The notes beneath the pieces were generated by a model that was not told where the DNA came from, searched no databases, and saw only the letters and a program-made list of their open reading frames with translations. Shown piece by piece: positions 1 through 64,000 of a stretch of DNA of 64,000 nucleotides (the stretch's first letter is position 1; every line of letters starts with the position of its first letter). The position numbers were made by a program, and so were the translations under genes. The stretch lies in contig JANXCS010000007.1 in assembly GCA_025060105.1 (NCBI GenBank), forward strand, positions 1-64,000, given 5' to 3'. The DNA comes from Pseudothermotoga sp. GTDB taxonomy: Bacteria; Thermotogota; Thermotogae; Thermotogales; DSM-5069.

Positions 1-80
1 CCTTTCAACACATTGCCACGGGACAGAGATGATATAACAGTCAAACCAAATATTCCGAGCCAGAAATATTCTGGCGGCTC
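1..80 (-). pseudogene. tctA-like gene remnant at window edge
   Basis: Read on the minus strand, this stretch encodes EPPEYFWLGIFGLTVISSL in one frame. It closely matches GPPEYFSLAVFGLTIIASV of the intact TctA permease encoded at 7548-9041. In that frame a TGA stop lies about 30 bases upstream, near position 114, where an intact TctA would have well over 100 more residues. What is visible therefore looks 5'-truncated or frameshifted. The rest lies outside the window, so a frameshifted longer gene cannot be excluded. The bases between here and 214 hold only a short frame starting ATG near 196 (39 codons, no recognisable family). Confidence 0.5.
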
Positions 81-213
81 AGACTTCAAGACAATAACGA
101 GTAAACATCAGATCAATCAAAGGTATCATTAGTTCAAACAAACCTTTGTAGATCGAGTAAGGCACGCTTAAAAGCTTCACTAGTACCTCAGGTTTCATCG
201 ATGTGGATACAAC

Positions 214-585
214 TTAAAAGCTCGTTTCAACCATTATGCATCGACCAAAGGAATATTCAATACCGTTGTTTTTAAGAAGATCCTCTATCTGCTTTGAACC
301 TGCCCCGGGCTGGAACCACAAGCGTTTGAACCCCAACCTAATAGCTTTCTCCACTACTTGTATGCCGATCTCGGGTGGAACGACTAGCACTATCAAATCC
401 ACATCCTTAGGAAGTTCTTCTATATCCCTGTAAGTCTTGATCCCTTCGATCGACTCAGCTTTGGGATTGACTGGATAAACTTCAAAACCCTTCAAAGATA
501 AGTCTCGAACGATTTTGTTGCCGTATTTTCTCCTATCCTCACTGGCGCCTACAACCGCAATCTTTCTAACACCACTCAGATCCAA
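214..585 (-). CDS. CoA-binding domain protein (YccU family)
   Basis: This 123-residue protein is a single Rossmann-type CoA-binding domain. The start IAVVGASEDRRKYGNKIVRD has the usual GAS-x-x-x-x-K-G loop. It continues with YPVNP, DLIVLVVPPE and a C-terminal GRCIMVE segment; the family usually has a Cys at this point. It is the stand-alone version of the CoA-binding domain of succinyl-CoA synthetase alpha, and its cellular role is not settled. It follows the ATP-grasp ligase gene by 14 bases on the same strand and is probably cotranscribed with it. Confidence 0.85.
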   Translation of the reverse strand: MDLSGVRKIAVVGASEDRRKYGNKIVRDLSLKGFEVYPVNPKAESIEGIKTYRDIEELPKDVDLIVLVVPPEIGIQVVEKAIRLGFKRLWFQPGAGSKQIEDLLKNNGIEYSFGRCIMVETSF

Positions 586-599
586 TTTTCCACCCCCAG

Positions 600-1640
600 C
601 TACACATAAATAGCTTTACTGATTCCGTATCTCTTCATGGCATTCTCAAGAATATGTAGAACCAGTTCTTCGTACGTGAACCCAGCAGCTTCAGCAATCC
701 TCGGCAAATCTGAAAAACCTCTAACCATACCAGGCAAAGGGTTGATCTCCAAGAAATATGCGTTTCCATCTTCTTGCGAGACCCTAAGGTCTATACGAGC
801 GACGTCTTTTATATCGAGCGTCTTACAGACCTTAATTGCCATGTTCGTGAGCTTTCTTTCGAGCGCAGGATCTATCTTCGCAGGACAAGTGTAATCAACG
901 TAGTAATCTGAGTTTTTCTTCACCTTGTAACTGTAGAACTCCTTACCATGTTTGAAGTGTATCTCCATGATCGGTAAAACTCTATATTTTTCACCTTCCT
1001 GCAGGACACCTATCGTGAACTCTCTTCCTTTGATGTACTCTTCGACGAGTACAGGTTCGTTGTACGTGGTGAAAAGCCTTTCGATTTCCCTTTTGTACTC
1101 AACTACGTCGTGAACCAAGCCCGTGTCAGAAATACCTTTCGAAGAACCTTCGGCATTCAATTTCAGTATCAAAGGAAATCTCATGTTCTTTCTCAATTTT
1201 TCATCCACGGAGCGTATCACTTGAAACCTGGGGGTACGCACATCCTTGGTCAAAAGCACTTGTTTCGTCAAAGCTTTGTCGAGACATATGGCCAGCGTGG
1301 TAGCATCAGAACCTGTGTAAGGAATCCCATAGAAACTGAGAATAGCTGGAACTTGCGCTTCTCTTGCTCTTCCGAATGTGCCTTCCGCAAAGTTATAGAC
1401 AATGTCGATCTTTTCACTGAGGAGAGTGGGTATGAACTTCTCAGGTATCGCTTCCATGAGGATAACTTCGTGCCCTCCACTTTCGATGGATTGCTTGATA
1501 TCCATAACAACTTCCATTGAGTCGTATTCTGCTTCCCAGTCTTCCACATCTGGTCTTACACCACGCTGCACGTTGTACGCTAAACCAACTTTCGTAAAGA
1601 CCACCTCCGAAGGAATATCTTCAGTTACATTATCACGCAA
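600..1640 (-). CDS. D-alanine--D-alanine ligase family ATP-grasp protein
   Basis: A 346-residue ATP-grasp enzyme related to D-Ala-D-Ala ligases. The N-terminal domain has KVGLAYNVQRG and DIVYNFAEG, followed by YGIPYTGSDATTLAICLDK, the ATP-binding region (LILKLNAEGSSKGI, VEEYIKGREFT) and the metal-binding end FLEINPLPGM. The family makes dipeptides for peptidoglycan, but the substrate cannot be read from the sequence. The only ATG/GTG/TTG far enough upstream is TTG at 1640, which has no SD site. A strong GGAGGT at 1603-1608 instead points to initiation near 1595 (an ACG codon), just before the conserved first strand, so the N-terminus is uncertain. It is transcribed ahead of the CoA-binding gene. 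Confidence 0.8.
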   Translation of the reverse strand: MRDNVTEDIPSEVVFTKVGLAYNVQRGVRPDVEDWEAEYDSMEVVMDIKQSIESGGHEVILMEAIPEKFIPTLLSEKIDIVYNFAEGTFGRAREAQVPAILSFYGIPYTGSDATTLAICLDKALTKQVLLTKDVRTPRFQVIRSVDEKLRKNMRFPLILKLNAEGSSKGISDTGLVHDVVEYKREIERLFTTYNEPVLVEEYIKGREFTIGVLQEGEKYRVLPIMEIHFKHGKEFYSYKVKKNSDYYVDYTCPAKIDPALERKLTNMAIKVCKTLDIKDVARIDLRVSQEDGNAYFLEINPLPGMVRGFSDLPRIAEAAGFTYEELVLHILENAMKRYGISKAIYV

Positions 1641-1764
1641 AATGACGTAACGGAGTTTTTCAGAACTGGAATGATCTGTTGACTTTTTGTAGAAGAATGA
1701 TCGATGATGCTCTTTCGAAAATCCCTATGAACCAGCTCCCATAAAAAACTTCACACACATTTAG

Positions 1765-1793
1765 TTGACATACGATTCTGTAGTGTGTATAAT
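1765..1793 (+). promoter_or_regulatory. sigma-A type promoter of rpsF operon
   Basis: TTGACA at 1765-1770 and TATAAT at 1788-1793 are separated by exactly 17 bases, a full consensus housekeeping promoter. It lies about 100 bases upstream of rpsF, so transcripts should carry a structured leader of roughly 90 bases. Confidence 0.9.
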
Positions 1794-1832
1794 GACGTGG
1801 CGCGAAAACTTATGGTAGATTATAAGGAGAAA

Positions 1833-1880
1833 CTCCCGTCTTGCCAAACAGTGGATGGTAAGACCGGAAGGCCGAGGGAG
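1833..1880 (+). promoter_or_regulatory. probable S6:S18 autoregulatory leader
   Basis: The rpsF leader folds into a two-part structure. CTCCC (1833-1837) can pair with GGGAG (1876-1880) and encloses a 9-bp hairpin, GTCTTGCCA (1838-1846) with TGGTAAGAC (1856-1864). The hairpin is followed by an unpaired segment with GGCCGA (1870-1875). Bacterial rpsF leaders often carry an element bound by the S6:S18 complex with a conserved CCG, and the downstream operon encodes both S6 and S18. The pairing is seen in the sequence; the regulatory role is inference. Confidence 0.6.
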
Positions 1881-1891
1881 GAGGTAAATGG

Positions 1892-2236
1892 ATGAGGATC
1901 TATGAAACCATGTTCATCATCGATCCACGGTTGAGTGAACAGGAACGTGAGACTTTCGTGGAAAAGGTCAAGAACGTGATCAACGAGCGTGTGGCAGGCA
2001 AAATCAGAGAAATGAACAGGTGGGGTTTAAGAAAACTCGCTTACCCCATCACGCACCAAACGGAAGGAGACTACACGGTAATAATCTTCAGCGCGGAACC
2101 ATCGAATGTGAACAAACTCGAAGAATTTTACCGTGTGACACCCCAAATCATTCGTTGGCAAACTTTCAGAAGAGAAGATCTCGAGAAGAAAGAAAAGAAG
2201 GAATTACAGCCTAGTTCAGCTGAGCAGAAGGAGTAA
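1892..2236 (+). CDS. rpsF: 30S ribosomal protein S6
   Basis: A 114-residue S6 protein: MRIYETMFIIDPRLSEQE at the start, a central GLRKLAYPI segment and a charged C-terminal tail typical of thermophile S6. It binds 16S rRNA in the platform of the 30S subunit as a partner of S18. The start is ATG at 1892 behind GGAGG at 1879-1883; an ATG at 1888 is out of frame and hits a stop after five codons. First gene of the rpsF-ssb-rpsR operon. Confidence 0.97.
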   Translation: MRIYETMFIIDPRLSEQERETFVEKVKNVINERVAGKIREMNRWGLRKLAYPITHQTEGDYTVIIFSAEPSNVNKLEEFYRVTPQIIRWQTFRREDLEKKEKKELQPSSAEQKE

Positions 2237-2242
2237 TACGTC

Positions 2243-2698
2243 GTGCCGTATTACAACAAGGTGATCTTGGTTGGTCGGCTCACGAGGGATCCAGAGACAC
2301 GTATGACTACCACAGGTTCGGCTGTGACTTCCTTTGTGCTCGCCGTTGATAGACCGACGAGATCTTCTGATAGTCAAAGAGTTACCGATTTCATCAGAAT
2401 AGTGGCATTCAACAAATTGGCGGATTTTGCCAGATTGTATTTGAAAAAAGGCCAATTGGTCTTGATCGAAGGTGAACTGAGGATAAACAAATGGCAGTCT
2501 CGCGATGGAACAAACATGACAACACCTGAAATATGGGCAAGAGATATCAGGTTCATGGAGAAAAAATCTGTCACTCCGGAAGAAGTTGTTGAAGAAGGGA
2601 TCGAAAGAACTATTGAAGAGCCCATCGTGAATCCAGACGAAATGTTCGGCTTGGAGGACCAAACAGATAGTGAGGACGACGATAAACCACCCTTTTGA
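2243..2698 (+). CDS. ssb: single-stranded DNA-binding protein
   Basis: A 151-residue SSB with an N-terminal OB fold (YYNKVILVGRLTRDPE, VTDFIRIVAFNKLADF, KKGQLVLIEGELRINKW) and a flexible acidic tail. The tail ends DDDKPPF, the conserved tip that binds replication and repair partners. It protects single-stranded DNA during replication, repair and recombination. The start is GTG at 2243 behind AAGGAG, six bases after the rpsF stop. Placement between rpsF and rpsR is the common bacterial arrangement. Confidence 0.97.
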   Translation: MPYYNKVILVGRLTRDPETRMTTTGSAVTSFVLAVDRPTRSSDSQRVTDFIRIVAFNKLADFARLYLKKGQLVLIEGELRINKWQSRDGTNMTTPEIWARDIRFMEKKSVTPEEVVEEGIERTIEEPIVNPDEMFGLEDQTDSEDDDKPPF

Positions 2699-2710
2699 GG
2701 AGGTGTCGGT

Positions 2711-2944
2711 GTGGAACAACAAAAGAGAAGGAGAAAAAAGAAGGTCAAAAGGTGTAAGCTTTGTGAGATGGGAGTCGAATATGTCGATTACAAAGATATC
2801 AGATTGCTCAGCGAATTTTTGAATGAAAAGGCAAAAATCATACCGAAACGTGTGAACGGTAATTGTGCGAAACACCAAAGAATGGTGAAAGTTGCCATAA
2901 AGCGCGCTAGGCACATGGCACTTTTGCCCTACATCAAGATGTGA
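2711..2944 (+). CDS. rpsR: 30S ribosomal protein S18
   Basis: A 77-residue S18 protein. It has the basic N-terminus [16 protein letters not shown] with a C-x-x-C pair that may bind zinc, followed by [18 protein letters not shown] and the RAR-containing end. It forms the S6:S18 dimer on the 30S platform. The start is GTG at 2711 behind GAGGAGG, 12 bases after ssb. The C-x-x-C form is the C+ type of S18. Confidence 0.96.
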
Positions 2945-2971
2945 ATCTTCAAAATTTTTTAGAAATTCGTT

Positions 2972-3002
2972 GGAGGGACTTCGTGTCCCTCCGCTCGTTT
3001 TT
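2972..3002 (+). terminator. terminator after rpsR
   Basis: GGAGGGAC (2972-2979), loop TTCGT, GTCCCTCC (2985-2992) and then a T run at 2998-3002. The perfect 8-bp stem closes the rpsF-ssb-rpsR operon. The carbamate kinase SD site starts just beyond it, so read-through could still supply that gene. Confidence 0.8.
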
Positions 3003-3017
3003 AGGGGAGGGACAGAT

Positions 3018-3956
3018 ATGAAGAAACTTGCCGTGGTTGCGATTGGTGGAAACGCTGTGAACAGACCTGGAGAGAAACCAACCGCAGAAAACATGTTCAG
3101 CGCGATCGAAGAGGCCATGAGCTATTTGGTTGAAATGTTGGACGAGTACGACATCGTCATCACTCACGGTAACGGTCCACAAGTAGGTAACATACTGATT
3201 CAACAGGAGATGGCTAAGGATTTGATACCACCTTTCCCAATAGATGTCAACGACGCTCAAACCCAGGGTAGCCTTGGTTACATGATCGTTCAATCCTTGA
3301 GGAACCAGCTGGAGAAAAAACAAATCAAAAGAGAAGTTGCAGCTATCATAACACAGATAATCGTTGACAGGAACGATGAAGCATTTAAGAAACCCTCAAA
3401 ACCTATCGGACCGTTTTACACAGAAGAAGAAGCAAGAAAGTTGATGAACGAAAAAGGCTGGATCATGAAAGAAGACGCAGGTAGAGGGTGGCGGAGAGTC
3501 GTTCCTTCACCGAAGCCGCTGGACATAGTTGAGAAAGAAATCATAAAAATGCTTTTGAGAAATGATGTGATAGTTGTCGCGGCAGGTGGTGGTGGTATTC
3601 CTGTGATCAGAGACAACGGTTCACTCAAAGGCGTAGAGGCTGTCATAGACAAAGATAGAGCCAGTGCCTTATTGGCGATAGAAATTGACGCTCAAGAGTT
3701 GATCATTCTCACTGGTGTTGAAAAAGTGGCGTTGAATTATGGAAAACCCAACCAAGTGTTATTGGACACTTTGACAGTTCAAGAAGCTGAAAAATATCTC
3801 AAAGAAGGACACTTCCCAGCAGGAAGTATGGGACCGAAGATAGAGGCTGCAATAGATTTTGTCACAGCAACAAAAAGAACCTGCTTGATAACGGATATGA
3901 AAAAACTGAAGGAAGCTCTGATTGGTCTGACTGGAACGAAAGTGGTCTATGGTTGA
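3018..3956 (+). CDS. arcC: carbamate kinase
   Basis: A 312-residue amino-acid-kinase-fold protein of the usual family length. Motifs are AVVAIGGNAVNRPGEKPT at the start, THGNGPQVGNIL, VVAAGGGGIPVI and IDKDRASALLA. It makes ATP from carbamoyl phosphate and ADP, or runs in reverse. The start is ATG at 3018 behind GGGGAGGG; an upstream in-frame start at 2970 lies inside the rpsR terminator and was not used. No arginine deiminase or ornithine carbamoyltransferase gene is beside it, so the source of carbamoyl phosphate is not visible here. Confidence 0.95.
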   Translation: MKKLAVVAIGGNAVNRPGEKPTAENMFSAIEEAMSYLVEMLDEYDIVITHGNGPQVGNILIQQEMAKDLIPPFPIDVNDAQTQGSLGYMIVQSLRNQLEKKQIKREVAAIITQIIVDRNDEAFKKPSKPIGPFYTEEEARKLMNEKGWIMKEDAGRGWRRVVPSPKPLDIVEKEIIKMLLRNDVIVVAAGGGGIPVIRDNGSLKGVEAVIDKDRASALLAIEIDAQELIILTGVEKVALNYGKPNQVLLDTLTVQEAEKYLKEGHFPAGSMGPKIEAAIDFVTATKRTCLITDMKKLKEALIGLTGTKVVYG

Positions 3957-4005
3957 AAGGTCTTCTCAAAGAAGATTATCTGTGGTATATTAATGAAGGA
4001 GCGGT

Positions 4006-4080
4006 GGGTGCGTAGCTCAGAGGAAGAGCGTCTGCCTTACGAGCAGAAGGTCGTAGGTTCGAGTCCTGCCGCACCCACCA
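4006..4080 (+). tRNA. tRNA-Val (anticodon TAC)
   Basis: A cloverleaf with acceptor GGGTGCG pairing with CGCACCC, D arm GCTC...GAGC, anticodon stem TCTGC/GCAGA around CTTACGA (anticodon TAC), T loop TTCGAGT and an encoded CCA. It lies just upstream of tRNA-Phe and is probably cotranscribed with it. Confidence 0.96.
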
Positions 4081-4088
4081 AAAGAAGT

Positions 4089-4164
4089 GGCCAGGTAGCT
4101 CAGTTGGTAGAGCACTGGACTGAAAATCCAGGTGTCGGCGGTTCGATTCCGCCCCTGGCCACCA
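4089..4164 (+). tRNA. tRNA-Phe (anticodon GAA)
   Basis: Acceptor GGCCAGG pairs with CCTGGCC. The anticodon arm CTGGA-CTGAAAA-TCCAG gives GAA, and the T arm is GGCGG-TTCGATT-CCGCC, with CCA encoded. It starts nine bases after tRNA-Val. Confidence 0.96.
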
Positions 4165-4195
4165 AGAGTTTTTCTAGACATTCGTTATTGACAAC

Positions 4196-4225
4196 AAAAA
4201 GCCCGGCGTTGAAGCCGGGCTTTTT
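4196..4225. terminator. bidirectional terminator between tRNA-Phe and dctP
   Basis: AAAAAGCCCGGC (4196-4207), loop GTTGAA, GCCGGGCTTTTT (4214-4225). The symmetric A and T runs make it work on both strands, ending the tRNA transcript and the minus-strand dctP transcript that converge here. Confidence 0.9.
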
Positions 4226-4239
4226 GATTCAAACTTTGT

Positions 4240-5205
4240 TCATTGCTTCAATACTTCAGCCCAAGTTGTGACTGGCCAAGTGGTCTTGAAGAGTTCTTCA
4301 ACTGCTGGTGCTGCTAGATCCCTGATCGATTTTAATGCTGTTTCATCGAGTTGAATCAGCTTCATGCCTTTTTCCTGCAAGAATTTGATGATATCTCCCT
4401 CACTCGCTTTCAATTTTTCTGTAGCCCAGGTGCACACTTCATCCATGATTTGATGTACGAGCTTCTTTTCTTCAGCAGTTAATCTGTCGTAGGCAGCTTT
4501 ATTCATTGTGATCCAACCGACACCACATTGATGGTTCGTTATGATCAAATAGGATTGAACTTCGTAGAGTTTGAACGAAGAAATCTGTGTGACATCACCT
4601 TCGGAAGCTTCCGCTCTTCCTTCTTTGAGGGCTTGATAGAGCTCCGTCAATGGCACAGGTACAGCCGTCGCACCGATGGCTTCCCAGATCTTGACCCACG
4701 TTGGAACCACTGGCAGTCTGAGCTTCAATCCTTTAATGTCCTCAGGACCACGTATTGGCTTGTTCGCTGTCATTTGCCTGTAACCACGATAGACCGTCCC
4801 CAAACAGACCATGTTTCCTTTCTCAGCTATCAGCGCCTTAGCTTTTTCACCGATGGGACCATTCCAAACTCTCAAGAAATGTTCATAATCTCTGATCACA
4901 AACGGTGCATTAACGAAGAAATACTGTGGAGCGAAAACTTCTACTGGACGACCACCTGTGAACTGCATATCCACGATGCCCTTGGAACACTGATTGTTAG
5001 CTTCTTCTTCTGAAACCTTCCCGATCTGTAGCTCCACCAAAATCGTACCATTCGTCGCTGCTTCGATCTTTTCCTTGAATCTCTTCATGGCCTCTGCCAA
5101 GATGTGTCCTTCTTGGAAAGGCGTCGTCGCCTTCAAAACAATTTGAAATCCGAACAATCCCGTGACGATAACCAAAACCAGTGCCAATGCAAAAAATTTC
5201 CTCAC
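4240..5205 (-). CDS. TRAP transporter solute-binding protein, DctP type (orphan)
   Basis: A 321-residue exported binding protein. The signal sequence (FFALALVLVIVTGLFGF) is followed by the DctP fold: KATTPFQEGHILAEAMKRF near the mature N-terminus, GLKLRLP with the conserved Arg that contacts a substrate carboxylate, and NKAAYDRLTAEEKK near the end. It delivers organic acids to a DctQ-DctM permease, but neither is encoded in the window. It is the last gene of a minus-strand cluster that encodes a TctABC carboxylate transporter. The start is GTG at 5205 behind GGGGG. The substrate is unknown. Confidence 0.87.
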   Translation of the reverse strand: MRKFFALALVLVIVTGLFGFQIVLKATTPFQEGHILAEAMKRFKEKIEAATNGTILVELQIGKVSEEEANNQCSKGIVDMQFTGGRPVEVFAPQYFFVNAPFVIRDYEHFLRVWNGPIGEKAKALIAEKGNMVCLGTVYRGYRQMTANKPIRGPEDIKGLKLRLPVVPTWVKIWEAIGATAVPVPLTELYQALKEGRAEASEGDVTQISSFKLYEVQSYLIITNHQCGVGWITMNKAAYDRLTAEEKKLVHQIMDEVCTWATEKLKASEGDIIKFLQEKGMKLIQLDETALKSIRDLAAPAVEELFKTTWPVTTWAEVLKQ

Positions 5206-5261
5206 AGCCAACACCCCCTATCAGAAATTTGAAGATTCTCCCTTGCGATACACCTCTCACA

Positions 5262-6440
5262 TCATTCAATGAAAATCTTCTTGCCAAGCTCTGCCGAAAC
5301 ATAAGCCGCATACATCACCAACATCGTTTCTTTTGCAAGTTGGAAACCACTCAAAACATCTTTACCCTCCAGAACAGCACATGCAAAGTCTTTCATTTCC
5401 TGTGGATAACCCCTCGTCCAGAACTCGTCTGGCGAAGGAAAAGTGTAACCAGCTTTGGTCTCGAGCTTTTCGCTGATGTACTCATCACCCCAAACATTTT
5501 CATTCGGTGCGAAAGCCACCATAGAATTGTTGGGTGTAATGTTGGCGATTATCATACCTTTGGAACCAAAAAGTTCTATTCTGTTTTTCACACCCCCCAG
5601 ACTCACATCGGTCGAAAAAACCACCGACCTAGAACCATCCTCGAACTCAAGAACAACAACTGACCAATCCTCGACATCGTGCCAGGAACTAACCACGTAA
5701 CAAGGTTTCCCCTGCAGCGTTTTCATCTTGGTCACATTGCCGACGCTCGCCAGCACCGCCACTGGTTTTATAGGCTTGCCGTCCCTCATGAAGCCTTCAT
5801 AATGTTTCAAATGAATCACAGTAGCGATTGGGTGCGAACCCAGGCGCATTAAACTTCCCCCACCGGAGGTTTTCCATCTTCGTGAGTAAGCCGCTTGAGA
5901 ACCTGAATGGCTACACTCAGCGCGCAACTCGAACACAACCATGTCGGAGACCTTCATCATCCGCTTCATTTTTTCAACGGCCGGTGCATATACCCAATTT
6001 TCGGCATACATGAACTTGCTACCAGATTTGTTGATTTTTTCCTCCAACAGACTGATCTTCTCTTTCACTTTTTCGAACATGTGCGCCTTTGACAGCAAAC
6101 CAACATCTTCAACGCCTGGTTTATCCTCTCCGAAATAGCCTGTCAATGGTTTTTCGCAAATGATATGCTTATGATTATCAGCAGCACAGATTATCACGGC
6201 ATCATGCAAGTTCGTCGGTGTGCAAACATCAACAACATCGATCTCCGAGCTCGCACAAAGTTGTTCGAAATTGTCAAATACACGGGGTATTCCATACTCT
6301 CTAGCGAACCTCTCAGCGTTTTCTCTGTGCCCAGAGCATACTCCGACTACGTCGACGATTTGATGATTTTCCCGGAAGGCAGCCATATGTATTTTGGCTA
6401 TGAAACCAGCTCCTACGATTCCGATTCGAACCTTTTTCAC
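5262..6440 (-). CDS. Gfo/Idh/MocA family NAD(P)-dependent oxidoreductase
   Basis: A 392-residue two-domain dehydrogenase. The N-terminal Rossmann fold has VRIGIVGAGFIAKIHMAAF, followed by VDVCTPTNLHD and HIICEKPL with the conserved EKP lysine. The C-terminal substrate domain includes GGGSLMRLGSHPIATVIHLK. Members oxidise or reduce sugars, inositols or related polyols. The start is GTG at 6440 behind GAGGGGG, 13 bases after the M24 gene stop; a longer frame reaching 6494 overlaps that gene and lacks a better SD site. Position in the tct cluster suggests it acts on a compound taken up by that transporter. Confidence 0.9.
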   Translation of the reverse strand: MKKVRIGIVGAGFIAKIHMAAFRENHQIVDVVGVCSGHRENAERFAREYGIPRVFDNFEQLCASSEIDVVDVCTPTNLHDAVIICAADNHKHIICEKPLTGYFGEDKPGVEDVGLLSKAHMFEKVKEKISLLEEKINKSGSKFMYAENWVYAPAVEKMKRMMKVSDMVVFELRAECSHSGSQAAYSRRWKTSGGGSLMRLGSHPIATVIHLKHYEGFMRDGKPIKPVAVLASVGNVTKMKTLQGKPCYVVSSWHDVEDWSVVVLEFEDGSRSVVFSTDVSLGGVKNRIELFGSKGMIIANITPNNSMVAFAPNENVWGDEYISEKLETKAGYTFPSPDEFWTRGYPQEMKDFACAVLEGKDVLSGFQLAKETMLVMYAAYVSAELGKKIFIE

Positions 6441-6453
6441 GCGTATAACCCCC

Positions 6454-7551
6454 TCACAGAATGAGCATGCCTGGTCTAATGAAGTGAACACCATTCACTT
6501 TCAGTTCTAATCTTGGAAAAACGAATGGTTTGGTGATCATCAGCAGGCCAGATTCAGTGACGATGAAACCATCTTCAGATTTAGTACCACTGATCGTGGG
6601 ATTCCAACAAAACGCTTGATTCTTTCTCACGATCTGCTGACAATCCGGTGTGACTCTGATGTCTCTCGCGTAGTACCCCATTGGTCCACCTTGATGGTGC
6701 AACTTCCACTCATCGTGATAACCACGTTTTTTGTATTCTTCTATCGCTGCAAGCACAGGTAGATTCATCTTCTCTCCGATCTTCGTTCGAGATATCATGA
6801 TACATTCGATCTCAACGTTCTCTTCATACTGTTTCATCAATTGTTTTGGTGGTTCACCGAAGTGAACCATGCGTGTCACCGTGGTGATCAAACCTTTGTA
6901 TCTCGCATTGACGGAAACCATGACCAATCTTTCTACCTTCTTCATAGTCGGTATAGGATGTCTATAGAGCCTCGCTCGGTCGTCTGCAGCAACCATGAAC
7001 CCTGTAGGATCTATCCTGTACTTCCAAAGTTCTGCACTGATTCTACCCGCTATTTCTGCCTCGACATCGCCTGGTTTTGTGAACAAAAGAACACTTTCCA
7101 AAGCCCTAGAAAGCTTTTCACCGAGGTACAAGTACCGTTCGATCTCTGACTCAGTCAATTCGTATCTGAGTTCATTGAATTCACCTTCAACATGAATCAA
7201 ACCCGGTATAGGGCTGTCACACCCAACTTTTTCTCCGGCGATCTTCTTGACGATCTCAAGCTCTCTGTTCTCGTACCACTCATGGGAAACAACTTCAAAA
7301 CCCAATCCGTCTATTTCCTCATCCTTCATTCTCGGAGCTTCAATCTTGTTGGCGATCAAGTAACAATTATCCTTAGTCACGAGCACTGAGGTCACACCCA
7401 TCTCGGTTGCAATGCCAACCATGTTGAGACCACCAGCTGTGATCCAAGAAAAATTCGGTTGCTTTTTAATCAGCATTCCAGATAAACCTTTTCCGTCCAT
7501 GAACTTTCTGACGCGTTCAAGCTTGATCTTCACTTCTTCAAGCCTAGTCAT
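6454..7551 (-). CDS. M24 family metallohydrolase (creatinase/Xaa-Pro peptidase type)
   Basis: A 365-residue protein with a creatinase-like N-terminal domain (GLSGMLIKKQPNFSWITAGG) and a pita-bread domain (GDVEAEIAGRISAELWKY onward). The M24 metal ligands are poorly kept: an HHQGGPMGY segment is present, but the usual Asp pair is hard to find around FMVAADDRARLYRHP. It may be a non-peptidase member or a hydrolase of a small amide. It overlaps the tctA stop by four bases (ATGA), so it is translationally coupled to the permease. Confidence 0.8.
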   Translation of the reverse strand: MTRLEEVKIKLERVRKFMDGKGLSGMLIKKQPNFSWITAGGLNMVGIATEMGVTSVLVTKDNCYLIANKIEAPRMKDEEIDGLGFEVVSHEWYENRELEIVKKIAGEKVGCDSPIPGLIHVEGEFNELRYELTESEIERYLYLGEKLSRALESVLLFTKPGDVEAEIAGRISAELWKYRIDPTGFMVAADDRARLYRHPIPTMKKVERLVMVSVNARYKGLITTVTRMVHFGEPPKQLMKQYEENVEIECIMISRTKIGEKMNLPVLAAIEEYKKRGYHDEWKLHHQGGPMGYYARDIRVTPDCQQIVRKNQAFCWNPTISGTKSEDGFIVTESGLLMITKPFVFPRLELKVNGVHFIRPGMLIL

Positions 7552-9041
7552 GATTTCACGGTCCCCCTCTTCGAAGTCCGATAGATTCCAATTAGAGAGA
7601 ACGCGACTGAAGCTATTGCAGCCAGCAAAAGTGCGAGCGAAATAGGTCTTCTAAGCAAAATAGTCCAGTCATTTTTAGCGATCAACAGGGTTCTGTTGAG
7701 ATTTTGCTCGGCCATGGGACCAAGGATGAGGCCGAGTACCAACGGCGGCATGGGAAAGCCAGCTTTCCTCATGAGGTAACCTAACACACCGAAACACAAT
7801 GCGACTCCAACATCGTATATGCTGTTTCTCAGGGAGAAAGATCCTATGATGCACAAGACTAGAACTATGGGCATGAGTATCTCGTCTTTGATTTTCAGGA
7901 TATTAGGTGCTAACAAAATTGAGATGAACCCAACAAGGAGCATCATGAACTGAATGATGAACCATCCTGCAAAGAAAGAGTACACAACCTTTGGTTGTTG
8001 GGTGAACATGAGTGGACCAGGGCGAACACCAATGAGCACAAAAGCACCGAGCATCACTGCGGTGACAGCGTCGCCAGGTACTCCGAGTGACAGCGTGGGA
8101 ACCATGGCTCCCCCAGTGACCGCATTGTTGGCTGTTTCACAAACCGCGACACCTTCGAGTGCACCTTGACCGAACTTTTCCTTATTCTTAGACCATCTTC
8201 TCAACTCATTGTAAGCTAGGAAGGTTGCAATCGTACCACCAGTGCCAGGTAGAACGCCTATCAGAGTGCCAATGATGATACCCACAATCATTGGAACAAT
8301 CAAACTTTTCAATTCATCCAGTGTGAGAAATAGGTTACCTAATGAAGTCGTGATGGGAACTTGTTCGCTCTTTTTTTCAAGCCTATCTAAAACTTCAGAA
8401 ACTGCAAAGACGCCTATCATGACCGGTAGGAAGTCAAAACCGTTGGCGAGCAAATCTATACCTAGTGTCAATCGCTGTGAACCAGTGATGTTGTCTATTC
8501 CTATGAGTGAAAGCAGAAGACCTATAAGACCTGCGATCAAACCTTTGACTAGATCCTTTCCTGACACACTCGCGATTATGGTTAAGCCAAAGACTGCGAG
8601 TGAAAAGTACTCCGGTGGTCCGAATCTCAGAGCAAACTTAGCCAGCAGCGGAGCCAAAAGAACCATGCATATTCCACTCGCAAGTCCTCCCACCACAGAG
8701 CCTATCAATGCGGCAGAAATTGCTTTACCTGCTTTACCCTGTCTAGCCAACGGATAACCATCTATTGCCGTTGCTGCTGCAGAAGGTGTGCCGGGTGTTT
8801 TCAACAGAATAGCTGAGATTGAGCCACCAAACATTGAAGCACAGTACATACCCGTGAGAAGTAATAGAGCGGTTTCTGGTTTCATATAGTAGGTGAAAGG
8901 AAGTAGTAGAATGATACCCATAGAAGATGTCACACCGGGGAGTGCTCCAACAACGATGCCACTCGCAACACCTATCAACATTATCAAAAGATTTGATGGT
9001 TGAACAGCTATTTTCAATCCTTCTACCCAATAATTGATCAT
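7548..9041 (-). CDS. tripartite tricarboxylate transporter, large permease TctA
   Basis: A 497-residue polytopic membrane protein with TctA signatures: GIVVGALPGVTSSMG near the N-terminus, LLKTPGTPSAAATAIDGYPL, RFGPPEYFSLAVFGL, and the second repeat GTLIGVLPGTGGTIATFLAY with VTGGAMVPTLSLGVPGD. It is the main channel of a secondary carboxylate importer that works with TctB and TctC. The start is ATG at 9041 behind GAGGTG; a GTG at 9050 would leave no SD site. A tctA remnant lies at the left end of the window. Confidence 0.95.
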   Translation of the reverse strand: MINYWVEGLKIAVQPSNLLIMLIGVASGIVVGALPGVTSSMGIILLLPFTYYMKPETALLLLTGMYCASMFGGSISAILLKTPGTPSAAATAIDGYPLARQGKAGKAISAALIGSVVGGLASGICMVLLAPLLAKFALRFGPPEYFSLAVFGLTIIASVSGKDLVKGLIAGLIGLLLSLIGIDNITGSQRLTLGIDLLANGFDFLPVMIGVFAVSEVLDRLEKKSEQVPITTSLGNLFLTLDELKSLIVPMIVGIIIGTLIGVLPGTGGTIATFLAYNELRRWSKNKEKFGQGALEGVAVCETANNAVTGGAMVPTLSLGVPGDAVTAVMLGAFVLIGVRPGPLMFTQQPKVVYSFFAGWFIIQFMMLLVGFISILLAPNILKIKDEILMPIVLVLCIIGSFSLRNSIYDVGVALCFGVLGYLMRKAGFPMPPLVLGLILGPMAEQNLNRTLLIAKNDWTILLRRPISLALLLAAIASVAFSLIGIYRTSKRGTVKS

Positions 9042-9051
9042 CTTACACACC

Positions 9052-9501
9052 TCACGGGGAAAACCTCGGTAGTGGTACTTTGAAAACTGTAGTGAACACG
9101 TAGTAAAGAACTAAAGACGTCACAACGCTCAACACAGCATTCGTTATGTACCTCCTGGAACCAAAGAGATACATCGAGAAAAACAGGAAAAGCGATGTTA
9201 AGATCAAAAAGCCAAGTTTTCTGAGTAGATAGGCATACAAAGTGAACAAAACAACACAACCCAGAAGGCTCAAAACGAAAGAACGACTAATTTTAATGGT
9301 ACGTTCATCCTTCCTTTTTGCAAAAAGAGTTTTCACGATCAAGACGATGGCACAAAGAATCAAACACACCGTGACCAATCTTGGAAAGCCTGCTGAACCG
9401 AGTCCCAATCGGGGCTTTTTCATGCCAATCGTGTTCAGAAAAAAGGTCAAACCAACGACTAAGAAAATCAAACCTGAAGCCAAATCGATTTTTTTAGACA
9501 T
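9052..9501 (-). CDS. tripartite tricarboxylate transporter, small subunit TctB
   Basis: A 149-residue protein with four predicted membrane segments: LASGLIFLVVGLTFFLNTIG, VTVCLILCAIVLIVKTLF, SFVLSLLGCVVLFTLYAYL and a pair near the C-terminus. Length, topology and position between tctC and tctA fit TctB, a poorly conserved family. It is separated from tctC by a strong hairpin and from the tctA start by ten bases. Confidence 0.88.
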   Translation of the reverse strand: MSKKIDLASGLIFLVVGLTFFLNTIGMKKPRLGLGSAGFPRLVTVCLILCAIVLIVKTLFAKRKDERTIKISRSFVLSLLGCVVLFTLYAYLLRKLGFLILTSLFLFFSMYLFGSRRYITNAVLSVVTSLVLYYVFTTVFKVPLPRFSP

Positions 9502-9518
9502 ATCAACTCACCTGAAAA

Positions 9519-9542
9519 CCCCGCCCCTTGAACAGGGCGGGG
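9519..9542 (-). terminator. hairpin between tctC and tctB (attenuator or mRNA stabiliser)
   Basis: CCCCGCCC (9519-9526) pairs perfectly with GGGCGGGG (9535-9542) around an 8-base loop, followed on the minus strand by TTTT. It sits eight bases after the tctC stop. It could stop most transcripts after the binding-protein gene or protect the tctC mRNA end. Confidence 0.75.
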
Positions 9543-9549
9543 AAGTTTC

Positions 9550-10509
9550 TCATTTTCCGTATTTCTCTCCAACCTTCTTTGTTTTCATGAGCATCTCCCA
9601 GAAAGCGTTCTGTTCTCTAACGAACTTTGTGTAGCTGACAGTATCCATGTAATGAAGGATGTTACCCATTTCTTTAACTTTGGCCAAGAACTCAGAATCG
9701 TTCATACACTTATAGAAAATATCATGCAATGCTTGTACTATCTCGGGTGGAGTTCCCTTCTGTACTGCCACACCTCTCCACATTCCCAGCGTGAAGTTAT
9801 AACCAAGTTCCTTCGCAGTCGGTACATCTGGAAAGATGCTCAACCTTTGCGTTCCAAGCACAGCCAAAACTCTGAGTTGACCAGCTTGAACTTGTGGTAC
9901 CCCTTCTGGGGCAGCTGCCATCACTGAATCTATATGGCCAGCCACAAGGTCAGTGATTGCAGGCGCACCACCATTGTAAGGTACATGAATAAATTTCACA
10001 CCTACGAAATCTTCGAAAGCTAGAGCCACCAGATGGTTACCACCGCCAGCACCACCGTTACCCATCGTGATGGTTTCAGGTTTCTTGCGTGCCGCATTCA
10101 AAAGATCCTCAAGTGTTTTGTAGGGCGAGTTCGCATTGACAAGGATATAACTAGGATCGTTCACTATGTTGATCACTGGTATGAAGTCATCCACAGTGAA
10201 CTTCACTTCGCTCCAGTGGATCCTCGTAATGATCGGGGTAGCTAAGGAAAGCAAGGTATAACCGTCTGGTTGTGCTTTGAGGAATTCCATCGTTCCAGTC
10301 ACAGCACCCGCACTAGGTATGTTGTTGACAATCAGAGGATGACCATTTGCATATTTTGGAAATACTGAAGCGATCGCTCTGAAGAGTAAATCCGTTGCAC
10401 CACCAGCGGACCAAGGTACAATGATAGTCACAGGTCTTGTGGGAAAATTGACTTGTGAGAACGCAAGAACGCTAAAAAGGACCATTACCAGTAACATCTT
10501 CAGTTTCAT
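9550..10509 (-). CDS. tripartite tricarboxylate transporter binding protein TctC (Bug family)
   Basis: A 319-residue periplasmic binding protein. The signal peptide (LKMLLVMVLFSVLAFS) is followed by Bug-family motifs: FPTRPVTIIVPWSAGGATDL, NNIPSAGAVTGTMEFLKAQPDGYTLL, the glycine-rich GNGGAGGGNHLVALAFE, and HVPYNGGAPAITDLVAGHID. It captures a carboxylate and hands it to TctA/TctB; the ligand cannot be told. It is first in the minus-strand cluster, with ATG at 10509 behind GGAGG. Confidence 0.95.
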   Translation of the reverse strand: MKLKMLLVMVLFSVLAFSQVNFPTRPVTIIVPWSAGGATDLLFRAIASVFPKYANGHPLIVNNIPSAGAVTGTMEFLKAQPDGYTLLSLATPIITRIHWSEVKFTVDDFIPVINIVNDPSYILVNANSPYKTLEDLLNAARKKPETITMGNGGAGGGNHLVALAFEDFVGVKFIHVPYNGGAPAITDLVAGHIDSVMAAAPEGVPQVQAGQLRVLAVLGTQRLSIFPDVPTAKELGYNFTLGMWRGVAVQKGTPPEIVQALHDIFYKCMNDSEFLAKVKEMGNILHYMDTVSYTKFVREQNAFWEMLMKTKKVGEKYGK

Positions 10510-10751
10510 ACGAACACCTCCTCACCTTCGAGTATGAATATTTTTTCCAAACCTTGCTATCTACTTGATGAACCCAGTGATACTTACCAGTCACATAGAA
10601 AAAGTTTTTTCTGATTTTTTTCGTAAATGGACTTCCAAAACTTGTCAAAAAAATTTTATCCCGTAAAACCAGAAAACGTGCATGTAATGTGATTACAAGA
10701 TAGTTTCGTGTAGTTTACACAAAAGAGAAACAAAGATTGATTGAAGACAAA
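10510..10751. other. intergenic region upstream of tctC
   Basis: About 240 AT-rich bases between upp and tctC, both on the minus strand. A TTGACA-like box on the minus strand (10643-10648) has only a weak partner, TACGAA at 10620-10625, 17 bases downstream, so it is a tentative tctC promoter. The upp gene ends here without a clear hairpin. No coding signal was seen. Confidence 0.35.
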
Positions 10752-11378
<627 letters not shown>

Positions 11379-11394
11379 TTAAACCCTCCCAAGG

Positions 11395-11422
11395 ACAAAA
11401 TAAAAGGGAGCATTCAGCTCCC
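11395..11422 (-). terminator. terminator at the end of the ffh-lepB operon
   Basis: GGGAGC (11406-11411) and GCTCCC (11417-11422) form a hairpin with loop ATTCA, followed on the minus strand by a TTTTATTTT run. The lepB stop codon lies inside the hairpin, so it ends the long ribosomal/SRP operon. Confidence 0.8.
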
Positions 11423-12268
11423 TTGTACCGGTCCAAAATCTTTCAATGGCCATATACGCAATATAGGTTTTCCGATGAGGTGGTCTTTTGGCACGAAACC
11501 GAAATAGCGACTGTCAAAACTGTCATTGCTGTTGTCTCCCATGAAGAAGTAAAAGCCCTTTGGGACCTCAACTTCGATGCCATCAGGTGTTACCCTGATG
11601 TATTTACTCAAATCAACATTCTTGTAGATTTCCGAGAATGTGCGGTCGAACGGTACACCCAAAGGTACAGGGTACATCCCTCCAACGACTGAAAACACAA
11701 GGTTCGCAGCGTAAACATCTTTCTGTGCGAGTTTCTGCAGATACTGTCGATACGCCGTTTGGTTGTTTCTCAATCTACTCGCCTCAACGAACCAATTCAA
11801 AAGTTCAGGATATTTGAATATGCCCTCAGGTGCATAAACGATATCCTTCAACTTTTCGTTCAACTTGCCGTTCACATAGAGATGATACTTGCCATCATCT
11901 GCGAGTTTTATTTGTAGCACATCGCCTTCCTTACCGACCAATCGTTTGACGTACTTCACCCTGCCTCTGAACCTGCTGGGAGCGAACAGATCCATGAACT
12001 TATCGAAAGGTCTGAGCATCGTGAGAGCGCGCTCGTCTATGAACGGAGCCCAGAATACAACGATGTCTCCGATCTGTGGTTCTTTGACGGTATAAGTTAT
12101 CTTCTCAATGAACAAGCGATCACCAATGTTTATGGTGGGTATCATCGAACCTGTTGGAACAAGCATGGTTTCGAACACATAAAGTCTCACAATCGTTGCC
12201 GCGACGATTGCATAGGCCAAAGATTTCAACCAGTCCAATGCGTATTTCCTCAATTTGTCCCTGTCCAT
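11414..12268 (-). CDS. lepB: signal peptidase I
   Basis: A 284-residue membrane serine protease that removes signal peptides. One N-terminal membrane segment (LAYAIVAATIVRLYVF) precedes box B with the catalytic Ser (VPTGSMIPTINIGDRL). The catalytic Lys is in YVKRLVGKEGD, and box E is FMGDNSNDSFDSRYFG. An insertion of about 100 residues between boxes D and E, containing FKYPELLNWFVEASRL, makes it longer than Gram-positive enzymes. The start is taken as ATG at 12268; a GTG at 12277 overlapping the rplS stop is also possible. Confidence 0.95.
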   Translation of the reverse strand: MDRDKLRKYALDWLKSLAYAIVAATIVRLYVFETMLVPTGSMIPTINIGDRLFIEKITYTVKEPQIGDIVVFWAPFIDERALTMLRPFDKFMDLFAPSRFRGRVKYVKRLVGKEGDVLQIKLADDGKYHLYVNGKLNEKLKDIVYAPEGIFKYPELLNWFVEASRLRNNQTAYRQYLQKLAQKDVYAANLVFSVVGGMYPVPLGVPFDRTFSEIYKNVDLSKYIRVTPDGIEVEVPKGFYFFMGDNSNDSFDSRYFGFVPKDHLIGKPILRIWPLKDFGPVQGS

Positions 12269-12273
12269 GAACG

Positions 12274-12624
12274 TCACTCTCTTTTTTCCTTCAACTTGAT
12301 CTTCCCTCTCACATCACGCAAATAGTAAAGTTTTGCTCTCCTTGTCTCTGCTCTCTTGACCACTTCAACTTTCTCAACAACCGGTGAATGGTACGGGAAA
12401 GTTCTTTCAACTCCTATGCCTCCACTGGCAATCTTACGAACTGTGAACGTTTTGCTCAACCCAGAACCTCTGATTCTGATGACGATCCCTTCAAAAACTT
12501 GTGTTCTTTCCTTACCAGCCTCAACAACTTTAACATGAACTTTAACGGTGTCACCAGTTCTGAACTCAGGAAGTTTCCTGTATTCACTTTTCTCGATCAA
12601 CCTCACGAAGTTGTCCATGCTCAC
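12274..12624 (-). CDS. rplS: 50S ribosomal protein L19
   Basis: A 116-residue L19 protein: [54 protein letters not shown] and the basic C-terminus [14 protein letters not shown]. It sits at the 30S-50S interface. The GTG at 12624 lies seven bases after GAGGAGGT, which overlaps the stop of the upstream SPOUT gene. An ATG two codons later is an alternative. Confidence 0.97.
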
Positions 12625-12627
12625 GAT

Positions 12628-13923
<1,296 letters not shown>

Positions 13924-13924
<1 letters not shown>

Positions 13925-14427
13925 TACATCCACTCCGAAAGTTTCACCACGAGCTTTCTTTCCGGTTCGAAGCTCACCACGTATTCCTTCACCATTGGAA
14001 TGAGAATCTCTCCATCTTTCGTCTTCACAACAACAACGTCGTTTGAACCGGTTTCTATAATGTCGATCACTCTGCCGAGTTTCTCACCTGCTTCGCTGTA
14101 CACATCAACGTTCAAAAGCTGGTAGAAGTAATACTCGTCGGATGAAAGCTTCGGTAGCTCCTCCGTCTTGAGTAAAAGTTGCATACCAATGATTTTTTTA
14201 GCTTTCTCCAGACTGTCTATACCAGCGATTTTTAACAAATAATTCTTGCCAATCTTCTTGACTTTTTGAACGTTGACTCTGTAAATGCCGTTGCGTGTCT
14301 CGTCCTTTACGAAGACTTCTTTCAAATTGAGAAAGATCTCTTCCACATTGGTCATTGGAACAACCTTCACGTTTCCAAATAAACCATGTGTTTTTGTGAT
14401 CTTTCCGATCACAATATATTCATTCAC
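13924..14427 (-). CDS. rimM: 16S rRNA processing protein RimM
   Basis: A 167-residue RimM with an N-terminal barrel (YIVIGKITKTHGLFGNVKV) and a PRC-barrel C-terminal domain (DEYYFYQLLNVDVYSEAGE, GSNDVVVVKTKDGEILIPMV). It assists assembly of the 30S head with S19. GTG at 14427 overlaps the khpA stop as GTGA. Confidence 0.95.
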
Positions 14428-14648
14428 CTTACCACCCTCAAGGTGAAATCTTCGGTGTCGAACAGTGCAGACATGAGAACTTTCAGTGACTTGATCGTCC
14501 TGCCGTCCTTTCCTATGACTTGGCCTACGTCTTCCTCGTTCACAACGATCTCAAACACTTTGCCTGTGGCTTCGTTGAATTCGACGATTATGACTTCTTC
14601 AGGATGTTTAACTATACCTTTCACTATGTGCTCAAGAACTTGTTTCAT
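14424..14648 (-). CDS. khpA: KH-domain RNA-binding protein KhpA
   Basis: A 74-residue single-KH protein with the family core ([20 protein letters not shown]) and the upstream strand [17 protein letters not shown]. KhpA proteins bind RNA, often with KhpB, and are typical neighbours of rpsP and rimM. The start is ATG at 14648 behind GAGAGG and overlaps the rpsP stop by 17 bases; an ATG at 14669 would lengthen the overlap. Confidence 0.92.
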
Positions 14649-14928
14649 TTGTTGCCTCTCTCTTGCCATACTTGATCTCGTGCACCTTCTTCAGCACGCC
14701 CGCTCTACTGAGTATATCCCTCACCGTGTCACTCGGTTGCGCACCTTTCAGGATCCACTCGACGGCTCTCTCAACATTTACCTTTATATCCGCCGGTGCG
14801 CGGAGTGGGTTGTAATAACCCAGCGACTCGATGTAAGCACCATCTCTTTTTTTTCTCGAATCAACGACCACTATCCTGTAGAATGGCATGTTCCGCTTTC
14901 CAAGCCTCGTTAATCTGATCCTTACCAC
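14632..14928 (-). CDS. rpsP: 30S ribosomal protein S16
   Basis: A 98-residue S16 protein: [20 protein letters not shown] at the start, then [14 protein letters not shown] and [20 protein letters not shown] primary assembly protein of the 30S body. It lies 12 bases after ffh. Confidence 0.97.
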
Positions 14929-14940
14929 GCGAACACCTCC

Positions 14941-16242
14941 TCAAAGCCCAAAAGGCAATTTCAACTTTCCGTGCTTCAATTTTTGCACGAGTTCTCTCAT
15001 CTGCTCATAAGATTTCAAAAGTTTGTTGATGTCTTGTACAGTTGTGCCACTACCTTTTGCAATCCTAAGTTTTCTGCTCGCATTCAAGATCCTCGGATTT
15101 CTTCTTTCCTCTGGCGTCATGGAATTGATGATTGCTTCGATCTTCTTGAGTTCCTTCTCACTCGCTTCTACATCGATCTTGGGGGCACCAGGTAGCATCT
15201 CCACTATTGAAGCGAGTGGCCCAAGTTTTTTAAGTTCTCTGAGTTGCTCACGAAAATCTTCAAGTGTGAACTGAGATTGCAATAACTTCTTAGCTGTAAC
15301 TTCCATCTTTTCCCTGTCGAGTTCTTTCTCAACTTTTTCTATGAGACTCAGTATGTCTCCAAGACCAAGGATTCTACCTGCGATTCTGTCCGGATAGAAT
15401 GGTTCAAAAGCGTCGAGCTTCTCACCCACACCAATGAATTTGATGGGCTTCCCTGTAACATAACTTATCGAAAGAATGACACCTCCACGAGCATCTCCAT
15501 CCAGCTTCGTCACAATGAAACCAGTCAATGAAAGTCTTTTATCGAACTCCGAAGCCGAATTCACAGCATCTTGACCAACCATCGCATCGACGACCATGAG
15601 TATCTCGTCTGGATCCATCATCGCCTTTATATCTTCAAGTTCCTTCATCATCTCTTCATCTATGTGGAGTCTACCAGCGGTGTCAAGCACAAGTACGTTG
15701 CAATGAAGATCTTCGGCAACTTTCAGTGCATCCTTGACGATCTTCAAAGCATTCTTCCTATCTCCACAGAAGACTGGCACATTTATGTTCTTACCAAGCT
15801 TTTCAAGCTGATCTATCGCAGCAGGTCTATAAGTATCTGCAGCAACGAGCAAAGGACTTCTACCAGATTTTCTCAAATACAAAGCCAACTTACCGGCAGT
15901 GGTGGTCTTTCCACTACCTTGAAGTCCTACGAGCATAACGACAGCTGGATGGTGCTTCAACTGCAATGGAACATTCGTACGTCCCATTATGTTTATGAGT
16001 TCATCTCTGACAATTTTGATGAATTGCTGATCCGGAGTGAAACTCTTGAGCACCTCTTCGCCGAGGGCTTTCTGTTTAACGGTTTCTATGAAATCTTTGA
16101 CCACTTTATAGTTCACATCAGCTTCGAGCAGGGACAACTTCACCTGCTTCACCGCTTCACTGATGTTTTTCTCTGTTAACCTTCCTTGACCAGTTATCGC
16201 CCTGAAAACCTTCGATAGTTTTTCCTGAAGATTTTCGAACAT
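14941..16242 (-). CDS. ffh: signal recognition particle protein Ffh
   Basis: A 433-residue SRP54 GTPase. The N domain (MFENLQEKLSKVFRAITGQG) is followed by the G domain with GLQGSGKTTTAGKLA, DTYRPAAIDQL, VLDTAGRLHID and TKLDGDARGG. The methionine-rich M domain (MLPGAPKID onward) binds 4.5S RNA and signal sequences. It targets membrane proteins to the translocon through FtsY. ATG at 16242 is preferred, with AAAGGTG seven bases upstream; a TTG at 16251 is in frame. First gene of the operon ending with lepB. Confidence 0.97.
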   Translation of the reverse strand: MFENLQEKLSKVFRAITGQGRLTEKNISEAVKQVKLSLLEADVNYKVVKDFIETVKQKALGEEVLKSFTPDQQFIKIVRDELINIMGRTNVPLQLKHHPAVVMLVGLQGSGKTTTAGKLALYLRKSGRSPLLVAADTYRPAAIDQLEKLGKNINVPVFCGDRKNALKIVKDALKVAEDLHCNVLVLDTAGRLHIDEEMMKELEDIKAMMDPDEILMVVDAMVGQDAVNSASEFDKRLSLTGFIVTKLDGDARGGVILSISYVTGKPIKFIGVGEKLDAFEPFYPDRIAGRILGLGDILSLIEKVEKELDREKMEVTAKKLLQSQFTLEDFREQLRELKKLGPLASIVEMLPGAPKIDVEASEKELKKIEAIINSMTPEERRNPRILNASRKLRIAKGSGTTVQDINKLLKSYEQMRELVQKLKHGKLKLPFGL

Positions 16243-16259
16243 CAGCAACACCTTTACTC

Positions 16260-16288
16260 ATATTACGCTACCGTCGGTAAGAAATCAA
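16260..16288 (-). promoter_or_regulatory. promoter of the ffh operon
   Basis: On the minus strand TTGATT (16283-16288) and TAATAT (16260-16265) are separated by exactly 17 bases. Transcription would begin about ten bases before the ffh start, giving a very short leader. Confidence 0.75.
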
Positions 16289-16480
16289 TTAACGCACGAA
16301 GCTTTTTCGATACGGTTAAAGCTCAATTATGTTACAAGTGTTGAACGATGAATGTGTGTGTTATTTTAATTGAAAAGAAAATATCATGAATGTATCACAA
16401 ACCGATCCGAGATTTTTTCAACGAGTGTTCAACTTTTTGAGTGTTCTAAGTTAACTTATGTGCTGTATAAATTTGTTCGC

Positions 16481-17719
16481 ATGGCGAAGTATTCAAATCC
16501 ATTCAGAGCGCTTAGGAACAGAAACTATCTGTTGTTTTGGTTACCCCAGAGTGTTTCACTGATTGGAACTTGGATCGATACAACGCTCAGGGGTTGGGTT
16601 GCCGTCAACCTATTTTCAGAAAACGAAGCTGCAGGGTTCATAGGTTTGGTTGCCTTCCTGAAAGGTCTACCGACGGTGATACTCTCTCCAGTGTGCGGTG
16701 TTATGATAGACTGGTTTGGTCCCAAGAATGTTTTACTGTTCACACAAATAGCTGATGCATTGAATGCAACTTTGATGGCTTACTTGGTTCATAAAGGTGT
16801 TCTCAGTGCCCTTCAGTTGCTTTTCCTTAGCTTGGTCATGGGGATCTCCCAGGCGTTCTATTTACCTTCGCGAAACACTTTCATTGGGACCATAGTACCA
16901 CGAAGCTTGTTATCAAACGCACTTGCATTACACGCAATGATATTCAATTTCGCCAGAATGATAGGTCCATCCATAGCTGGGTTCATCGTTGAATACAAAG
17001 GTATGAGCTTTGGTTTTCTAATCAATGCGATCACCTTCTTACCACTCATAGTCTCATTGTTTTTCATCAAAGGTGAAAAAGCTAACGTTCAACAACCTGA
17101 GCGAAATTTCTTTACTGACATGCGTGCAGGGGTTGTTTATATCGCATCCCACAAGGTATTACTGGTAACCTTCTTATCCTCAACAATTTATGCCGTTTTC
17201 GGGATGCCATACAGCATGCTCATGCAAGCGTTCGCAAAGAGCGCTGTGAAAACAGGGCTCGTAGGTTACGGGTTGATCATGGGGTCCATGGGCCTTGGAG
17301 CGTTGGTTGGGGCAATGCTTGCTGGTTCACTTGAAGTGGATACAGTCGTCAAATTCAGGGAAGAATATTTGATACTTTGGATAGGCTTGAGCACACTGGT
17401 TTCGTTCATGTATCCTCCTGCTGCTTTCGTGATGTCATTCGTGAACGGAGCTTCACAAACGATCTTTTTCAACACCGCTAATACGAGGACTCAATACCTT
17501 TCACCGGCGAACATGAAAGGTAGGACTATGTCGCTCTACGCTTTGATCAACAATGGAGGTTCACCCGTTGGTACTTTTCTGTTCGGCCTTTTGGGCAACA
17601 AAATTGGTATAAGGAATACATATGGTGTACTCGCTTCTGCAATGATTGCATATTTCTTGGCGAGAAAAAGTATCAAAGCTTTGCAAATCGACCTAGAGGA
17701 TCTCCCTCAGATCAGATAA
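16481..17719 (+). CDS. MFS transporter
   Basis: A 412-residue major facilitator with 12 predicted membrane helices. FRALRNRNYLLFWLPQSVSL with GTWIDTTLRGWVA resembles the EntS/MFS_3 group of exporters. The loop FGPKNVLLFTQIADALNATL sits between helices 2 and 3. The substrate is unknown. ATG at 16481 starts directly at the conserved N-terminus, and the longer in-frame extension to 16370 is low-complexity leader. It converges with the TSUP gene, overlapping its end by 13 bases. Confidence 0.88.
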   Translation: MAKYSNPFRALRNRNYLLFWLPQSVSLIGTWIDTTLRGWVAVNLFSENEAAGFIGLVAFLKGLPTVILSPVCGVMIDWFGPKNVLLFTQIADALNATLMAYLVHKGVLSALQLLFLSLVMGISQAFYLPSRNTFIGTIVPRSLLSNALALHAMIFNFARMIGPSIAGFIVEYKGMSFGFLINAITFLPLIVSLFFIKGEKANVQQPERNFFTDMRAGVVYIASHKVLLVTFLSSTIYAVFGMPYSMLMQAFAKSAVKTGLVGYGLIMGSMGLGALVGAMLAGSLEVDTVVKFREEYLILWIGLSTLVSFMYPPAAFVMSFVNGASQTIFFNTANTRTQYLSPANMKGRTMSLYALINNGGSPVGTFLFGLLGNKIGIRNTYGVLASAMIAYFLARKSIKALQIDLEDLPQIR

Positions 17720-18435
17720 CTTACACCGCTCACAATCACGCTTGCCAGCAGAATGTATCTCAACCAATCAATGCCTTTTTTGACTGCAAATTTAGCTCCA
17801 AACCAAGCACCCACCATGCTTCCGATGCCTAAAACGAGTCCAGCCAAAATTTGAACCTTCCCATTCAGGAGGAAGATGAGCAATGAAAAGGGTGTGTACA
17901 AAAGTACGATGAAGACCTTCAATGCGTTGTTTCGCACCAAATCAAGCCCAAGGAGGATGGCAGTGAAAAAGACGAAGAAGAAACCTACCCCAGCTTGTAT
18001 GAAACCTCCATAGAAACCGATCCCAAAAAATATCAATGTCACCAGTGGAACATTGAAACGCACCTTTTGATTACCAGTCCACATGGAAGGTTTCGCAACA
18101 ATGAAAAAGGCCATCATTAAAAGTAGAACGCCTACGATCCTTTTCAACAGCAACTGTGGAATGTTGATCACCACATAGCTACCCAAAATGGAACCGATGG
18201 TGGCTGGTATCGCACAGAGGAGGGAGAGTTTCACCGGCAGCACTCTGTCTTTATGAAAACTCCTCACTGCTGTGATGTTTTGCAAGAGAATCGCAATCCT
18301 GTTTGTGCCGTTCGCTACACTCAGATCCATGCCAAGCAACGTCAGAAGTGGTAGGGTGATCAAACTACCCCCACCACCAACAACGTTGAGAAAACCAGAA
18401 GCTATGCCAGAAAGAAAAACGAGAAAGTACAGCAA
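17707..18435 (-). CDS. TSUP (TauE/SafE) family transporter
   Basis: A 242-residue membrane protein with about eight hydrophobic segments. The hallmark repeats are GIASGFLNVVGGGGSLITLP near the N-terminus and FYGGFIQAGVGFFFVFF in the second half. Members carry sulfur-containing or organic anions such as sulfite or sulfoacetate; the substrate here cannot be told. Confidence 0.88.
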   Translation of the reverse strand: MLYFLVFLSGIASGFLNVVGGGGSLITLPLLTLLGMDLSVANGTNRIAILLQNITAVRSFHKDRVLPVKLSLLCAIPATIGSILGSYVVINIPQLLLKRIVGVLLLMMAFFIVAKPSMWTGNQKVRFNVPLVTLIFFGIGFYGGFIQAGVGFFFVFFTAILLGLDLVRNNALKVFIVLLYTPFSLLIFLLNGKVQILAGLVLGIGSMVGAWFGAKFAVKKGIDWLRYILLASVIVSGVSYLI

Positions 18436-18448
18436 GGTTCAATCCCCC

Positions 18449-19432
18449 TTAAGATTCAGTTACTAAAACAGTCAAAAGGTCGATCAGGTTTTTCAAATCT
18501 TTCAGAGAAATGTACTCAGCTGGTGAATGAAGATATCTCACAGCCAATGTGACTGGGACCATCTGAGCTCCGAATTCCATCGCCACGGATCCGTCTGTAC
18601 CACCACCAGTCACGCCTACCTGAACAGGGATAGCGTTTTTCTCGGCTAAAATGAGGATTTTTTTCATCAATTCATAACTTGCAAAAGCACTGTTATCGAG
18701 CATCCTTAAAACTGGCCCATTGCCTGGAGAGATATCACCTGTGAGGGTAGAACAACACGCGAACGAATCGATAGCGTAACAAACGTCGACGTTGTGTCTG
18801 GCGACGAAAGCTTTCGCACCCTTCAAGCCTATCTCTTCTTGAACGGTCCAGACAAAATGCACTTTTTTCGCGAGCCTTTTGTTCTTCACCTTGTTAAGAA
18901 CTTCGAACAGAGCGAGACAACCGAATCTATCATCGAGCGATCTCATGGCGAGGAATTCTCGATTAAGAAAACTCGCATGTTTTTTAAACACAGCGTAATC
19001 GAGAGCTTTCACGCCGAGTGATTCGGATTCTTGTTTCGTTCTACAACCTATGTCTATCTTGAGATTCTCAGCTGATTGAGTGGATGATAAATGCGGGGGT
19101 GTTACTCCAATCACACCTTCGATCGAACCAAATTCGGTAACGATTTGTAGATGGGCACCGAGGAGTAACTTATCATCGAATCCCCCGATCTTCCTGAAGT
19201 TCAAAGTTCCATCTGAGTTGATACCCGTCACAACGAGTCCAATCTCGTCCATGTGTGCCATCAACGCTATCGTTTCGTTACCCTCACCGAGAGTGACTAT
19301 CAAGTTGCCCAGATTGTCCACTTTGTACGGCACATCGAGTTGACCTATCAAAAAGTCGCGTACTTTTTCTTCCCTACCAGACACACCCGGAATGGAGCAA
19401 AGCTCGATTAATCTTTCAACCAGTTTGTCCAC
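18449..19432 (-). CDS. M42 family aminopeptidase
   Basis: A 327-residue cytosolic metallopeptidase of the tetrahedral (TET) type. The metal-ligand regions are recognisable: LMAHMDEIGLVV, AMRSLDDRFGCLALFEVL, VWTVQEEIGLKGAKAFVA with the catalytic Glu, CYAIDSFACC and the C-terminal RYLHSPAEYIS. It trims peptides from the N-terminus. Convergent or divergent neighbours suggest it is monocistronic. Confidence 0.93.
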   Translation of the reverse strand: MDKLVERLIELCSIPGVSGREEKVRDFLIGQLDVPYKVDNLGNLIVTLGEGNETIALMAHMDEIGLVVTGINSDGTLNFRKIGGFDDKLLLGAHLQIVTEFGSIEGVIGVTPPHLSSTQSAENLKIDIGCRTKQESESLGVKALDYAVFKKHASFLNREFLAMRSLDDRFGCLALFEVLNKVKNKRLAKKVHFVWTVQEEIGLKGAKAFVARHNVDVCYAIDSFACCSTLTGDISPGNGPVLRMLDNSAFASYELMKKILILAEKNAIPVQVGVTGGGTDGSVAMEFGAQMVPVTLAVRYLHSPAEYISLKDLKNLIDLLTVLVTES

Positions 19433-19477
19433 ATTATCACCTCGAAAAGGATTGTACCAAAAAGTTCGTTTCAGTAA

Positions 19478-21007
19478 CTATTCGATTCGTCGGAACAAAT
19501 AACCAATGCGTTTGATCAGTTTTTTTATCAAAAGGATCATCGTCGCACAGAACACAATGGGAAGAGCACAGATCAAACTTGTCACAAAGGACGTCGATTT
19601 GAAGATCATGAACAACAAAGATTGAAACTGCTCGGAAAAGATCGGCAAGATGCTGATAGATGAAATCAGCAGAATGAGGCCTTGGATGGTCAAAATTTTT
19701 GTTGGATTCAGCACGCGAGAAGGATTCACTAGTTCAACCTTGGTAGGTTGTTTTAGATAGAAGAACGTACCCAACGTTGATGCGAAGCTATACAAGATGA
19801 ACACAAACGGTAGTAATATGTACGCAAAAATCGGTAACGAGAACCAGACATAAAAGAACACTAACATGCCGGCAAAAATGACGCTGTAAACAAAAGATGG
19901 TATGAATAGCTTCGGTAAAAAAAGTTGAAGCTCACTCACGGGGAAAGTAGCAGGTAATGGCCAGCAGGAAAGTTCTTGCTTTGTCAGCGACGCTGCGCTA
20001 TAGGAAACGTACGTACCACTTATGATTGTGACCATCAGCAAAGCTGGGACAAACGAACGTGCAACGATGGCAAGCAAGATACCGAACACCACAGGATAGA
20101 TCAGAGTGAAGATGGATTGCTCGCTTCTGAAAAGCAACTTGAAATCTTTCCAAAATAAACCCCCTCCAGAGAAACTGATTTTTTTCGCTGGCTGAGCAAA
20201 ACTTTTCTGTTCGAAAGTGAGCCATTCGCTCACTTGCACAGAGGCAATTAAAAGTGAAAAGCTAAAAAGTAACATGAAGAATACATACAAGGGCTCATCG
20301 ATAGCTTTGACTGGCCAACCAAATATGTTCAAAGGATGTATAAAACGTTTAAGAGAAAGAGTCAGAGTATGTACATCACTGTTCAAAAGTTCCTTCGCGT
20401 AAGTTGGTAAGAATTGGCTCACCATCAGAAAAATAACAACTGTGACTATGAGACTCACAACGGTCAATCGTTTTGCCGTCGATCTGCTGAGGAACAAACC
20501 AACGAAGCAAGAAAGAAGAACGGATAATGATAGGAGCATCATCGTGAAGAGAACAGCACTCATCAATCCGAACAGTGGATGTTTACCACGAGCGAGAGCA
20601 TAAGCTGGAAGCACAAACACGTACAACACGACGGGAAGCGGTTGCAAAAGCAAAGTGAGACACATTTGGTATGAGACTATAGCCCAACGTCTGATAGGCA
20701 ACGCTAAAAGAAGCTGCAACTCTTCATTGCGAACGAAAGAACTCACAAGGTTTGGTATGAAGGAAACTAAGAATAGAAAACCACTCACCAATGACCACTG
20801 CATGGCCAGCAAACTTGAAAGATCATATTTTTCAATTGGAAAAGAAGAAAGGACTTTGAACATCTCAAAAAATATCGAAGCGATTGGTAAACCGAAAGCG
20901 ATCGATGCGGCGAGGATGAGAACAAAACTGGGAAATCGACGCATTCTGCCGCTGGAACGGTTGAAAGTCTTCAAACCGTATTTCAAAAGTACAAGAAATT
21001 GTCTCAC
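19478..21007 (-). CDS. ABC exporter permease, ABC-2 type
   Basis: A 509-residue integral membrane protein with roughly a dozen hydrophobic segments in two halves. The conserved cytosolic motif EELQLLLALPIRRWAIVSYQM resembles the coupling region of ABC-2 exporters. It lies four bases after the ATP-binding gene, so the two make one exporter. The substrate is unknown. Confidence 0.85.
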   Translation of the reverse strand: MRQFLVLLKYGLKTFNRSSGRMRRFPSFVLILAASIAFGLPIASIFFEMFKVLSSFPIEKYDLSSLLAMQWSLVSGFLFLVSFIPNLVSSFVRNEELQLLLALPIRRWAIVSYQMCLTLLLQPLPVVLYVFVLPAYALARGKHPLFGLMSAVLFTMMLLSLSVLLSCFVGLFLSRSTAKRLTVVSLIVTVVIFLMVSQFLPTYAKELLNSDVHTLTLSLKRFIHPLNIFGWPVKAIDEPLYVFFMLLFSFSLLIASVQVSEWLTFEQKSFAQPAKKISFSGGGLFWKDFKLLFRSEQSIFTLIYPVVFGILLAIVARSFVPALLMVTIISGTYVSYSAASLTKQELSCWPLPATFPVSELQLFLPKLFIPSFVYSVIFAGMLVFFYVWFSLPIFAYILLPFVFILYSFASTLGTFFYLKQPTKVELVNPSRVLNPTKILTIQGLILLISSISILPIFSEQFQSLLFMIFKSTSFVTSLICALPIVFCATMILLIKKLIKRIGYLFRRIE

Positions 21008-21011
21008 GTCT

Positions 21012-21779
21012 CTACAACTCCTTGATTATCTGCGATATATCCTCTGTCGCCGTGAGCTGCAGGAAAATGTCTTCAAGACTCGCCATTCTATCTTTCACCA
21101 AATTTCTTAATTGTTCCATGGTACCTTCCACTATGAGGATCCCTTTGTCTATTATCCCTATCCTTGAACACATTTTTTCTGCTATCTCCAAAACATGTGT
21201 GGTCATGAAGATCGTGCATCCTTCAGAAGCATACTTTTGTAAAAGTAATTTCAAAATTTTTGCAGATTTGGCATCGAGTCCCACGGTGGGTTCATCCAAA
21301 AAAATCACTTTCGGTTTCCTCATCAGCACACTTATCAGAAGTATCTTTTGTTTCATACCGTGGGACATATCGGCAATGAACTTGTCCAAATAATCGACAC
21401 CAAACACTGAACAAAGCTCTTCCACCCTCTGTTGTGCTATTTTTTCGTCCATATCAAAGATCTCAGCTACAAACTTCAAAAACTCGTAACCTTTCAAATT
21501 CGAATACATGCGCGGCTCATCAGGCACGACGCCTATGGATCTTTTGATTTCTATCTCTTTGCCCCACATATCCATTCCCAAGATTTTTACAAATCCAGAG
21601 GTCGGTTTGAGAGTACCTGTGAGCATTCTGATGGTCGTAGTCTTTCCAGCACCGTTTGGACCAAGAAAGCCATATATTTCTCCTTCAAACACTCTCAAAT
21701 TCAATCCTTTAACAGCACAAACCTTTCCAAAGTTTTTCACTAAATCTTTGGTTTCTATGACCACGTTCGCCAAATTCAT
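21012..21779 (-). CDS. ABC transporter ATP-binding protein
   Basis: A 255-residue ATPase with Walker A GPNGAGKTTTIRML, the signature loop ADMSHGMKQKILLI (SHGMKQK in place of the canonical LSGGQ), Walker B PKVIFLDEPTVGLD and the H-loop IFMTTHVLEIAE. It powers the permease encoded immediately downstream. Confidence 0.93.
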   Translation of the reverse strand: MNLANVVIETKDLVKNFGKVCAVKGLNLRVFEGEIYGFLGPNGAGKTTTIRMLTGTLKPTSGFVKILGMDMWGKEIEIKRSIGVVPDEPRMYSNLKGYEFLKFVAEIFDMDEKIAQQRVEELCSVFGVDYLDKFIADMSHGMKQKILLISVLMRKPKVIFLDEPTVGLDAKSAKILKLLLQKYASEGCTIFMTTHVLEIAEKMCSRIGIIDKGILIVEGTMEQLRNLVKDRMASLEDIFLQLTATEDISQIIKEL

Positions 21780-21784
21780 ACCTC

Positions 21785-23026
21785 CTACAGCTTTTCAGCC
21801 ACGAGACTCGCGAGTGGAGATCTGACACCCTTTTTGAGTGTTATATGCGCAACCAATGGATTCCCCATCAATCTCGAAGCCGCGTACACCAAACCGTTGC
21901 TGTCCTTGTCTAGGTAAGGAGTATCGATCTGATATGGATCTCCCACCAGCACGATCTTAGCGTTGTTGCCAGTCCTTGTGAGAATCGTTTTCACTTCGTG
22001 CGGCGTTAAATTCTGTGCTTCATCTATGATGATGAATTGATCAGGTATGGTTCTTCCTCTTATGAAACTCAATGCTTCTATTTCCATGATTTTCTTTCTC
22101 AAAAAATCTTTCAAATTCATTCCAACTTTATCGAAGAGAAACTCAAGATTGTCCATGATAGGCTGCATCCAAGGCTGAAGTTTTTCCTCGAGTCCTCCTG
22201 GTAGATAACCTACATCTTTTCCCATTGGGATGAGGGGACGAGCCACAATTATTCGCCGATACTTTTTTTGATTGATGGTTTTTTCCAATGCACAAGCAAG
22301 CGCTATCAAAGTTTTGCCTGTACCCGCCATACCGACTATCGTCACGAGTGAAACACTGTCGTCCAACATAGCATCCATAGCATAGAGCTGTTCTTCATTC
22401 AAAGCTTGGATACCCCACACGACATTAGAGAAGTCAATGGAAAGTTTCACTGCAACTCCTTTTTTTACCTTGAAATATCCTTTAGAACTTTTGATGTATT
22501 CGTTCTCATGAAAACCATCCAATTTTTGTCCTTCGACGATCACTTCTTCAACCTCTCTGTAACCATCTGGGAGCGTAGTCAGGTTTGAACGGTCAGTGAG
22601 GTAATCCTGAGCTTCAATACCAAGTGCTGAGGCTTTCACTCTCAAACTTATATCCTTCGTGACTAGGATCGTTGGAATACTACTCGTTCTGCTCAATCTG
22701 ACTACGTAAGCCAAAATCCAGTTATCGAGATACTTCGAATGGAAATACTCGATGAAGTCCCTTCTCAAATCAGTGAGGCTCATCACGAACAATGTTCCTC
22801 CGTTCTTAAGCTTGACACCCCTCGAAAGATCACCCAATTCTCTGAGCTTGTCGAGTTCCCTCACGACATGCCTCGCGGATCTGCCAACCGAGTCTGATCT
22901 TCGCTTGAGTGAATCGAGCTCCTCCAGAACAACTAAAGGTATCACCACGTTGTTATCCTCAAAGGCGTAGATGCTTTCAGGATCGTGCACTAGTACATTC
23001 GTATCTAACACATAATTTTTTACCAT
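21785..23026 (-). CDS. PIN-PhoH fusion ATPase/ribonuclease
   Basis: A 413-residue protein with two domains. The N-terminal PIN nuclease domain starts NYVLDTNVLVHDPESIYAFE, with acidic residues in LVVLEELDSLKR and LVTKDISLR. The C-terminal PhoH ATPase has Walker A VGMAGTGKTLIALA, FIRGRTIPDQFIIIDEAQNL as Walker B, and TRTGNNAKIVLVGDPYQID. PIN-PhoH proteins are thought to act as RNA helicase-nucleases. It overlaps the exonuclease stop by seven bases. Confidence 0.92.
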   Translation of the reverse strand: MVKNYVLDTNVLVHDPESIYAFEDNNVVIPLVVLEELDSLKRRSDSVGRSARHVVRELDKLRELGDLSRGVKLKNGGTLFVMSLTDLRRDFIEYFHSKYLDNWILAYVVRLSRTSSIPTILVTKDISLRVKASALGIEAQDYLTDRSNLTTLPDGYREVEEVIVEGQKLDGFHENEYIKSSKGYFKVKKGVAVKLSIDFSNVVWGIQALNEEQLYAMDAMLDDSVSLVTIVGMAGTGKTLIALACALEKTINQKKYRRIIVARPLIPMGKDVGYLPGGLEEKLQPWMQPIMDNLEFLFDKVGMNLKDFLRKKIMEIEALSFIRGRTIPDQFIIIDEAQNLTPHEVKTILTRTGNNAKIVLVGDPYQIDTPYLDKDSNGLVYAASRLMGNPLVAHITLKKGVRSPLASLVAEKL

Positions 23027-23589
23027 TCCTCACCACTCCAAGTTTTCACTAGTTCTGTCACATCCATTTCCAGTTCCTTGATCATCTTCAAGAAGACTTT
23101 TGCTGTTACGATGGCATCGTCCAACGCTCTGTGTGTCGGCTGTGGTAAGTCATAGTGTTTCGCGAGCCAAGGGAGTGTTTTTCTTTCTTTAAAGATGTAC
23201 TGAGCGATTTCGTGAGTGTCAAGGAAACGAATCGTTGGAAGAAAAGTGCCGACTTCCTTGGCTGCGAAATCGAGAAAAGTCAGATCAAACTGTGCTCGAT
23301 GGAAAACCATTATCGATTTAGTCATGTAAGCTTTGATCTTCTCAAAGACTTTCTCCATATCTGGAGCACTTTGAAGTTGTTGGTTGCCTATACCATGAAC
23401 TTTTTCAATAACGGCTGGTATTTTTATCTTCGGATTCACCAGAGAATGGTATATCCCCCTATAGAGGATCTTACCTTTGTAGATGGGAACAAGCGCGACC
23501 TCAACGATTCGATCTCCTGACGAAGGGTCTGTTCCCGTTGTCTCAGTATCCATAGCACAAAATATATGATCGGTGAACTTGTTTCTCAA
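23020..23589 (-). CDS. 3'-5' exonuclease, DnaQ epsilon-like
   Basis: A 189-residue DEDD exonuclease with Exo I AMDTETTGTDPSSGDRIVEV, Exo II VFHRAQFDLTFLDFAA and Exo III HRALDDAIVTAKVF. The histidine spacing fits the DEDDh class. It could be a stand-alone proofreading subunit or a nucleic-acid trimming enzyme. TTG at 23589 overlaps the MscS stop, and the stop overlaps the PIN-PhoH gene: a tight coupling of two nucleases. Confidence 0.9.
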   Translation of the reverse strand: MRNKFTDHIFCAMDTETTGTDPSSGDRIVEVALVPIYKGKILYRGIYHSLVNPKIKIPAVIEKVHGIGNQQLQSAPDMEKVFEKIKAYMTKSIMVFHRAQFDLTFLDFAAKEVGTFLPTIRFLDTHEIAQYIFKERKTLPWLAKHYDLPQPTHRALDDAIVTAKVFLKMIKELEMDVTELVKTWSGEEW

Positions 23590-24362
23590 AGTATTCTCCC
23601 CTTAATATGAACATCGAGTTGCGGTAGCGGTATGACTATACCATTTTCTTCAAATTCCTTCTTTATTCTTTTTGCCAAGGCGTTGATGGCATCAAAGTAG
23701 TTTTCTTTCCTAACCCAGAAGAGTACTTCAAAATCGATTGAAGAGGACGCGAACCCACTGAAAAGAATCACATTCGCACAAGATTTTTCAACCAAAGGTT
23801 CTTCCTCAAGACACTTTTTGAGAATTTCGATCACCTTTGCAAAATCACTGTTGTAGGAAACAGAAACTCTCATGGAGAACCTTCTAGTATCACTCGGCCA
23901 GTGATTGATAAGTCTTTGATTCCACACTTGTTTGTTTGGGATCAGTACTTGCCTACCATCGAAAGTTCGCAGCACTGTATGGTTGTAGTTGATCATTTCA
24001 ACTGTACCAACGATACCGTCTATCTCAACTATGTCTTCCTCGCGTAATTTTCCGGTCAAAAGGACTAATAAGCCAGAAATGAAGTTGGAGAGCGGTTCCT
24101 GTACGGCAAAGCCCACGGCTATACCACCTATACCGAGCGCAGTCAAATAAGGGATCAAACTGACCTGCCAGATATCCATGATCACAAGAACCGTCACAAG
24201 TCCAATGAGCGTTGCGAAGATCGTTCGAAGGGTATTCCTCATCCTGATCCTTTTTCCAAGCCTATCGGCAGCCTTGACTGCCGCATTGTAGATGAATTTA
24301 TAGACTAGAAAAGCCACAACGATGGCTATGGCAGTTTTGATGAGTGTGACTATGGTATGCAT
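23586..24362 (-). CDS. small-conductance mechanosensitive channel, MscS family
   Basis: A 258-residue MscS-like channel. Membrane helices (IVTLIKTAIAIVVAFLVYKF, IFATLIGLVTVLVIMDI) lead to the pore helix region YLTALGIGGIAVGFAVQEPL. The beta domain follows with GTVEMINYNHTVLRTFDGRQ and IPNKQVWNQRLINH. It protects against hypo-osmotic shock. ATG at 24362 lies 11 bases after GGAGGT; an upstream TTG at 24392 is also in frame. Confidence 0.9.
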   Translation of the reverse strand: MHTIVTLIKTAIAIVVAFLVYKFIYNAAVKAADRLGKRIRMRNTLRTIFATLIGLVTVLVIMDIWQVSLIPYLTALGIGGIAVGFAVQEPLSNFISGLLVLLTGKLREEDIVEIDGIVGTVEMINYNHTVLRTFDGRQVLIPNKQVWNQRLINHWPSDTRRFSMRVSVSYNSDFAKVIEILKKCLEEEPLVEKSCANVILFSGFASSSIDFEVLFWVRKENYFDAINALAKRIKKEFEENGIVIPLPQLDVHIKGRIL

Positions 24363-24469
24363 ATTCAGCGCGTACCTCCCTCCTTCGGTCAAACAAAAAT
24401 AATAACATACAACCCGCTCGAGCTTCCGCTTCGAGTATAATCAGTTTGTGAGTGTAGGAGGTGGAAGAT

Positions 24470-25396
24470 GTGAAGATCGTGGAGTCCGCACCGAACTTCA
24501 GTGAAGGTAGAAGGGAAGAAATAGTGAGGGAAATAATTGCTCAGGCTGAAGGAGTTAAGGAAGTCTGGATTTTGGACTGGTCTATGGATCCAGATCACAA
24601 CAGATCTGTCGTGACGCTCGTTGGGGCACCGGAACCTTTGATTGAAGTTCTTTTCAAAATGACGAAGAAAGCTATGGAACTGATAGACATGAGAGTACAC
24701 AAGGGGGAACACCCACGCATGGGTGCAACGGACGTTATACCACTGGTACCAGTGATGAACATAACAATGGAAGAATGCGTAGAACTCTCAAAAAAGCTCG
24801 GAAAAAGAATTGGTGAAGATCTGGGTATACCAGTTTTCCTGTATGAAAAATCCGCCTCAGCTTCGCACAGAGAGAATCTTTCCGAAATAAGGAAGGGGGA
24901 ATTCGAAGGATTCTTTGAGAAAATAAAAGATCCTCTCTGGAAACCAGATTTTGGACCGGCTCAGGTACATCCAACTGCAGGTGTTACAGCCGTAGGTGCA
25001 CGAGAGTATTTGATAGCATTCAATGTCAATCTTGGAACCAACAGGATAGAAATCGCAGAAAAAATAGCCAAAGCTGTGCGCCATATAAGTGGTGGATACA
25101 GATACGTGAAGGCGATCGCGGTGGAGTTGAAAGAAAAAGGTATAGTACAAGTTTCTATGAATATGACGAACTATAAGAAGAGCCCACTCTTTAGAGTGTT
25201 CGAAACGATAAAGCGTGAAGCGGAAAGGTATGGAGTTCCTGTGATTGGAAGCGAAATCATAGGAATGGTACCGATTCAAGCGATGCTTGAAGTTGCACAG
25301 TTCTACCTGCAGATAGACGATTTCAATGTGAACCGAATCATAGAGACCAAGATTCTAGAGATCCTTGCCAAAAAGTTGGAAGGGGAAGAAAAATGA
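24470..25396 (+). CDS. ftcD: glutamate formimidoyltransferase
   Basis: A 308-residue protein covering only the formiminotransferase part of FtcD, without the cyclodeaminase domain. Motifs are KIVESAPNFSEGRREEIV, VTLVGAPEPLIEVLF, HKGEHPRMGATDVIPLVP with the catalytic His, VGAREYLIAFNVNL and GSEIIGMVPIQAM. It moves the formimino group of formiminoglutamate to tetrahydrofolate in histidine breakdown. GTG at 24470 lies seven bases after AGGAGG. A TATAAT at 24436-24441 is a likely -10 box. Its stop overlaps hutI (ATGA). Confidence 0.93.
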   Translation: MKIVESAPNFSEGRREEIVREIIAQAEGVKEVWILDWSMDPDHNRSVVTLVGAPEPLIEVLFKMTKKAMELIDMRVHKGEHPRMGATDVIPLVPVMNITMEECVELSKKLGKRIGEDLGIPVFLYEKSASASHRENLSEIRKGEFEGFFEKIKDPLWKPDFGPAQVHPTAGVTAVGAREYLIAFNVNLGTNRIEIAEKIAKAVRHISGGYRYVKAIAVELKEKGIVQVSMNMTNYKKSPLFRVFETIKREAERYGVPVIGSEIIGMVPIQAMLEVAQFYLQIDDFNVNRIIETKILEILAKKLEGEEK

Positions 25397-26592
25397 TACA
25401 GCTTCTTGTCTTTGCGAAAAAACTTTACACACCCACTGGCGTCACTGCCAAGGTCGGACAATATATGTCCAAACTGAGTATTTTGGAAGACATCTATATC
25501 TGGATTGAGGACGGTCGGATAGTTGAACTTGCTTCCAAGATGCCAAAAAGCTTTGTACGGTTCATAGAAGCTGACCTAGTGGTGCCTGGCTTTGTGGATT
25601 GCCATACTCACGTTCCCTTCTATGGTTTCAGAGAAAACGATTTTCTCAAACGTGTCGGTGGTATCAGCTATCTTCAACTTCACAGCTCAGGCGGTGGTTT
25701 GTACGAAACAGTGGAAAAGGTTAGACGGGCCTCGGAGAAGGACCTTGTAAGATTCAATCTGAAAATTCTCAGCCATTTGCTGAAGAAGGGCGTCACAACC
25801 ATAGAGTGCAAAAGCGGTTATGGACTCGATAGAGAGAGTGAATTGAAACAATTGAAAGTTATACACACGTTGTCTAAGATTGTGCCTCAGGATATAGTCG
25901 CTACGTTCATGGGAGCACACGCCATCCCAAAAGGTGTAACCGAAAAAGACTACGTGAATCTTTTGATAGAGATGTTGAACGAGGTGAAACAGTACACTGG
26001 TTTTGTGGATATCTTCTGTGACAGAGGTGCTTTCGATGTGGAATCCGCAAAGATGTATTTGCTCAAAGCTGTTGAAAAAGGTTTTAAGGTGCGCGTGCAC
26101 GCGGATGAACTTGAAAGCATTGGTGCAAGCAAGTTAGCCGCCGAACTTGGAGCAGTTTCCGCGGATCATTTGTTGAAGATAGACGATGAATCGATCAAAG
26201 CTTTATCGAAAGCTGGTACTGTGGCTGTGCTTATGCCTGCCACGAGTTTCCATTTGAACGAGAACTATGCTCCAGCCAGAAAACTCATTGAATACAATGT
26301 ACCAGTAGCTCTCGCTAGTGATTTGAACCCTGGATCCAGTCCGACGCTCGAGCCAAGTTTAGTCATGCACCTAGCTGTGAGGTATTTGAAGATGACGCCA
26401 GAAGAGGTTCTAACAGCTTACACTTTGAACGCTTCGCATGTTCTCGGTTTGGCGGACAAGCTTGGAACTTTGGAAATTGGGAAACAAGCGGACTTGGTTT
26501 TGTACGATGAAGTAGACCTTTTGACGTTACCTTACATGGTAGGTTTGATGCCTAAAGCTGTTGTGAAAAGGGGTCAAGTGTTTGAAAATTAA
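25393..26592 (+). CDS. hutI: imidazolonepropionase
   Basis: A 399-residue amidohydrolase. Metal-binding motifs are VDCHTHVPFYGFRENDF, VRVHADELESIG and the C-terminal ASDLNPGSSPTLEP. GHs typical of the family appear in SADHLLKIDDE. It opens imidazolone propionate to formiminoglutamate, the substrate of the FtcD encoded just upstream. The two starts and stops overlap by four bases, showing translational coupling. Confidence 0.95.
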   Translation: MIQLLVFAKKLYTPTGVTAKVGQYMSKLSILEDIYIWIEDGRIVELASKMPKSFVRFIEADLVVPGFVDCHTHVPFYGFRENDFLKRVGGISYLQLHSSGGGLYETVEKVRRASEKDLVRFNLKILSHLLKKGVTTIECKSGYGLDRESELKQLKVIHTLSKIVPQDIVATFMGAHAIPKGVTEKDYVNLLIEMLNEVKQYTGFVDIFCDRGAFDVESAKMYLLKAVEKGFKVRVHADELESIGASKLAAELGAVSADHLLKIDDESIKALSKAGTVAVLMPATSFHLNENYAPARKLIEYNVPVALASDLNPGSSPTLEPSLVMHLAVRYLKMTPEEVLTAYTLNASHVLGLADKLGTLEIGKQADLVLYDEVDLLTLPYMVGLMPKAVVKRGQVFEN

Positions 26593-27034
26593 TGTGATTG
26601 TTCTTGGAAAAATGAAGGGTTTCGCACGCATGGCAGTAGAAGAGTACAAAAAGATGCTCTCTCAATTTGTTGACGTAGAACTGATAGAATTAGGACACGA
26701 TAACGTTGAAAACGAATCTACGCTGAAAAAGGACGCAATGAAAGTGCTTAGAATACTCAAGAACGATGATTACGTCGTATTGTTGGACGAACGTGGTGTT
26801 AGTTACGATTCTGTTTCGTTCGCACATCATTTGTGGGATCTTTTGGTGAGAAATGGAAAGATCATTTTTATCGTGGGAGGACCCTTCGGAGTCGATCAAA
26901 ATTTGAAAAAAAGAGCAAACGAGTTGGTTTCTCTTTCGAGCATGACTTTAACACATCGCCTTGCGACCATAGTTCTGCTGGAACAGTTGTTCAGAAGTTT
27001 TAAGATACTGAACAACCAGAGGTACCATTACTGA
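26582..27034 (+). CDS. rlmH: 23S rRNA (pseudouridine1915-N3)-methyltransferase RlmH
   Basis: A 150-residue SPOUT methyltransferase: INVIVLGKMKGFARMAVEEY, VLLDERGVSYDS, FIVGGPFGVDQNLKKRA and the knot end SLSSMTLTHRLATIVLLEQL. It methylates pseudouridine 1915 of helix 69 in assembled ribosomes. TTG at 26582 overlaps the hutI stop by 11 bases. Confidence 0.95.
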   Translation: MKINVIVLGKMKGFARMAVEEYKKMLSQFVDVELIELGHDNVENESTLKKDAMKVLRILKNDDYVVLLDERGVSYDSVSFAHHLWDLLVRNGKIIFIVGGPFGVDQNLKKRANELVSLSSMTLTHRLATIVLLEQLFRSFKILNNQRYHY

Positions 27035-27053
27035 TTTGGGAGGGAGAGAACTG

Positions 27054-28355
27054 GTGGAGGATCCATACAGTAGTCTGTTCCAACTGCTAGCCATGATCAC
27101 TTTACTCACACTTTCAGGAATTTTCTCCGCTTCGGAGACTGCTCTCACTTCCTTGAGTCGATTGAAACTCATCAAGAAAGGTGAACAAGAATCGATACAC
27201 CGTGTCAACCGTATGTTGACGGCTGTTCTCATAATGAACAACTTCGTCAACCTCATGCTCTCATCAGTTGCAACTCTGCTGTTCGTTAAATTGTTCAAAG
27301 ATGTCAACCAAGGAGTTGTTGCACTGCTTGGAACCGTGTTCGTCACCTTTGTTGTGCTTGTGTTCGGTGAGATTTCTCCGAAGATATACGCGAGAGAGTA
27401 TGCAGAACGCATCTATGGTTGGTCTGAGAAATTGCTCCGTTTCCTTGAGCGTCTCCTTTCTCCAGTCATTAAGCCGTTACTCTTCCTGAGTAATCTCACC
27501 GTCAAACTTTTTGGTGGAGAAGCCATGGAAGATGCCCCGTTCATAACATCTGAAGACATTCTCAACGCTGTGAGTGCTGGTACTGAGGATGGAACGATAG
27601 GAAAACAGGAAGGAATGATAGTCGAGCGGACATTCAAGATGAGCGAGACAGCCATAAAAGAAATCATGACACCCAGGGTAGATGTGGTGGCAATAGAGGA
27701 AAGTGCAACAATTGAAGAGTTCATCAGACTGGTGAACAAAGAAGGTTATTCACGTATACCCGTTTTCAAAGAAGACATCGACGACATAGTGGGTATCTGT
27801 TATGTCAAAGACGCTGTGGGCCTCGTAGAGCAGTTTGGGTGGGACAGCATTAAAACCAAGAAAGTTGCCGAAATCATGCGCGAACCAATTTTCGTTCCAG
27901 AAACTATGAGAATAAGTACGCTTTTAAGAATTTTTAAAGAAAAAAAGATGCATATGGCAGTCGTGGTTGATGAATTCGGAGGTACGGCTGGTATCGTGAC
28001 GTTGGAAGACATACTTGAGGAATTGATCGGCGAGATCATGGATGAGTACGACTACGATGAAACGAGTAATATAAGAAAAGTTTCTGAAAACACTTATATG
28101 GTGAAGGGCACCACTCCATTGAACGATATAGAGCGTGAACTGGGTGTAGAATTCCCAGAAACTGAGCATGAAACGCTCGCGGGATATCTCTTAGAACAGT
28201 TTGAAAGGATACCGTCTGTCGGTGAAGAGCTCGATTTGAATGGTTTTCATTTCAAAATTGTGGCTGCAACGAAGAGCAAGATCGAGAGAGTTCTGATGAG
28301 CATAAAAAGGAGAGAAAAAGATGAACGAAGCGAAGCTGATAGAAAAAGCAATTGA
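27054..28355 (+). CDS. CNNM/CorC-type membrane protein with CBS pair
   Basis: A 433-residue protein. The DUF21 membrane domain (AMITLLTLSGIFSASETALT, NNFVNLMLSSVATLLFVK) is followed by two CBS domains (IMTPRVDVVAIEESATIEEF; FKEKKMHMAVVVDEFGGTAG) and a C-terminal CorC/HlyC domain (YMVKGTTPLNDIERELGVEF). Often labelled hemolysin; more likely involved in Mg2+/Co2+ efflux or homeostasis. GTG at 27054 lies seven bases after GGAGGGAG and is preferred to the TTG at 27036. Its 3' end overlaps cdd by 35 bases. Confidence 0.92.
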   Translation: MEDPYSSLFQLLAMITLLTLSGIFSASETALTSLSRLKLIKKGEQESIHRVNRMLTAVLIMNNFVNLMLSSVATLLFVKLFKDVNQGVVALLGTVFVTFVVLVFGEISPKIYAREYAERIYGWSEKLLRFLERLLSPVIKPLLFLSNLTVKLFGGEAMEDAPFITSEDILNAVSAGTEDGTIGKQEGMIVERTFKMSETAIKEIMTPRVDVVAIEESATIEEFIRLVNKEGYSRIPVFKEDIDDIVGICYVKDAVGLVEQFGWDSIKTKKVAEIMREPIFVPETMRISTLLRIFKEKKMHMAVVVDEFGGTAGIVTLEDILEELIGEIMDEYDYDETSNIRKVSENTYMVKGTTPLNDIERELGVEFPETEHETLAGYLLEQFERIPSVGEELDLNGFHFKIVAATKSKIERVLMSIKRREKDERSEADRKSN

Positions 28356-28707
28356 AGCTATGAACAGAGCTTATGCACCGTATTCCAATTTCAAGGTTGG
28401 AGCAGCCCTTTTGACCAAATCTGGGAAGATCTTCGTCGGTTGCAACGTGGAGAATGCTTCCTTTGGGTTAACCATATGTGCAGAACGCGTGGCGATCTTC
28501 TCTGCCGTGACGGCAGGAGAAACTCAATTCGAAAAGCTCGTGATCGTTGCAGATACAAATCTTCCAGTCAGCCCGTGCGGTGCATGTAGACAAGTGATGA
28601 GCGAATTTGGAGATTTCGAGGTTTTGCTAACCAATAGGAGAGGTGATATAATGAAAACGCGCGTTTCGGAACTCTTACCTCATGCGTTCAAATTCGAGGG
28701 GAGATAA
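28321..28707 (+). CDS. cdd: cytidine deaminase
   Basis: A 128-residue homotetrameric-type cytidine deaminase with [26 protein letters not shown], the catalytic [11 protein letters not shown] (Cys and proton-shuttle Glu) and [12 protein letters not shown] supplying two more zinc Cys. It salvages cytidine to uridine. ATG at 28321 lies behind AAGGAG, inside the CNNM gene end. Confidence 0.96.
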
Positions 28708-28709
28708 AT

Positions 28710-29597
28710 TTGAAGTCGGGCTTTGTAACGATTGTGGGGAGACCAAACGTTGGCAAGTCTAGCTTAATAAATACCTTCATGGGAAGGAAAGTGCTCATTG
28801 TGACTGAAAAACCTCAAACGACGCGAAATCGAATTCGTTGTATCTACACAGATTCAGACCATCAAATAATCTTCATAGATACACCCGGAATTCACAAACC
28901 TTTGCACAGGCTGGGACACTTTATGGTGGAAGCAGCTGTGCAAGCGATGAAGAGTGTAGATCTTATATTGTTCGTTATCGATGCTACGAAAGGCTGGGGT
29001 GAGCCGGAAGAACAAATATTGGAACTTTTAAGGTCTTCTAAGAACAAAAGCTTTCTTGTGATCAACAAAATAGACATTGCAGAAGATTATCAACGTTTGG
29101 CTGAGTTTGCACAACAAAAACACAGTTTCGAAGGGATCTTCTTCACAAGCGTTGTGAAAAATGAAGGTGTGATGGAACTCTTCGAAGCCATCAAACAAGC
29201 TTTACCTGAGGGACCCATGTACTTCCCACCTGATACTGTTACCGATCGACCTCTCTCTTTCCAGTTCTCAGAGATCATCCGTGAAAAAGTATTGTTACTC
29301 ACGAGAGATGAAGTACCTCATTGTGTTGCAGTGATCATTGACGAAGTCGTTGAGAGAGAAAATGGTGTCGTTTACATTGCTGGAACAATATATGTCGAGA
29401 GGGACTCTCAAAAGGGTATCCTGATAGGCAAGGATGGAAAAATGATCAAGCAAATTGGCACACTTGCAAGATTGGAAATAGAAGCACTGTTAGGTAAAAA
29501 GGTTTACCTTGATTTACACGTGAAAGTCAAGAAAAACTGGAGAGATAAAGATTTCATCATTCTGAACGAAATTGGTATGAAAGATGATTTACAGTGA
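28710..29597 (+). CDS. era: GTPase Era
   Basis: A 295-residue Era: G1 [12 protein letters not shown], switch region [20 protein letters not shown]3 DTPG, G4 NKID, and a C-terminal KH domain ([20 protein letters not shown]). It binds 16S rRNA near its 3' end during 30S maturation. TTG at 28710 starts two bases after cdd. Confidence 0.96.
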
Positions 29598-29607
29598 GGT
29601 GTTTCAC

Positions 29608-30672
29608 TTGCCGAAGCTCTACATAAACCTTTCGAAAGTGGCGAGCAACGCAGAAAAGATTCAAAGAATGCTTTCGAAATATCAAATCGAACTGGTGGGT
29701 GTAACGAAGGTAACTTTGGGTGATCCATTCGTTGCAGAAGCGCTCCGCAAAGTGGGTGTTAAAATCCTGGGTGAGTCCAGAATACAAAATATTGAAAGAC
29801 TCTTGAAAAACGGTGTGAGCGGACCATTCATGATGCTCAGAATTCCCCAAATCAGCGAACTTGAGAGCGTCGTCGAATTGTGCGATTATGTTTTAGTTTC
29901 TGAACTTGAAGTGGTGAAAAAAATAGAAGAGCTTTGCCGAGTGAAAAAACGAAGAGTGAAACTAATTTACATGGTGGATTTGGGTGATCTTCGAGAAGGT
30001 GTGTGGTACGAGAGAGCTGTGGAAGAAATCACTGAAGCCGAAGGGTTGTGTGACTGGGCCGAGTTGTGTGGCGTAGGTACTAATCTCGGTTGCTACGGTG
30101 GGGTTCTAACCAATGAGGAAAACATGAATTTGTTGTTGAAAATCAGAAACGCTGTTGAGGAAAAGATAAGGAGAGAATTGTCTATTGTTTCTGGGGGTAA
30201 CACTTCAGCTTTGAAACTCGCTGAAGAGGGAAAACTTCCATTCGGTGTGAACCAGTTCAGGGTTGGAGAAGCGATCTATCTAGGTACAGATGTCACGAAC
30301 AACAGAGAGATTGACTGGCTTGAGAAAGACGCTTTCATTTTAGAAGCTGAAGTGATCGAAGTGAAGATCAAACCATCTATACCTGTGGGTCAAGTAGGAT
30401 TCGACGCTTTTGGAAGGCGTCCAAATTTCGTCGACAGAGGTTGGAGAAAGAAAGCTATTCTTGCTCTCGGAGAGCAAGACACGGTGCCTGGCCATTTGAA
30501 ACCATTGCAAAATGGAGCAATCGTTCTACACGCATCGAGCGATCATACAATAGTTGACGTCACTGAGCTGAACCACCATGTGAAAGTGGGAGATGTGATG
30601 AGATTCAGACTCAGTTACGCTGGGCTTTTGAGGGCCATGACAAGTCCTCACGTGGAAAAAGTTTATGTATGA
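29608..30672 (+). CDS. alanine racemase-like PLP amino acid racemase (YhfX/OrtB-like)
   Basis: A 354-residue fold-type III PLP protein. LYINLSKVASNAEKIQRML leads to LVGVTKVTLGDP, which carries the PLP lysine. IYMVDLGDLREGVW and IVSGGNTSALKLAE contain the phosphate-binding region. The dimer-domain residues VGQVGFDAFGRRPNFVD replace the usual Alr catalytic Tyr motif, which places it in the group of ornithine, lysine or broad-specificity racemases. TTG at 29608 lies behind GAGGT, ten bases after era. The substrate is an inference. Confidence 0.82.
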   Translation: MPKLYINLSKVASNAEKIQRMLSKYQIELVGVTKVTLGDPFVAEALRKVGVKILGESRIQNIERLLKNGVSGPFMMLRIPQISELESVVELCDYVLVSELEVVKKIEELCRVKKRRVKLIYMVDLGDLREGVWYERAVEEITEAEGLCDWAELCGVGTNLGCYGGVLTNEENMNLLLKIRNAVEEKIRRELSIVSGGNTSALKLAEEGKLPFGVNQFRVGEAIYLGTDVTNNREIDWLEKDAFILEAEVIEVKIKPSIPVGQVGFDAFGRRPNFVDRGWRKKAILALGEQDTVPGHLKPLQNGAIVLHASSDHTIVDVTELNHHVKVGDVMRFRLSYAGLLRAMTSPHVEKVYV

Positions 30673-30686
30673 AGGGGGATTCTCCT

Positions 30687-32051
30687 ATGGCGTTCTTGGA
30701 TGAAAATTATCTTTTGACCAGCGAAACCGCGAAGGAACTCTACCAATTGGTGAAAGATCTTCCCATCGTAGATGCACACAACCACAGTGACGCAAGGGAA
30801 ATCGTCGAGAACAAAGGTTGGAAGGATATATGGGAAGTGGAAGCTGCGACTGACCATTATGTTTGGGAACTGATGAGGAGGAGTGGTATATCCGAGGAAA
30901 AGATCACGGGAACAGCGAGCAATTATGAAAAATGGCTTGCACTCGCTGAAGTCTTTCCAAGATTCGTTGGAAATCCCACTTACGAATGGATACATCTGGA
31001 CTTGAGACGGCGTTTCGGTATTGACGAAATTATTCGCAAAGACACAGCAGAGATCATCTGGAACAAGGCGAAAGAAAAATTGAAAAGTGAAGATATGAAA
31101 CCTCAGAAGCTTTTGAAGAACATGGGAGTCGAAATCATGTGCACAACCAACGATCCTGCAGAAAATCTGCTCTACCATGAGCTCGCACGTGAAAGATTGG
31201 AGGGTATAAAGATACTTCCCACGTGGCGACCCGACAGATTTTGCAAAGTTCATTCACCCGATTTCAAAAAATTCATTTTGCAACTCGAACAGCGAACAAA
31301 CATTTCGATCGCGAACTTTCACAACTTCGTCGATGCTTTGAAAAAAACGCACGATCGCTTCAATGAACTCGGATGCGTTTGTAGTGACCACGCCTTGCTC
31401 GAGCCATTAGTACACAGGGTTGATGAAAAGAAGGCAGCTCAGATTTTCGAAAAAGCTCTTAAGACACCGACTTCTTACGAAGAGCATTTAGAATTCCAAT
31501 CTCACATGATCTACGTCTTCGCTGAATTAGACAGTGAGAAAAACTGGACTATGCAACTTCATATAGGTGCCATGAGAGATTACAGAACTAAGCTTTTCGA
31601 GAAACTCGGCCCAGACAGCGGCGGTGACATCATCGCAGGTTTCGTTGACGTGGCTAGAGGTATGAAAGAGTTTTTCAACGATTTTGATGGAAAAACGAAA
31701 ATTGTTCTTTATTGCATGGACACGAGTTATCTGTCCGTGATGGCTACCATAGCGAGATCTTTCGAAAATGTTTTTCTTGGAGCACCTTGGTGGTTCAACG
31801 ATAGTCCGTTTGGGATGAGATACCAGCTCGAATACATTGCCTCGGTAGACCTATTGAGCAACTTGGTTGGTATGGTGACGGACTCGAGGAAACTGATGTC
31901 TTATGGCTCACGCACAGAAATGTTCAGAAGAGTTCTTTGCGATGTGGTTGGAACGATGGTCGAGAGGGGACAGATACCTTTGAGGGAAGCCATAGAAGTA
32001 TGCACAGAGCTTTGTTATAAAAGACCCAAATCGTTTTTCTTTGGGGGTTGA
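30687..32051 (+). CDS. uxaC: glucuronate isomerase
   Basis: A 454-residue uronate isomerase. Motifs are LPIVDAHNHSDAREIV with the metal-binding HxH, EIMCTTNDPAENL, ILPTWRPDRF, QLHIGAMRDY and LGAPWWFNDSPFGM. It converts glucuronate to fructuronate (or galacturonate to tagaturonate). ATG at 30687 lies behind AAGGGGGA; an ATG at 30669 overlapping the racemase stop is less well placed. No other uronate genes are nearby. Confidence 0.96.
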   Translation: MAFLDENYLLTSETAKELYQLVKDLPIVDAHNHSDAREIVENKGWKDIWEVEAATDHYVWELMRRSGISEEKITGTASNYEKWLALAEVFPRFVGNPTYEWIHLDLRRRFGIDEIIRKDTAEIIWNKAKEKLKSEDMKPQKLLKNMGVEIMCTTNDPAENLLYHELARERLEGIKILPTWRPDRFCKVHSPDFKKFILQLEQRTNISIANFHNFVDALKKTHDRFNELGCVCSDHALLEPLVHRVDEKKAAQIFEKALKTPTSYEEHLEFQSHMIYVFAELDSEKNWTMQLHIGAMRDYRTKLFEKLGPDSGGDIIAGFVDVARGMKEFFNDFDGKTKIVLYCMDTSYLSVMATIARSFENVFLGAPWWFNDSPFGMRYQLEYIASVDLLSNLVGMVTDSRKLMSYGSRTEMFRRVLCDVVGTMVERGQIPLREAIEVCTELCYKRPKSFFFGG

Positions 32052-32056
32052 TCAGC

Positions 32057-32236
32057 GTGGAATTCAGTGATAAAGATAGGAAAAAGATAGAAGAGAAATT
32101 GAAAGAAGGATATAACCTCATTGAGATCATAATCAAAGATAGGAATCGTTACGCCATTCTCGAGAAAAATGAGAATTACATTGCTCTAAAACTTTCAAAA
32201 CTACCAAAAAGTGCTGAAAACGAACAGAAAGAATAA
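32057..32236 (+). CDS. small hypothetical protein after uxaC
   Basis: A 59-residue basic protein with SDKDRKKIEEKLKEGYNLIE and DRNRYAILEKNENYIAL; mixed helix and strand, no cysteines, no membrane segment. I do not recognise it. GTG at 32057 follows GGGGG in the uxaC end; TTG at 32048 is also in frame. Its distance from uxaC suggests cotranscription. Confidence 0.6.
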   Translation: MEFSDKDRKKIEEKLKEGYNLIEIIIKDRNRYAILEKNENYIALKLSKLPKSAENEQKE

Positions 32237-32284
32237 CACCAACGTGTGTAAGAACTCAAACGTCGATGAGTGATTCAATGAGTT

Positions 32285-32857
32285 TCATCTGAGATCTCGA
32301 GCGTATTCTGATGGCATGCAAAGGATCTTTCCAATCTTCAGGTCGAACAAGCGCGAAGAGTTCGTAGGTTTTACCACCATGGCGGTGTCGAGTCCTTTAC
32401 TCGTTCCTCCACAAGCAATGATCCATTCATCGGTTCTCACCAATCCAGCATCCGTTGCCATCAACGTTATCTCGACACAAACCTTTACCCCTTGACTAAA
32501 AAGCCTCAGCGCATCTGCAACTATCTCGGCAACGTGTATACCGCCATATTCCCTTCTGAAAGCCCTCTCCACGCTCGACAATGCGTGAGTTGCTGTGTGA
32601 ACAACGTGCCCCATCTCAACAAGTTTTCTCTTGATCTCCGGCGAGAACTCATCGCAGTTTGGTTCTTTAAAGCCAACATGGTGTGTTATAACGATGAGCT
32701 TTACCCCTTTTGGAACCATTTCCAACGCTTTTTGGGCGCTGTAGCCCCGTGAAGATGCTAATAACACTTTCTTAGAATTTATTTTCAAAGCTTCCTCAAA
32801 GGCTATTCTCAAAGTTGCCTCAGTGTTGACCTCGCCTTCATCTTTGAACAACACCAT
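32285..32857 (-). CDS. pyruvate kinase alpha/beta domain (PK-C) protein
   Basis: A 190-residue protein resembling the C-terminal domain of pyruvate kinase as a stand-alone unit: TLRIAFEEALKINSKKVLLA, SSRGYSAQKALEMVPKGVKL, VITHHVGFKEPN and EWIIACGGTSKGLDTAMVV. No catalytic pyruvate kinase barrel is present. ATG at 32857 lies behind GGAGGTG; the apparent longer frame to 33037 runs antisense into the S9 peptidase gene and is discounted. Function unknown. Confidence 0.8.
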   Translation of the reverse strand: MVLFKDEGEVNTEATLRIAFEEALKINSKKVLLASSRGYSAQKALEMVPKGVKLIVITHHVGFKEPNCDEFSPEIKRKLVEMGHVVHTATHALSSVERAFRREYGGIHVAEIVADALRLFSQGVKVCVEITLMATDAGLVRTDEWIIACGGTSKGLDTAMVVKPTNSSRLFDLKIGKILCMPSEYARDLR

Positions 32858-32918
32858 GGGTTTCTCACCTCCTGATATACTAATAGTACCAAATGCGAAC
32901 AAAATGGAGGTGAATTTC

Positions 32919-34913
32919 TTGGAAAAGATTTCAGTGGAAGATCTGCTCAAATTCAAATTCGTTTCAAACTTGGTTGTTTCACCAGATGCAAAAAAAGTGG
33001 TTTTCGTCGTGCACGAGATGAACGAACGAGATAACACTTACAACTCTAACCTTTGGATTTACGACGTCGAGAGAGAAAGGCTCTTTCAACTCACCTCTTC
33101 TAATTCCGACAGTTTGCCAATCTGGCTGGACGAATCTTCGATCCTGTTCACATCGATGAGAGATGAAAAAGACAAAAGGCGGAAAGAAAGTGGAGAACCG
33201 CTCACAGTTTTCTACATCATCGATGTGAATGGAGGAGAAGCTAAACGAGCTTTCGAAGTCCCTTTTTATGTCAAACAACTGAAGAAAATGAACGAAAATT
33301 TCCTTTTGTTCACAGCTTTGTACGATCATAGGCTCGGAGACTTTTCGAAGATGTCGAACGAAGAGAAAGAAAAAATCCTCAAGTTTCTGAAAGAAGAAAA
33401 AGATTATGAAGTGTTGGATGAGATACCTTTCTGGTCCAACGGTTCTGGATTTACTAACAAAAAGAGGATAAGATTATACACCTACGATCTCAGGTCCAAC
33501 CAAATACGAGCCGTGAGCGACGAACTATCGAACGTGGAATACTTTTCGGACAGCGAAGACGGTAAAACGATTCTCTACACGGCTAACAGGTTTGAAAACG
33601 TCATGGTGAGGAGCAATGATCTTTACCTTTACGATTTAGAAAAGGATAGATCCACTAGACTAACCCACACGGAGGGGTTCAGATACTTCTTTGCCGAGCC
33701 GTTCAACGGTCATCTCGTCTTCGCCGGCAGCGATATGAAAAATTATGGAATCAATGAAAATCCCAAATTCTACTTGCTCGATCCTTCGTCAGGAACGGTC
33801 AAGTTGATCACACCAGATTTCGATGCGAGTCTATACAACAGTGTGAACAGTGACTGCAGGTATGGTTCACTCAGGACAATCAAAGTCGATCAAGGATTCC
33901 TCTACTTTGTGAGTACGCAATGGCACAGTTGCCAACTTTACAGGCTGGATCTTTCCGGCAAGATAGAAAAACTCACCGAAACGGAAGGTTCAGTGGATGG
34001 TTTCGACGTCGTTCGTGGAAGGATCTTCTTCGTTGGTATGAAAAATCTGAAACTCCAGGAAATCTATGAACTTTCCGGTGAAGAAAGACAAATCACATTT
34101 TTCAACGAGTGGGTTCAAAAAGAAAGATCCATTTCGAAACCAGAACGCTTTACTTTTACGAGTGAGGATGGGACACTCCTGGAAGGTTGGGTAATGAAAC
34201 CGATAGGCTTTCAGCCCGAAAAGAAATATCCCGCAATTTTGCAGATACACGGTGGACCAAAAACAGTTTATGGTGAAGTTTTCTTCCACGAAATGCAATT
34301 ACTCGCAAATGAAGGCTACTTCGTGTTGTACTGTAATCCTCGAGGCAGTGACGGGAGAGGAAACGCATTCGCAGATATACGTGGAAAATACGGAACTATA
34401 GATTATGAGGACATAATGAGTTTCTTGAATGAATCACTGAAGAGATATCCTTTCATCGATGAGACAAGAATCGGTGTGATTGGCGGTTCTTATGGGGGAT
34501 TCATGACTAACTGGATCGTTGGACATACGGATCGTTTCAAAGCAGCTGTTTCTGACAGAAGCATCGCGAATTGGATAAGCAAGTTCGGCACCACGGACAT
34601 CGGTTATTTCTTCGTGGAAGATCAGCACATCGCAACGCCTTGGAGCAATTTTGAAAAACTCTGGTTTCACTCACCAATGAAGTACGCCGATAAAGCGAAG
34701 ACTCCTACACTTTTCATCCATTCCGAAGAAGATTACAGGTGCTGGCTGGTTGAAGGATTACAAATGTTCACATCGTTGAAGTTCCACGGTGTCGATGCAA
34801 AGCTCGTCATGTTCAGAGGTGAAAATCACGAATTGAGTAGAAGTGGAAAACCACTACACAGGATCAGAAGATTGAAAGAAATCGTTGGTTGGTTCAACAA
34901 ACATCTAAAATGA
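32919..34913 (+). CDS. S9 family prolyl oligopeptidase/acylaminoacyl peptidase
   Basis: A 664-residue protein with an N-terminal beta-propeller (VVSPDAKKVVFVVHEM, NSNLWIYDVERERLF) and a C-terminal alpha/beta hydrolase. The latter has LQIHGGPKTVYGEVF, nucleophile GVIGGSYGGFMTNWIVG, acid region LFIHSEEDYRCWL and catalytic His in FRGENHELSRSGKP. It removes N-acylated residues or dipeptides. TTG at 32919 lies eight bases after GGAGGT; the in-frame ATG at 32904 sits on that SD site. Confidence 0.94.
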   Translation: MEKISVEDLLKFKFVSNLVVSPDAKKVVFVVHEMNERDNTYNSNLWIYDVERERLFQLTSSNSDSLPIWLDESSILFTSMRDEKDKRRKESGEPLTVFYIIDVNGGEAKRAFEVPFYVKQLKKMNENFLLFTALYDHRLGDFSKMSNEEKEKILKFLKEEKDYEVLDEIPFWSNGSGFTNKKRIRLYTYDLRSNQIRAVSDELSNVEYFSDSEDGKTILYTANRFENVMVRSNDLYLYDLEKDRSTRLTHTEGFRYFFAEPFNGHLVFAGSDMKNYGINENPKFYLLDPSSGTVKLITPDFDASLYNSVNSDCRYGSLRTIKVDQGFLYFVSTQWHSCQLYRLDLSGKIEKLTETEGSVDGFDVVRGRIFFVGMKNLKLQEIYELSGEERQITFFNEWVQKERSISKPERFTFTSEDGTLLEGWVMKPIGFQPEKKYPAILQIHGGPKTVYGEVFFHEMQLLANEGYFVLYCNPRGSDGRGNAFADIRGKYGTIDYEDIMSFLNESLKRYPFIDETRIGVIGGSYGGFMTNWIVGHTDRFKAAVSDRSIANWISKFGTTDIGYFFVEDQHIATPWSNFEKLWFHSPMKYADKAKTPTLFIHSEEDYRCWLVEGLQMFTSLKFHGVDAKLVMFRGENHELSRSGKPLHRIRRLKEIVGWFNKHLK

Positions 34914-34914
34914 G

Positions 34915-34937
34915 GGGGCAGCATGCCCCTTCATTTT
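34915..34937 (+). terminator. terminator after the S9 peptidase
   Basis: GGGGCA (34915-34920), loop GCA, TGCCCC (34924-34929) and then TTCATTTT. It begins right after the peptidase stop and overlaps the end of the minus-strand pseudogene. Confidence 0.75.
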
Positions 34938-35786
34938 AGGAAAGATATCAGCGTGGTATCATCACGTCGATCGACGTTCTGATTGATCATGTTCACGTTT
35001 ATTTTCGATCCTCACCGGTGTTGATGAGAACGTGATCTGGCTTTCCTAAAGATTGCCATTCTGCATAGTTAGCGAATATTGACCGAAGCTGATTTTGCAG
35101 AAGCTGAATTCTTCATCCAATCAGTAGACCTTTTGTGCGTTAAGATCACCACAGTTGGATTGGCTCGGTCAGTTTCGAAGAGTGCCAAGAGCATGTGTGA
35201 AACACCTCCGGCTCGATCGATCATTCTTCCTGTGATATCTCATAGATGATCGTACTTTGCGTAAATGACTGAGTTACATGATACCGCTTGCGCATTTGTT
35301 GATAGTCTGAACTGATTTTTGATCTATCTTGACAGGTTAAAGTCCAACACAATCGAGCCACCTGGTTCAACGTGGAATCTTTGCAAAGGACACTTCAACG
35401 ATCTTGAGCTCACCCTGGGTGGGTGTGATTCACCGTTGGTAGTTATCGTTGTATTCGAAATATTCAATATCAATTGACCGTAAGCTTCCATCGGTACCTC
35501 GCCAACTCGAATTTCCGTTCCAACGAAAGAAAATTAACCACTGTTGGTTCGTCGTTTATCATCATCGTTTCTTCCTCGTTCAACAGTAAAATTTATCGAT
35601 TGGAAGAACCTTATCTATGAGATGCACACCGATCTCATCCGACTGTTGACTCTGCGACTGTTCTTCATAGAATCTTTAGAATCTTTAGAATCTTTAGCTT
35701 TGTTGAACAATCAGACTAAAACACGCAATCGTTAGGAAGATAACAACTAAACTCGTCAAGAAGAGTGTTTTGAACACACTGGTCAT
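34931..35786 (-). pseudogene. decayed gene for an exported or membrane-anchored protein
   Basis: This 0.97-kb gap between intact genes contains no open frame, but minus-strand translation gives a continuous protein-like sequence broken by stops and frameshifts. It starts with FLTSLVVIFLTIACFSLIV (signal or anchor), followed by a 9-bp repeat array with in-frame TAA stops. Next comes EIRVGEVPMEAYGQLILNIS and FHVEPGGSIVLDFNLSR, then a TAG, VIYAKYDHL, then a TGA, and DITGRMIDRAGGVSHMLLAL with RANPTVVILTHKRST. After a frameshift there is SLGKPDHVLINTGEDR, and after another, DRRDDTTLISFLK with a stop at 34931. GTG at 35777 behind AAGGGA or ATG at 35786 would be the start. The original protein was about 285 residues. 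I do not recognise the family. Confidence 0.7.
35671..35697. repeat. 9-bp tandem repeat (three copies)
   Basis: The unit AATCTTTAG occurs three times in a row here on the plus strand. In the decayed minus-strand gene the unit reads CTAAAGATT and places TAA stops in the signal-peptide frame, directly after the hydrophobic segment. It looks like slippage expansion within the pseudogene. Confidence 0.75.
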
Positions 35787-35889
35787 TCCCTTCAAATAAT
35801 AACAAATGCATTTTATTGAAGTTTCACCAAGAAGTTGTTCCAATCGGTACCAACTCAGTTACAATAGAATAGTAAATGGGAGGGATGCT

Positions 35890-36402
35890 ATGAGGGAGAT
35901 GACGAAGAAATTCCTTGAGGATGCTTTCGCGGGTGAAAGCATGGCACACATGAAGTATCTCATCTTCGCAGACGAGGCTGAAAAGAAGGGATTAAAAAAT
36001 CTCGCTAACCTTTTCAAGGCCATCGCATATGCAGAGTTCGTTCATGCGCGAAATCATTACAGAGAACTCGGAAAAATCTATCAGCAACTGGAACAAAACG
36101 TTCAACAATGTATTGATGGTGAAACCTTTGAAATCAACGAAATGTATCCAGTCTACAACCACACAGCACAATTTCAAGGAGAAAAGGGAGCTGAGAGATC
36201 CACGCGTTTTGCTTGGGAAGCTGAAAAGATCCATGCAGAGATGTACAAACTCGCCAAGAAACTTGTCGAAGAAGGCAAAGATTATGCGACCAGTAGGATC
36301 TATATCTGTCCAGTTTGTGGTCACACGGTGGAGAATGAACCACCGGAAAAGTGCCCTGTTTGTGGGGCTCCGAAGAGTTCTTACGTTTCTTTCTCCGCAT
36401 GA
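35890..36402 (+). CDS. rubrerythrin
   Basis: A 170-residue rubrerythrin. An N-terminal ferritin-like diiron domain has ExxH-type ligands (EDAFAGESMAHMKYLIFADE, AIAYAEFVHARNHYRE, EAEKIHAEMYKLA). It is followed by a rubredoxin-like domain with two C-x-x-C pairs (YICPVCGHTVEN and KCPVCGAPKSSY). It reduces hydrogen peroxide in the cytoplasm of anaerobes using rubredoxin electrons. ATG at 35890 lies behind GGGAGGG; the longer frame to 35806 is leader. It forms an oxidative-stress pair with the next gene. Confidence 0.95.
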   Translation: MREMTKKFLEDAFAGESMAHMKYLIFADEAEKKGLKNLANLFKAIAYAEFVHARNHYRELGKIYQQLEQNVQQCIDGETFEINEMYPVYNHTAQFQGEKGAERSTRFAWEAEKIHAEMYKLAKKLVEEGKDYATSRIYICPVCGHTVENEPPEKCPVCGAPKSSYVSFSA

Positions 36403-36417
36403 AAGGAGGTTTTGAAG

Positions 36418-36810
36418 ATGCCCTTGTCGCAGTTCATAAAGACTGAAGATTTCAAGAAAGAAAAGCATGTTCCAGTGATCGAGGCACCAGACAAAGTGAA
36501 GGCCAACGAGAAAGTTGAGATCACGGTAACAGTTGGTAAAGAGATCCCTCATCCCAACACGACCGAGCACCACATAAGTTGGATCAAGTTGTTCTTCCAA
36601 CCTGATGGGGATCCTTACGTTTACGAGGTGGGTAACTACGAGTTTTTGTCTCATGGAGCCACGGTGAAGGGACCAAACACGGGCGCTGTCTATACAGAAC
36701 CTTGCATCAAAACGTTTGTAAAGCTTTCCCAACCTGGTACTCTCATCGCACTTTCTTACTGCAACATACACGGTCTGTGGGAGAGTAGTAAGAGGATCGC
36801 GATCGAGTGA
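36418..36810 (+). CDS. superoxide reductase (neelaredoxin)
   Basis: A 130-residue one-iron superoxide reductase. The ligands are the His of EKHVPVIEAP, PHPNTTEHHISWIKLFF with further His, and the C-terminal CNIHGLWESS supplying the axial Cys and last His. The desulforedoxin N-terminal domain is absent, so it is the neelaredoxin type. It reduces superoxide to peroxide, which rubrerythrin then removes. ATG at 36418 lies behind AAAGGAGG. Confidence 0.95.
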   Translation: MPLSQFIKTEDFKKEKHVPVIEAPDKVKANEKVEITVTVGKEIPHPNTTEHHISWIKLFFQPDGDPYVYEVGNYEFLSHGATVKGPNTGAVYTEPCIKTFVKLSQPGTLIALSYCNIHGLWESSKRIAIE

Positions 36811-36832
36811 GGCCTCCTTGGGCCTCACTTTT
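36807..36832. terminator. terminator after superoxide reductase, shared by convergent genes
   Basis: GTGAGGCC (36807-36814), loop TCCTTG, GGCCTCAC (36821-36828) and TTTT. The hairpin overlaps the stop codons of both convergent genes, the superoxide reductase and the DUF523 protein. Confidence 0.85.
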
Positions 36833-37781
36833 CCGATTCGAGTTCTCTAGGGTATGGATTCAAATATTTTTGGTTCAGAAGATAGTTGTCCTCAAAATTC
36901 AGTGCATAGATTCGAAAAACTTCCCTGATCGTTTTCAAGCTGATCTTCCCTCGCGAAAATTCTTCCAACAGCCTAGACATGTTCTCCTGCTCTTTCTCCC
37001 TCAGCTTTTCTTTCAAATGTGAATAGAGATGCTGTAATACATTGTAATGCTTACCCAATGTTGGTTTGACCGAGAAAGCTTTATTGAAAAGTTCGCTGTA
37101 AAGCGACACGATTTCCTTCATGGGAGCAACTTTCAAATTGGAGACCAATTTTCCAAGCTGCCGCAACAGGGAGGGACTATGTGCCATGAGTAAATATTTG
37201 TAACTTTCATGGAACTGGACCAGTTCTAGTTTATTGAATGATCTTGATTTCAAATCTGCACTCGAAAAAATTCTGGTCAAGAAATGCTCACGAATCCAAT
37301 AGCTTTTCAACCTACCTTCGTCAGCGAATGCTGAATTGGGGAACTTCTCCATAGCCAACTCTGCAAAAATTCCGACAGTTTTTATAACAATCTTTTCTCC
37401 ACGCAGGATTTTGTACGCAACAGCATCAGCGATGGCGCACGATGGAGATTTTTTCTTCAGCACGAATCCATCGATCTCTTTGAGTTGATTCAGAAAAACT
37501 TCACTGAACATTTTGATCGAATCTGTCACATCTCGACCCATGTCGGTTTGAATCACACGCTTTTCATCGTTCTGGAAAACTATCTTGATCGCAGGCCTAG
37601 GAACCCCAAAACCAGCACCAACTTCCGGGCATACTTTCACAACTTCAACATATTTGGAAAGTTTTTCACAGAACTCATCTTTGATCAGCTGGCCATTGTA
37701 CCTAACTGGCTCAAAATTCAAACAAGCCGAGAAAACCACCTTTGGTCTTGCAAAAACCTCTCGCACATTGCCCACCTCCAA
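36825..37781 (-). CDS. DUF523-DUF1722 fusion protein (TudS/YbgA type)
   Basis: A 318-residue two-domain protein. The N-terminal DUF523 half has three conserved Cys regions, VVFSACLNFEPVRYNG, VKVCPEVGAGFGVPRP and KKKSPSCAIAD, the pattern that holds a [4Fe-4S] cluster in the thiouracil desulfidase TudS. SPSCA replaces the common SPSCG. The C-terminal half is DUF1722/YbgA-like (HESYKYLLMAHSPSLLRQLG, YNVLQHLYSHLKEKL). Probable sulfur or thionucleobase handling; the exact substrate is not known. Confidence 0.85.
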   Translation of the reverse strand: MEVGNVREVFARPKVVFSACLNFEPVRYNGQLIKDEFCEKLSKYVEVVKVCPEVGAGFGVPRPAIKIVFQNDEKRVIQTDMGRDVTDSIKMFSEVFLNQLKEIDGFVLKKKSPSCAIADAVAYKILRGEKIVIKTVGIFAELAMEKFPNSAFADEGRLKSYWIREHFLTRIFSSADLKSRSFNKLELVQFHESYKYLLMAHSPSLLRQLGKLVSNLKVAPMKEIVSLYSELFNKAFSVKPTLGKHYNVLQHLYSHLKEKLREKEQENMSRLLEEFSRGKISLKTIREVFRIYALNFEDNYLLNQKYLNPYPRELESEK

Positions 37782-37989
37782 TTGTTATGGCGAGCCAAAT
37801 GTATAATTTACTAGTGGTAAGGTGCATCACCACAAAAAGTCGTTTTAAATAGAGACAATGATCCTTCTTGAGCTGTTCCTCAGAATTATTTTAGAATTTT
37901 CTCATGAACATGAATACAAATTTAAATACAAATTTAACGGTATAAGAATACATTTGTGGCGGAAGATCTTCAAAGAGGAGGGGTGAAGT
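37782..37989. promoter_or_regulatory. phoA upstream region with 12-bp direct repeat
   Basis: An AT-rich divergent region. Bases 37913-37936 are two perfect copies of AATACAAATTTA in tandem, followed by AACGGTATAAG, a possible -10 element at 37941-37946. Direct repeats near the -35 position of phosphatase genes are typical of PhoB/PhoP response elements, but the sequence does not match a known Pho box exactly. Confidence 0.5.
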
Positions 37990-39327
37990 GTGAAGAAGTT
38001 ACTCACAGTTTTATTGTTGTTCGCCTCCATCGTGTTAGTCCTTGCACACGTAAAAAACGTCATCTATTTCATAGGTGATGGCATGGGTTTCAACCACGTT
38101 TACTTGGCAAGCATTCTCGAAGGACGACCTCTCAACATGATGAAAACTCAATATGTAGGCATAGTGAGAACTTTCTCGGCCAATACGTGGGTCACGGACT
38201 CAGCAGCTGCCGGTACAGCTTTGGCGTCTGGATTCAAGACGAAAAACGGTATGATTGGTATGCTACCCAACGGTGAACCTGTACCTTCCATAGCCGAAGT
38301 ACTCAAATCCTACGGTGTTAAGGTGGGAATAGTTGTTACGTGTAGAATCACTCACGCTACCCCTGCCGCTTTTTATGGTCACGTGCCAGACAGAGACATG
38401 GAAAACGAGCTAGCTGAACAGTTGATTAAGAGTGATTTCGATGTGATCATGGGTGGTGGTTTGAGACACTTCATACCCGCCTCAGTCAAGGGAAGCAGCA
38501 GGAAAGATGAAAAAGACTTGTTGGCACTAGCCAAGGAAAGAGGCTACACGTTGGTCACGAAAAAGAGTGAGCTGGCACAGATCACTTCAGGAAAGGTCCT
38601 TGCACTTTTTGCCTCGAGTCACCTCGCTCCAGCGAGCGAGCGTACGGGTGAACAACCTATGCTCTACGAAATGGTTCAAAAGGCTCTCGAACTACTTTCA
38701 AAGGATGGTGAACCCTTCTTCCTCATGGTGGAAGGTTCCCAAATCGATTGGGAAGCTCACGGTAACGACCCATATGGTGTGTGGAAGGAAGTTGTAGAAT
38801 TCGACAAAGCAATCGGTGTGGCTCTCGAATTTGCGAAGAAAAATCCTGACACTCTTATCATCGTCACATCTGACCATGAAACTGGAGGACTTTCTACTTC
38901 TACTGGTACGTATATGCTGGAAGTCGAAAAGCTGAGAAAATTCAAGGCGAACACCGATTGGTTCCTTGCCAGGTACAACATAGACGAGAAGCAAAAATTT
39001 TTGGCTGGAGTGAAAGAATACTACGACATTGAGATGACAGATGAAGAGTATGAACAACTTTTGAACATCAAGAAGACCGCTAAAACCGCTTATGACTTGC
39101 CCAATGCTTTTGGAAGATACATCAGTTCGAAAGCATTGCTCGGCTGGACTACGTTCGATCATACGGGTGATCCCGTTCCCCTGTTCGCTTTTGGTCCAGG
39201 TGCGGAACACTTCACAGGTTGGCTTGACAATACAGACATTCCACGCACCATTGCAAGGTTGATGGGCTATCCTCTCACCTATCCAATCCAAAAAGAACCA
39301 ATCATTACAGGGCCTGTGTTGTACTGA
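37990..39327 (+). CDS. alkaline phosphatase
   Basis: A 445-residue secreted alkaline phosphatase. The signal peptide (KLLTVLLLFASIVLVLA) is followed by VIYFIGDGMGFNHVY with the first metal Asp, the nucleophile region NTWVTDSAAAGTALASGFKT, MVEGSQIDWEAHGND, VTSDHETGGLSTSTG and the late His in TTFDHTGDPVPLFAFGPGAE. It releases phosphate from esters outside the cytoplasm. GTG at 37990 lies behind GGAGGGG. Confidence 0.95.
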   Translation: MKKLLTVLLLFASIVLVLAHVKNVIYFIGDGMGFNHVYLASILEGRPLNMMKTQYVGIVRTFSANTWVTDSAAAGTALASGFKTKNGMIGMLPNGEPVPSIAEVLKSYGVKVGIVVTCRITHATPAAFYGHVPDRDMENELAEQLIKSDFDVIMGGGLRHFIPASVKGSSRKDEKDLLALAKERGYTLVTKKSELAQITSGKVLALFASSHLAPASERTGEQPMLYEMVQKALELLSKDGEPFFLMVEGSQIDWEAHGNDPYGVWKEVVEFDKAIGVALEFAKKNPDTLIIVTSDHETGGLSTSTGTYMLEVEKLRKFKANTDWFLARYNIDEKQKFLAGVKEYYDIEMTDEEYEQLLNIKKTAKTAYDLPNAFGRYISSKALLGWTTFDHTGDPVPLFAFGPGAEHFTGWLDNTDIPRTIARLMGYPLTYPIQKEPIITGPVLY

Positions 39328-39345
39328 TCTTGAAATGGAACAGTG

Positions 39346-39368
39346 GGTGGGCGCACGCCCACCTTTTT
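39346..39368 (+). terminator. terminator after alkaline phosphatase
   Basis: GGTGGGCG (39346-39353) and CGCCCACC (39356-39363) form a stem with a tight loop, followed by TTTTT. It closes the monocistronic phosphatase transcript. Confidence 0.85.
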
Positions 39369-39483
39369 GTTAACTCAACACGTTTTTCAGAGAAAACGAG
39401 AGTTTTTCTGAAATTAAAAGGAATATCTTCCAAGATTTCGTTGTTTTTACTCTTTATTCATTTATTTCCCGTGTCTATTGATG

Positions 39484-39512
39484 TTGACAAGATATATTTC
39501 TGTATGGTTAAT
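39484..39512 (+). promoter_or_regulatory. promoter of the GH42 sugar operon
   Basis: TTGACA at 39484-39489 followed after 17 bases by GTTAAT at 39507-39512, a good -35 and a weak -10. A transcript would start about ten bases before the palindromic operator. Confidence 0.55.
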
Positions 39513-39529
39513 TTAAATTCGGAAGTTGC

Positions 39530-39543
39530 CGGTAACGTTACCG
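39530..39543 (+). promoter_or_regulatory. LacI-family operator (perfect palindrome)
   Basis: CGGTAACGTTACCG is a perfect 14-bp palindrome with a central CG, the typical form of LacI-family operators. It lies just downstream of the predicted promoter and 25 bases before the binding-protein start, where a bound repressor would block transcription. The only LacI-type gene in the window is at the end of this operon. Confidence 0.75.
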
Positions 39544-39568
39544 ATAATCTAAAAGGGGGGATATTTCT

Positions 39569-40792
39569 ATGAGGAAACTGCTCGTACTGTTCTTCGTATT
39601 GTTCACGCTCTTACTCTTCGCAAAAGAACGCATAGTGATCAACAGTTACATGTCAGATCCTGCGCCCAGAAAGGCTTTGGCAGAACTCGTTGAGATGTTT
39701 CAGAAGAAATATCCAGAGTACGAAGTAGTCGTGAACACCTTTGCTCATGAAGATTTCAAAGTGCTTCTGAGAACGTGGCTCGCTTCACCGAAAGGTACAG
39801 CAGATGTGGTGACATGGTTCGCTGGAGAGAGAATGCGCTATTTTGCACAAATGAATCTCATCACACCGGTGGAAGAAGTATTCAAAGGAGCCAAATGGGA
39901 AGATTTCTTCCCCGCATCCTTTAAAAGCACATGTTCCTACAAAGACAAGATCTATTTTATACCACAAAGCTGGTATTGGTGGGGCGTGTATTATAGGAAA
40001 TCAGTGTTTGAAAAGCTTGGGATCAAGGAACCAAAAACCTGGGACGAGTTCCTGCAAGTTTGTGAAACGCTGAAGAAAAACGGTATCGTACCCATAGCGA
40101 TTGGAACCAAATTTCCATGGACGGCCGCAGGATGGTTCGACATATTGAACTTGAGGATCAACGGCTTAGACTACCACATAGCGCTCACTGCTGGTGAGGT
40201 TCCTTACACTGATCCAAAACTCATGAAGGTCTTCGAGTATTGGAGTCAGATCATAGACAAAGGATACTTGTTACCAAACCACACAGCTTACGAATGGCAA
40301 GAAGCAGCCACTTTCCTGTTCAGGGGCCAGGCGGGTATGTACTACATGGGTCAGTTCATAAAGGACGTCGCTCCAGCTGAAGTTAAAGACGATTTAGATT
40401 TCTTCAGATTCCCAATCATTGATCCCTCTATACCCCTCTATGAAGAAACACCTATCGACGGTTTCATGATTCCAGCAAATGCTCCAAACAAGAATGGAGC
40501 TATAGCATTCTTGAGATTCATCGCCTCGAAAGAAGCGCAGGAAAAGTTCGCTAAGGATCTTGGAAGACTTGCTGCTAACGTGGCAGTTGCGCCTCCGGAC
40601 GATCACGCGAGAAAAGGTCTCGACATGATTCTAGCTTCTTCTGGTGTGGCACAGTTCTACGATAGGGATACCAATCCAGAGATGGCCGAGGTCGGTATGA
40701 ACGCATTCATCGAATTCATGCTCAATCCAAAAAGAATTTCTGACATACTGAGAAAACTCGAAAGTGAGAGAAAAAGAATCTACGCTAAATGA
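39569..40792 (+). CDS. ABC sugar transporter substrate-binding protein
   Basis: A 407-residue family-1 extracellular binding protein. The signal peptide (KLLVLFFVLFTLLLFA) is followed by VEMFQKKYPEYEVVVNTFAH, DVVTWFAGERMRYFAQMN, LGIKEPKTWDEFLQVCETL and FRGQAGMYYMGQF. The context of two permeases and a GH42 beta-galactosidase points to a galactose-containing oligosaccharide. ATG at 39569 lies behind AAGGGGGG. Confidence 0.93.
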   Translation: MRKLLVLFFVLFTLLLFAKERIVINSYMSDPAPRKALAELVEMFQKKYPEYEVVVNTFAHEDFKVLLRTWLASPKGTADVVTWFAGERMRYFAQMNLITPVEEVFKGAKWEDFFPASFKSTCSYKDKIYFIPQSWYWWGVYYRKSVFEKLGIKEPKTWDEFLQVCETLKKNGIVPIAIGTKFPWTAAGWFDILNLRINGLDYHIALTAGEVPYTDPKLMKVFEYWSQIIDKGYLLPNHTAYEWQEAATFLFRGQAGMYYMGQFIKDVAPAEVKDDLDFFRFPIIDPSIPLYEETPIDGFMIPANAPNKNGAIAFLRFIASKEAQEKFAKDLGRLAANVAVAPPDDHARKGLDMILASSGVAQFYDRDTNPEMAEVGMNAFIEFMLNPKRISDILRKLESERKRIYAK

Positions 40793-40798
40793 TCTTTC

Positions 40799-40825
40799 CC
40801 CACGGGCCGAGTGCCCGTGGGTTTT
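40799..40825 (+). terminator. hairpin between binding protein and permease genes
   Basis: CCCACGGGC (40799-40807), loop CGAGT, GCCCGTGGG (40813-40821) and then TTTT. This perfect 9-bp stem lies after the binding-protein stop and just before the permease SD site, so it should reduce read-through into the permeases or stabilise the binding-protein mRNA. Confidence 0.85.
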
Positions 40826-40837
40826 CGAGGTGAAAGA

Positions 40838-41707
40838 ATGAGAAAGAGATTGACACCTTATCTTTTCTTGACGGGGCCTTTAGCCCTGTATTTCATCTGG
40901 GTCATCTATCCCATCTTTCGTACTTTCATAGTGAGCTTCACACGTTGGGACGGTATGACTAAGGAAAAGTTCGTTGGTTTAGACAACTTTGTGTTGTTGT
41001 TCAATGATCGGTATTTTATTTTGTCTTTGATCAACAATTTCAAATGGATGATCGGTTTTGTGATCTTGTCGATACCACTTGGCTTGTTATTCGCGATGTT
41101 GATGGATCAAAAATATCCAGGTCACAAAGTGTACAAGTCACTCATCTATCTCCCCATGGCTCTATCTTTCGTCGTTATAGGTCAAATATGGTCATGGATA
41201 CTCGAACCTACCGGGGGGATAGTGAACAGTTTTCTAAGATACATAGGACTTGGGACCCTTGCAAAGCCGTGGTTGAGCGATCCAAAGATTGTCACGTACT
41301 CTCTGATCTGGGCTGCACTGTGGAGACAGATACCTTACGCGATGGTGCTCTTTCTTGCAGGACTTCAAAGTGTCAATAAAGAGCACGTAGAGGCGGCTAT
41401 CGTTGACGGTGCTAATGCGTTTCAAAGGTTTTGGTACGTGATACTCCCAGAACTCAGACCGGCCTTGGTCATAGCAGTGACGGTGAACATCATTGATTCC
41501 CTGAGAGCTTTCGACATAGTTTTCGTCATGACGCGTGGTGGACCATTCTATTCATCCAGTGTGATGGCGAATTACATGTACATACAAGCATTCCACAATT
41601 ACAGAATGGGTTACGGTGCGGCCATAGCTGTGGTACAGTTCCTCATCACGCTTGGTTTCATCCTTGTCTACGTTCTCAACGTACTCAAGAGGGAGGAAAG
41701 GTTATGA
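40838..41707 (+). CDS. ABC sugar transporter permease (MalF type)
   Basis: A 289-residue permease with six predicted helices. It has YLFLTGPLALYFIWVIYPIF at the start and the EAA loop VEAAIVDGANAFQRFWYVIL with the conserved Gly that contacts the ATPase. ATG at 40838 lies behind GAGG. It pairs with the next gene. No ATP-binding gene is in this operon, so a shared ATPase encoded elsewhere must serve it. Confidence 0.93.
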   Translation: MRKRLTPYLFLTGPLALYFIWVIYPIFRTFIVSFTRWDGMTKEKFVGLDNFVLLFNDRYFILSLINNFKWMIGFVILSIPLGLLFAMLMDQKYPGHKVYKSLIYLPMALSFVVIGQIWSWILEPTGGIVNSFLRYIGLGTLAKPWLSDPKIVTYSLIWAALWRQIPYAMVLFLAGLQSVNKEHVEAAIVDGANAFQRFWYVILPELRPALVIAVTVNIIDSLRAFDIVFVMTRGGPFYSSSVMANYMYIQAFHNYRMGYGAAIAVVQFLITLGFILVYVLNVLKREERL

Positions 41708-42534
41708 AAAGAAAATGGAAAGCCGTTGCCTTCTATGCGCTGTGTACTTTGATAGCTATCATCTGGATGGTACCATTCATGGTCGCGATCTTCACATCTT
41801 TCAAAACCATGGATGAGATCTTCATGCTCAGGAATTTTTGGTCTCCGCCCAAAACGTGGACGTTCGAAAATTTCAAAATTGCTTGGAGAGAAGGAAGAAT
41901 GGGACGTTATTTTTTCAATACAGCTATCGTAACGTCTGTCTCGGTGGCCGGTACGCTTTTCCTCTCCAGTCTCAGTGCTTACGCGTTGGCTTGGTACGAG
42001 TTCAAGTTTCGAACGGCGATTCTCATGGTTTTCGTCGCTGGTATGCTCATACCCTTTCAAATGCTGCTCATACCGGTATACAGATTCTCTGTTGTGACTG
42101 GACTATATGATACTTTGATCGGTGTTATCCTGTTCCACGTTGCTTTTCAGCTTGGCTTCTGCACTTTCTTTCTAAGAAATTTCATGGTGACGATACCTTC
42201 CAGTTTGTTCGACGCAGCGAAGATGGATGGAGCCGGCGATTTCATGATATACTCAAAAATCGTTATGCCATTGGTCAAACCTGCGGTGGCCGCCCTGGGG
42301 ATCTTGGAGTTCACATGGATATGGAACGATTATCTGTGGTCTTTGATATTACTGCAGAGTGATGCCAAGAAAACTGTGACAATCGGTCTCACAACACTTC
42401 AGGGACAATGGATCAGTAGTTGGAACATAATAGCGGCTGGTGCTCTACTTGCAGCGACGGTTCCCGTTGTAGTGTTTTTGATCTTCCAAAGATACTTCAT
42501 CCAAGGTCTCACTTTGGGTAGCATTAAAGGGTGA
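41704..42534 (+). CDS. ABC sugar transporter permease (MalG type)
   Basis: A 276-residue permease, second half of the importer. It has AVAFYALCTLIAIIWMVPFM at the start, the extracytoplasmic KTWTFENFKIAWREG and the EAA loop FDAAKMDGAGDFMIYSKIVM. It overlaps the upstream permease by four bases (ATGA), so the two are made in equal amounts. Confidence 0.93.
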   Translation: MKRKWKAVAFYALCTLIAIIWMVPFMVAIFTSFKTMDEIFMLRNFWSPPKTWTFENFKIAWREGRMGRYFFNTAIVTSVSVAGTLFLSSLSAYALAWYEFKFRTAILMVFVAGMLIPFQMLLIPVYRFSVVTGLYDTLIGVILFHVAFQLGFCTFFLRNFMVTIPSSLFDAAKMDGAGDFMIYSKIVMPLVKPAVAALGILEFTWIWNDYLWSLILLQSDAKKTVTIGLTTLQGQWISSWNIIAAGALLAATVPVVVFLIFQRYFIQGLTLGSIKG

Positions 42535-42545
42535 GGAGGGATTCC

Positions 42546-44384
42546 ATGCAGATCTATGGTGCAGATTATTACCCAGAACATTGGGAAGAAGAAGACTGGA
42601 AGGAACATGTCAAGATCATGAAAGAAATTGGCATTGAATGGGTGAGGATCGGAGAATTTGCCTGGTCTTTCGTGGAACCTGCTGAAGGCAAGTACGATTT
42701 TTCAAAGCTCGAAAAAGCGATGAAATTTCTGAAAGATTCAGGCATAAAGATCATCGTTGGGACTCCGACAGCTGCTCCACCCAATTGGTTGGTGAAAAAG
42801 TATCCTCACATTCTTCCTGTGGACAAATATGGAAGACAAAAAGGGCCTGGTAGTAGGAGACATTACTGTCCAGCCAACGAAATCTATCGAGAATATTCCA
42901 GGAAAATCGTAGAGAAGTACGCAGAACATTTTTCACCTTACGCTGATATGTGGCAGATCGATAACGAGTTCGGTTGCCACGACACGACTCTTTGTTACTG
43001 CGAGGCTACCAGAAAGGCGTTCATCAAATGGCTCAAGAGTAAATACAAAACGCTCGAAGAGTTGAACTATCGTTGGGGAAACAGGTTTTGGAGTCAAACG
43101 ATCGGTGATTGGGACGAAATATTCTTGCCCACCAATACGCCTGCTTTTGAGAATCCACACATGGTACTCGATTTCTACAGATTCTCAACGGATATTCATA
43201 TAGATTACATGAACATGCAAATTGATATCATCAAAAAATATTCGGACAAGCCCATCACACACAACTTGATGGTCGACTTCTTTGACATCGATTACAAGAA
43301 ACTCTCTAAGAATATCGACCTGGTGAGCTTTGACAACTATGTACCAACACCACTGTACGATCCATTCAGACAATCGATCAACCACGATTTGATGAGATCT
43401 TTGAAGAAACAGCCGTTCCTTGTTATGGAACAACAACCTGGCAGGGTGAATTGGAAGAGTGTGAACGAGAATTATCCAGAAGGTCAAGTGAGACTCTGGA
43501 TCAAGCAGTCGTACCTTCACGGATCGCTGGGTGTACTTGTGTTCAGGTTTGATCAAATCCATTGGGGCGCGGAACAGTTCCATGGAGCATTGCTCGACTA
43601 TTCAGGTAGAAAGACGGTCAGGTGCGATGAGTTTTCTCAAGTGAAGTTAGAAACAAACGATGTAATCGAACCGAAAAAAGAAGTGGCTGTTTATTTTTCG
43701 TACGAAAACTGCTGGATGCACAGAATAAACCATATCAACAGAAATTTCGATTATTGGTCAGCGATACTCGAAATCTACAGAGCTGTACGGAAGCTCGGCT
43801 ACAATGTTGATTTTGTCTTTGAAGATGACGAGATTCAATCATATCAACTTTTGATTGTTCCATACGCCATGTACCTACCTGAGGTTTTCATTGAAAAGAT
43901 TAAAGCCTTTAATAAACCAGTGATAATGACCTGCATGAGCTCCATTAAGGATGAACACAACTGGTTGAGGAAGGAGTTTCCACATGGCCTTCAAGACATA
44001 CTCGGTTTGGAAATCATCGACTTTGGAGGCTTGGACAACGTCAATGTCAATTTCTTGGGTTTGAACTTGAAAGGAACTGTCTGGTGCGATAAAATTGTTC
44101 TCAAAGGTGCTGAGGTGATGGGTGTATTCAAAAACGGTCCATTCGCCGATTGGCCTTGTGTAACGAAGAGTGGTAACAGATACTACGTAGCGACCGTGAT
44201 GAGCGAAGAATTCTTCCTGGTCTTGTTAGAAAGGCTGATTCCAGCAAAATTCGTTGCGAGCGATGTGGACTCGGTTCAGATGTCAGATAAATTGTTGCTA
44301 CTGAACCTCAAAGGCTTGAAAAATACCGTGTGGAGTTCGTCCAAAAAGCTCGTCATGGAGCCCTTCGAGACACGGGAGGTTTGA
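42546..44384 (+). CDS. beta-galactosidase, GH42 family
   Basis: A 612-residue GH42 enzyme. MQIYGADYYPEHWEEEDW is the classic start, and GTPTAAPPNWLVKKYPHILP follows. The acid/base Glu is in MWQIDNEFGCHDTTLCYC, close to Cys residues that bind zinc in many GH42s. The nucleophile Glu is in FLVMEQQPGRVNW. Trimerisation and C-terminal domains follow. It has no signal peptide, so it cleaves imported galactosides in the cytoplasm. ATG at 42546 lies behind GAGGAGGG. Confidence 0.95.
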   Translation: MQIYGADYYPEHWEEEDWKEHVKIMKEIGIEWVRIGEFAWSFVEPAEGKYDFSKLEKAMKFLKDSGIKIIVGTPTAAPPNWLVKKYPHILPVDKYGRQKGPGSRRHYCPANEIYREYSRKIVEKYAEHFSPYADMWQIDNEFGCHDTTLCYCEATRKAFIKWLKSKYKTLEELNYRWGNRFWSQTIGDWDEIFLPTNTPAFENPHMVLDFYRFSTDIHIDYMNMQIDIIKKYSDKPITHNLMVDFFDIDYKKLSKNIDLVSFDNYVPTPLYDPFRQSINHDLMRSLKKQPFLVMEQQPGRVNWKSVNENYPEGQVRLWIKQSYLHGSLGVLVFRFDQIHWGAEQFHGALLDYSGRKTVRCDEFSQVKLETNDVIEPKKEVAVYFSYENCWMHRINHINRNFDYWSAILEIYRAVRKLGYNVDFVFEDDEIQSYQLLIVPYAMYLPEVFIEKIKAFNKPVIMTCMSSIKDEHNWLRKEFPHGLQDILGLEIIDFGGLDNVNVNFLGLNLKGTVWCDKIVLKGAEVMGVFKNGPFADWPCVTKSGNRYYVATVMSEEFFLVLLERLIPAKFVASDVDSVQMSDKLLLLNLKGLKNTVWSSSKKLVMEPFETREV

Positions 44385-44387
44385 GTA

Positions 44388-45377
44388 TTGAAGAAAAAGT
44401 TTGTGACCATAAGGGATATAGCTGAAGAAGCTGGAGTTTCCATCAACACAGTTTCTCGAGCTTTGAACAATAAACCTGATGTGAGTCAAGAAACCAAGAG
44501 AAAGATTTTAGAAATAGCTAGAAGACTCGGTTACATAAGAAATTCTGATGCCGTTTCCTTTAGAAAAGGTATGACGAGAACCATAGGTGTAGTTTTTGAA
44601 GATAGCTCGAACCCTTTCTATGCAGAGGTGTTCAAGGGAATAGAGGTCAGCGCAAGAAAGTACGGTTACCAAGTGATCTTGATGAACACAGAGAGAGATT
44701 ACATAAATGAAATACAAGCTGTGGATACACTCTTACAAAAACGTGTTGATGGTATCATCATCTCACCTACTCAGTTCGACAGTAAAGATATAGAACAACT
44801 CGCCAAGCTGAATTACCCATTCGTGATACTCGGGGTACATTTTGAAGGAAACAATCTCGACGAGGTCTACTCGAACGATTTCAAGGGTGGTTACCTAGCA
44901 ACAAAGCACCTTTTGGAGAAAGGTAGAAAGAAAATTCTCATGCTCAACGCTTATATGTACAAATCCGTCGCACAGATGAGATATCAAGGTTATTTACAAG
45001 CGTTGAGCGAATATGGTCTTCAACCTTACCTGATGGTTGAAATTGAGGAAGGTTATGAGTCTGCTTTCGCCAAAATTATGGAACTCAAAGACATCGATTT
45101 CGATGCCGTGTTTTGCTTTAACGATGTTTTCGCCATAGCTATCCTCAAAGCATTCCGATTGCTTGGAAAGAGTGTTCCTAGAGATGTTTCCGTCGTCGGT
45201 TACGATGACATATCTTACGCCGAGTTCGTTCAGCCTCCTTTAACTACGGTCAAGATAGATAAATTTTTGGAAGGCATCGTTGCTTTCGAAATGTTGTACG
45301 AAAAGATCCTGGGGATGAGAACAGAACCAAAGCAAGTTATCTTGGACGTTGAACTAGTGGTGAGGGAAAGCACGTGA
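44388..45377 (+). CDS. LacI-family transcriptional regulator
   Basis: A 329-residue regulator. The N-terminal helix-turn-helix and hinge (VTIRDIAEEAGVSINTVSRA, LNNKPDVSQETKRKILEIA) are followed by a periplasmic-binding-like sensor domain (TIGVVFEDSSNPFYAEVFKG, VDGIIISPTQFD, DVSVVGYDDISYAEFVQPPL). It probably represses the transporter-GH42 operon through the palindrome at 39530-39543. TTG at 44388 follows the GH42 stop by three bases. Confidence 0.94.
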   Translation: MKKKFVTIRDIAEEAGVSINTVSRALNNKPDVSQETKRKILEIARRLGYIRNSDAVSFRKGMTRTIGVVFEDSSNPFYAEVFKGIEVSARKYGYQVILMNTERDYINEIQAVDTLLQKRVDGIIISPTQFDSKDIEQLAKLNYPFVILGVHFEGNNLDEVYSNDFKGGYLATKHLLEKGRKKILMLNAYMYKSVAQMRYQGYLQALSEYGLQPYLMVEIEEGYESAFAKIMELKDIDFDAVFCFNDVFAIAILKAFRLLGKSVPRDVSVVGYDDISYAEFVQPPLTTVKIDKFLEGIVAFEMLYEKILGMRTEPKQVILDVELVVREST

Positions 45378-46082
45378 AAATTGTGCTCGTAGCTGAAGCT
45401 TCAAAAAAGATCCAACGATTTTTTAAACTGTGGGGTCTGTCATTCTCGATCGATGATACGATTCTTTTTGATACATTTTCCAACGGTCAGGTGCTCTTGA
45501 GGAATCTAAAAAAGCTCAGCATAAATGTTGAAGGGTGTTCGTCACATAGTTCTCTCCCATGAACATTGGGACCACGTGGGTGGATTGGACGAGATGCTGA
45601 GATCCTGTAAAGACATCAAACTGTATGTTTGTAAAAGCTTCAGCCGAGAATTCAAAGAAAAGTTAAAAAATATTCGATCTATCGAAATCATAGAGGTGAA
45701 CGGTCCGATTCAAATCGCACCTGGTGTTTTCAGCCCTGGTGAAATCAGTGGAATTTACGCCAATAAACCCATCACAGAGCAGTGTCTAATTGTGGATCGT
45801 GGTGAGGATTTGGATATGCTAGTGGGATGTTGTCATCCAGGAGTTGATAGAATGATCTTTAGAGTGATCGAAATCTTTGGAAAACCGATCCGTCTGCTGG
45901 CGGGAGGTTTTCACTTGATGGAAAAGAGGTATGAAGAGATATCTCACCTCGTTAACGAAATAGAGAAAATGGAAGTGAAAATGATCATGCCGTGTCACTG
46001 TACTGGTAAGAAAGCAGTTGAACTGTTTTTAGAAAGATTTCAGAACAGATTCATCACTGCGAGAGTTGGACTTGAACTTTGA
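45374..46082 (+). pseudogene. metallo-beta-lactamase-fold hydrolase gene with one frameshift
   Basis: Two frames make one protein. From GTG at 45374 the first encodes ASKKIQRFFKLWGLSFSIDD and ILFDTFSNGQVLLRNLKKL, then leaves the MBL pattern after INVEG. The second continues with VRHIVLSHEHWDHVGGLDEM, which holds the metal motif HxHxDH, and later GCCHPGVDRMIF and MPCHCTGKKAVELF. Removing one G of the GGG at 45533-45535 would join them. It may be a recent pseudogene, a sequencing error or programmed slippage. The family resembles dihydropterin-related or other small-molecule MBL hydrolases. Confidence 0.85.
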
Positions 46083-46109
46083 AAGGTGTGATGGCAACTG
46101 CTCTTAGCT

Positions 46110-46358
46110 TTGATCGCGTTGTTCTTCGCTGGTTTTGTGATTGGGAAGTTCTTGAAGATCGATTGGATAAGAAAGTACAAAATCCTGATAATCTTGACCT
46201 TTTTGCTGTTGTTCGCACTGGGTGTTGAGATAGGTTCCAACGACGATGTGGTCTCTCAGCTTAAGTCCATTCTTTCTTCGTCGTTCATGATTTCAACTTT
46301 CGCCATACTTGGAAGTTTTGTCGTTGCAGTTTTCTTCGGAAGGATGTTCAAAAAATGA
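46110..46358 (+). CDS. DUF340/LysO-like membrane protein, N-terminal part
   Basis: An 82-residue membrane protein with three hydrophobic segments (FFAGFVIGKFLKIDWI, ILIILTFLLLFALGVEIGSN, ISTFAILGSFVVAVFFG). Together with the next gene it matches a LysO-type (DUF340) exporter divided into two genes. The start is uncertain: TTG at 46110 is the only standard codon, but AAAGG at 46082-46086 fits better with a CTG at 46098 in the same frame. The stop overlaps the next start by four bases. Confidence 0.72.
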   Translation: MIALFFAGFVIGKFLKIDWIRKYKILIILTFLLLFALGVEIGSNDDVVSQLKSILSSSFMISTFAILGSFVVAVFFGRMFKK

Positions 46359-46924
46359 TGGCACTGCTGTTGTTCAGCTCTGTCATAGTTGGTGTTTTGA
46401 CGGGAAAGTGGTCTCAATTCAGACTTCCCGATTGGTCAGTTAGCGTGGTACTGTACATCATAGTTTTTCTAGTTGGACTCGACTTGAGTAGAGAGAAAAT
46501 CCGTCGCGAAGTTTTGTTGAAAACAATCTTCAGTGTGATTGCAACGCTGGTTGGAACATACGCGGGAGTCATGCTCCTTTCTTTCTTCTTAGAAATCAAG
46601 CGAACAGAACTTTTTGCAGTCGCCTCTGGTTTCGGTTGGTACAGTTTATCTGCCGTCATCATCACCAACATTCACAGTGCTCAACTCGGTGCAATCGCTT
46701 TCTTTTCGAACGTGATCAGGGAACTCTACGCGATCGTTTTGACGCCCATCCTCTCAAGGTATTCCAAGATGGCGGTGATCTCCATAGCGGGTGCAACCTC
46801 TATGGATACACTTCTTGGTCCCATCTCCCACTATACGGATGCCGAAACATCACTCGTAGCGTTTGCACACGGTTTCATCGTCACGATGCTCGTACCCCTG
46901 CTGGTCAACTTATTCTTGCTGTGA
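46355..46924 (+). CDS. DUF340/LysO-like membrane protein, C-terminal part
   Basis: A 189-residue polytopic protein with the DUF340 core: YIIVFLVGLDLSREKIRREV, the GFGWYSLSAVIITNIHSAQL signature and FFSNVIRELYAIVLTPILSR. In Escherichia coli LysO exports lysine. Here the two halves are separate, coupled genes (ATGA overlap). The substrate is not shown by the sequence. Confidence 0.82.
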   Translation: MMALLLFSSVIVGVLTGKWSQFRLPDWSVSVVLYIIVFLVGLDLSREKIRREVLLKTIFSVIATLVGTYAGVMLLSFFLEIKRTELFAVASGFGWYSLSAVIITNIHSAQLGAIAFFSNVIRELYAIVLTPILSRYSKMAVISIAGATSMDTLLGPISHYTDAETSLVAFAHGFIVTMLVPLLVNLFLL

Positions 46925-46979
46925 TGTTGATTGTTCTTCCCATCGGGTGTAAAATAAACTGAACCAAGGGGGGAAAACC

Positions 46980-49448
46980 ATGAAGATAACTCTGGTCGTG
47001 GTATTTTTGACCATCGTTTCATCGATTGTTCCCGCACGACAACTCGTTCTCAAGAACTACGAAGTTTGGTGGCGAGACGGATTGTGGAATGCTCTGTGGT
47101 GTTCAGTCAGTGTTCAAGAGGGTGGAAAGTTCGTAACAGGTTTGAAGCTCGAAGATTTTGTTGTGAAAGAGATAGCTTGCGATGATAAAGGAAAGATTCT
47201 TGCTGAAAAGTCTGTGGTTTTCAACAGGCCGTATTACCAATTCGATGGACCAGGGTTCTGGGAAAAATCGGTGAACGCAGACAAACTGGACATCGTGTTC
47301 CTCATAGATGGCACAGGATCCATGGAAAAGCATATGGCAAACATCAAGAACCAGTTGCACAAGTTCATTGACAGAATGATCCAAACTGGTACCGATTTTA
47401 GGATTTTCATAGGTCTTTACGAGACGGAGGACGAACCAACGTGGCCAGATGGTGAAAGGGCTACTCTCTGTGGGCCATTGATGGTGGAAAAGATAAGAAA
47501 ACAAATAGACAAGATTGAAAGTTGGGGAGAATGGTGGAACTTCAGTTGGGGTTATGATGTTATCCTCTGGACTGTTGGTCTGAACTGGCGTGAAGATTCA
47601 AGAAAGATAGTTGTAATCATTACCGATGTTTTCACAGATTCGGTCTATGGACCGAATTGGTATTTCTCTTCCGGTTGCATCGGATCGATGTGGGCTGTGG
47701 ATCTGGCACTGAGGGAAAAGAACATTCGCTTGCATTATTGTCAGCCTAGCGAAGAACACATGGCAAAAATCGAGCTTTCGGAATGTTATTCACCAAAAGT
47801 CAATATAAAGGTCAAGCAGAACAACTTCGATGCTTTAGAGAGACAAAACAATCTTGTGAAAAAACTCTCTTGGCCCTTTGATCAGAACGAGATCGAACTT
47901 GAGAATTCTCCAATGATTGATTCTCAGTATTTCTTCGCGTGGGTCAGCGATTGGGGTAAAGAGAGGTTCGTCTCCAAAGTGGACGTTGAGATTTCTCTGA
48001 GGTCTGAGGGAAACTCTACCAAGTTTACTTTCTATCCCTTGCTCGATCCTGAAGGTAGAAGGTTGGATGCTAGGTCTCGTGGGCAAAGGTTCACGATCAT
48101 CGACGAATCTGGGACCATCATGACCAGCAAAGCGAATGTCTCGATCGATTTTTACAAAGTCATGGGACAGTTTGATCTCTTTACGCTCATCACTGGTATG
48201 GGAGATAAACGCGATGAGAATGGATACGTGGTCGTTGACAATGTCAGACCTGGTAAATATTACGCAGTTCTTTACACTCCTGGAAAGCCTTCGTATGCTT
48301 ATCATCAGTTAGGCTACACTGGGTCTTGTTGGGTGGAGATCGGTTTGGACCGTGTGAATCCTGAAAGGATCGCAGCTCAAGTTCTAGCCAAGGACACTGA
48401 AATCTACAGAGCTTTAGGTCTTATATCTGAAATTGAAAAACTCGATATTTCAAGTGAGAAGTTGAAACTTCTAGCTTTACAGGCAAAAACTTGGCTGGAA
48501 AAGCTGAGAAAAGATGGTGTTACGCTCCTCGAGTTAGAAGCTTTGAAAAGGTTCAATGTATCTCTAGGTGCCATGATCAATTGTAGCGGTTATGCAGACG
48601 TCGTTCAACGTCGTGCGAAAGAAGATTTTCTCTTCGTGGTAGGTAAAGCTGTACAAATGGTCAGAGAAGCGGTTCATGTAACCAATTCAATTTCGGATGT
48701 GAAGTGTGTCATTGCGGAGATCGTCAACACATTCATTGACGTCATAACGATGAACTGGAGCGGAGTAGCAGCAAAAGTCACGATCGAGCAATTGGTGGAT
48801 AGATTCGTCAGTTATGTAACTAACGAGCTTGTGGATGATATCTTGGCGACTGTCGAAACGAAACTTCTGGAAGTCATTGAGAATCCGGAAAAGATGTTCA
48901 ACTATTTTGAAAATTACGTGAAAGATTGGGTCAAAGAACAACTCAGTTCTGAGCAAATTAACGAAGAAGTTGAGAATTTTGTGAGACAAGCGCTGATTTA
49001 TGAAGAGTTCACAAATTTTTTTGAAAAAGAATTTCAAAAACTCCTTTCGATGTCCAACGATTTCGTCCAGAAAAATCAGGGAAAGTATTGGAGCATCGAT
49101 GTGAGATCCAACGTCATGAAAAGTGACTTCTATAAAATGAGAGATGAATTGATGAACCCTCTCTTTGATACTTCTTATAAAGCTTTAAAAGATCAAGATA
49201 CAATAGATGATTGGAAAAACACCCTAGTGATTTTCGAAGAGACAGTGCCGTTGATAATAGAATTTCTTCAGCTTTTCGAGGTACGTTATCCTGAACTGCA
49301 CGGAGTGAAGGTTGCCTTGGAGAAACTATCTTCAGTTTTGGACAGTATAGGAACCCTCACCAAAACTTATGAGCTAGCTTTGAAAGTGAACCATCTCAGT
49401 GCACTTCGAACTAGAATGGTATCGATCGTTGATCGTATCTATCATTGA
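46980..49448 (+). CDS. exported von Willebrand factor A domain protein
   Basis: An 822-residue protein with a signal peptide (ITLVVVFLTIVSSIVPA). From about residue 100 it has a vWA domain with a MIDAS-like DGTGSM (DIVFLIDGTGSMEKHMANIK) and a later IVVIITDVFTDSVYG. Many Cys residues (TLCGP, SSGCIGS, HYCQPS, ECYSP, GSCWVE) suggest disulfides outside the cytoplasm. A middle segment with VVVDNVRPGKYYAVLYTPG looks like a carboxypeptidase-regulatory beta domain, and the last 300 residues are mostly helical. No cell-wall anchor or C-terminal membrane segment was seen. The function is unknown. It is coupled to the PHP hydrolase gene. Confidence 0.8.
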   Translation: MKITLVVVFLTIVSSIVPARQLVLKNYEVWWRDGLWNALWCSVSVQEGGKFVTGLKLEDFVVKEIACDDKGKILAEKSVVFNRPYYQFDGPGFWEKSVNADKLDIVFLIDGTGSMEKHMANIKNQLHKFIDRMIQTGTDFRIFIGLYETEDEPTWPDGERATLCGPLMVEKIRKQIDKIESWGEWWNFSWGYDVILWTVGLNWREDSRKIVVIITDVFTDSVYGPNWYFSSGCIGSMWAVDLALREKNIRLHYCQPSEEHMAKIELSECYSPKVNIKVKQNNFDALERQNNLVKKLSWPFDQNEIELENSPMIDSQYFFAWVSDWGKERFVSKVDVEISLRSEGNSTKFTFYPLLDPEGRRLDARSRGQRFTIIDESGTIMTSKANVSIDFYKVMGQFDLFTLITGMGDKRDENGYVVVDNVRPGKYYAVLYTPGKPSYAYHQLGYTGSCWVEIGLDRVNPERIAAQVLAKDTEIYRALGLISEIEKLDISSEKLKLLALQAKTWLEKLRKDGVTLLELEALKRFNVSLGAMINCSGYADVVQRRAKEDFLFVVGKAVQMVREAVHVTNSISDVKCVIAEIVNTFIDVITMNWSGVAAKVTIEQLVDRFVSYVTNELVDDILATVETKLLEVIENPEKMFNYFENYVKDWVKEQLSSEQINEEVENFVRQALIYEEFTNFFEKEFQKLLSMSNDFVQKNQGKYWSIDVRSNVMKSDFYKMRDELMNPLFDTSYKALKDQDTIDDWKNTLVIFEETVPLIIEFLQLFEVRYPELHGVKVALEKLSSVLDSIGTLTKTYELALKVNHLSALRTRMVSIVDRIYH

Positions 49449-49462
49449 AAGGAGTGAAGAGT

Positions 49463-50824
49463 TTGAAGAAACCATTCTTCCTTTTTACAATCATTGTCCT
49501 TTTAACGGTTTCATTTTCGGCGAAACTATCAGGTTGCATCACGGACGAGTTTGATCGAACTATATCTGCAAGGTTGAGATTCATCTCTTTGGAGAAAAAA
49601 TTTCTCACGACGATCTATACGAATTGGCACGGTGAGTTCGAGGTGGATCTTCCCGATGGTGAGTACGAACTAGAGATAACGAAAGGACCAGAGTACGAGA
49701 GAAAAATCGTGAAGGTAAGTGTGCCGAGTGATCAGCGAAAGATCATCACTTTGAAAAGATTGTTCAACCTCACCGAGCTTGGTTGGTTTTCTGGCGACAC
49801 GCACCTGCACACTTTATACAGTGATGGCAAAAATCTTGTTGAAGAACTTGCACTCTCATGTTCTGCTGCCGGTTTGTTTTGGGCTGTTTTGAGCGATCAC
49901 AACACCTTGAATGGTGCGGATGAATGGTTGACTTTCAGAAAAAAAGGTCTTTTGACCATCGCAGGTCAAGAGATCACTATGAAAAACGGACACATCAACG
50001 CCATTGGAGTACAAAAGTTGGTTCCCTGGCAGCATTCTTCCACAGATGAGGAGATGATCGAAATTTTCAAGGTTGTAAAGATGCAAGGTGGGATCGTTCA
50101 GATCAATCATCCCTTCGATTTGAGGAGTCCTTTCGAAAAGCTTCCCCTTGAAGGATACGATCTGATAGAAATATGGAATGGAGGGGGTCCTCCCAACTTG
50201 GCTGGCTTTCGAAACAATGAAAGTAAGGAACATTGGTTCAGGATGCTGAATGAAGGTCGCAGGGTGGCAGCGGTGGCGGCGAGTGATTGTCATGATGTGT
50301 ACAGTACCTACTCGATAGCGGCGCTCCTACCGATGTTTCTCGTAGTGCAGCTTATGAGGAGGGATTTCGGCGAGTACTTGGAAGCAGCCAGGGCAAACGA
50401 AGAAAAGTTACGCGCTTGGGCACTCTATGGTCTATTTCCCGGTACACCGAGGACGTATGTGAAAGTGAGTGAACTGACCCAGCAAGAAATCATCGATTCT
50501 TTAAGGAAAGGAAAGAGTTTCCTCACGAACGGACCATTAGTGTTGGCCACGGTGAACGGTGCTGGACCGGGCGAAACTGCAGTTGTGACAGAAAAAGCTT
50601 TGTTGGATATCAAGATCTTTTCAAATGTTCAAGTGAACCGTTTGATCGTGACGCAAGCCGGCAAGTGCGTGCATGAAATTGCTGTTGAGACGGTCAACGG
50701 TGAATTTGAACATCGAGTGTATCTAGATCCCAGCGACGGTGAATGGGTTGTGGTTGAAGCCTTCGGAGATTTTCCAGTCTACGCGATGACAAACCCCATT
50801 TATCTTTCAAGGCAACAAAAATAA
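49463..50824 (+). CDS. exported PHP-domain metallo-hydrolase (CehA/McbA-like)
   Basis: A 453-residue protein. The signal peptide (PFFLFTIIVLLTVSFSA) precedes a small carboxypeptidase-regulatory-like domain (NWHGEFEVDLPDGEYELEIT). The PHP domain follows with SGDTHLHTLYSDGKNLVEEL, VLSDHNTLNGADEW, QINHPFDLRSP, AVAASDCHDVYS and FLTNGPLVLATVN. CehA/McbA enzymes cleave ester or carbamate-type bonds; the substrate here is unknown. TTG at 49463 lies behind AAAGGAG; a TTG at 49445 overlaps the vWA stop. Confidence 0.85.
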   Translation: MKKPFFLFTIIVLLTVSFSAKLSGCITDEFDRTISARLRFISLEKKFLTTIYTNWHGEFEVDLPDGEYELEITKGPEYERKIVKVSVPSDQRKIITLKRLFNLTELGWFSGDTHLHTLYSDGKNLVEELALSCSAAGLFWAVLSDHNTLNGADEWLTFRKKGLLTIAGQEITMKNGHINAIGVQKLVPWQHSSTDEEMIEIFKVVKMQGGIVQINHPFDLRSPFEKLPLEGYDLIEIWNGGGPPNLAGFRNNESKEHWFRMLNEGRRVAAVAASDCHDVYSTYSIAALLPMFLVVQLMRRDFGEYLEAARANEEKLRAWALYGLFPGTPRTYVKVSELTQQEIIDSLRKGKSFLTNGPLVLATVNGAGPGETAVVTEKALLDIKIFSNVQVNRLIVTQAGKCVHEIAVETVNGEFEHRVYLDPSDGEWVVVEAFGDFPVYAMTNPIYLSRQQK

Positions 50825-50846
50825 AGCCCCGCGACTGCGGGGCTTT
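50823..50846. terminator. bidirectional terminator between PHP gene and spoVS
   Basis: AAAGCCCCGC (50823-50832), loop GACT, GCGGGGCTTT (50837-50846). A perfect 10-bp stem that serves both convergent genes. Confidence 0.9.
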
Positions 50847-50855
50847 CGGTTTGCT

Positions 50856-51119
50856 TCAACTTCTGGGGAAAACTATGAATTTGATGGCGGTCCTTGTTTC
50901 TTTGTCGATCTCAACGTCGGTGAAAGCAGGAATGCTGACGAGATCGATCCCGCTGGGTGCCAAATAACCCCTGGCAATGGCGATTGCTTTGACAGCTTGA
51001 TTCACAGCACCCGCGCCGATAGCTTGAAGCTCCGCCCTGCCATGTTCTCTGATCATACCTGCAAGTGCTCCAGCCACCTTGTTAGGATTGGAATTCGATG
51101 CTACCTTCAGTACTTCCAT
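50856..51119 (-). CDS. spoVS: SpoVS family protein
   Basis: An 87-residue SpoVS/Alba-fold protein: MEVLKVASNSNPNKVAGALA, IREHGRAELQAIGAGAVNQA, KAIAIARGYLAPSGIDL and TAIKFIVFPRS. It probably binds nucleic acid and regulates gene expression. In Bacillus it acts in sporulation, but Thermotogae do not sporulate. ATG at 51119 lies behind AGGAGG; the longer frame runs through tRNA genes and is discarded. Confidence 0.92.
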   Translation of the reverse strand: MEVLKVASNSNPNKVAGALAGMIREHGRAELQAIGAGAVNQAVKAIAIARGYLAPSGIDLVSIPAFTDVEIDKETRTAIKFIVFPRS

Positions 51120-51188
51120 CGCTTCTACCTCCTTTTGAACAGCTATTCTAACCATCGTTGTATACAACGTTGTTTCCACCAGGGGACC

Positions 51189-51264
51189 TGGCGCGCCTGG
51201 CAGGACTTGAACCCGCAACCATCGGATCCGAAGTCCGACGCTCTATCCATTGAGCTACAGGCGC
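51189..51264 (-). tRNA. tRNA-Arg (anticodon TCG)
   Basis: Acceptor GCGCCTG pairs with CAGGCGC. The anticodon arm TCGGA-CTTCGGA-TCCGA gives TCG, T loop TTCAAGT, CCA encoded. Last of four tRNAs on the minus strand. Confidence 0.95.
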
Positions 51265-51271
51265 GCATCTC

Positions 51272-51349
51272 TGGGGTGACCAGCGGGACTTGAACCCGCG
51301 ACCACCTGATCCACAGTCAGGCGCTCTACCGTACTGAGCTATGGTCACC
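51272..51349 (-). tRNA. tRNA-His (anticodon GTG)
   Basis: Acceptor GTGACCA with an extra 5' G (position -1) that pairs with the discriminator C, the histidine identity element. The anticodon arm CCTGA-CTGTGGA-TCAGG gives GTG; CCA encoded. Confidence 0.94.
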
Positions 51350-51353
51350 ACGC

Positions 51354-51430
51354 TGGCGCGCCCGGCGGGAATCGAACCCACAACCCTCGGATTAGAAGTC
51401 CGATGCTCTATCCTGTTGAGCTACGGGCGC
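51354..51430 (-). tRNA. tRNA-Arg (anticodon TCT)
   Basis: Acceptor GCGCCCG pairs with CGGGCGC. The anticodon arm TCGGA-CTTCTAA-TCCGA gives TCT, T loop TTCGATT, CCA encoded. Confidence 0.95.
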
Positions 51431-51505
51431 TGGAGCGGGCGACGGGATTCGAACCCGCAACCCTCGGCTTGGAAGGCCGATGCTCTACCGTTGAGCTACA
51501 CCCGC
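51431..51505 (-). tRNA. tRNA-Gly (anticodon TCC)
   Basis: Acceptor GCGGGTG with a 3' strand CGCCCGC (one mismatch or wobble), anticodon arm TCGGC-CTTCCAA-GCCGA giving TCC, CCA encoded. First tRNA of the cluster; it abuts tRNA-Arg(TCT) without a spacer. Confidence 0.94.
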
Positions 51506-51519
51506 TTGTACCAACTTGT

Positions 51520-51547
51520 ATTTTACTACGACTCGTAGAAAAATCAA
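51520..51547 (-). promoter_or_regulatory. promoter of the tRNA-Gly-Arg-His-Arg cluster
   Basis: On the minus strand TTGATT (51542-51547) and TAAAAT (51520-51525) with a 16-base spacer, about 15 bases before tRNA-Gly. Confidence 0.65.
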
Positions 51548-51634
51548 GAGTTTCTGAAGGTTGTTCCAAAACGGTGGAAAACGATTTCCACTTTTTTCAT
51601 CGTACGATGGATCAAAACCACCTCGACGACACCT

Positions 51635-52135
51635 TCATTGGTGTTTCAAACCTTGAACCTGCTTTTCTATTTCGCTCAACCAAATGGAGATCTTTTCTTT
51701 TAGATCTTTATTTCTGCCTCCATAAGTTACGAATTCTTTGAGCACCTTCGAGTTTGGACACACGCTCTTGATGGTTTCGATGACTCTCTGTTTTCCACCC
51801 CCTCCATGTGTGCAGAACGGTATCACGATCTTTCCCGATAGATCGTACTGTTTCAAAAAAGACATAACAGGTGGCGCAATGGTCCCCCACCAATTAGGAG
51901 AACCAACGAATATCACGTCATAGAGCTCAATGTGTTCGATCTTCGTTCTCAGAGTGGGTTTATGGCCAGTTCGTATTTCCCTCTTCGCTTGTTCTACAGT
52001 TGCTTCGTAAGAGTTGGGGTACGGTTCTTCTGGCTGTAACTCTACAAGATCACAACCCAACATTTCTTGAATCAGTTTTGCTACAGTACGTGTGTTGCCA
52101 GACCAACTGTAATAAACTATGAGGGTCTTCCTCAT
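51635..52135 (-). CDS. flavodoxin
   Basis: A 166-residue flavodoxin with FMN phosphate loop YYSWSGNTRTVAKLI near the N-terminus, the second ring-contacting loop DVIFVGSPNWWGTIAPPV and PFCTHGGGGKQRVIE. A low-potential one-electron carrier in the cytoplasm. No partner enzyme is adjacent. The 170 bases between it and the tRNA cluster hold no clear terminator. Confidence 0.92.
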   Translation of the reverse strand: MRKTLIVYYSWSGNTRTVAKLIQEMLGCDLVELQPEEPYPNSYEATVEQAKREIRTGHKPTLRTKIEHIELYDVIFVGSPNWWGTIAPPVMSFLKQYDLSGKIVIPFCTHGGGGKQRVIETIKSVCPNSKVLKEFVTYGGRNKDLKEKISIWLSEIEKQVQGLKHQ

Positions 52136-52324
52136 GATGATTCCCCCAATTCTGAGTACTCTTTGACCAATTACTTGTTCATGCCAACAAGATTTTTCCC
52201 GTTTGAGTGTCGTCTCACGAGACAGTTATGAAGAAACCTTGATTTAAATATAACATTGAAATCGTCAAACGATCATGAGAGAAAATATATTGTGTTCGAG
52301 CAAACATGATAGAATCTAGAGCAC

Positions 52325-52353
52325 TTGATAGGTTGAACAAGTTGATGTATAAT
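52325..52353 (+). promoter_or_regulatory. promoter of tRNA-Thr (and tilS operon)
   Basis: TTGATA (52325-52330) and TATAAT (52348-52353) separated by 17 bases, near consensus, 20 bases before tRNA-Thr. Confidence 0.85.
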
Positions 52354-52373
52354 GAAAAACAGTGAATGTGTGA

Positions 52374-52449
52374 GCCAGCGTAGCTCAGCAGGCAGAGCGG
52401 CGCACTCGTAATGCGCAGGTCGGGGGTTCGAATCCCTTCGCTGGCTCCA
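52374..52449 (+). tRNA. tRNA-Thr (anticodon CGT)
   Basis: Acceptor GCCAGCG pairs with CGCTGGC. The anticodon arm GCGCA-CTCGTAA-TGCGC gives CGT, T arm GGGGGTTCGAATCCCTT, CCA encoded. No terminator separates it from tilS. Confidence 0.95.
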
Positions 52450-52499
52450 TTTTTATTTTTGGGTGGTGTAGAGAGATTCTCGATCCACTTGAGTTCAAA

Positions 52500-53798
52500 G
52501 TGCTTAGGTTCATCGAAGATCTTCAGTTGATCTCTCCAAGCCAAAGTGTTCTCGTTGCTCTCTCCGGTGGCATTGACTCGGTGAGCCTCCTCAACGTTTT
52601 GCTTCAGATCCATAAAAAACTCAAATTTCGTGTTTTTGCAGCTCACTTGAACCACATGTTGAGACATTCAGCAACAAGAGATGAAAATTTTGTTAAGGAT
52701 CTGTGCCGAGACCTAAACATCGAACTGTACGTTGAAAGAGTGAACGTTATCGACTTCTGCAGAGAGAATGGATTGGGTATAGAAGAGGGAGCAAGAAAGC
52801 TGAGATATGAGTTCTTAGAAAGGGCAAAAAATGCATTACATTGCGATGTAATAGCACTTGCTCACAATTTGAACGATCTTGTAGAAACGATCATCCATAG
52901 GATGGCCCGAGGGACAGGCCCGACGGGGTTGGTGTGTATGAAGCCAAAAACTGATGATAGAATAAGGCCGTTTCTTTACATAAAGAGATCCGAGATTGAG
53001 AGTTACGCTAAGAGGAGAAATCTGAATTACGTTGAGGATGAGACCAACTTGGACATCAAATACACGAGGAATTACATTCGCCATCAAGTTATACCTATGC
53101 TGAGAAAGATCAATCCATCAATAGAGGAAGCCCTTTTTCAACTACACCTTTCGTGCTTGATGCTCGAAGAACATGTAGAACGCTTCATCGAAAGGCAGAG
53201 AACGATTGAATCGGATCGAAGAATAATTTTTTCGATTCGAGAGCTGGACATGTTTCAAATTATCGAATTGATCAAACGAGCCACTGAAAAATTCGGTGAA
53301 AGGCTCGAGTTCGAACACGTGAGACAGTTTTTGCAACACCTGCACGATTCATCGTGGACGTTGAGATTGAGTAAAAAACTATGGTTGGAAAAAAGCTTCG
53401 AGCTCGTGTGTGTGGAAAAAGAACACACCAAGATTGAATCGATGGACATAACACACCCAGGCTTATACGATTTCAACGGCTGGTTGTTCAAGGTCAGCGA
53501 GGATGTGGAAAGTGAACTCTTTGCCTTTGTAAAGCTACCAATTCTTTTGAGAACTAGGAAGCAGGGAGATAGAATAGAATCGAAAAAACTCAAGGATCTG
53601 TTGATCGAAGCACGGATTCCTAGTTTTCTGAGGAATGAAATGCCCTTGGTGTTTGAAGATGATATAATTCTTTGGGTACCTTACGTGTACGTTGACGAAA
53701 GGTTGAAAAACAGAATAAAAAACGATAATTTTGCCATTCTCAATCTTCTGAATGATCCGATGCGGTTTATACTTGAATTGAGAAAGGAGGCAGGATGA
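52500..53798 (+). CDS. tilS: tRNA(Ile)-lysidine synthase
   Basis: A 432-residue TilS. The PP-loop is SVLVALSGGIDSVSLLNVL near the N-terminus, with AHLNHMLRHSATRDENFV, AHNLNDLVETIIHRMARGT and YVEDETNLDIKYTRNYIRHQ. A C-terminal domain follows (ILLRTRKQGDRIESKKLKDL, IPSFLRNEMPLVF). It makes lysidine at C34 of tRNA-Ile so that AUA is read as isoleucine. GTG at 52500 has no clear SD site; an in-frame ATT at 52476 lies seven bases after GGTGGTG, so the start is unsettled. It is followed by ftsH, as in many bacteria. Confidence 0.94.
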   Translation: MLRFIEDLQLISPSQSVLVALSGGIDSVSLLNVLLQIHKKLKFRVFAAHLNHMLRHSATRDENFVKDLCRDLNIELYVERVNVIDFCRENGLGIEEGARKLRYEFLERAKNALHCDVIALAHNLNDLVETIIHRMARGTGPTGLVCMKPKTDDRIRPFLYIKRSEIESYAKRRNLNYVEDETNLDIKYTRNYIRHQVIPMLRKINPSIEEALFQLHLSCLMLEEHVERFIERQRTIESDRRIIFSIRELDMFQIIELIKRATEKFGERLEFEHVRQFLQHLHDSSWTLRLSKKLWLEKSFELVCVEKEHTKIESMDITHPGLYDFNGWLFKVSEDVESELFAFVKLPILLRTRKQGDRIESKKLKDLLIEARIPSFLRNEMPLVFEDDIILWVPYVYVDERLKNRIKNDNFAILNLLNDPMRFILELRKEAG

Positions 53799-53799
53799 T

Positions 53800-55680
53800 T
53801 TGAACGGAAGTAGACCGAACTACATCTCACTCATTTTCGCAGCACTCGTCATACTATCGATCTTTTGGCTTGTTCGTTCACTCTATAGCCCCAGCACCGG
53901 TGTGTCGAAGATGAGTTTCAGTGATTTCATACAAATAGTCGAAACAGATCCAGGTCGCATCGCAGAAGTTGTTGTCAGAGACGACGGAACAATTAGAGTT
54001 ATATCCAAACGTGGCGAGTATTACGAAATCTATGCTCCGTGGTTCTCACAAGATTCCCAGACTATAAAGATGCTGAGTGAGAAAGGCATACGCGTTACAG
54101 GTGAGAAAGGCCTGAGCAGTTCGTTCTGGATCAACGTTATAGGAAACGTCCTGTTCATAGGATTTTTGCTGTTCATGTTTTTCTTCATGATGAGAGCGAT
54201 CTCTGGACGAAACAACCAAGCCTTCACATTCACACGGAGCAGAGCACAGATGGTGAGGCCAGGTCAACAACGCGTTACGTTCAACGATGTGGCTGGCGTT
54301 GACGAAGCCATCGAAGAGTTGAAAGAAACGGTACTGTTTTTGAAAGATCCAGGCCGTTTTGCACGCATAGGCGCGAGGATGCCGAAAGGCATCCTACTCG
54401 TTGGTCCTCCTGGCACCGGTAAAACGTTGCTCGCTAGAGCGGTCGCTGGAGAAGCGAATGTTCCATTCTTCCACATAAGCGGTTCGGATTTCGTTGAATT
54501 GTTCGTCGGTGTAGGTGCAGCGCGTGTGCGAGATCTCTTTGCCCAGGCGAAAGCCAATGCTCCTTGCATAGTGTTCATCGACGAAATAGACGCAGTTGGA
54601 AGACACAGAGGTGCGGGTCTCGGTGGCGGACACGATGAAAGAGAACAGACACTCAACCAACTTTTGGTTGAAATGGATGGTTTCGACATCAATCAAGGCA
54701 TCGTGGTCATGGCCGCAACGAACAGGCCCGATATACTCGATCCAGCTTTGCTTAGACCTGGAAGGTTCGACAAAAAGGTCGTCTTGGATGTACCCGACGT
54801 TAAAGGAAGAGAAGCGATTCTGAAAATACACATCAGAAACAAACCACTCGCCGAGGATGTGGACTTAAAGGTGCTCGCACAGAGAACCACCGGCTTTGTA
54901 GGGGCAGATCTTGAAAATCTAGTGAACGAAGCAGCACTTTTAGCAGCTAGGGCTGGCAGAGACAAGATCACCATGGCAGACTTTGAGGAAGCCATCGACA
55001 GAGTGATCGCTGGTCCAGCAAGAAAATCGCGTATAATCAGTCCCAGAGAGAAAAGGATCGTGGCTTACCATGAAGTCGGGCACGCCATCGTTTCGAGTCT
55101 GCTACCCAACGCAGATCCAGTACACAGGATTTCCATCATTCCGAGAGGTTATCGTGCTTTAGGTTATACCTTACAACTCCCCGCTGAAGACAGATACATC
55201 GTCACGAAAAATGAGTTGCTCGATCAAATCACCGCACTCTTGGGTGGTCGAGCAGCAGAAGAGATCATCTTCAGTGAAATTTCAACTGGAGCTGCTTCAG
55301 ACATCGAGCGAGCCACTGAGTTGGCAAGAAAGATGGTTTGCCAACTTGGCATGAGTGAGCGGCTTGGACCTCTAGTCTGGGGCAAGGCTGAGCAGGAGAT
55401 CTTCTTGGGAAAGGAACTCACCAGGCTTAGAAATTACAGCGAAGAAGTCGCAAGCGAAATAGACGAAGAAGTGAAGAGGATCGTTACTGGATGCTATGAA
55501 AGGGCAAAACAAATGTTGATGGAGCACAGAAAACAACTCGACGAACTTGCAGAACTTTTGCTTGAGAGAGAAGTCATAGAAGGTGAAGAACTCAGGAAAG
55601 TTTTGAAGAAGGAATTGAGTGAGGAAGTGATGAACGGTGAGAAACTTGGAACAGTTGCTCGGGATGGGAAAAACGGTTGA
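53800..55680 (+). CDS. ftsH: ATP-dependent zinc metalloprotease FtsH
   Basis: A 626-residue membrane AAA+ protease. Two membrane segments (about residues 8-26 and 108-132) flank a small external domain. The AAA module (Walker [13 protein letters not shown] at about 202-212, Walker [13 protein letters not shown], the pore motif [11 protein letters not shown] and [21 protein letters not shown]) is followed by the zinc protease motif [10 protein letters not shown]. It degrades misfolded and short-lived membrane and cytosolic proteins. TTG at 53800 lies behind AGGAGG. The 3' end overlaps the thioesterase gene by 44 bases. Confidence 0.97.
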
Positions 55681-56038
55681 ATTCACCATCGATGAGAGTT
55701 TAACGTGGCGTGAGGATCGGGAAATGGAAATGTTAGAGTTGGCGAGTACTTCTGGCCTTTGTGCCCATGTTTTTCACATTGCTTACGATTTGATTCAACC
55801 ATTTCTGTCAGAGAGCGAAGTTTCTGTGGTGACCGAAGCGAATGTTAGGCACGTTGCGCCCATCAGAGTTGGAGAAACAGTCGCAATGGGTGTGAAGATC
55901 CTAGGAGTGACAGATAACAAGATCAAGATCCGCGGTGTTGTGATGAGAGGTGAGACAAAAATACTTGAAGTTGAATTTGTGAGGGCGGTCGTTTCAAGGA
56001 ATTATCTCAGGAGGGCTGCCCTTGAGAAGACCACGTAA
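55637..56038 (+). CDS. thioesterase, hotdog fold (fluoroacetyl-CoA thioesterase-like)
   Basis: A 133-residue single-hotdog protein: [40 protein letters not shown], the VTEANVRHVAPIRVGETVAM strand and KILEVEFVRAVVSRNYLRRA. It resembles acyl-CoA thioesterases of the FlK group, but the active-site Thr/Glu set cannot be confirmed by eye. GTG at 55637 starts within the ftsH 3' end; the next gene starts before its stop. Confidence 0.8.
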   Translation: MRNLEQLLGMGKTVEFTIDESLTWREDREMEMLELASTSGLCAHVFHIAYDLIQPFLSESEVSVVTEANVRHVAPIRVGETVAMGVKILGVTDNKIKIRGVVMRGETKILEVEFVRAVVSRNYLRRAALEKTT

Positions 56039-57467
56039 CGCTAGGGACGTTAGGGAGCTTGGCAAGATCGATCTTCTCAGATCGAGTGAAAAACATATAG
56101 AAGAAATAGATTTGAAGGGCGATCTGATGGTCGCCCTTATTTTTCCAAACAACTATGAGATTGCTGTTTCAAATTTAGGATTCAACCTGGTATGGAAATA
56201 CCTCAACCAGCTCGAGCATGTTCGTTGCGAACGGTTTTTCTTTGATGAAACCTTTGAAAGGTTTTACTCCTTAGATACCCGTACCCCCATAGATCAGTTC
56301 AGGATATGGGCCTTCACGTTCCACTTCGAAAACGATCTTACAAACATTTTAAAGTTGCTATTGAAGAAATCTGTACCACTCAGGAATGTTGATCGTTCAG
56401 AATCACACCCAGTTTTGTTGTTCGGTGGTTCTCTGTGCTACATAGACTTGCCTGTACTCAAACCGCTCGCCGACGTTGTCTTGCACGGAGACATCGAACC
56501 AATGTTGGAGGACTTGAACAGATCGATTTATCCAACCACTAGAGCTGAATTGATCGAGATGTTTTCAAAATTCCCTTTTTCAACTGTGCCCATCTTGGGA
56601 AAGAGGTTCGAAAGAATCGCTTTATGTCAAGATCTTGACCGTTTTCCTCCGATTTCGCCGTTGATCCCAAAGCACAGTGAATTTGCCGATAAATTGTTGG
56701 TAGAGATAGAAAGAGGCTGTGTACATAGATGCAGTTATTGTATGATGGGGAGAGTAAAAAAACCCGCAAGATTTCTGAGCCTTAAGACAATCGAAAAAAC
56801 GGTTGAAAAAAATCGATCGATCGGCTTGATCGCTTCAAACGTGACCGATTATCCATGGCTGGACGAACTTATAGACCTATTGGAGCAAAGAAGAGTTTCT
56901 GTGTCGGTTTCTTCACTGAGAATAGACCGATTGAGCGAAAAATTTTTGAAATTTTTGAGAAAACATCAAAGAAGTCTCACAGTAGCTATAGAAAGCGCAA
57001 GTGAGAGGATCAGAAATATGCTGAAGAAGAATTTAACCGACTCTCAAATAGAAAAAGCTCTATCTTCAGCAAAAGACGTTGGTTTCGAAGAACTGAAGAT
57101 GTACTTCATGTTCGGTTTCGACGAAGAAACTGAAGACGACCTGAAGGCTATCGGGGATTTTGTACGACGTACACTCAAGTTTGGTTTTAAATCGATAAAG
57201 CTTTCTATAAATCCATTCGTACCGAAACGAGGAACTGAACTTGAAAATAGACGAATGCAAGATGAGAAAACTCTGCGCGAAAAAATGAGGATCATCTCTT
57301 CTTACTTGCCAAAACATATCAAGGCGCAGTTCGAAAGTCTTCGAGAGTGCAAATTCCAATACATGGTGAACAACTTAGAAGAGGATTTGGCAAACGAAAT
57401 TCTTGAAAGGATCCAAAACACAAAGCTCTTAGATGAAACTTTGTCTGATTTGATCGAAGCAGTATAA
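56022..57467 (+). CDS. radical SAM protein with B12-binding-like N-terminal domain
   Basis: A 481-residue protein. The N-terminal half (GDLMVALIFPNNYEIAVSNL, FAFTFHFEND-like segments) resembles the cobalamin-binding-like domain of TIGR03960-type radical SAM proteins. The radical SAM core has the cluster motif ERGCVHRCSYCMMG (C-x3-C-x2-C), then LIASNVTDYPWLDELIDLL, VAIESASERIRNMLKKN and MYFMFGFDEETEDDL. The chemistry is unknown. The B12 ligand motif DxHxxG is not visible. It overlaps the thioesterase stop by 17 bases. Confidence 0.87.
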   Translation: MRRPRNARDVRELGKIDLLRSSEKHIEEIDLKGDLMVALIFPNNYEIAVSNLGFNLVWKYLNQLEHVRCERFFFDETFERFYSLDTRTPIDQFRIWAFTFHFENDLTNILKLLLKKSVPLRNVDRSESHPVLLFGGSLCYIDLPVLKPLADVVLHGDIEPMLEDLNRSIYPTTRAELIEMFSKFPFSTVPILGKRFERIALCQDLDRFPPISPLIPKHSEFADKLLVEIERGCVHRCSYCMMGRVKKPARFLSLKTIEKTVEKNRSIGLIASNVTDYPWLDELIDLLEQRRVSVSVSSLRIDRLSEKFLKFLRKHQRSLTVAIESASERIRNMLKKNLTDSQIEKALSSAKDVGFEELKMYFMFGFDEETEDDLKAIGDFVRRTLKFGFKSIKLSINPFVPKRGTELENRRMQDEKTLREKMRIISSYLPKHIKAQFESLRECKFQYMVNNLEEDLANEILERIQNTKLLDETLSDLIEAV

Positions 57468-57506
57468 TGAATGTGAAAACTGATTCACAAGACAGGGGGA
57501 AGAATT

Positions 57507-58703
57507 CTGAGGAGAAATCCAAAACGCTCCGATGGTAAGAAAACTTTTTCCAATCTTCTTAAGTCCGCGTGTGAACTCTTTGCGACACATGGCTACCACG
57601 GAGTATCTGTTCCGATGATTTCGAAAAAAGCCGGTGTGAAACCTTCCACATTTTATCAGTACTTCAACGACAAAGAGGCGATCTATGAAAAATTGATTTC
57701 AGATGCGTTCAATTTGTTCACTGAGTACCTGGGGAAAGTCAATGATTCAAATGCTCAAAGTATCGTTGAAAGTTTCATTCGATCTTATGTGGCATTTTTT
57801 TCGAACCACACTCAATATTTTCGCATCCTACATGAAGCAGTGTACCTCAAAAAAAACGTCCACAAGAAACTCGAATCCATTCTCAGATCATGTGTCATCG
57901 AAAAGTTATTGCCAAAAGAAGATGAAAAGGAAGCTAAAGTCGTTACGTGGTTTGTCACCGGTCCCATAAGGTTTGCAAGTATTTTCAAATCACTCAGAAA
58001 GGACAACTGCATTGAAGAATCTATGGTGGAAGACTTCATCGAATTCGCACTGAGTGGCATAGATACCAACGACCATATACTCAATTTGCAAGTCTTTTCC
58101 GTGGATGTGAAACCTCTCGTTTTAGAAACAAACTCAACTAAAGCACGACTCCTTCAAGCGGCGGAGAAACTCTTTGGGAAGTACGGTTATCGAAAAACTA
58201 TGATAAGCGACATCACAAAATCTGCCAGTGTTGCTGCTGGGACTTTCTATGTGTACTTTCCAAGCAAGGAAGCTATACTGGAGGAACTGGTGATGACAAC
58301 CAACAGAAATTTGAGGCTCACTATTGCGAGCGTGATCAAGAATTTTCCTGACAGGCGTGACAGTGAAATAGCGGGTTACAACGCTTTTTTAAGGTTTTTT
58401 TTGAATCATTCGAACATGTACTTGATCGTCAGACAAGCTGAGTTCTTCAATCCAGATATTTCCCGAGCTTATTATGAAAAGATCTTCAACAGCTATCTTC
58501 CACCACTGACCAAAGCGATTGAAGCTGGGATGTTCAAACCCTTTAAACCCGAGAATTTGGCGATAGCCCTCATGGGCATCGGACATTTCATGGGTGAAGA
58601 TCTGGTTGTGTACAGTAAAACTTCGGCAGATGAGATCAACGATTATCTTTCCCTCCTCTCGGAATACCTGTTCAAAGGTGTCCTATCGCGAACAGCTACG
58701 TAG
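57507..58703 (+). CDS. tandem double-TetR transcriptional regulator
   Basis: Two complete TetR-family units in one open frame. The first HTH is HGYHGVSVPMISKKAGVKPS followed by TFYQYFNDKEAIYEKLISDA. The second is GKYGYRKTMISDITKSASVA followed by AGTFYVYFPSKEAILEELVM. Each has its own helical ligand-binding region of about 130 residues. Standard starts occur only at ATG 57615, which would cut off the first part of HTH 1 (FSNLLKSACELFATHG). The frame is open back to 57477, and an SD-like AGGGGG at 57494-57499 points to CTG at 57507 (or ATT at 57504). It probably controls the divergent-free downstream operon from 58893. Confidence 0.85.
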   Translation: MRRNPKRSDGKKTFSNLLKSACELFATHGYHGVSVPMISKKAGVKPSTFYQYFNDKEAIYEKLISDAFNLFTEYLGKVNDSNAQSIVESFIRSYVAFFSNHTQYFRILHEAVYLKKNVHKKLESILRSCVIEKLLPKEDEKEAKVVTWFVTGPIRFASIFKSLRKDNCIEESMVEDFIEFALSGIDTNDHILNLQVFSVDVKPLVLETNSTKARLLQAAEKLFGKYGYRKTMISDITKSASVAAGTFYVYFPSKEAILEELVMTTNRNLRLTIASVIKNFPDRRDSEIAGYNAFLRFFLNHSNMYLIVRQAEFFNPDISRAYYEKIFNSYLPPLTKAIEAGMFKPFKPENLAIALMGIGHFMGEDLVVYSKTSADEINDYLSLLSEYLFKGVLSRTAT

Positions 58704-58892
58704 AGTAAGAACAAGCAAGAAATAGAACAAGAGAGAATTTGATCTTGAGTTGGTATTGATCTTAAAATATCAACCATTGTTGTGATTATTTTCCACTTTT
58801 CAATGTTGCATTTTGGTTTCGAAAATTGATAATATAGTTGATGAATCAGATGTCAGATTGAATAGTGGTTCACCTTACGGGGAGGGAATAGA
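58704..58892 (+). promoter_or_regulatory. upstream region and promoter of the KASIII-CoA transferase-liv operon
   Basis: About 190 AT-rich bases. TTGCAT (58806-58811) and TAATAT (58830-58835) with an 18-base spacer form a likely promoter. No clean long palindrome for TetR binding was found by eye. An SD GGGGAGGG precedes the next start. Confidence 0.55.
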
Positions 58893-59924
58893 TTGCGAGA
58901 TCACGTTGGCATAGCAGGGATAGGAACATACCTTCCAAGAAGATACGTCACCGCGAGAGAATTGGCTTCCTCCATCGGCATAGATGAAAAAATCATCGTA
59001 GAAAAATTCGGTTTAAAGGGAAAATATCTGCCAACAGAAGAGGACACAACGAGTTTCATGGGGATCATGGCCGCGAAAAAAGCCTTAGAAAATGCGCACA
59101 CAAATCCTGAGGAAGTGGATATTGTCATTTGGAACGGGGCTCAGCACAAAGACTATCCTTGCTGGCTTGCTTGCACAAAGGTGGCGCACGAGATCGGTGC
59201 TAAAAAAGCCTGGGCGTTCGACATGGAGGCAATGTGTGGCTCGATGATAGTGGGACTTCAAGTAGCAAGATCGCTCATGCTAGTCGAAAAGAATGTAAAT
59301 ACAACCTTGCTGGTGAGTGGTTATCGAAATGTAGACCTTGTTAACTACGCTCACAGGCCAACTTCTTTCATGTTTGACATCGCTGCCAGCGGAGCCGCAG
59401 TGGTGCTCAAGAAAAATTACGGCAAAAATGTACTACTAGGTATCTCCAACGTAGTAGATGGTTCTTTCGCCGAGGACTGTATCGTGCCGGTGGGAGGTAC
59501 AAAGAAATGGCCAATGAGACCAGAAGATCTAAACGACTATTATTTTCACCTCACAGACTCAGACACTTTCAAGGAAAGATTGGGCAATGTTACTCTGAAG
59601 AACTTTTATTATGTCATAGACGATGCCTTAAAGAAGAGCGGTTTTTCAAGAAAAGATATATCTTACCTTGCAATACTTCATTTTAAGCGCTCGGCTCACA
59701 TGGAAGTACTCAATGAACTTGGTTTGAGAGAAGAACAATCTTTCTACCTTGAAGATTACGGTCACATGGGGCAGAACGATCAAATTTTTTCCCTCGAGGA
59801 GGGTTTGAGGAGAGGAAAAGTAAAAGACGGTGACATAGTGGTACTTGTGGGCGCAGGTGTTGGTTGGACCTGGAACGCCGCAGTGATTAGGTGGGGAAAA
59901 GCTAGAGAACCGATGAGTTGGTGA
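58893..59924 (+). CDS. beta-ketoacyl-ACP synthase III-like protein
   Basis: A 343-residue thiolase-fold protein. GIAGIGTYLPRRYVTARELA is the usual KASIII start. The nucleophile Cys is at residue 115 (FDMEAMCGSMIVGLQVARSL), and a His at 263 (YLAILHFKRSAHM) matches the KASIII PHQAN His. Where KASIII enzymes have HGNTSAAS with the catalytic Asn, this protein has YGHMGQNDQI (residues 289-298), so that Asn is replaced by His. It may condense or cleave CoA thioesters rather than start fatty-acid synthesis. TTG at 58893 lies behind GGGGAGGG. First gene of an operon with a CoA-transferase and a Liv transporter. Confidence 0.85.
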   Translation: MRDHVGIAGIGTYLPRRYVTARELASSIGIDEKIIVEKFGLKGKYLPTEEDTTSFMGIMAAKKALENAHTNPEEVDIVIWNGAQHKDYPCWLACTKVAHEIGAKKAWAFDMEAMCGSMIVGLQVARSLMLVEKNVNTTLLVSGYRNVDLVNYAHRPTSFMFDIAASGAAVVLKKNYGKNVLLGISNVVDGSFAEDCIVPVGGTKKWPMRPEDLNDYYFHLTDSDTFKERLGNVTLKNFYYVIDDALKKSGFSRKDISYLAILHFKRSAHMEVLNELGLREEQSFYLEDYGHMGQNDQIFSLEEGLRRGKVKDGDIVVLVGAGVGWTWNAAVIRWGKAREPMSW

Positions 59925-59936
59925 GGGGGAATGAAC

Positions 59937-61238
59937 ATGAAATGGAAAGAGGTGTATGCGAAAAAACTTGTCGATATCGAGACAGTCTTGAGCCTTGTTC
60001 AATCCAATCAAACCATAGTTGTGGGTATGACACCTATGGAACCGAAGGTTTTTCTTCGAAATCTACATAAAATTGCAGATAAAGTCGAGAACGTTACGGT
60101 GTTCACTTGCCTGAACATGGAAAATTATCCTTTTTACATGAATAAAGAATACAACAAAAACTTTCAAAATGCATCGTGGTACTTTGGCGGTTCAAACAGA
60201 GAGGCTGTGAAGAACGGCTATGGTACCGTAACGTACGTTCCTAACAACCTTCACCAAGCAGGGACAAACCTCATAGAAAGCAGAGAGATCGATCTCTTCG
60301 TTGGCGTTGCATCTCCAATGGATAAGAACGGTTTCTTTACACTATCAGCCTCCGTTGTTTATGAAAAAGATGTGATTGAGAAAGCAAAGAGAGTAGTCTT
60401 GGAGGTCAATCCCAAAGCTCCCAGAACACACGGTGACACACAAGTGCATGTTAATGATGTAGATTGTATCGTTGAAGTCGATTACGATTTACCAGAAGTA
60501 GAGCTAGTTGAGCCTACCGATGTAGAAGCAAAGATTGCAGAGCATGTGAGCCAACTCATTGAAGATGGTTCAACGATTCAAATTGGCATCGGTGGTATAC
60601 CCAACGCCGTTGCAAAGCTGCTCTCAAGTAAGAAAGATCTCGGAGTTCACACGGAGATGCTGACCGAGTCCATGATAGATCTCTTCGAATTGGGGGTGAT
60701 AACGAACAAGAGAAAGACCCTGTGGAACGGTAAGTTCGTCTGCACTTTCGCCTTCGGCACCAAAAGACTTTACAGCTTTGTGGATGACAACCCTTCCGTC
60801 ATGTTCCTGCGCGGCAGATATGTGAACGATCCTTATGTGATCGCACAGAACGAGAAAATGGTGAGCATTAACACTGCACTCATGGTTGATCTGACTGGAA
60901 ATGTGTGTTCTGAGGCCCTGGGGACGCAACATTACAGTGGTACAGGTGGCCAACTCGACACCCACCGTGGAGCAGTGAAGAGCAAAGGTGGTAAGGGTAT
61001 CATCGCTTTGAGATCCACTGCCAAGAACGGAACCGTTTCCACGATCGTGCCACTGCTGCCACAAGGTTCTCCCATCACGGTTCCCAGGCAAGAGCTCGAC
61101 TACGTTGTGACTGAATGGGGTGTGGCACACGTTAGGGGAAAGACCATCAGAGAAAGGACCTTAGCACTGATTTCTATAGCACATCCGAATTTCAGGAATG
61201 CTCTCATTTCCGAAGCGAAGAAATTGGACTTAATCTGA
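59937..61238 (+). CDS. acetyl-CoA hydrolase/CoA-transferase family protein
   Basis: A 433-residue class I-type CoA-transferase. Motifs are QIGIGGIPNAVAKLLSSKKD, the catalytic Glu region GVHTEMLTESMIDLFE, SINTALMVDLTGNVCSEALG and HYSGTGGQLDTHRGA. It resembles 4-hydroxybutyrate or butyrate:acetate CoA-transferases. It would activate a carboxylic acid brought in by the neighbouring transporter, or release one from CoA. ATG at 59937 lies eight bases after GAGGGGG. Confidence 0.9.
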   Translation: MKWKEVYAKKLVDIETVLSLVQSNQTIVVGMTPMEPKVFLRNLHKIADKVENVTVFTCLNMENYPFYMNKEYNKNFQNASWYFGGSNREAVKNGYGTVTYVPNNLHQAGTNLIESREIDLFVGVASPMDKNGFFTLSASVVYEKDVIEKAKRVVLEVNPKAPRTHGDTQVHVNDVDCIVEVDYDLPEVELVEPTDVEAKIAEHVSQLIEDGSTIQIGIGGIPNAVAKLLSSKKDLGVHTEMLTESMIDLFELGVITNKRKTLWNGKFVCTFAFGTKRLYSFVDDNPSVMFLRGRYVNDPYVIAQNEKMVSINTALMVDLTGNVCSEALGTQHYSGTGGQLDTHRGAVKSKGGKGIIALRSTAKNGTVSTIVPLLPQGSPITVPRQELDYVVTEWGVAHVRGKTIRERTLALISIAHPNFRNALISEAKKLDLI

Positions 61239-61256
61239 AAGAAAGGGGTGAGTTGG

Positions 61257-62483
61257 ATGAAAAAGCTTTTGGTGGCTTTCTTTGTGTTACTCACTTTGAT
61301 GGCTACGGCAAAAACGATCAAGATTGGAGCGATTCTACCGCTATCTGATATTACGGGAAGACAAGCAGCAAACGCTATGAAGCTCGCTGTGAAGGAGATC
61401 AACGAAGCTGGTGGCGTGCTTGGTATGCAGATTGAGCTGTTCATCATGGACGATGAAATGAAACCTGAAAAAGGTGCAGCGGCAGTCGATAGACTTGCAA
61501 CTGTGGAAAAGGTTGACTTTTTCGTTGGAGGGATGTCCAGTAGCGTCCATCTGGCACAGATACCGATTCTGAAGAAATACCAAAAAATAACGGTGTGGAT
61601 AGGTGCAGCCTCTTACAGATGTGAAGAAGCAATAGGTCCAGATTCCGATTGGTATTTCCACCTGCATCCTTGGGACTATCTACAAGGTGAAAGCTATGCA
61701 CACGGATGGCGAGCGATCACTCAAAAATATCCACAGGTAAAAATCGAGAAGATATTCTTGGCGTACGAAGAGGGGGCTTTCGGTACCAGTTCATTCAAGT
61801 CTTACCAAGATGAGTTCGAGCTTGCAAAGAAGGGCACAGGAGTTTGGGCAGGTTTAATGAAAGATTTGAAAGGTGCACCGTTCAAGAGTGCAGCTCTGGG
61901 TGGCGGTGATTACAGGGCCGTCTTGCTACAAGCAAAACAGTACGATCCAGATTTGTTCATCTGGGCAGGTTACGATGCTGATGCAATACCCATGTTAGTT
62001 CAAGCAAAGGAAATAGGTTTCGCACCAAAGTTATTCGTCGGAGCACCTCCAGGATGGCCTGCTGACTTTGGCAAGAACCCTCTATCGCACGGTGTTGTCC
62101 TTTACGGCATGTGGGCTCCCACTCTGAAAGAAGTCAGTCCGATAGCAAAACATTTCTGGAATGCTTACGTGAAAGAGTTCAATGAAGAACCTGCGACGTA
62201 TTTCGCTCCCCTCGGTTATACCAACATAATGTTCCTTATTGAAGGTATCAAGAAAGCGGGTTCATTGGATAAAGATGCAATAATCAAAGCTCTCAGAGAG
62301 ATCGAGTACGATTCACCTGTTGGAGGCGTTTTGAAGATTGCACCGAGCAGAATCATAAAGAATCAAGGTTTCAGAGCTCAAAAGATCTTACAGTGGCAGA
62401 ACGGAGTCCAACACGTTATCTGGCCCTTCGAGTATGCCACTGCCCAGCTGATCTACCCCTTCCCAGGTTGGCAAGGCAGATGA
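61257..62483 (+). CDS. Liv-type ABC transporter substrate-binding protein
   Basis: A 408-residue family-6 binding protein. The signal peptide (LLVAFFVLLTLMATAKT) is followed by KIGAILPLSDITGRQAANAM, VKEINEAGGVLGMQIELFIM, VDFFVGGMSSSVHLAQIPIL and the hinge IFLAYEEGAFGTSSFKSY. The family takes up branched-chain amino acids, amides or other small acids; the ligand is not shown. The CoA-enzyme context suggests an organic acid. ATG at 61257 lies behind AAAGGGGTG. Confidence 0.92.
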   Translation: MKKLLVAFFVLLTLMATAKTIKIGAILPLSDITGRQAANAMKLAVKEINEAGGVLGMQIELFIMDDEMKPEKGAAAVDRLATVEKVDFFVGGMSSSVHLAQIPILKKYQKITVWIGAASYRCEEAIGPDSDWYFHLHPWDYLQGESYAHGWRAITQKYPQVKIEKIFLAYEEGAFGTSSFKSYQDEFELAKKGTGVWAGLMKDLKGAPFKSAALGGGDYRAVLLQAKQYDPDLFIWAGYDADAIPMLVQAKEIGFAPKLFVGAPPGWPADFGKNPLSHGVVLYGMWAPTLKEVSPIAKHFWNAYVKEFNEEPATYFAPLGYTNIMFLIEGIKKAGSLDKDAIIKALREIEYDSPVGGVLKIAPSRIIKNQGFRAQKILQWQNGVQHVIWPFEYATAQLIYPFPGWQGR

Positions 62484-62490
62484 ACTATGG

Positions 62491-62508
62491 GCTGGGCTTC
62501 GGCCCAGC
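62491..62508 (+). terminator. UUCG-loop hairpin between livK and livH genes
   Basis: GCTGGGC (62491-62497), tetraloop TTCG (62498-62501), GCCCAGC (62502-62508). The C(UUCG)G tetraloop is exceptionally stable. No long T run follows, so it probably acts as an mRNA stabiliser or weak attenuator rather than a full terminator. Confidence 0.75.
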
Positions 62509-62537
62509 TCTCTCCAATGTTGGAAGAGGTGAAGTGT

Positions 62538-63452
62538 GTGAGAAGGAACGTCGTCGGGTACTTCATACTTGCTGTTGTGTTGCTCATCGTAGCTTTGTTC
62601 AGACCTTACGCTTTCTTCTATGGTTTGCAGAGAGGAAGTCTCTACGGCATGATAGCACTACCACTCGCACTCATACTCGGTATCGTCGGACTTTTGAACC
62701 TCGCGCATGGGGAATTTTTGACCCTATCGCTCTATCTCACCTATTCTTTGTTCGACAGATTCAAAATCGATCCACTCGTTTCGATGCTCATGACCGTTCC
62801 GTTTCTTTTGGCGTTCGGATTCGCTGTGTACAAGTTGGTCATAGAAAGATCTTTGAAAGCTCACCATCTGAACCTTCTACTTTTGACCTTCGGTGTTTCG
62901 ATAGTTATGGTCGAAACATTCAACATTGTTTGGACTTCCAGGCCGAGGAACATATACGTACCTTACGCAACAACGTCTGTGAACATCTTCGGTGTGCGCG
63001 TTGGTGGGTACGAATTCTTCTACACATTGATAGCCATGATGGTTTTGATTGGGTTGCTTATATTTCTCAAAAAGACTCGTCTTGGACAAGCAACTTATGC
63101 TGTGGGGCAAAATCCCAAAGGTGCAGCCATCGTTGGTATAAATGTGAAGTTGGTCTATGCTTTCGTTTTCAGTCTTGCCGCAGGCTTGGTGGCATTGGCT
63201 GGTGCCTTTCTCAGCGTGAGAAGTTCGATCTTTCCACATGTTGGTGGCCCTTTCACGATGAAATCTTTCAGTTTGACCGCCATGGCTGGATTAGGTAATC
63301 TCCCAGGCATAGTGTTGGCAGGTATCGTGCTAGCGGTCGCAGAAGAAATCGTGAAATCCATACCGAGATACACAGGTTGGGCAGATCTCGTGTTCTTCGT
63401 AGTGCTCATAGTAGCTATTGTGTTGAAAAGTTTCAGGAGGCGAGAAGGATGA
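62538..63452 (+). CDS. Liv-type ABC transporter permease (LivH)
   Basis: A 304-residue permease with about eight helices: LYGMIALPLALILGIVGLLN, the LAHGEFLTLSLYL signature, QNPKGAAIVGINVKLVYAFV as the EAA-like coupling loop, and TAMAGLGNLPGIVLAGIVLA. GTG at 62538 lies behind AGAGGTGA; the frame further upstream runs through the hairpin. Confidence 0.92.
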   Translation: MRRNVVGYFILAVVLLIVALFRPYAFFYGLQRGSLYGMIALPLALILGIVGLLNLAHGEFLTLSLYLTYSLFDRFKIDPLVSMLMTVPFLLAFGFAVYKLVIERSLKAHHLNLLLLTFGVSIVMVETFNIVWTSRPRNIYVPYATTSVNIFGVRVGGYEFFYTLIAMMVLIGLLIFLKKTRLGQATYAVGQNPKGAAIVGINVKLVYAFVFSLAAGLVALAGAFLSVRSSIFPHVGGPFTMKSFSLTAMAGLGNLPGIVLAGIVLAVAEEIVKSIPRYTGWADLVFFVVLIVAIVLKSFRRREG

Positions 63453-64000
63453 AATATCTTACGATATGCAGTCTTTGTGTGTTGTGTTTCTTGTTACCTT
63501 TCTTCGCGGGAGCGTACCTTGTGCATGTTCTCACTTCGATCATGATTTTTTTATCTTTGAGCCTGAGCTGGGACATGATGTTGAGAACGGGGCAACTTTC
63601 TTTCGGGATAGCGGGTTTCTTTGGATTGGGTGCCTATGCTTCGATCATCGCCGTCGATGATTTCTCCGTTCATCCTTTGATGAGTATCTTCGTGGCAGCG
63701 ATCTTCGCTGCATTGATCGCCTTGGGTTTGGGTTGGATCGTTTTGAGGTTACGGGAGATATATTTCGCCATCACGACTTTGGCTTTATCTAGCGTTTTCA
63801 TGATTTTCGCAAGGAATTTGAGCGATCTGACGGGAGGATCTGCGGGAAAGGTTCTCTACGAATCGATTTTCGGTGGTGATCCAATCAAAACCTACTGGCT
63901 GGTCCTCTCGATAACTCTCATTGTGATCCTCACCTCCGAACTGTTCGAGCGGACAAGAATCCATTTTGCGATAAGTTCCATCCGCAACGATGAAATTACT
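63449..64000 (+). CDS. Liv-type ABC transporter permease (LivM), partial
   Basis: The first 184 residues of a LivM permease, cut by the window edge and open to the last codon. It begins ATG at 63449, overlapping the livH stop by four bases, and has several hydrophobic segments (VHVLTSIMIFLSLSLSWDMM), the signature TGQLSFGIAGFFGLGAYASI, REIYFAITTLALSSVFMIFA and the coupling segment IRNDE at the edge. ATP-binding subunits probably follow outside the window. Confidence 0.92.
   Translation, partial: MKYLTICSLCVLCFLLPFFAGAYLVHVLTSIMIFLSLSLSWDMMLRTGQLSFGIAGFFGLGAYASIIAVDDFSVHPLMSIFVAAIFAALIALGLGWIVLRLREIYFAITTLALSSVFMIFARNLSDLTGGSAGKVLYESIFGGDPIKTYWLVLSITLIVILTSELFERTRIHFAISSIRNDEIT

Follow-up and report, generated by a model that had tools for sequence, protein, structure and literature searches.

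The window (the whole 64,000-nucleotide stretch analysed) carries towards its end a regulator gene, the signals that precede it, and the beginning of a predicted operon of acyl-CoA and transport genes. The features are as follows.

57441–57468, forward strand: predicted regulator promoter, TTGTCT-16-TATAAT (consensus scan, 10/12 matches)
57470–57487, forward strand: predicted operator 1, AATGTGAAAACTGATTCA, just downstream of the regulator -10 box and matching the 18-bp element
57495–57500, forward strand: Shine-Dalgarno sequence GGGGGA (read from the sequence; kept in relatives)
57507–58703, forward strand: tandem TetR regulator gene (398 amino acids, CTG start, TAG stop)
57507–57542, forward strand: basic N-terminal arm RRxPxRxDGK (alignment; conserved; lost if the start were ATG 57615)
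57555–57689, forward strand: HTH1 (TetR_N, residues 17–61; Pfam and conservation), recognition helix KPSTFYQYF
57693–58076, forward strand: regulatory domain 1 (residues 63–190), eroded and without CoA arginines
58137–58277, forward strand: HTH2 (residues 211–257; second Pfam stretch and conservation), recognition helix AAGTFYVYF
58278–58682, forward strand: regulatory domain 2 (residues 258–392), FadR(Sa)-like with R270 and R283 (phmmer to 6el2, E 5.8e-25)
58806–58833, forward strand: likely operon promoter, TTGCAT-16-GATAAT (read by eye; absent from the consensus-scan list)
58842–58859, reverse strand: predicted operator 2, AATCTGACATCTGATTCA, before the downstream operon and just downstream of its -10 box
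58893–59924, forward strand: KAS III-like synthase (PRK06840; NCBIfam 474.7 bits, cut-off 315; synteny), first gene of the predicted operon
59931–61238, forward strand: acetyl-CoA hydrolase/CoA-transferase family protein (Pfam, NCBIfam, synteny)
61248–62483, forward strand: Liv-type ABC substrate-binding protein, with permeases and ATPases beyond the window end

The frame between 57507 and 58703 is open throughout and encodes one polypeptide of 398 residues that holds two complete TetR units, as a sequence-only reading of the locus had claimed. The working form of a TetR-type repressor is normally a pair of identical copies. When the profile check proposed in that reading was run on the full frame, TetR_N (Pfam) matched in two separate stretches with a total of 111.8 bits (E 1.2e-32, cut-off 24), and the NCBIfam full-length TetR models likewise matched twice along the 398 residues; the TetR_N score, above the gathering score, places the protein among the TFRs, and its two complete units make it a double TFR. 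The only ATG, GTG or TTG start in the frame, ATG 57615, is located within HTH1, so translation from it would cut this domain. The codon aligned with CTG 57507 is TTG in five of eight close relatives (L004, L005, L006, L007 and L009), ATG in L008 and L010 and GTG in L011, and in each of them it is preceded by GGGGGA, GGAGG or a similar Shine-Dalgarno-like sequence. The conserved basic arm, moreover, starts directly after the CTG codon. From these comparisons CTG 57507, the start suggested earlier, is well supported as the site of initiation. Arginines of the equivalent N-terminal arm touch DNA in Mce3R (PMC11667970). A TATAAT at the position of the regulator promoter is also found in most relatives of the same family.

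The single-frame protein of ~400 residues is present in all ten family relatives searched (50–76% identity) and in ~25 further genomes of the class, so the search for other double-TetR proteins of this length in Thermotogae, which the earlier reading had recommended, found them in ~35 genomes. An assembly artefact or a fortuitous join of two genes has a negligible chance of explaining the frame and was rejected: the ~35 genomes were independently assembled and share this single frame, and each half groups with the counterpart halves from other species. Specifically, in a tree built from the separated halves, each half clusters across the class with those of its own kind, N or C, which indicates that the fusion predates these families; the exception is one long-branched Spirochaetales protein that falls among the halves of class members. 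The copy of a draft genome from this family (L013, G005:C95:3719-4891) is interrupted in frame by a TAG and is either a pseudogene or affected by a sequencing error.

The two halves have been conserved to different degrees: mean identity across the class is highest in HTH2 (54.0%), followed by regulatory domain 2 (45.9%) and HTH1 (43.8%), and lowest in regulatory domain 1 (26.5%). The closest solved relative of the C half is FadR of Sulfolobus acidocaldarius (FadR(Sa); PDB 6el2 and 6en8), which aligns over 160 gapless residues (E 5.8e-25) and matches the N half more weakly (E 5.5e-9). FadR(Sa) represses a fatty-acid gene cluster and is a single unit that binds a 16-bp dyad motif as a homodimer (PMC6449355); in comparison, the fused protein possesses an extra unit with an altered recognition helix and without the CoA arginines. 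At the position equivalent to Phe52, a base-contacting residue of FadR(Sa) (PMC6449355), the N halves have Gln, Lys or Arg in Thermotogota and also His in delta-type members, the C halves carry Val, Leu, Thr or Ile, and Leu, Val or Thr occurs in all but one of the 71 single-unit ORFs that the pattern picked out. Mutation of Gly48 abolishes DNA binding by FadR(Sa) (PMC6449355), and its equivalent is invariant in HTH2 (G245) and mostly replaced in HTH1. As for ligand recognition, Arg73 and Arg86 of FadR(Sa) contact CoA, and their alanine mutants lose the response to acyl-CoA (PMC6449355). In the gapless alignment these residues correspond to R270 (conserved in at least 90% of the C halves) and R283 (invariant), while the N half has no counterpart of either in the alignment; Lys77 and Arg132 of FadR(Sa) are not kept in the 398-residue protein. 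We infer that both HTHs work and, because only the C half retains the acyl-CoA arginines, that there is one acyl-CoA-type ligand site, in the C half. The suggestion that the fused pair might sense two ligands is accordingly disfavoured, given also the erosion of the N-half regulatory domain. That erosion, together with the faster evolution of the N halves, could be expected if the C half alone were functional and the N half a decaying copy kept for stability; we regard this as very improbable, since HTH1 has been intact since before the families split, it is conserved across the class with F25, S34, I38, F49, Y50 and K56 invariant, and the basic arm has been kept.

The regulator is followed by genes for the KAS III-like synthase, the CoA-transferase, the Liv-type ABC transporter and a FabG-like SDR, and then by a second Liv transporter, another KAS III and alpha/beta hydrolases. 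This association of the regulator with acyl-CoA and Liv genes is conserved across the class, with a thiolase gene inside the operon in other families, and single-unit relatives also adjoin KAS III, SDR and Liv genes. A 16-bp pattern, TNTGANANNNGATTCA, first found 5' of the regulator gene, recurs at the regulator and operon promoters in relatives. Alignment of 38 collected sites revealed additional conserved bases that were absent from the search pattern, AA before it and a T in its middle, giving the 18-bp element AANNTGANANNTGATTCA, which is conserved, partly asymmetric and found in relatives of several families. When its 12 fixed bases were scored, at least 11 were matched in 37 of 43 promoters and in 0.23% of shuffled promoters, in a set that includes four thiolase promoters because they contain the motif and several distant genomes whose promoter anchors were placed with the site position known. 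A less biased figure comes from the tandem-gene genomes outside the family, where ~18 of 25 have an exact pattern match within 2.5 kb of the gene; the pattern search returns ~3–4 exact matches per 2-Mb genome. Among the tandem-gene genomes, a strong site is absent from the regulator promoters of L041 and L042 and from L044. The other three exact matches in the genome of the window lie inside genes, look like chance occurrences and were discarded as sites.

With the element at the operon promoter and the synteny kept throughout the class, the adjacent acyl-CoA/transport operon stands as the likely target that it was first taken for. Four genomes of genus g6 have a further copy of the motif in front of a thiolase gene, which ties the motif to the acyl-CoA pathway of the operon. 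The thiolase gene on contig C4 of the window's genome has no good upstream site and was dropped as a regulon member there, leaving g6 as the only place with a thiolase site. The gene content suggests a repressor that acts on the uptake and turnover of an acyl, keto or hydroxy acid of short or medium chain length. The proposed regulon would cover an uncharacterised acyl-CoA pathway of Thermotogota, comprising KAS III, CoA-transferase, FabG-like reductase and a Liv-type ABC transporter, with thiolase in some genera.

Several genomes of different families have two copies of the element in direct orientation and exactly 23 bp apart (L026 391/414, L028 268/291, L030 250/273, L032 286/309, L025 3739/3762 and L051 3719/3742), an arrangement that possibly reflects cooperative binding by two fused chains. 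Other peculiarities of the neighborhood concern its genes. Past the window end, at L033:14635-16332 (contig C7 70134–71831), a LivM-like ABC permease is fused in frame to an alpha/beta hydrolase, the hydrolase part of which weakly matches PHA depolymerase; the fusion is kept in the operon in most genomes with the tandem TetR. Upstream of the regulator, a small FlK-like (fluoroacetyl-CoA-type) thioesterase at 55637–56038 precedes a radical SAM gene, the two showing 28–34% identity to syntenic counterparts of the same genus, figures that are unreliable because the query was mis-framed.

A single-chain (monomer) AlphaFold2 prediction was computed without templates. The whole-chain model (pLDDT 93.7, pTM 0.91) confidently packs the halves against each other within a single chain, although a monomer prediction would be compatible with other quaternary forms as well. 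Its best solved match in Foldseek is Mce3R of Mycobacterium tuberculosis (E 1.3e-10), and VIA-align superimposes the two over 351 residues of both halves (Z 26.3, rmsd 4.5, 16% identity), while the following matches cover the C half alone; further structures matched by the model include FadR(Sa), Bacillus FadR and EthR, and its regulatory domains have the all-helical TetR fold. Mce3R (Rv1963c, PDB 9b7y) is likewise a chain of ~400 residues with two TetR units and non-identical HTHs, so that the double-TetR architecture is not unprecedented, and its cryo-EM structure shows that it binds DNA as a one-chain pseudo-dimer, with one proposed ligand site (PMC11667970). It adjoins a lipid-related operon and is autoregulated (PMC11667970), features that have predicted counterparts here. 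The differences are also clear. Mce3R comes from another phylum, its 16% identity to the 398-residue protein is accompanied by a sequence match through the HTH only, and its halves resemble KstR2 and Fad35R rather than FadR(Sa); since sequence matching extends through the HTH alone, the Mce3R and Thermotogota fusions were probably independent. Mce3R has as its operator an asymmetric stretch of 25 bp that occurs twice, 53 bp apart, compared with the predicted 18-bp element, which has a residual dyad. Homodimerization of the pseudo-dimer via helix 15 is a further trait by which the Mce3R kind is defined. A further ~204 putative double TFRs have been listed in Actinomycetes (PMC11667970), which share the two-unit chain in another phylum and are likened here by architecture, not by sequence.

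The best reading of the model is that the two units pack as an asymmetric one-chain pseudo-dimer, as in Mce3R. The earlier proposal of a pseudo-dimer with two different half-sites gains from that structural match, from the differing recognition helices and from the partly asymmetric element found between 58704 and 58892, the interval that the proposal had singled out. Symmetric pairing between chains, N with N and C with C, would instead produce two ordinary TetR dimers with two palindromes and two ligands. Such pairing was seriously considered for Mce3R until its structure was solved, and sites 23 bp apart in some genomes could suit a larger assembly; we nevertheless judge it unlikely, as the modelled halves pack on each other within a chain and the model matches Mce3R, the promoters carry one type of element and not two different palindromes, and regulatory domain 1, besides its erosion, has no CoA arginines.

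Close inspection of the 18-bp element shows that it retains a dyad core, TGA-N8-TCA, and that its inner and outer bases differ between the halves; a strictly non-palindromic operator, our first reading, was toned down once this core was seen. In single-unit relatives from other phyla, a palindromic 29-bp form, AANNTGANANNTGANTCANNTNTCANNTT, lies near the regulator gene and amounts to two overlapping 18-bp units. Part of the asymmetry of the element is already present within these symmetric sites. Perfect symmetric forms of either half-site gave only weak partial matches at loci of other phyla. With sites picked by the left unit and the centre alone, the right arm scores 4.5/6 in single-unit relatives, 2.7/6 in tandem members and 1.7/6 in shuffles (singles versus tandem, Mann-Whitney p 5e-7, uncorrected for relatedness). 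The second arm has thus been mostly lost at the sites of the fused proteins, with L133 and L135 among the few tandem sites that keep 4–5 of the 6 bases. As FadR(Sa) binds some of its operators as two dimers (PMC6449355), it is plausible that the 29-bp site is read in the same way.

A tentative history, to which we give somewhat less than even credence, is that the ancestral single units bound the 29-bp palindrome as two overlapping dimers, and that in the fused protein the recognition helix of HTH1 changed (V/L to Gln/Lys/Arg/His), leaving one 18-bp half to be read and the second arm to be lost. If true, the fusion would record a change from a symmetric to an asymmetric operator that could be compared in the fusions of other phyla, including a Firmicutes case with sister halves. 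The sites could also be degenerate 29-bp double sites occupied by two fused chains, so that their asymmetry would say nothing about HTH1 versus HTH2. The retention of right-arm bases at a few tandem sites such as L133 and L135, and the two dimers that FadR(Sa) places on some operators, would fit; the drop of the right arm towards the shuffled level and the distinct recognition helix of HTH1 do not, and make such double occupancy quite improbable.

Taken as a whole, we consider it probable that the gene encodes a repressor that belongs with Mce3R among the double TetR-family proteins and whose two units come from a FadR(Sa)-like subfamily. In this proposal, the two units would pack together in one chain as a pseudo-dimer, as modelled, and HTH1 and HTH2, with their different recognition helices, would read the non-identical halves of the 18-bp operator. 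Since the predicted operators lie just past the -10 boxes of the promoters of the regulator (57470–57487) and of the KAS III/CoA-transferase/Liv-ABC/SDR operon (58842–58859), the bound protein would prevent transcription. Its release would come from a ligand that enters the pocket of the C half only, most likely an acyl-CoA or beta-keto/hydroxyacyl-CoA related to the operon's pathway. The residual dyad of the operator, the partial asymmetry already seen in the 29-bp sites and the few tandem-gene genomes that lack a strong site weigh against the proposal.

The fused family is a broadly conserved clade of the known double-TFR kind that derives from a different TetR subfamily than Mce3R. We found no paper on a Thermotogota double TetR in the open-access literature searched, and as far as that literature goes the clade is undescribed. 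Mce3R, the only double TetR repressor with a solved structure that we found, is a pathogen protein with few orthologues; the Thermotogota clade is kept throughout a class of thermophiles, its single-unit relatives can be traced, and an operator is predicted for both states. For these reasons it constitutes a natural test of how homodimeric repressors become one-chain pseudo-dimers and lose the symmetry of their operators.

A scan for relatives that covered genomes of 84,980 species identified many single-unit proteins resembling the C half and, outside the class, tandem members in Desulfobacterota/Myxococcota-type bins, a Spirochaetales bin and a Firmicutes bin. In a tree of a smaller set, the N halves of Thermotogota and delta-type members group with a support of 95 and the C halves with 44, so that a single origin of these tandem members is neither shown nor excluded. 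In the protein of the Firmicutes bin (L071, tandem ORF 5971–7263) the two halves form a fully supported sister pair, pointing to a probable separate and more recent internal duplication within the same subfamily; a topology that joins its N half to those of the Thermotogota and delta-type members is not rejected (p-AU 0.06). The L071 tandem gene adjoins a Liv operon and has an operator-like element upstream.
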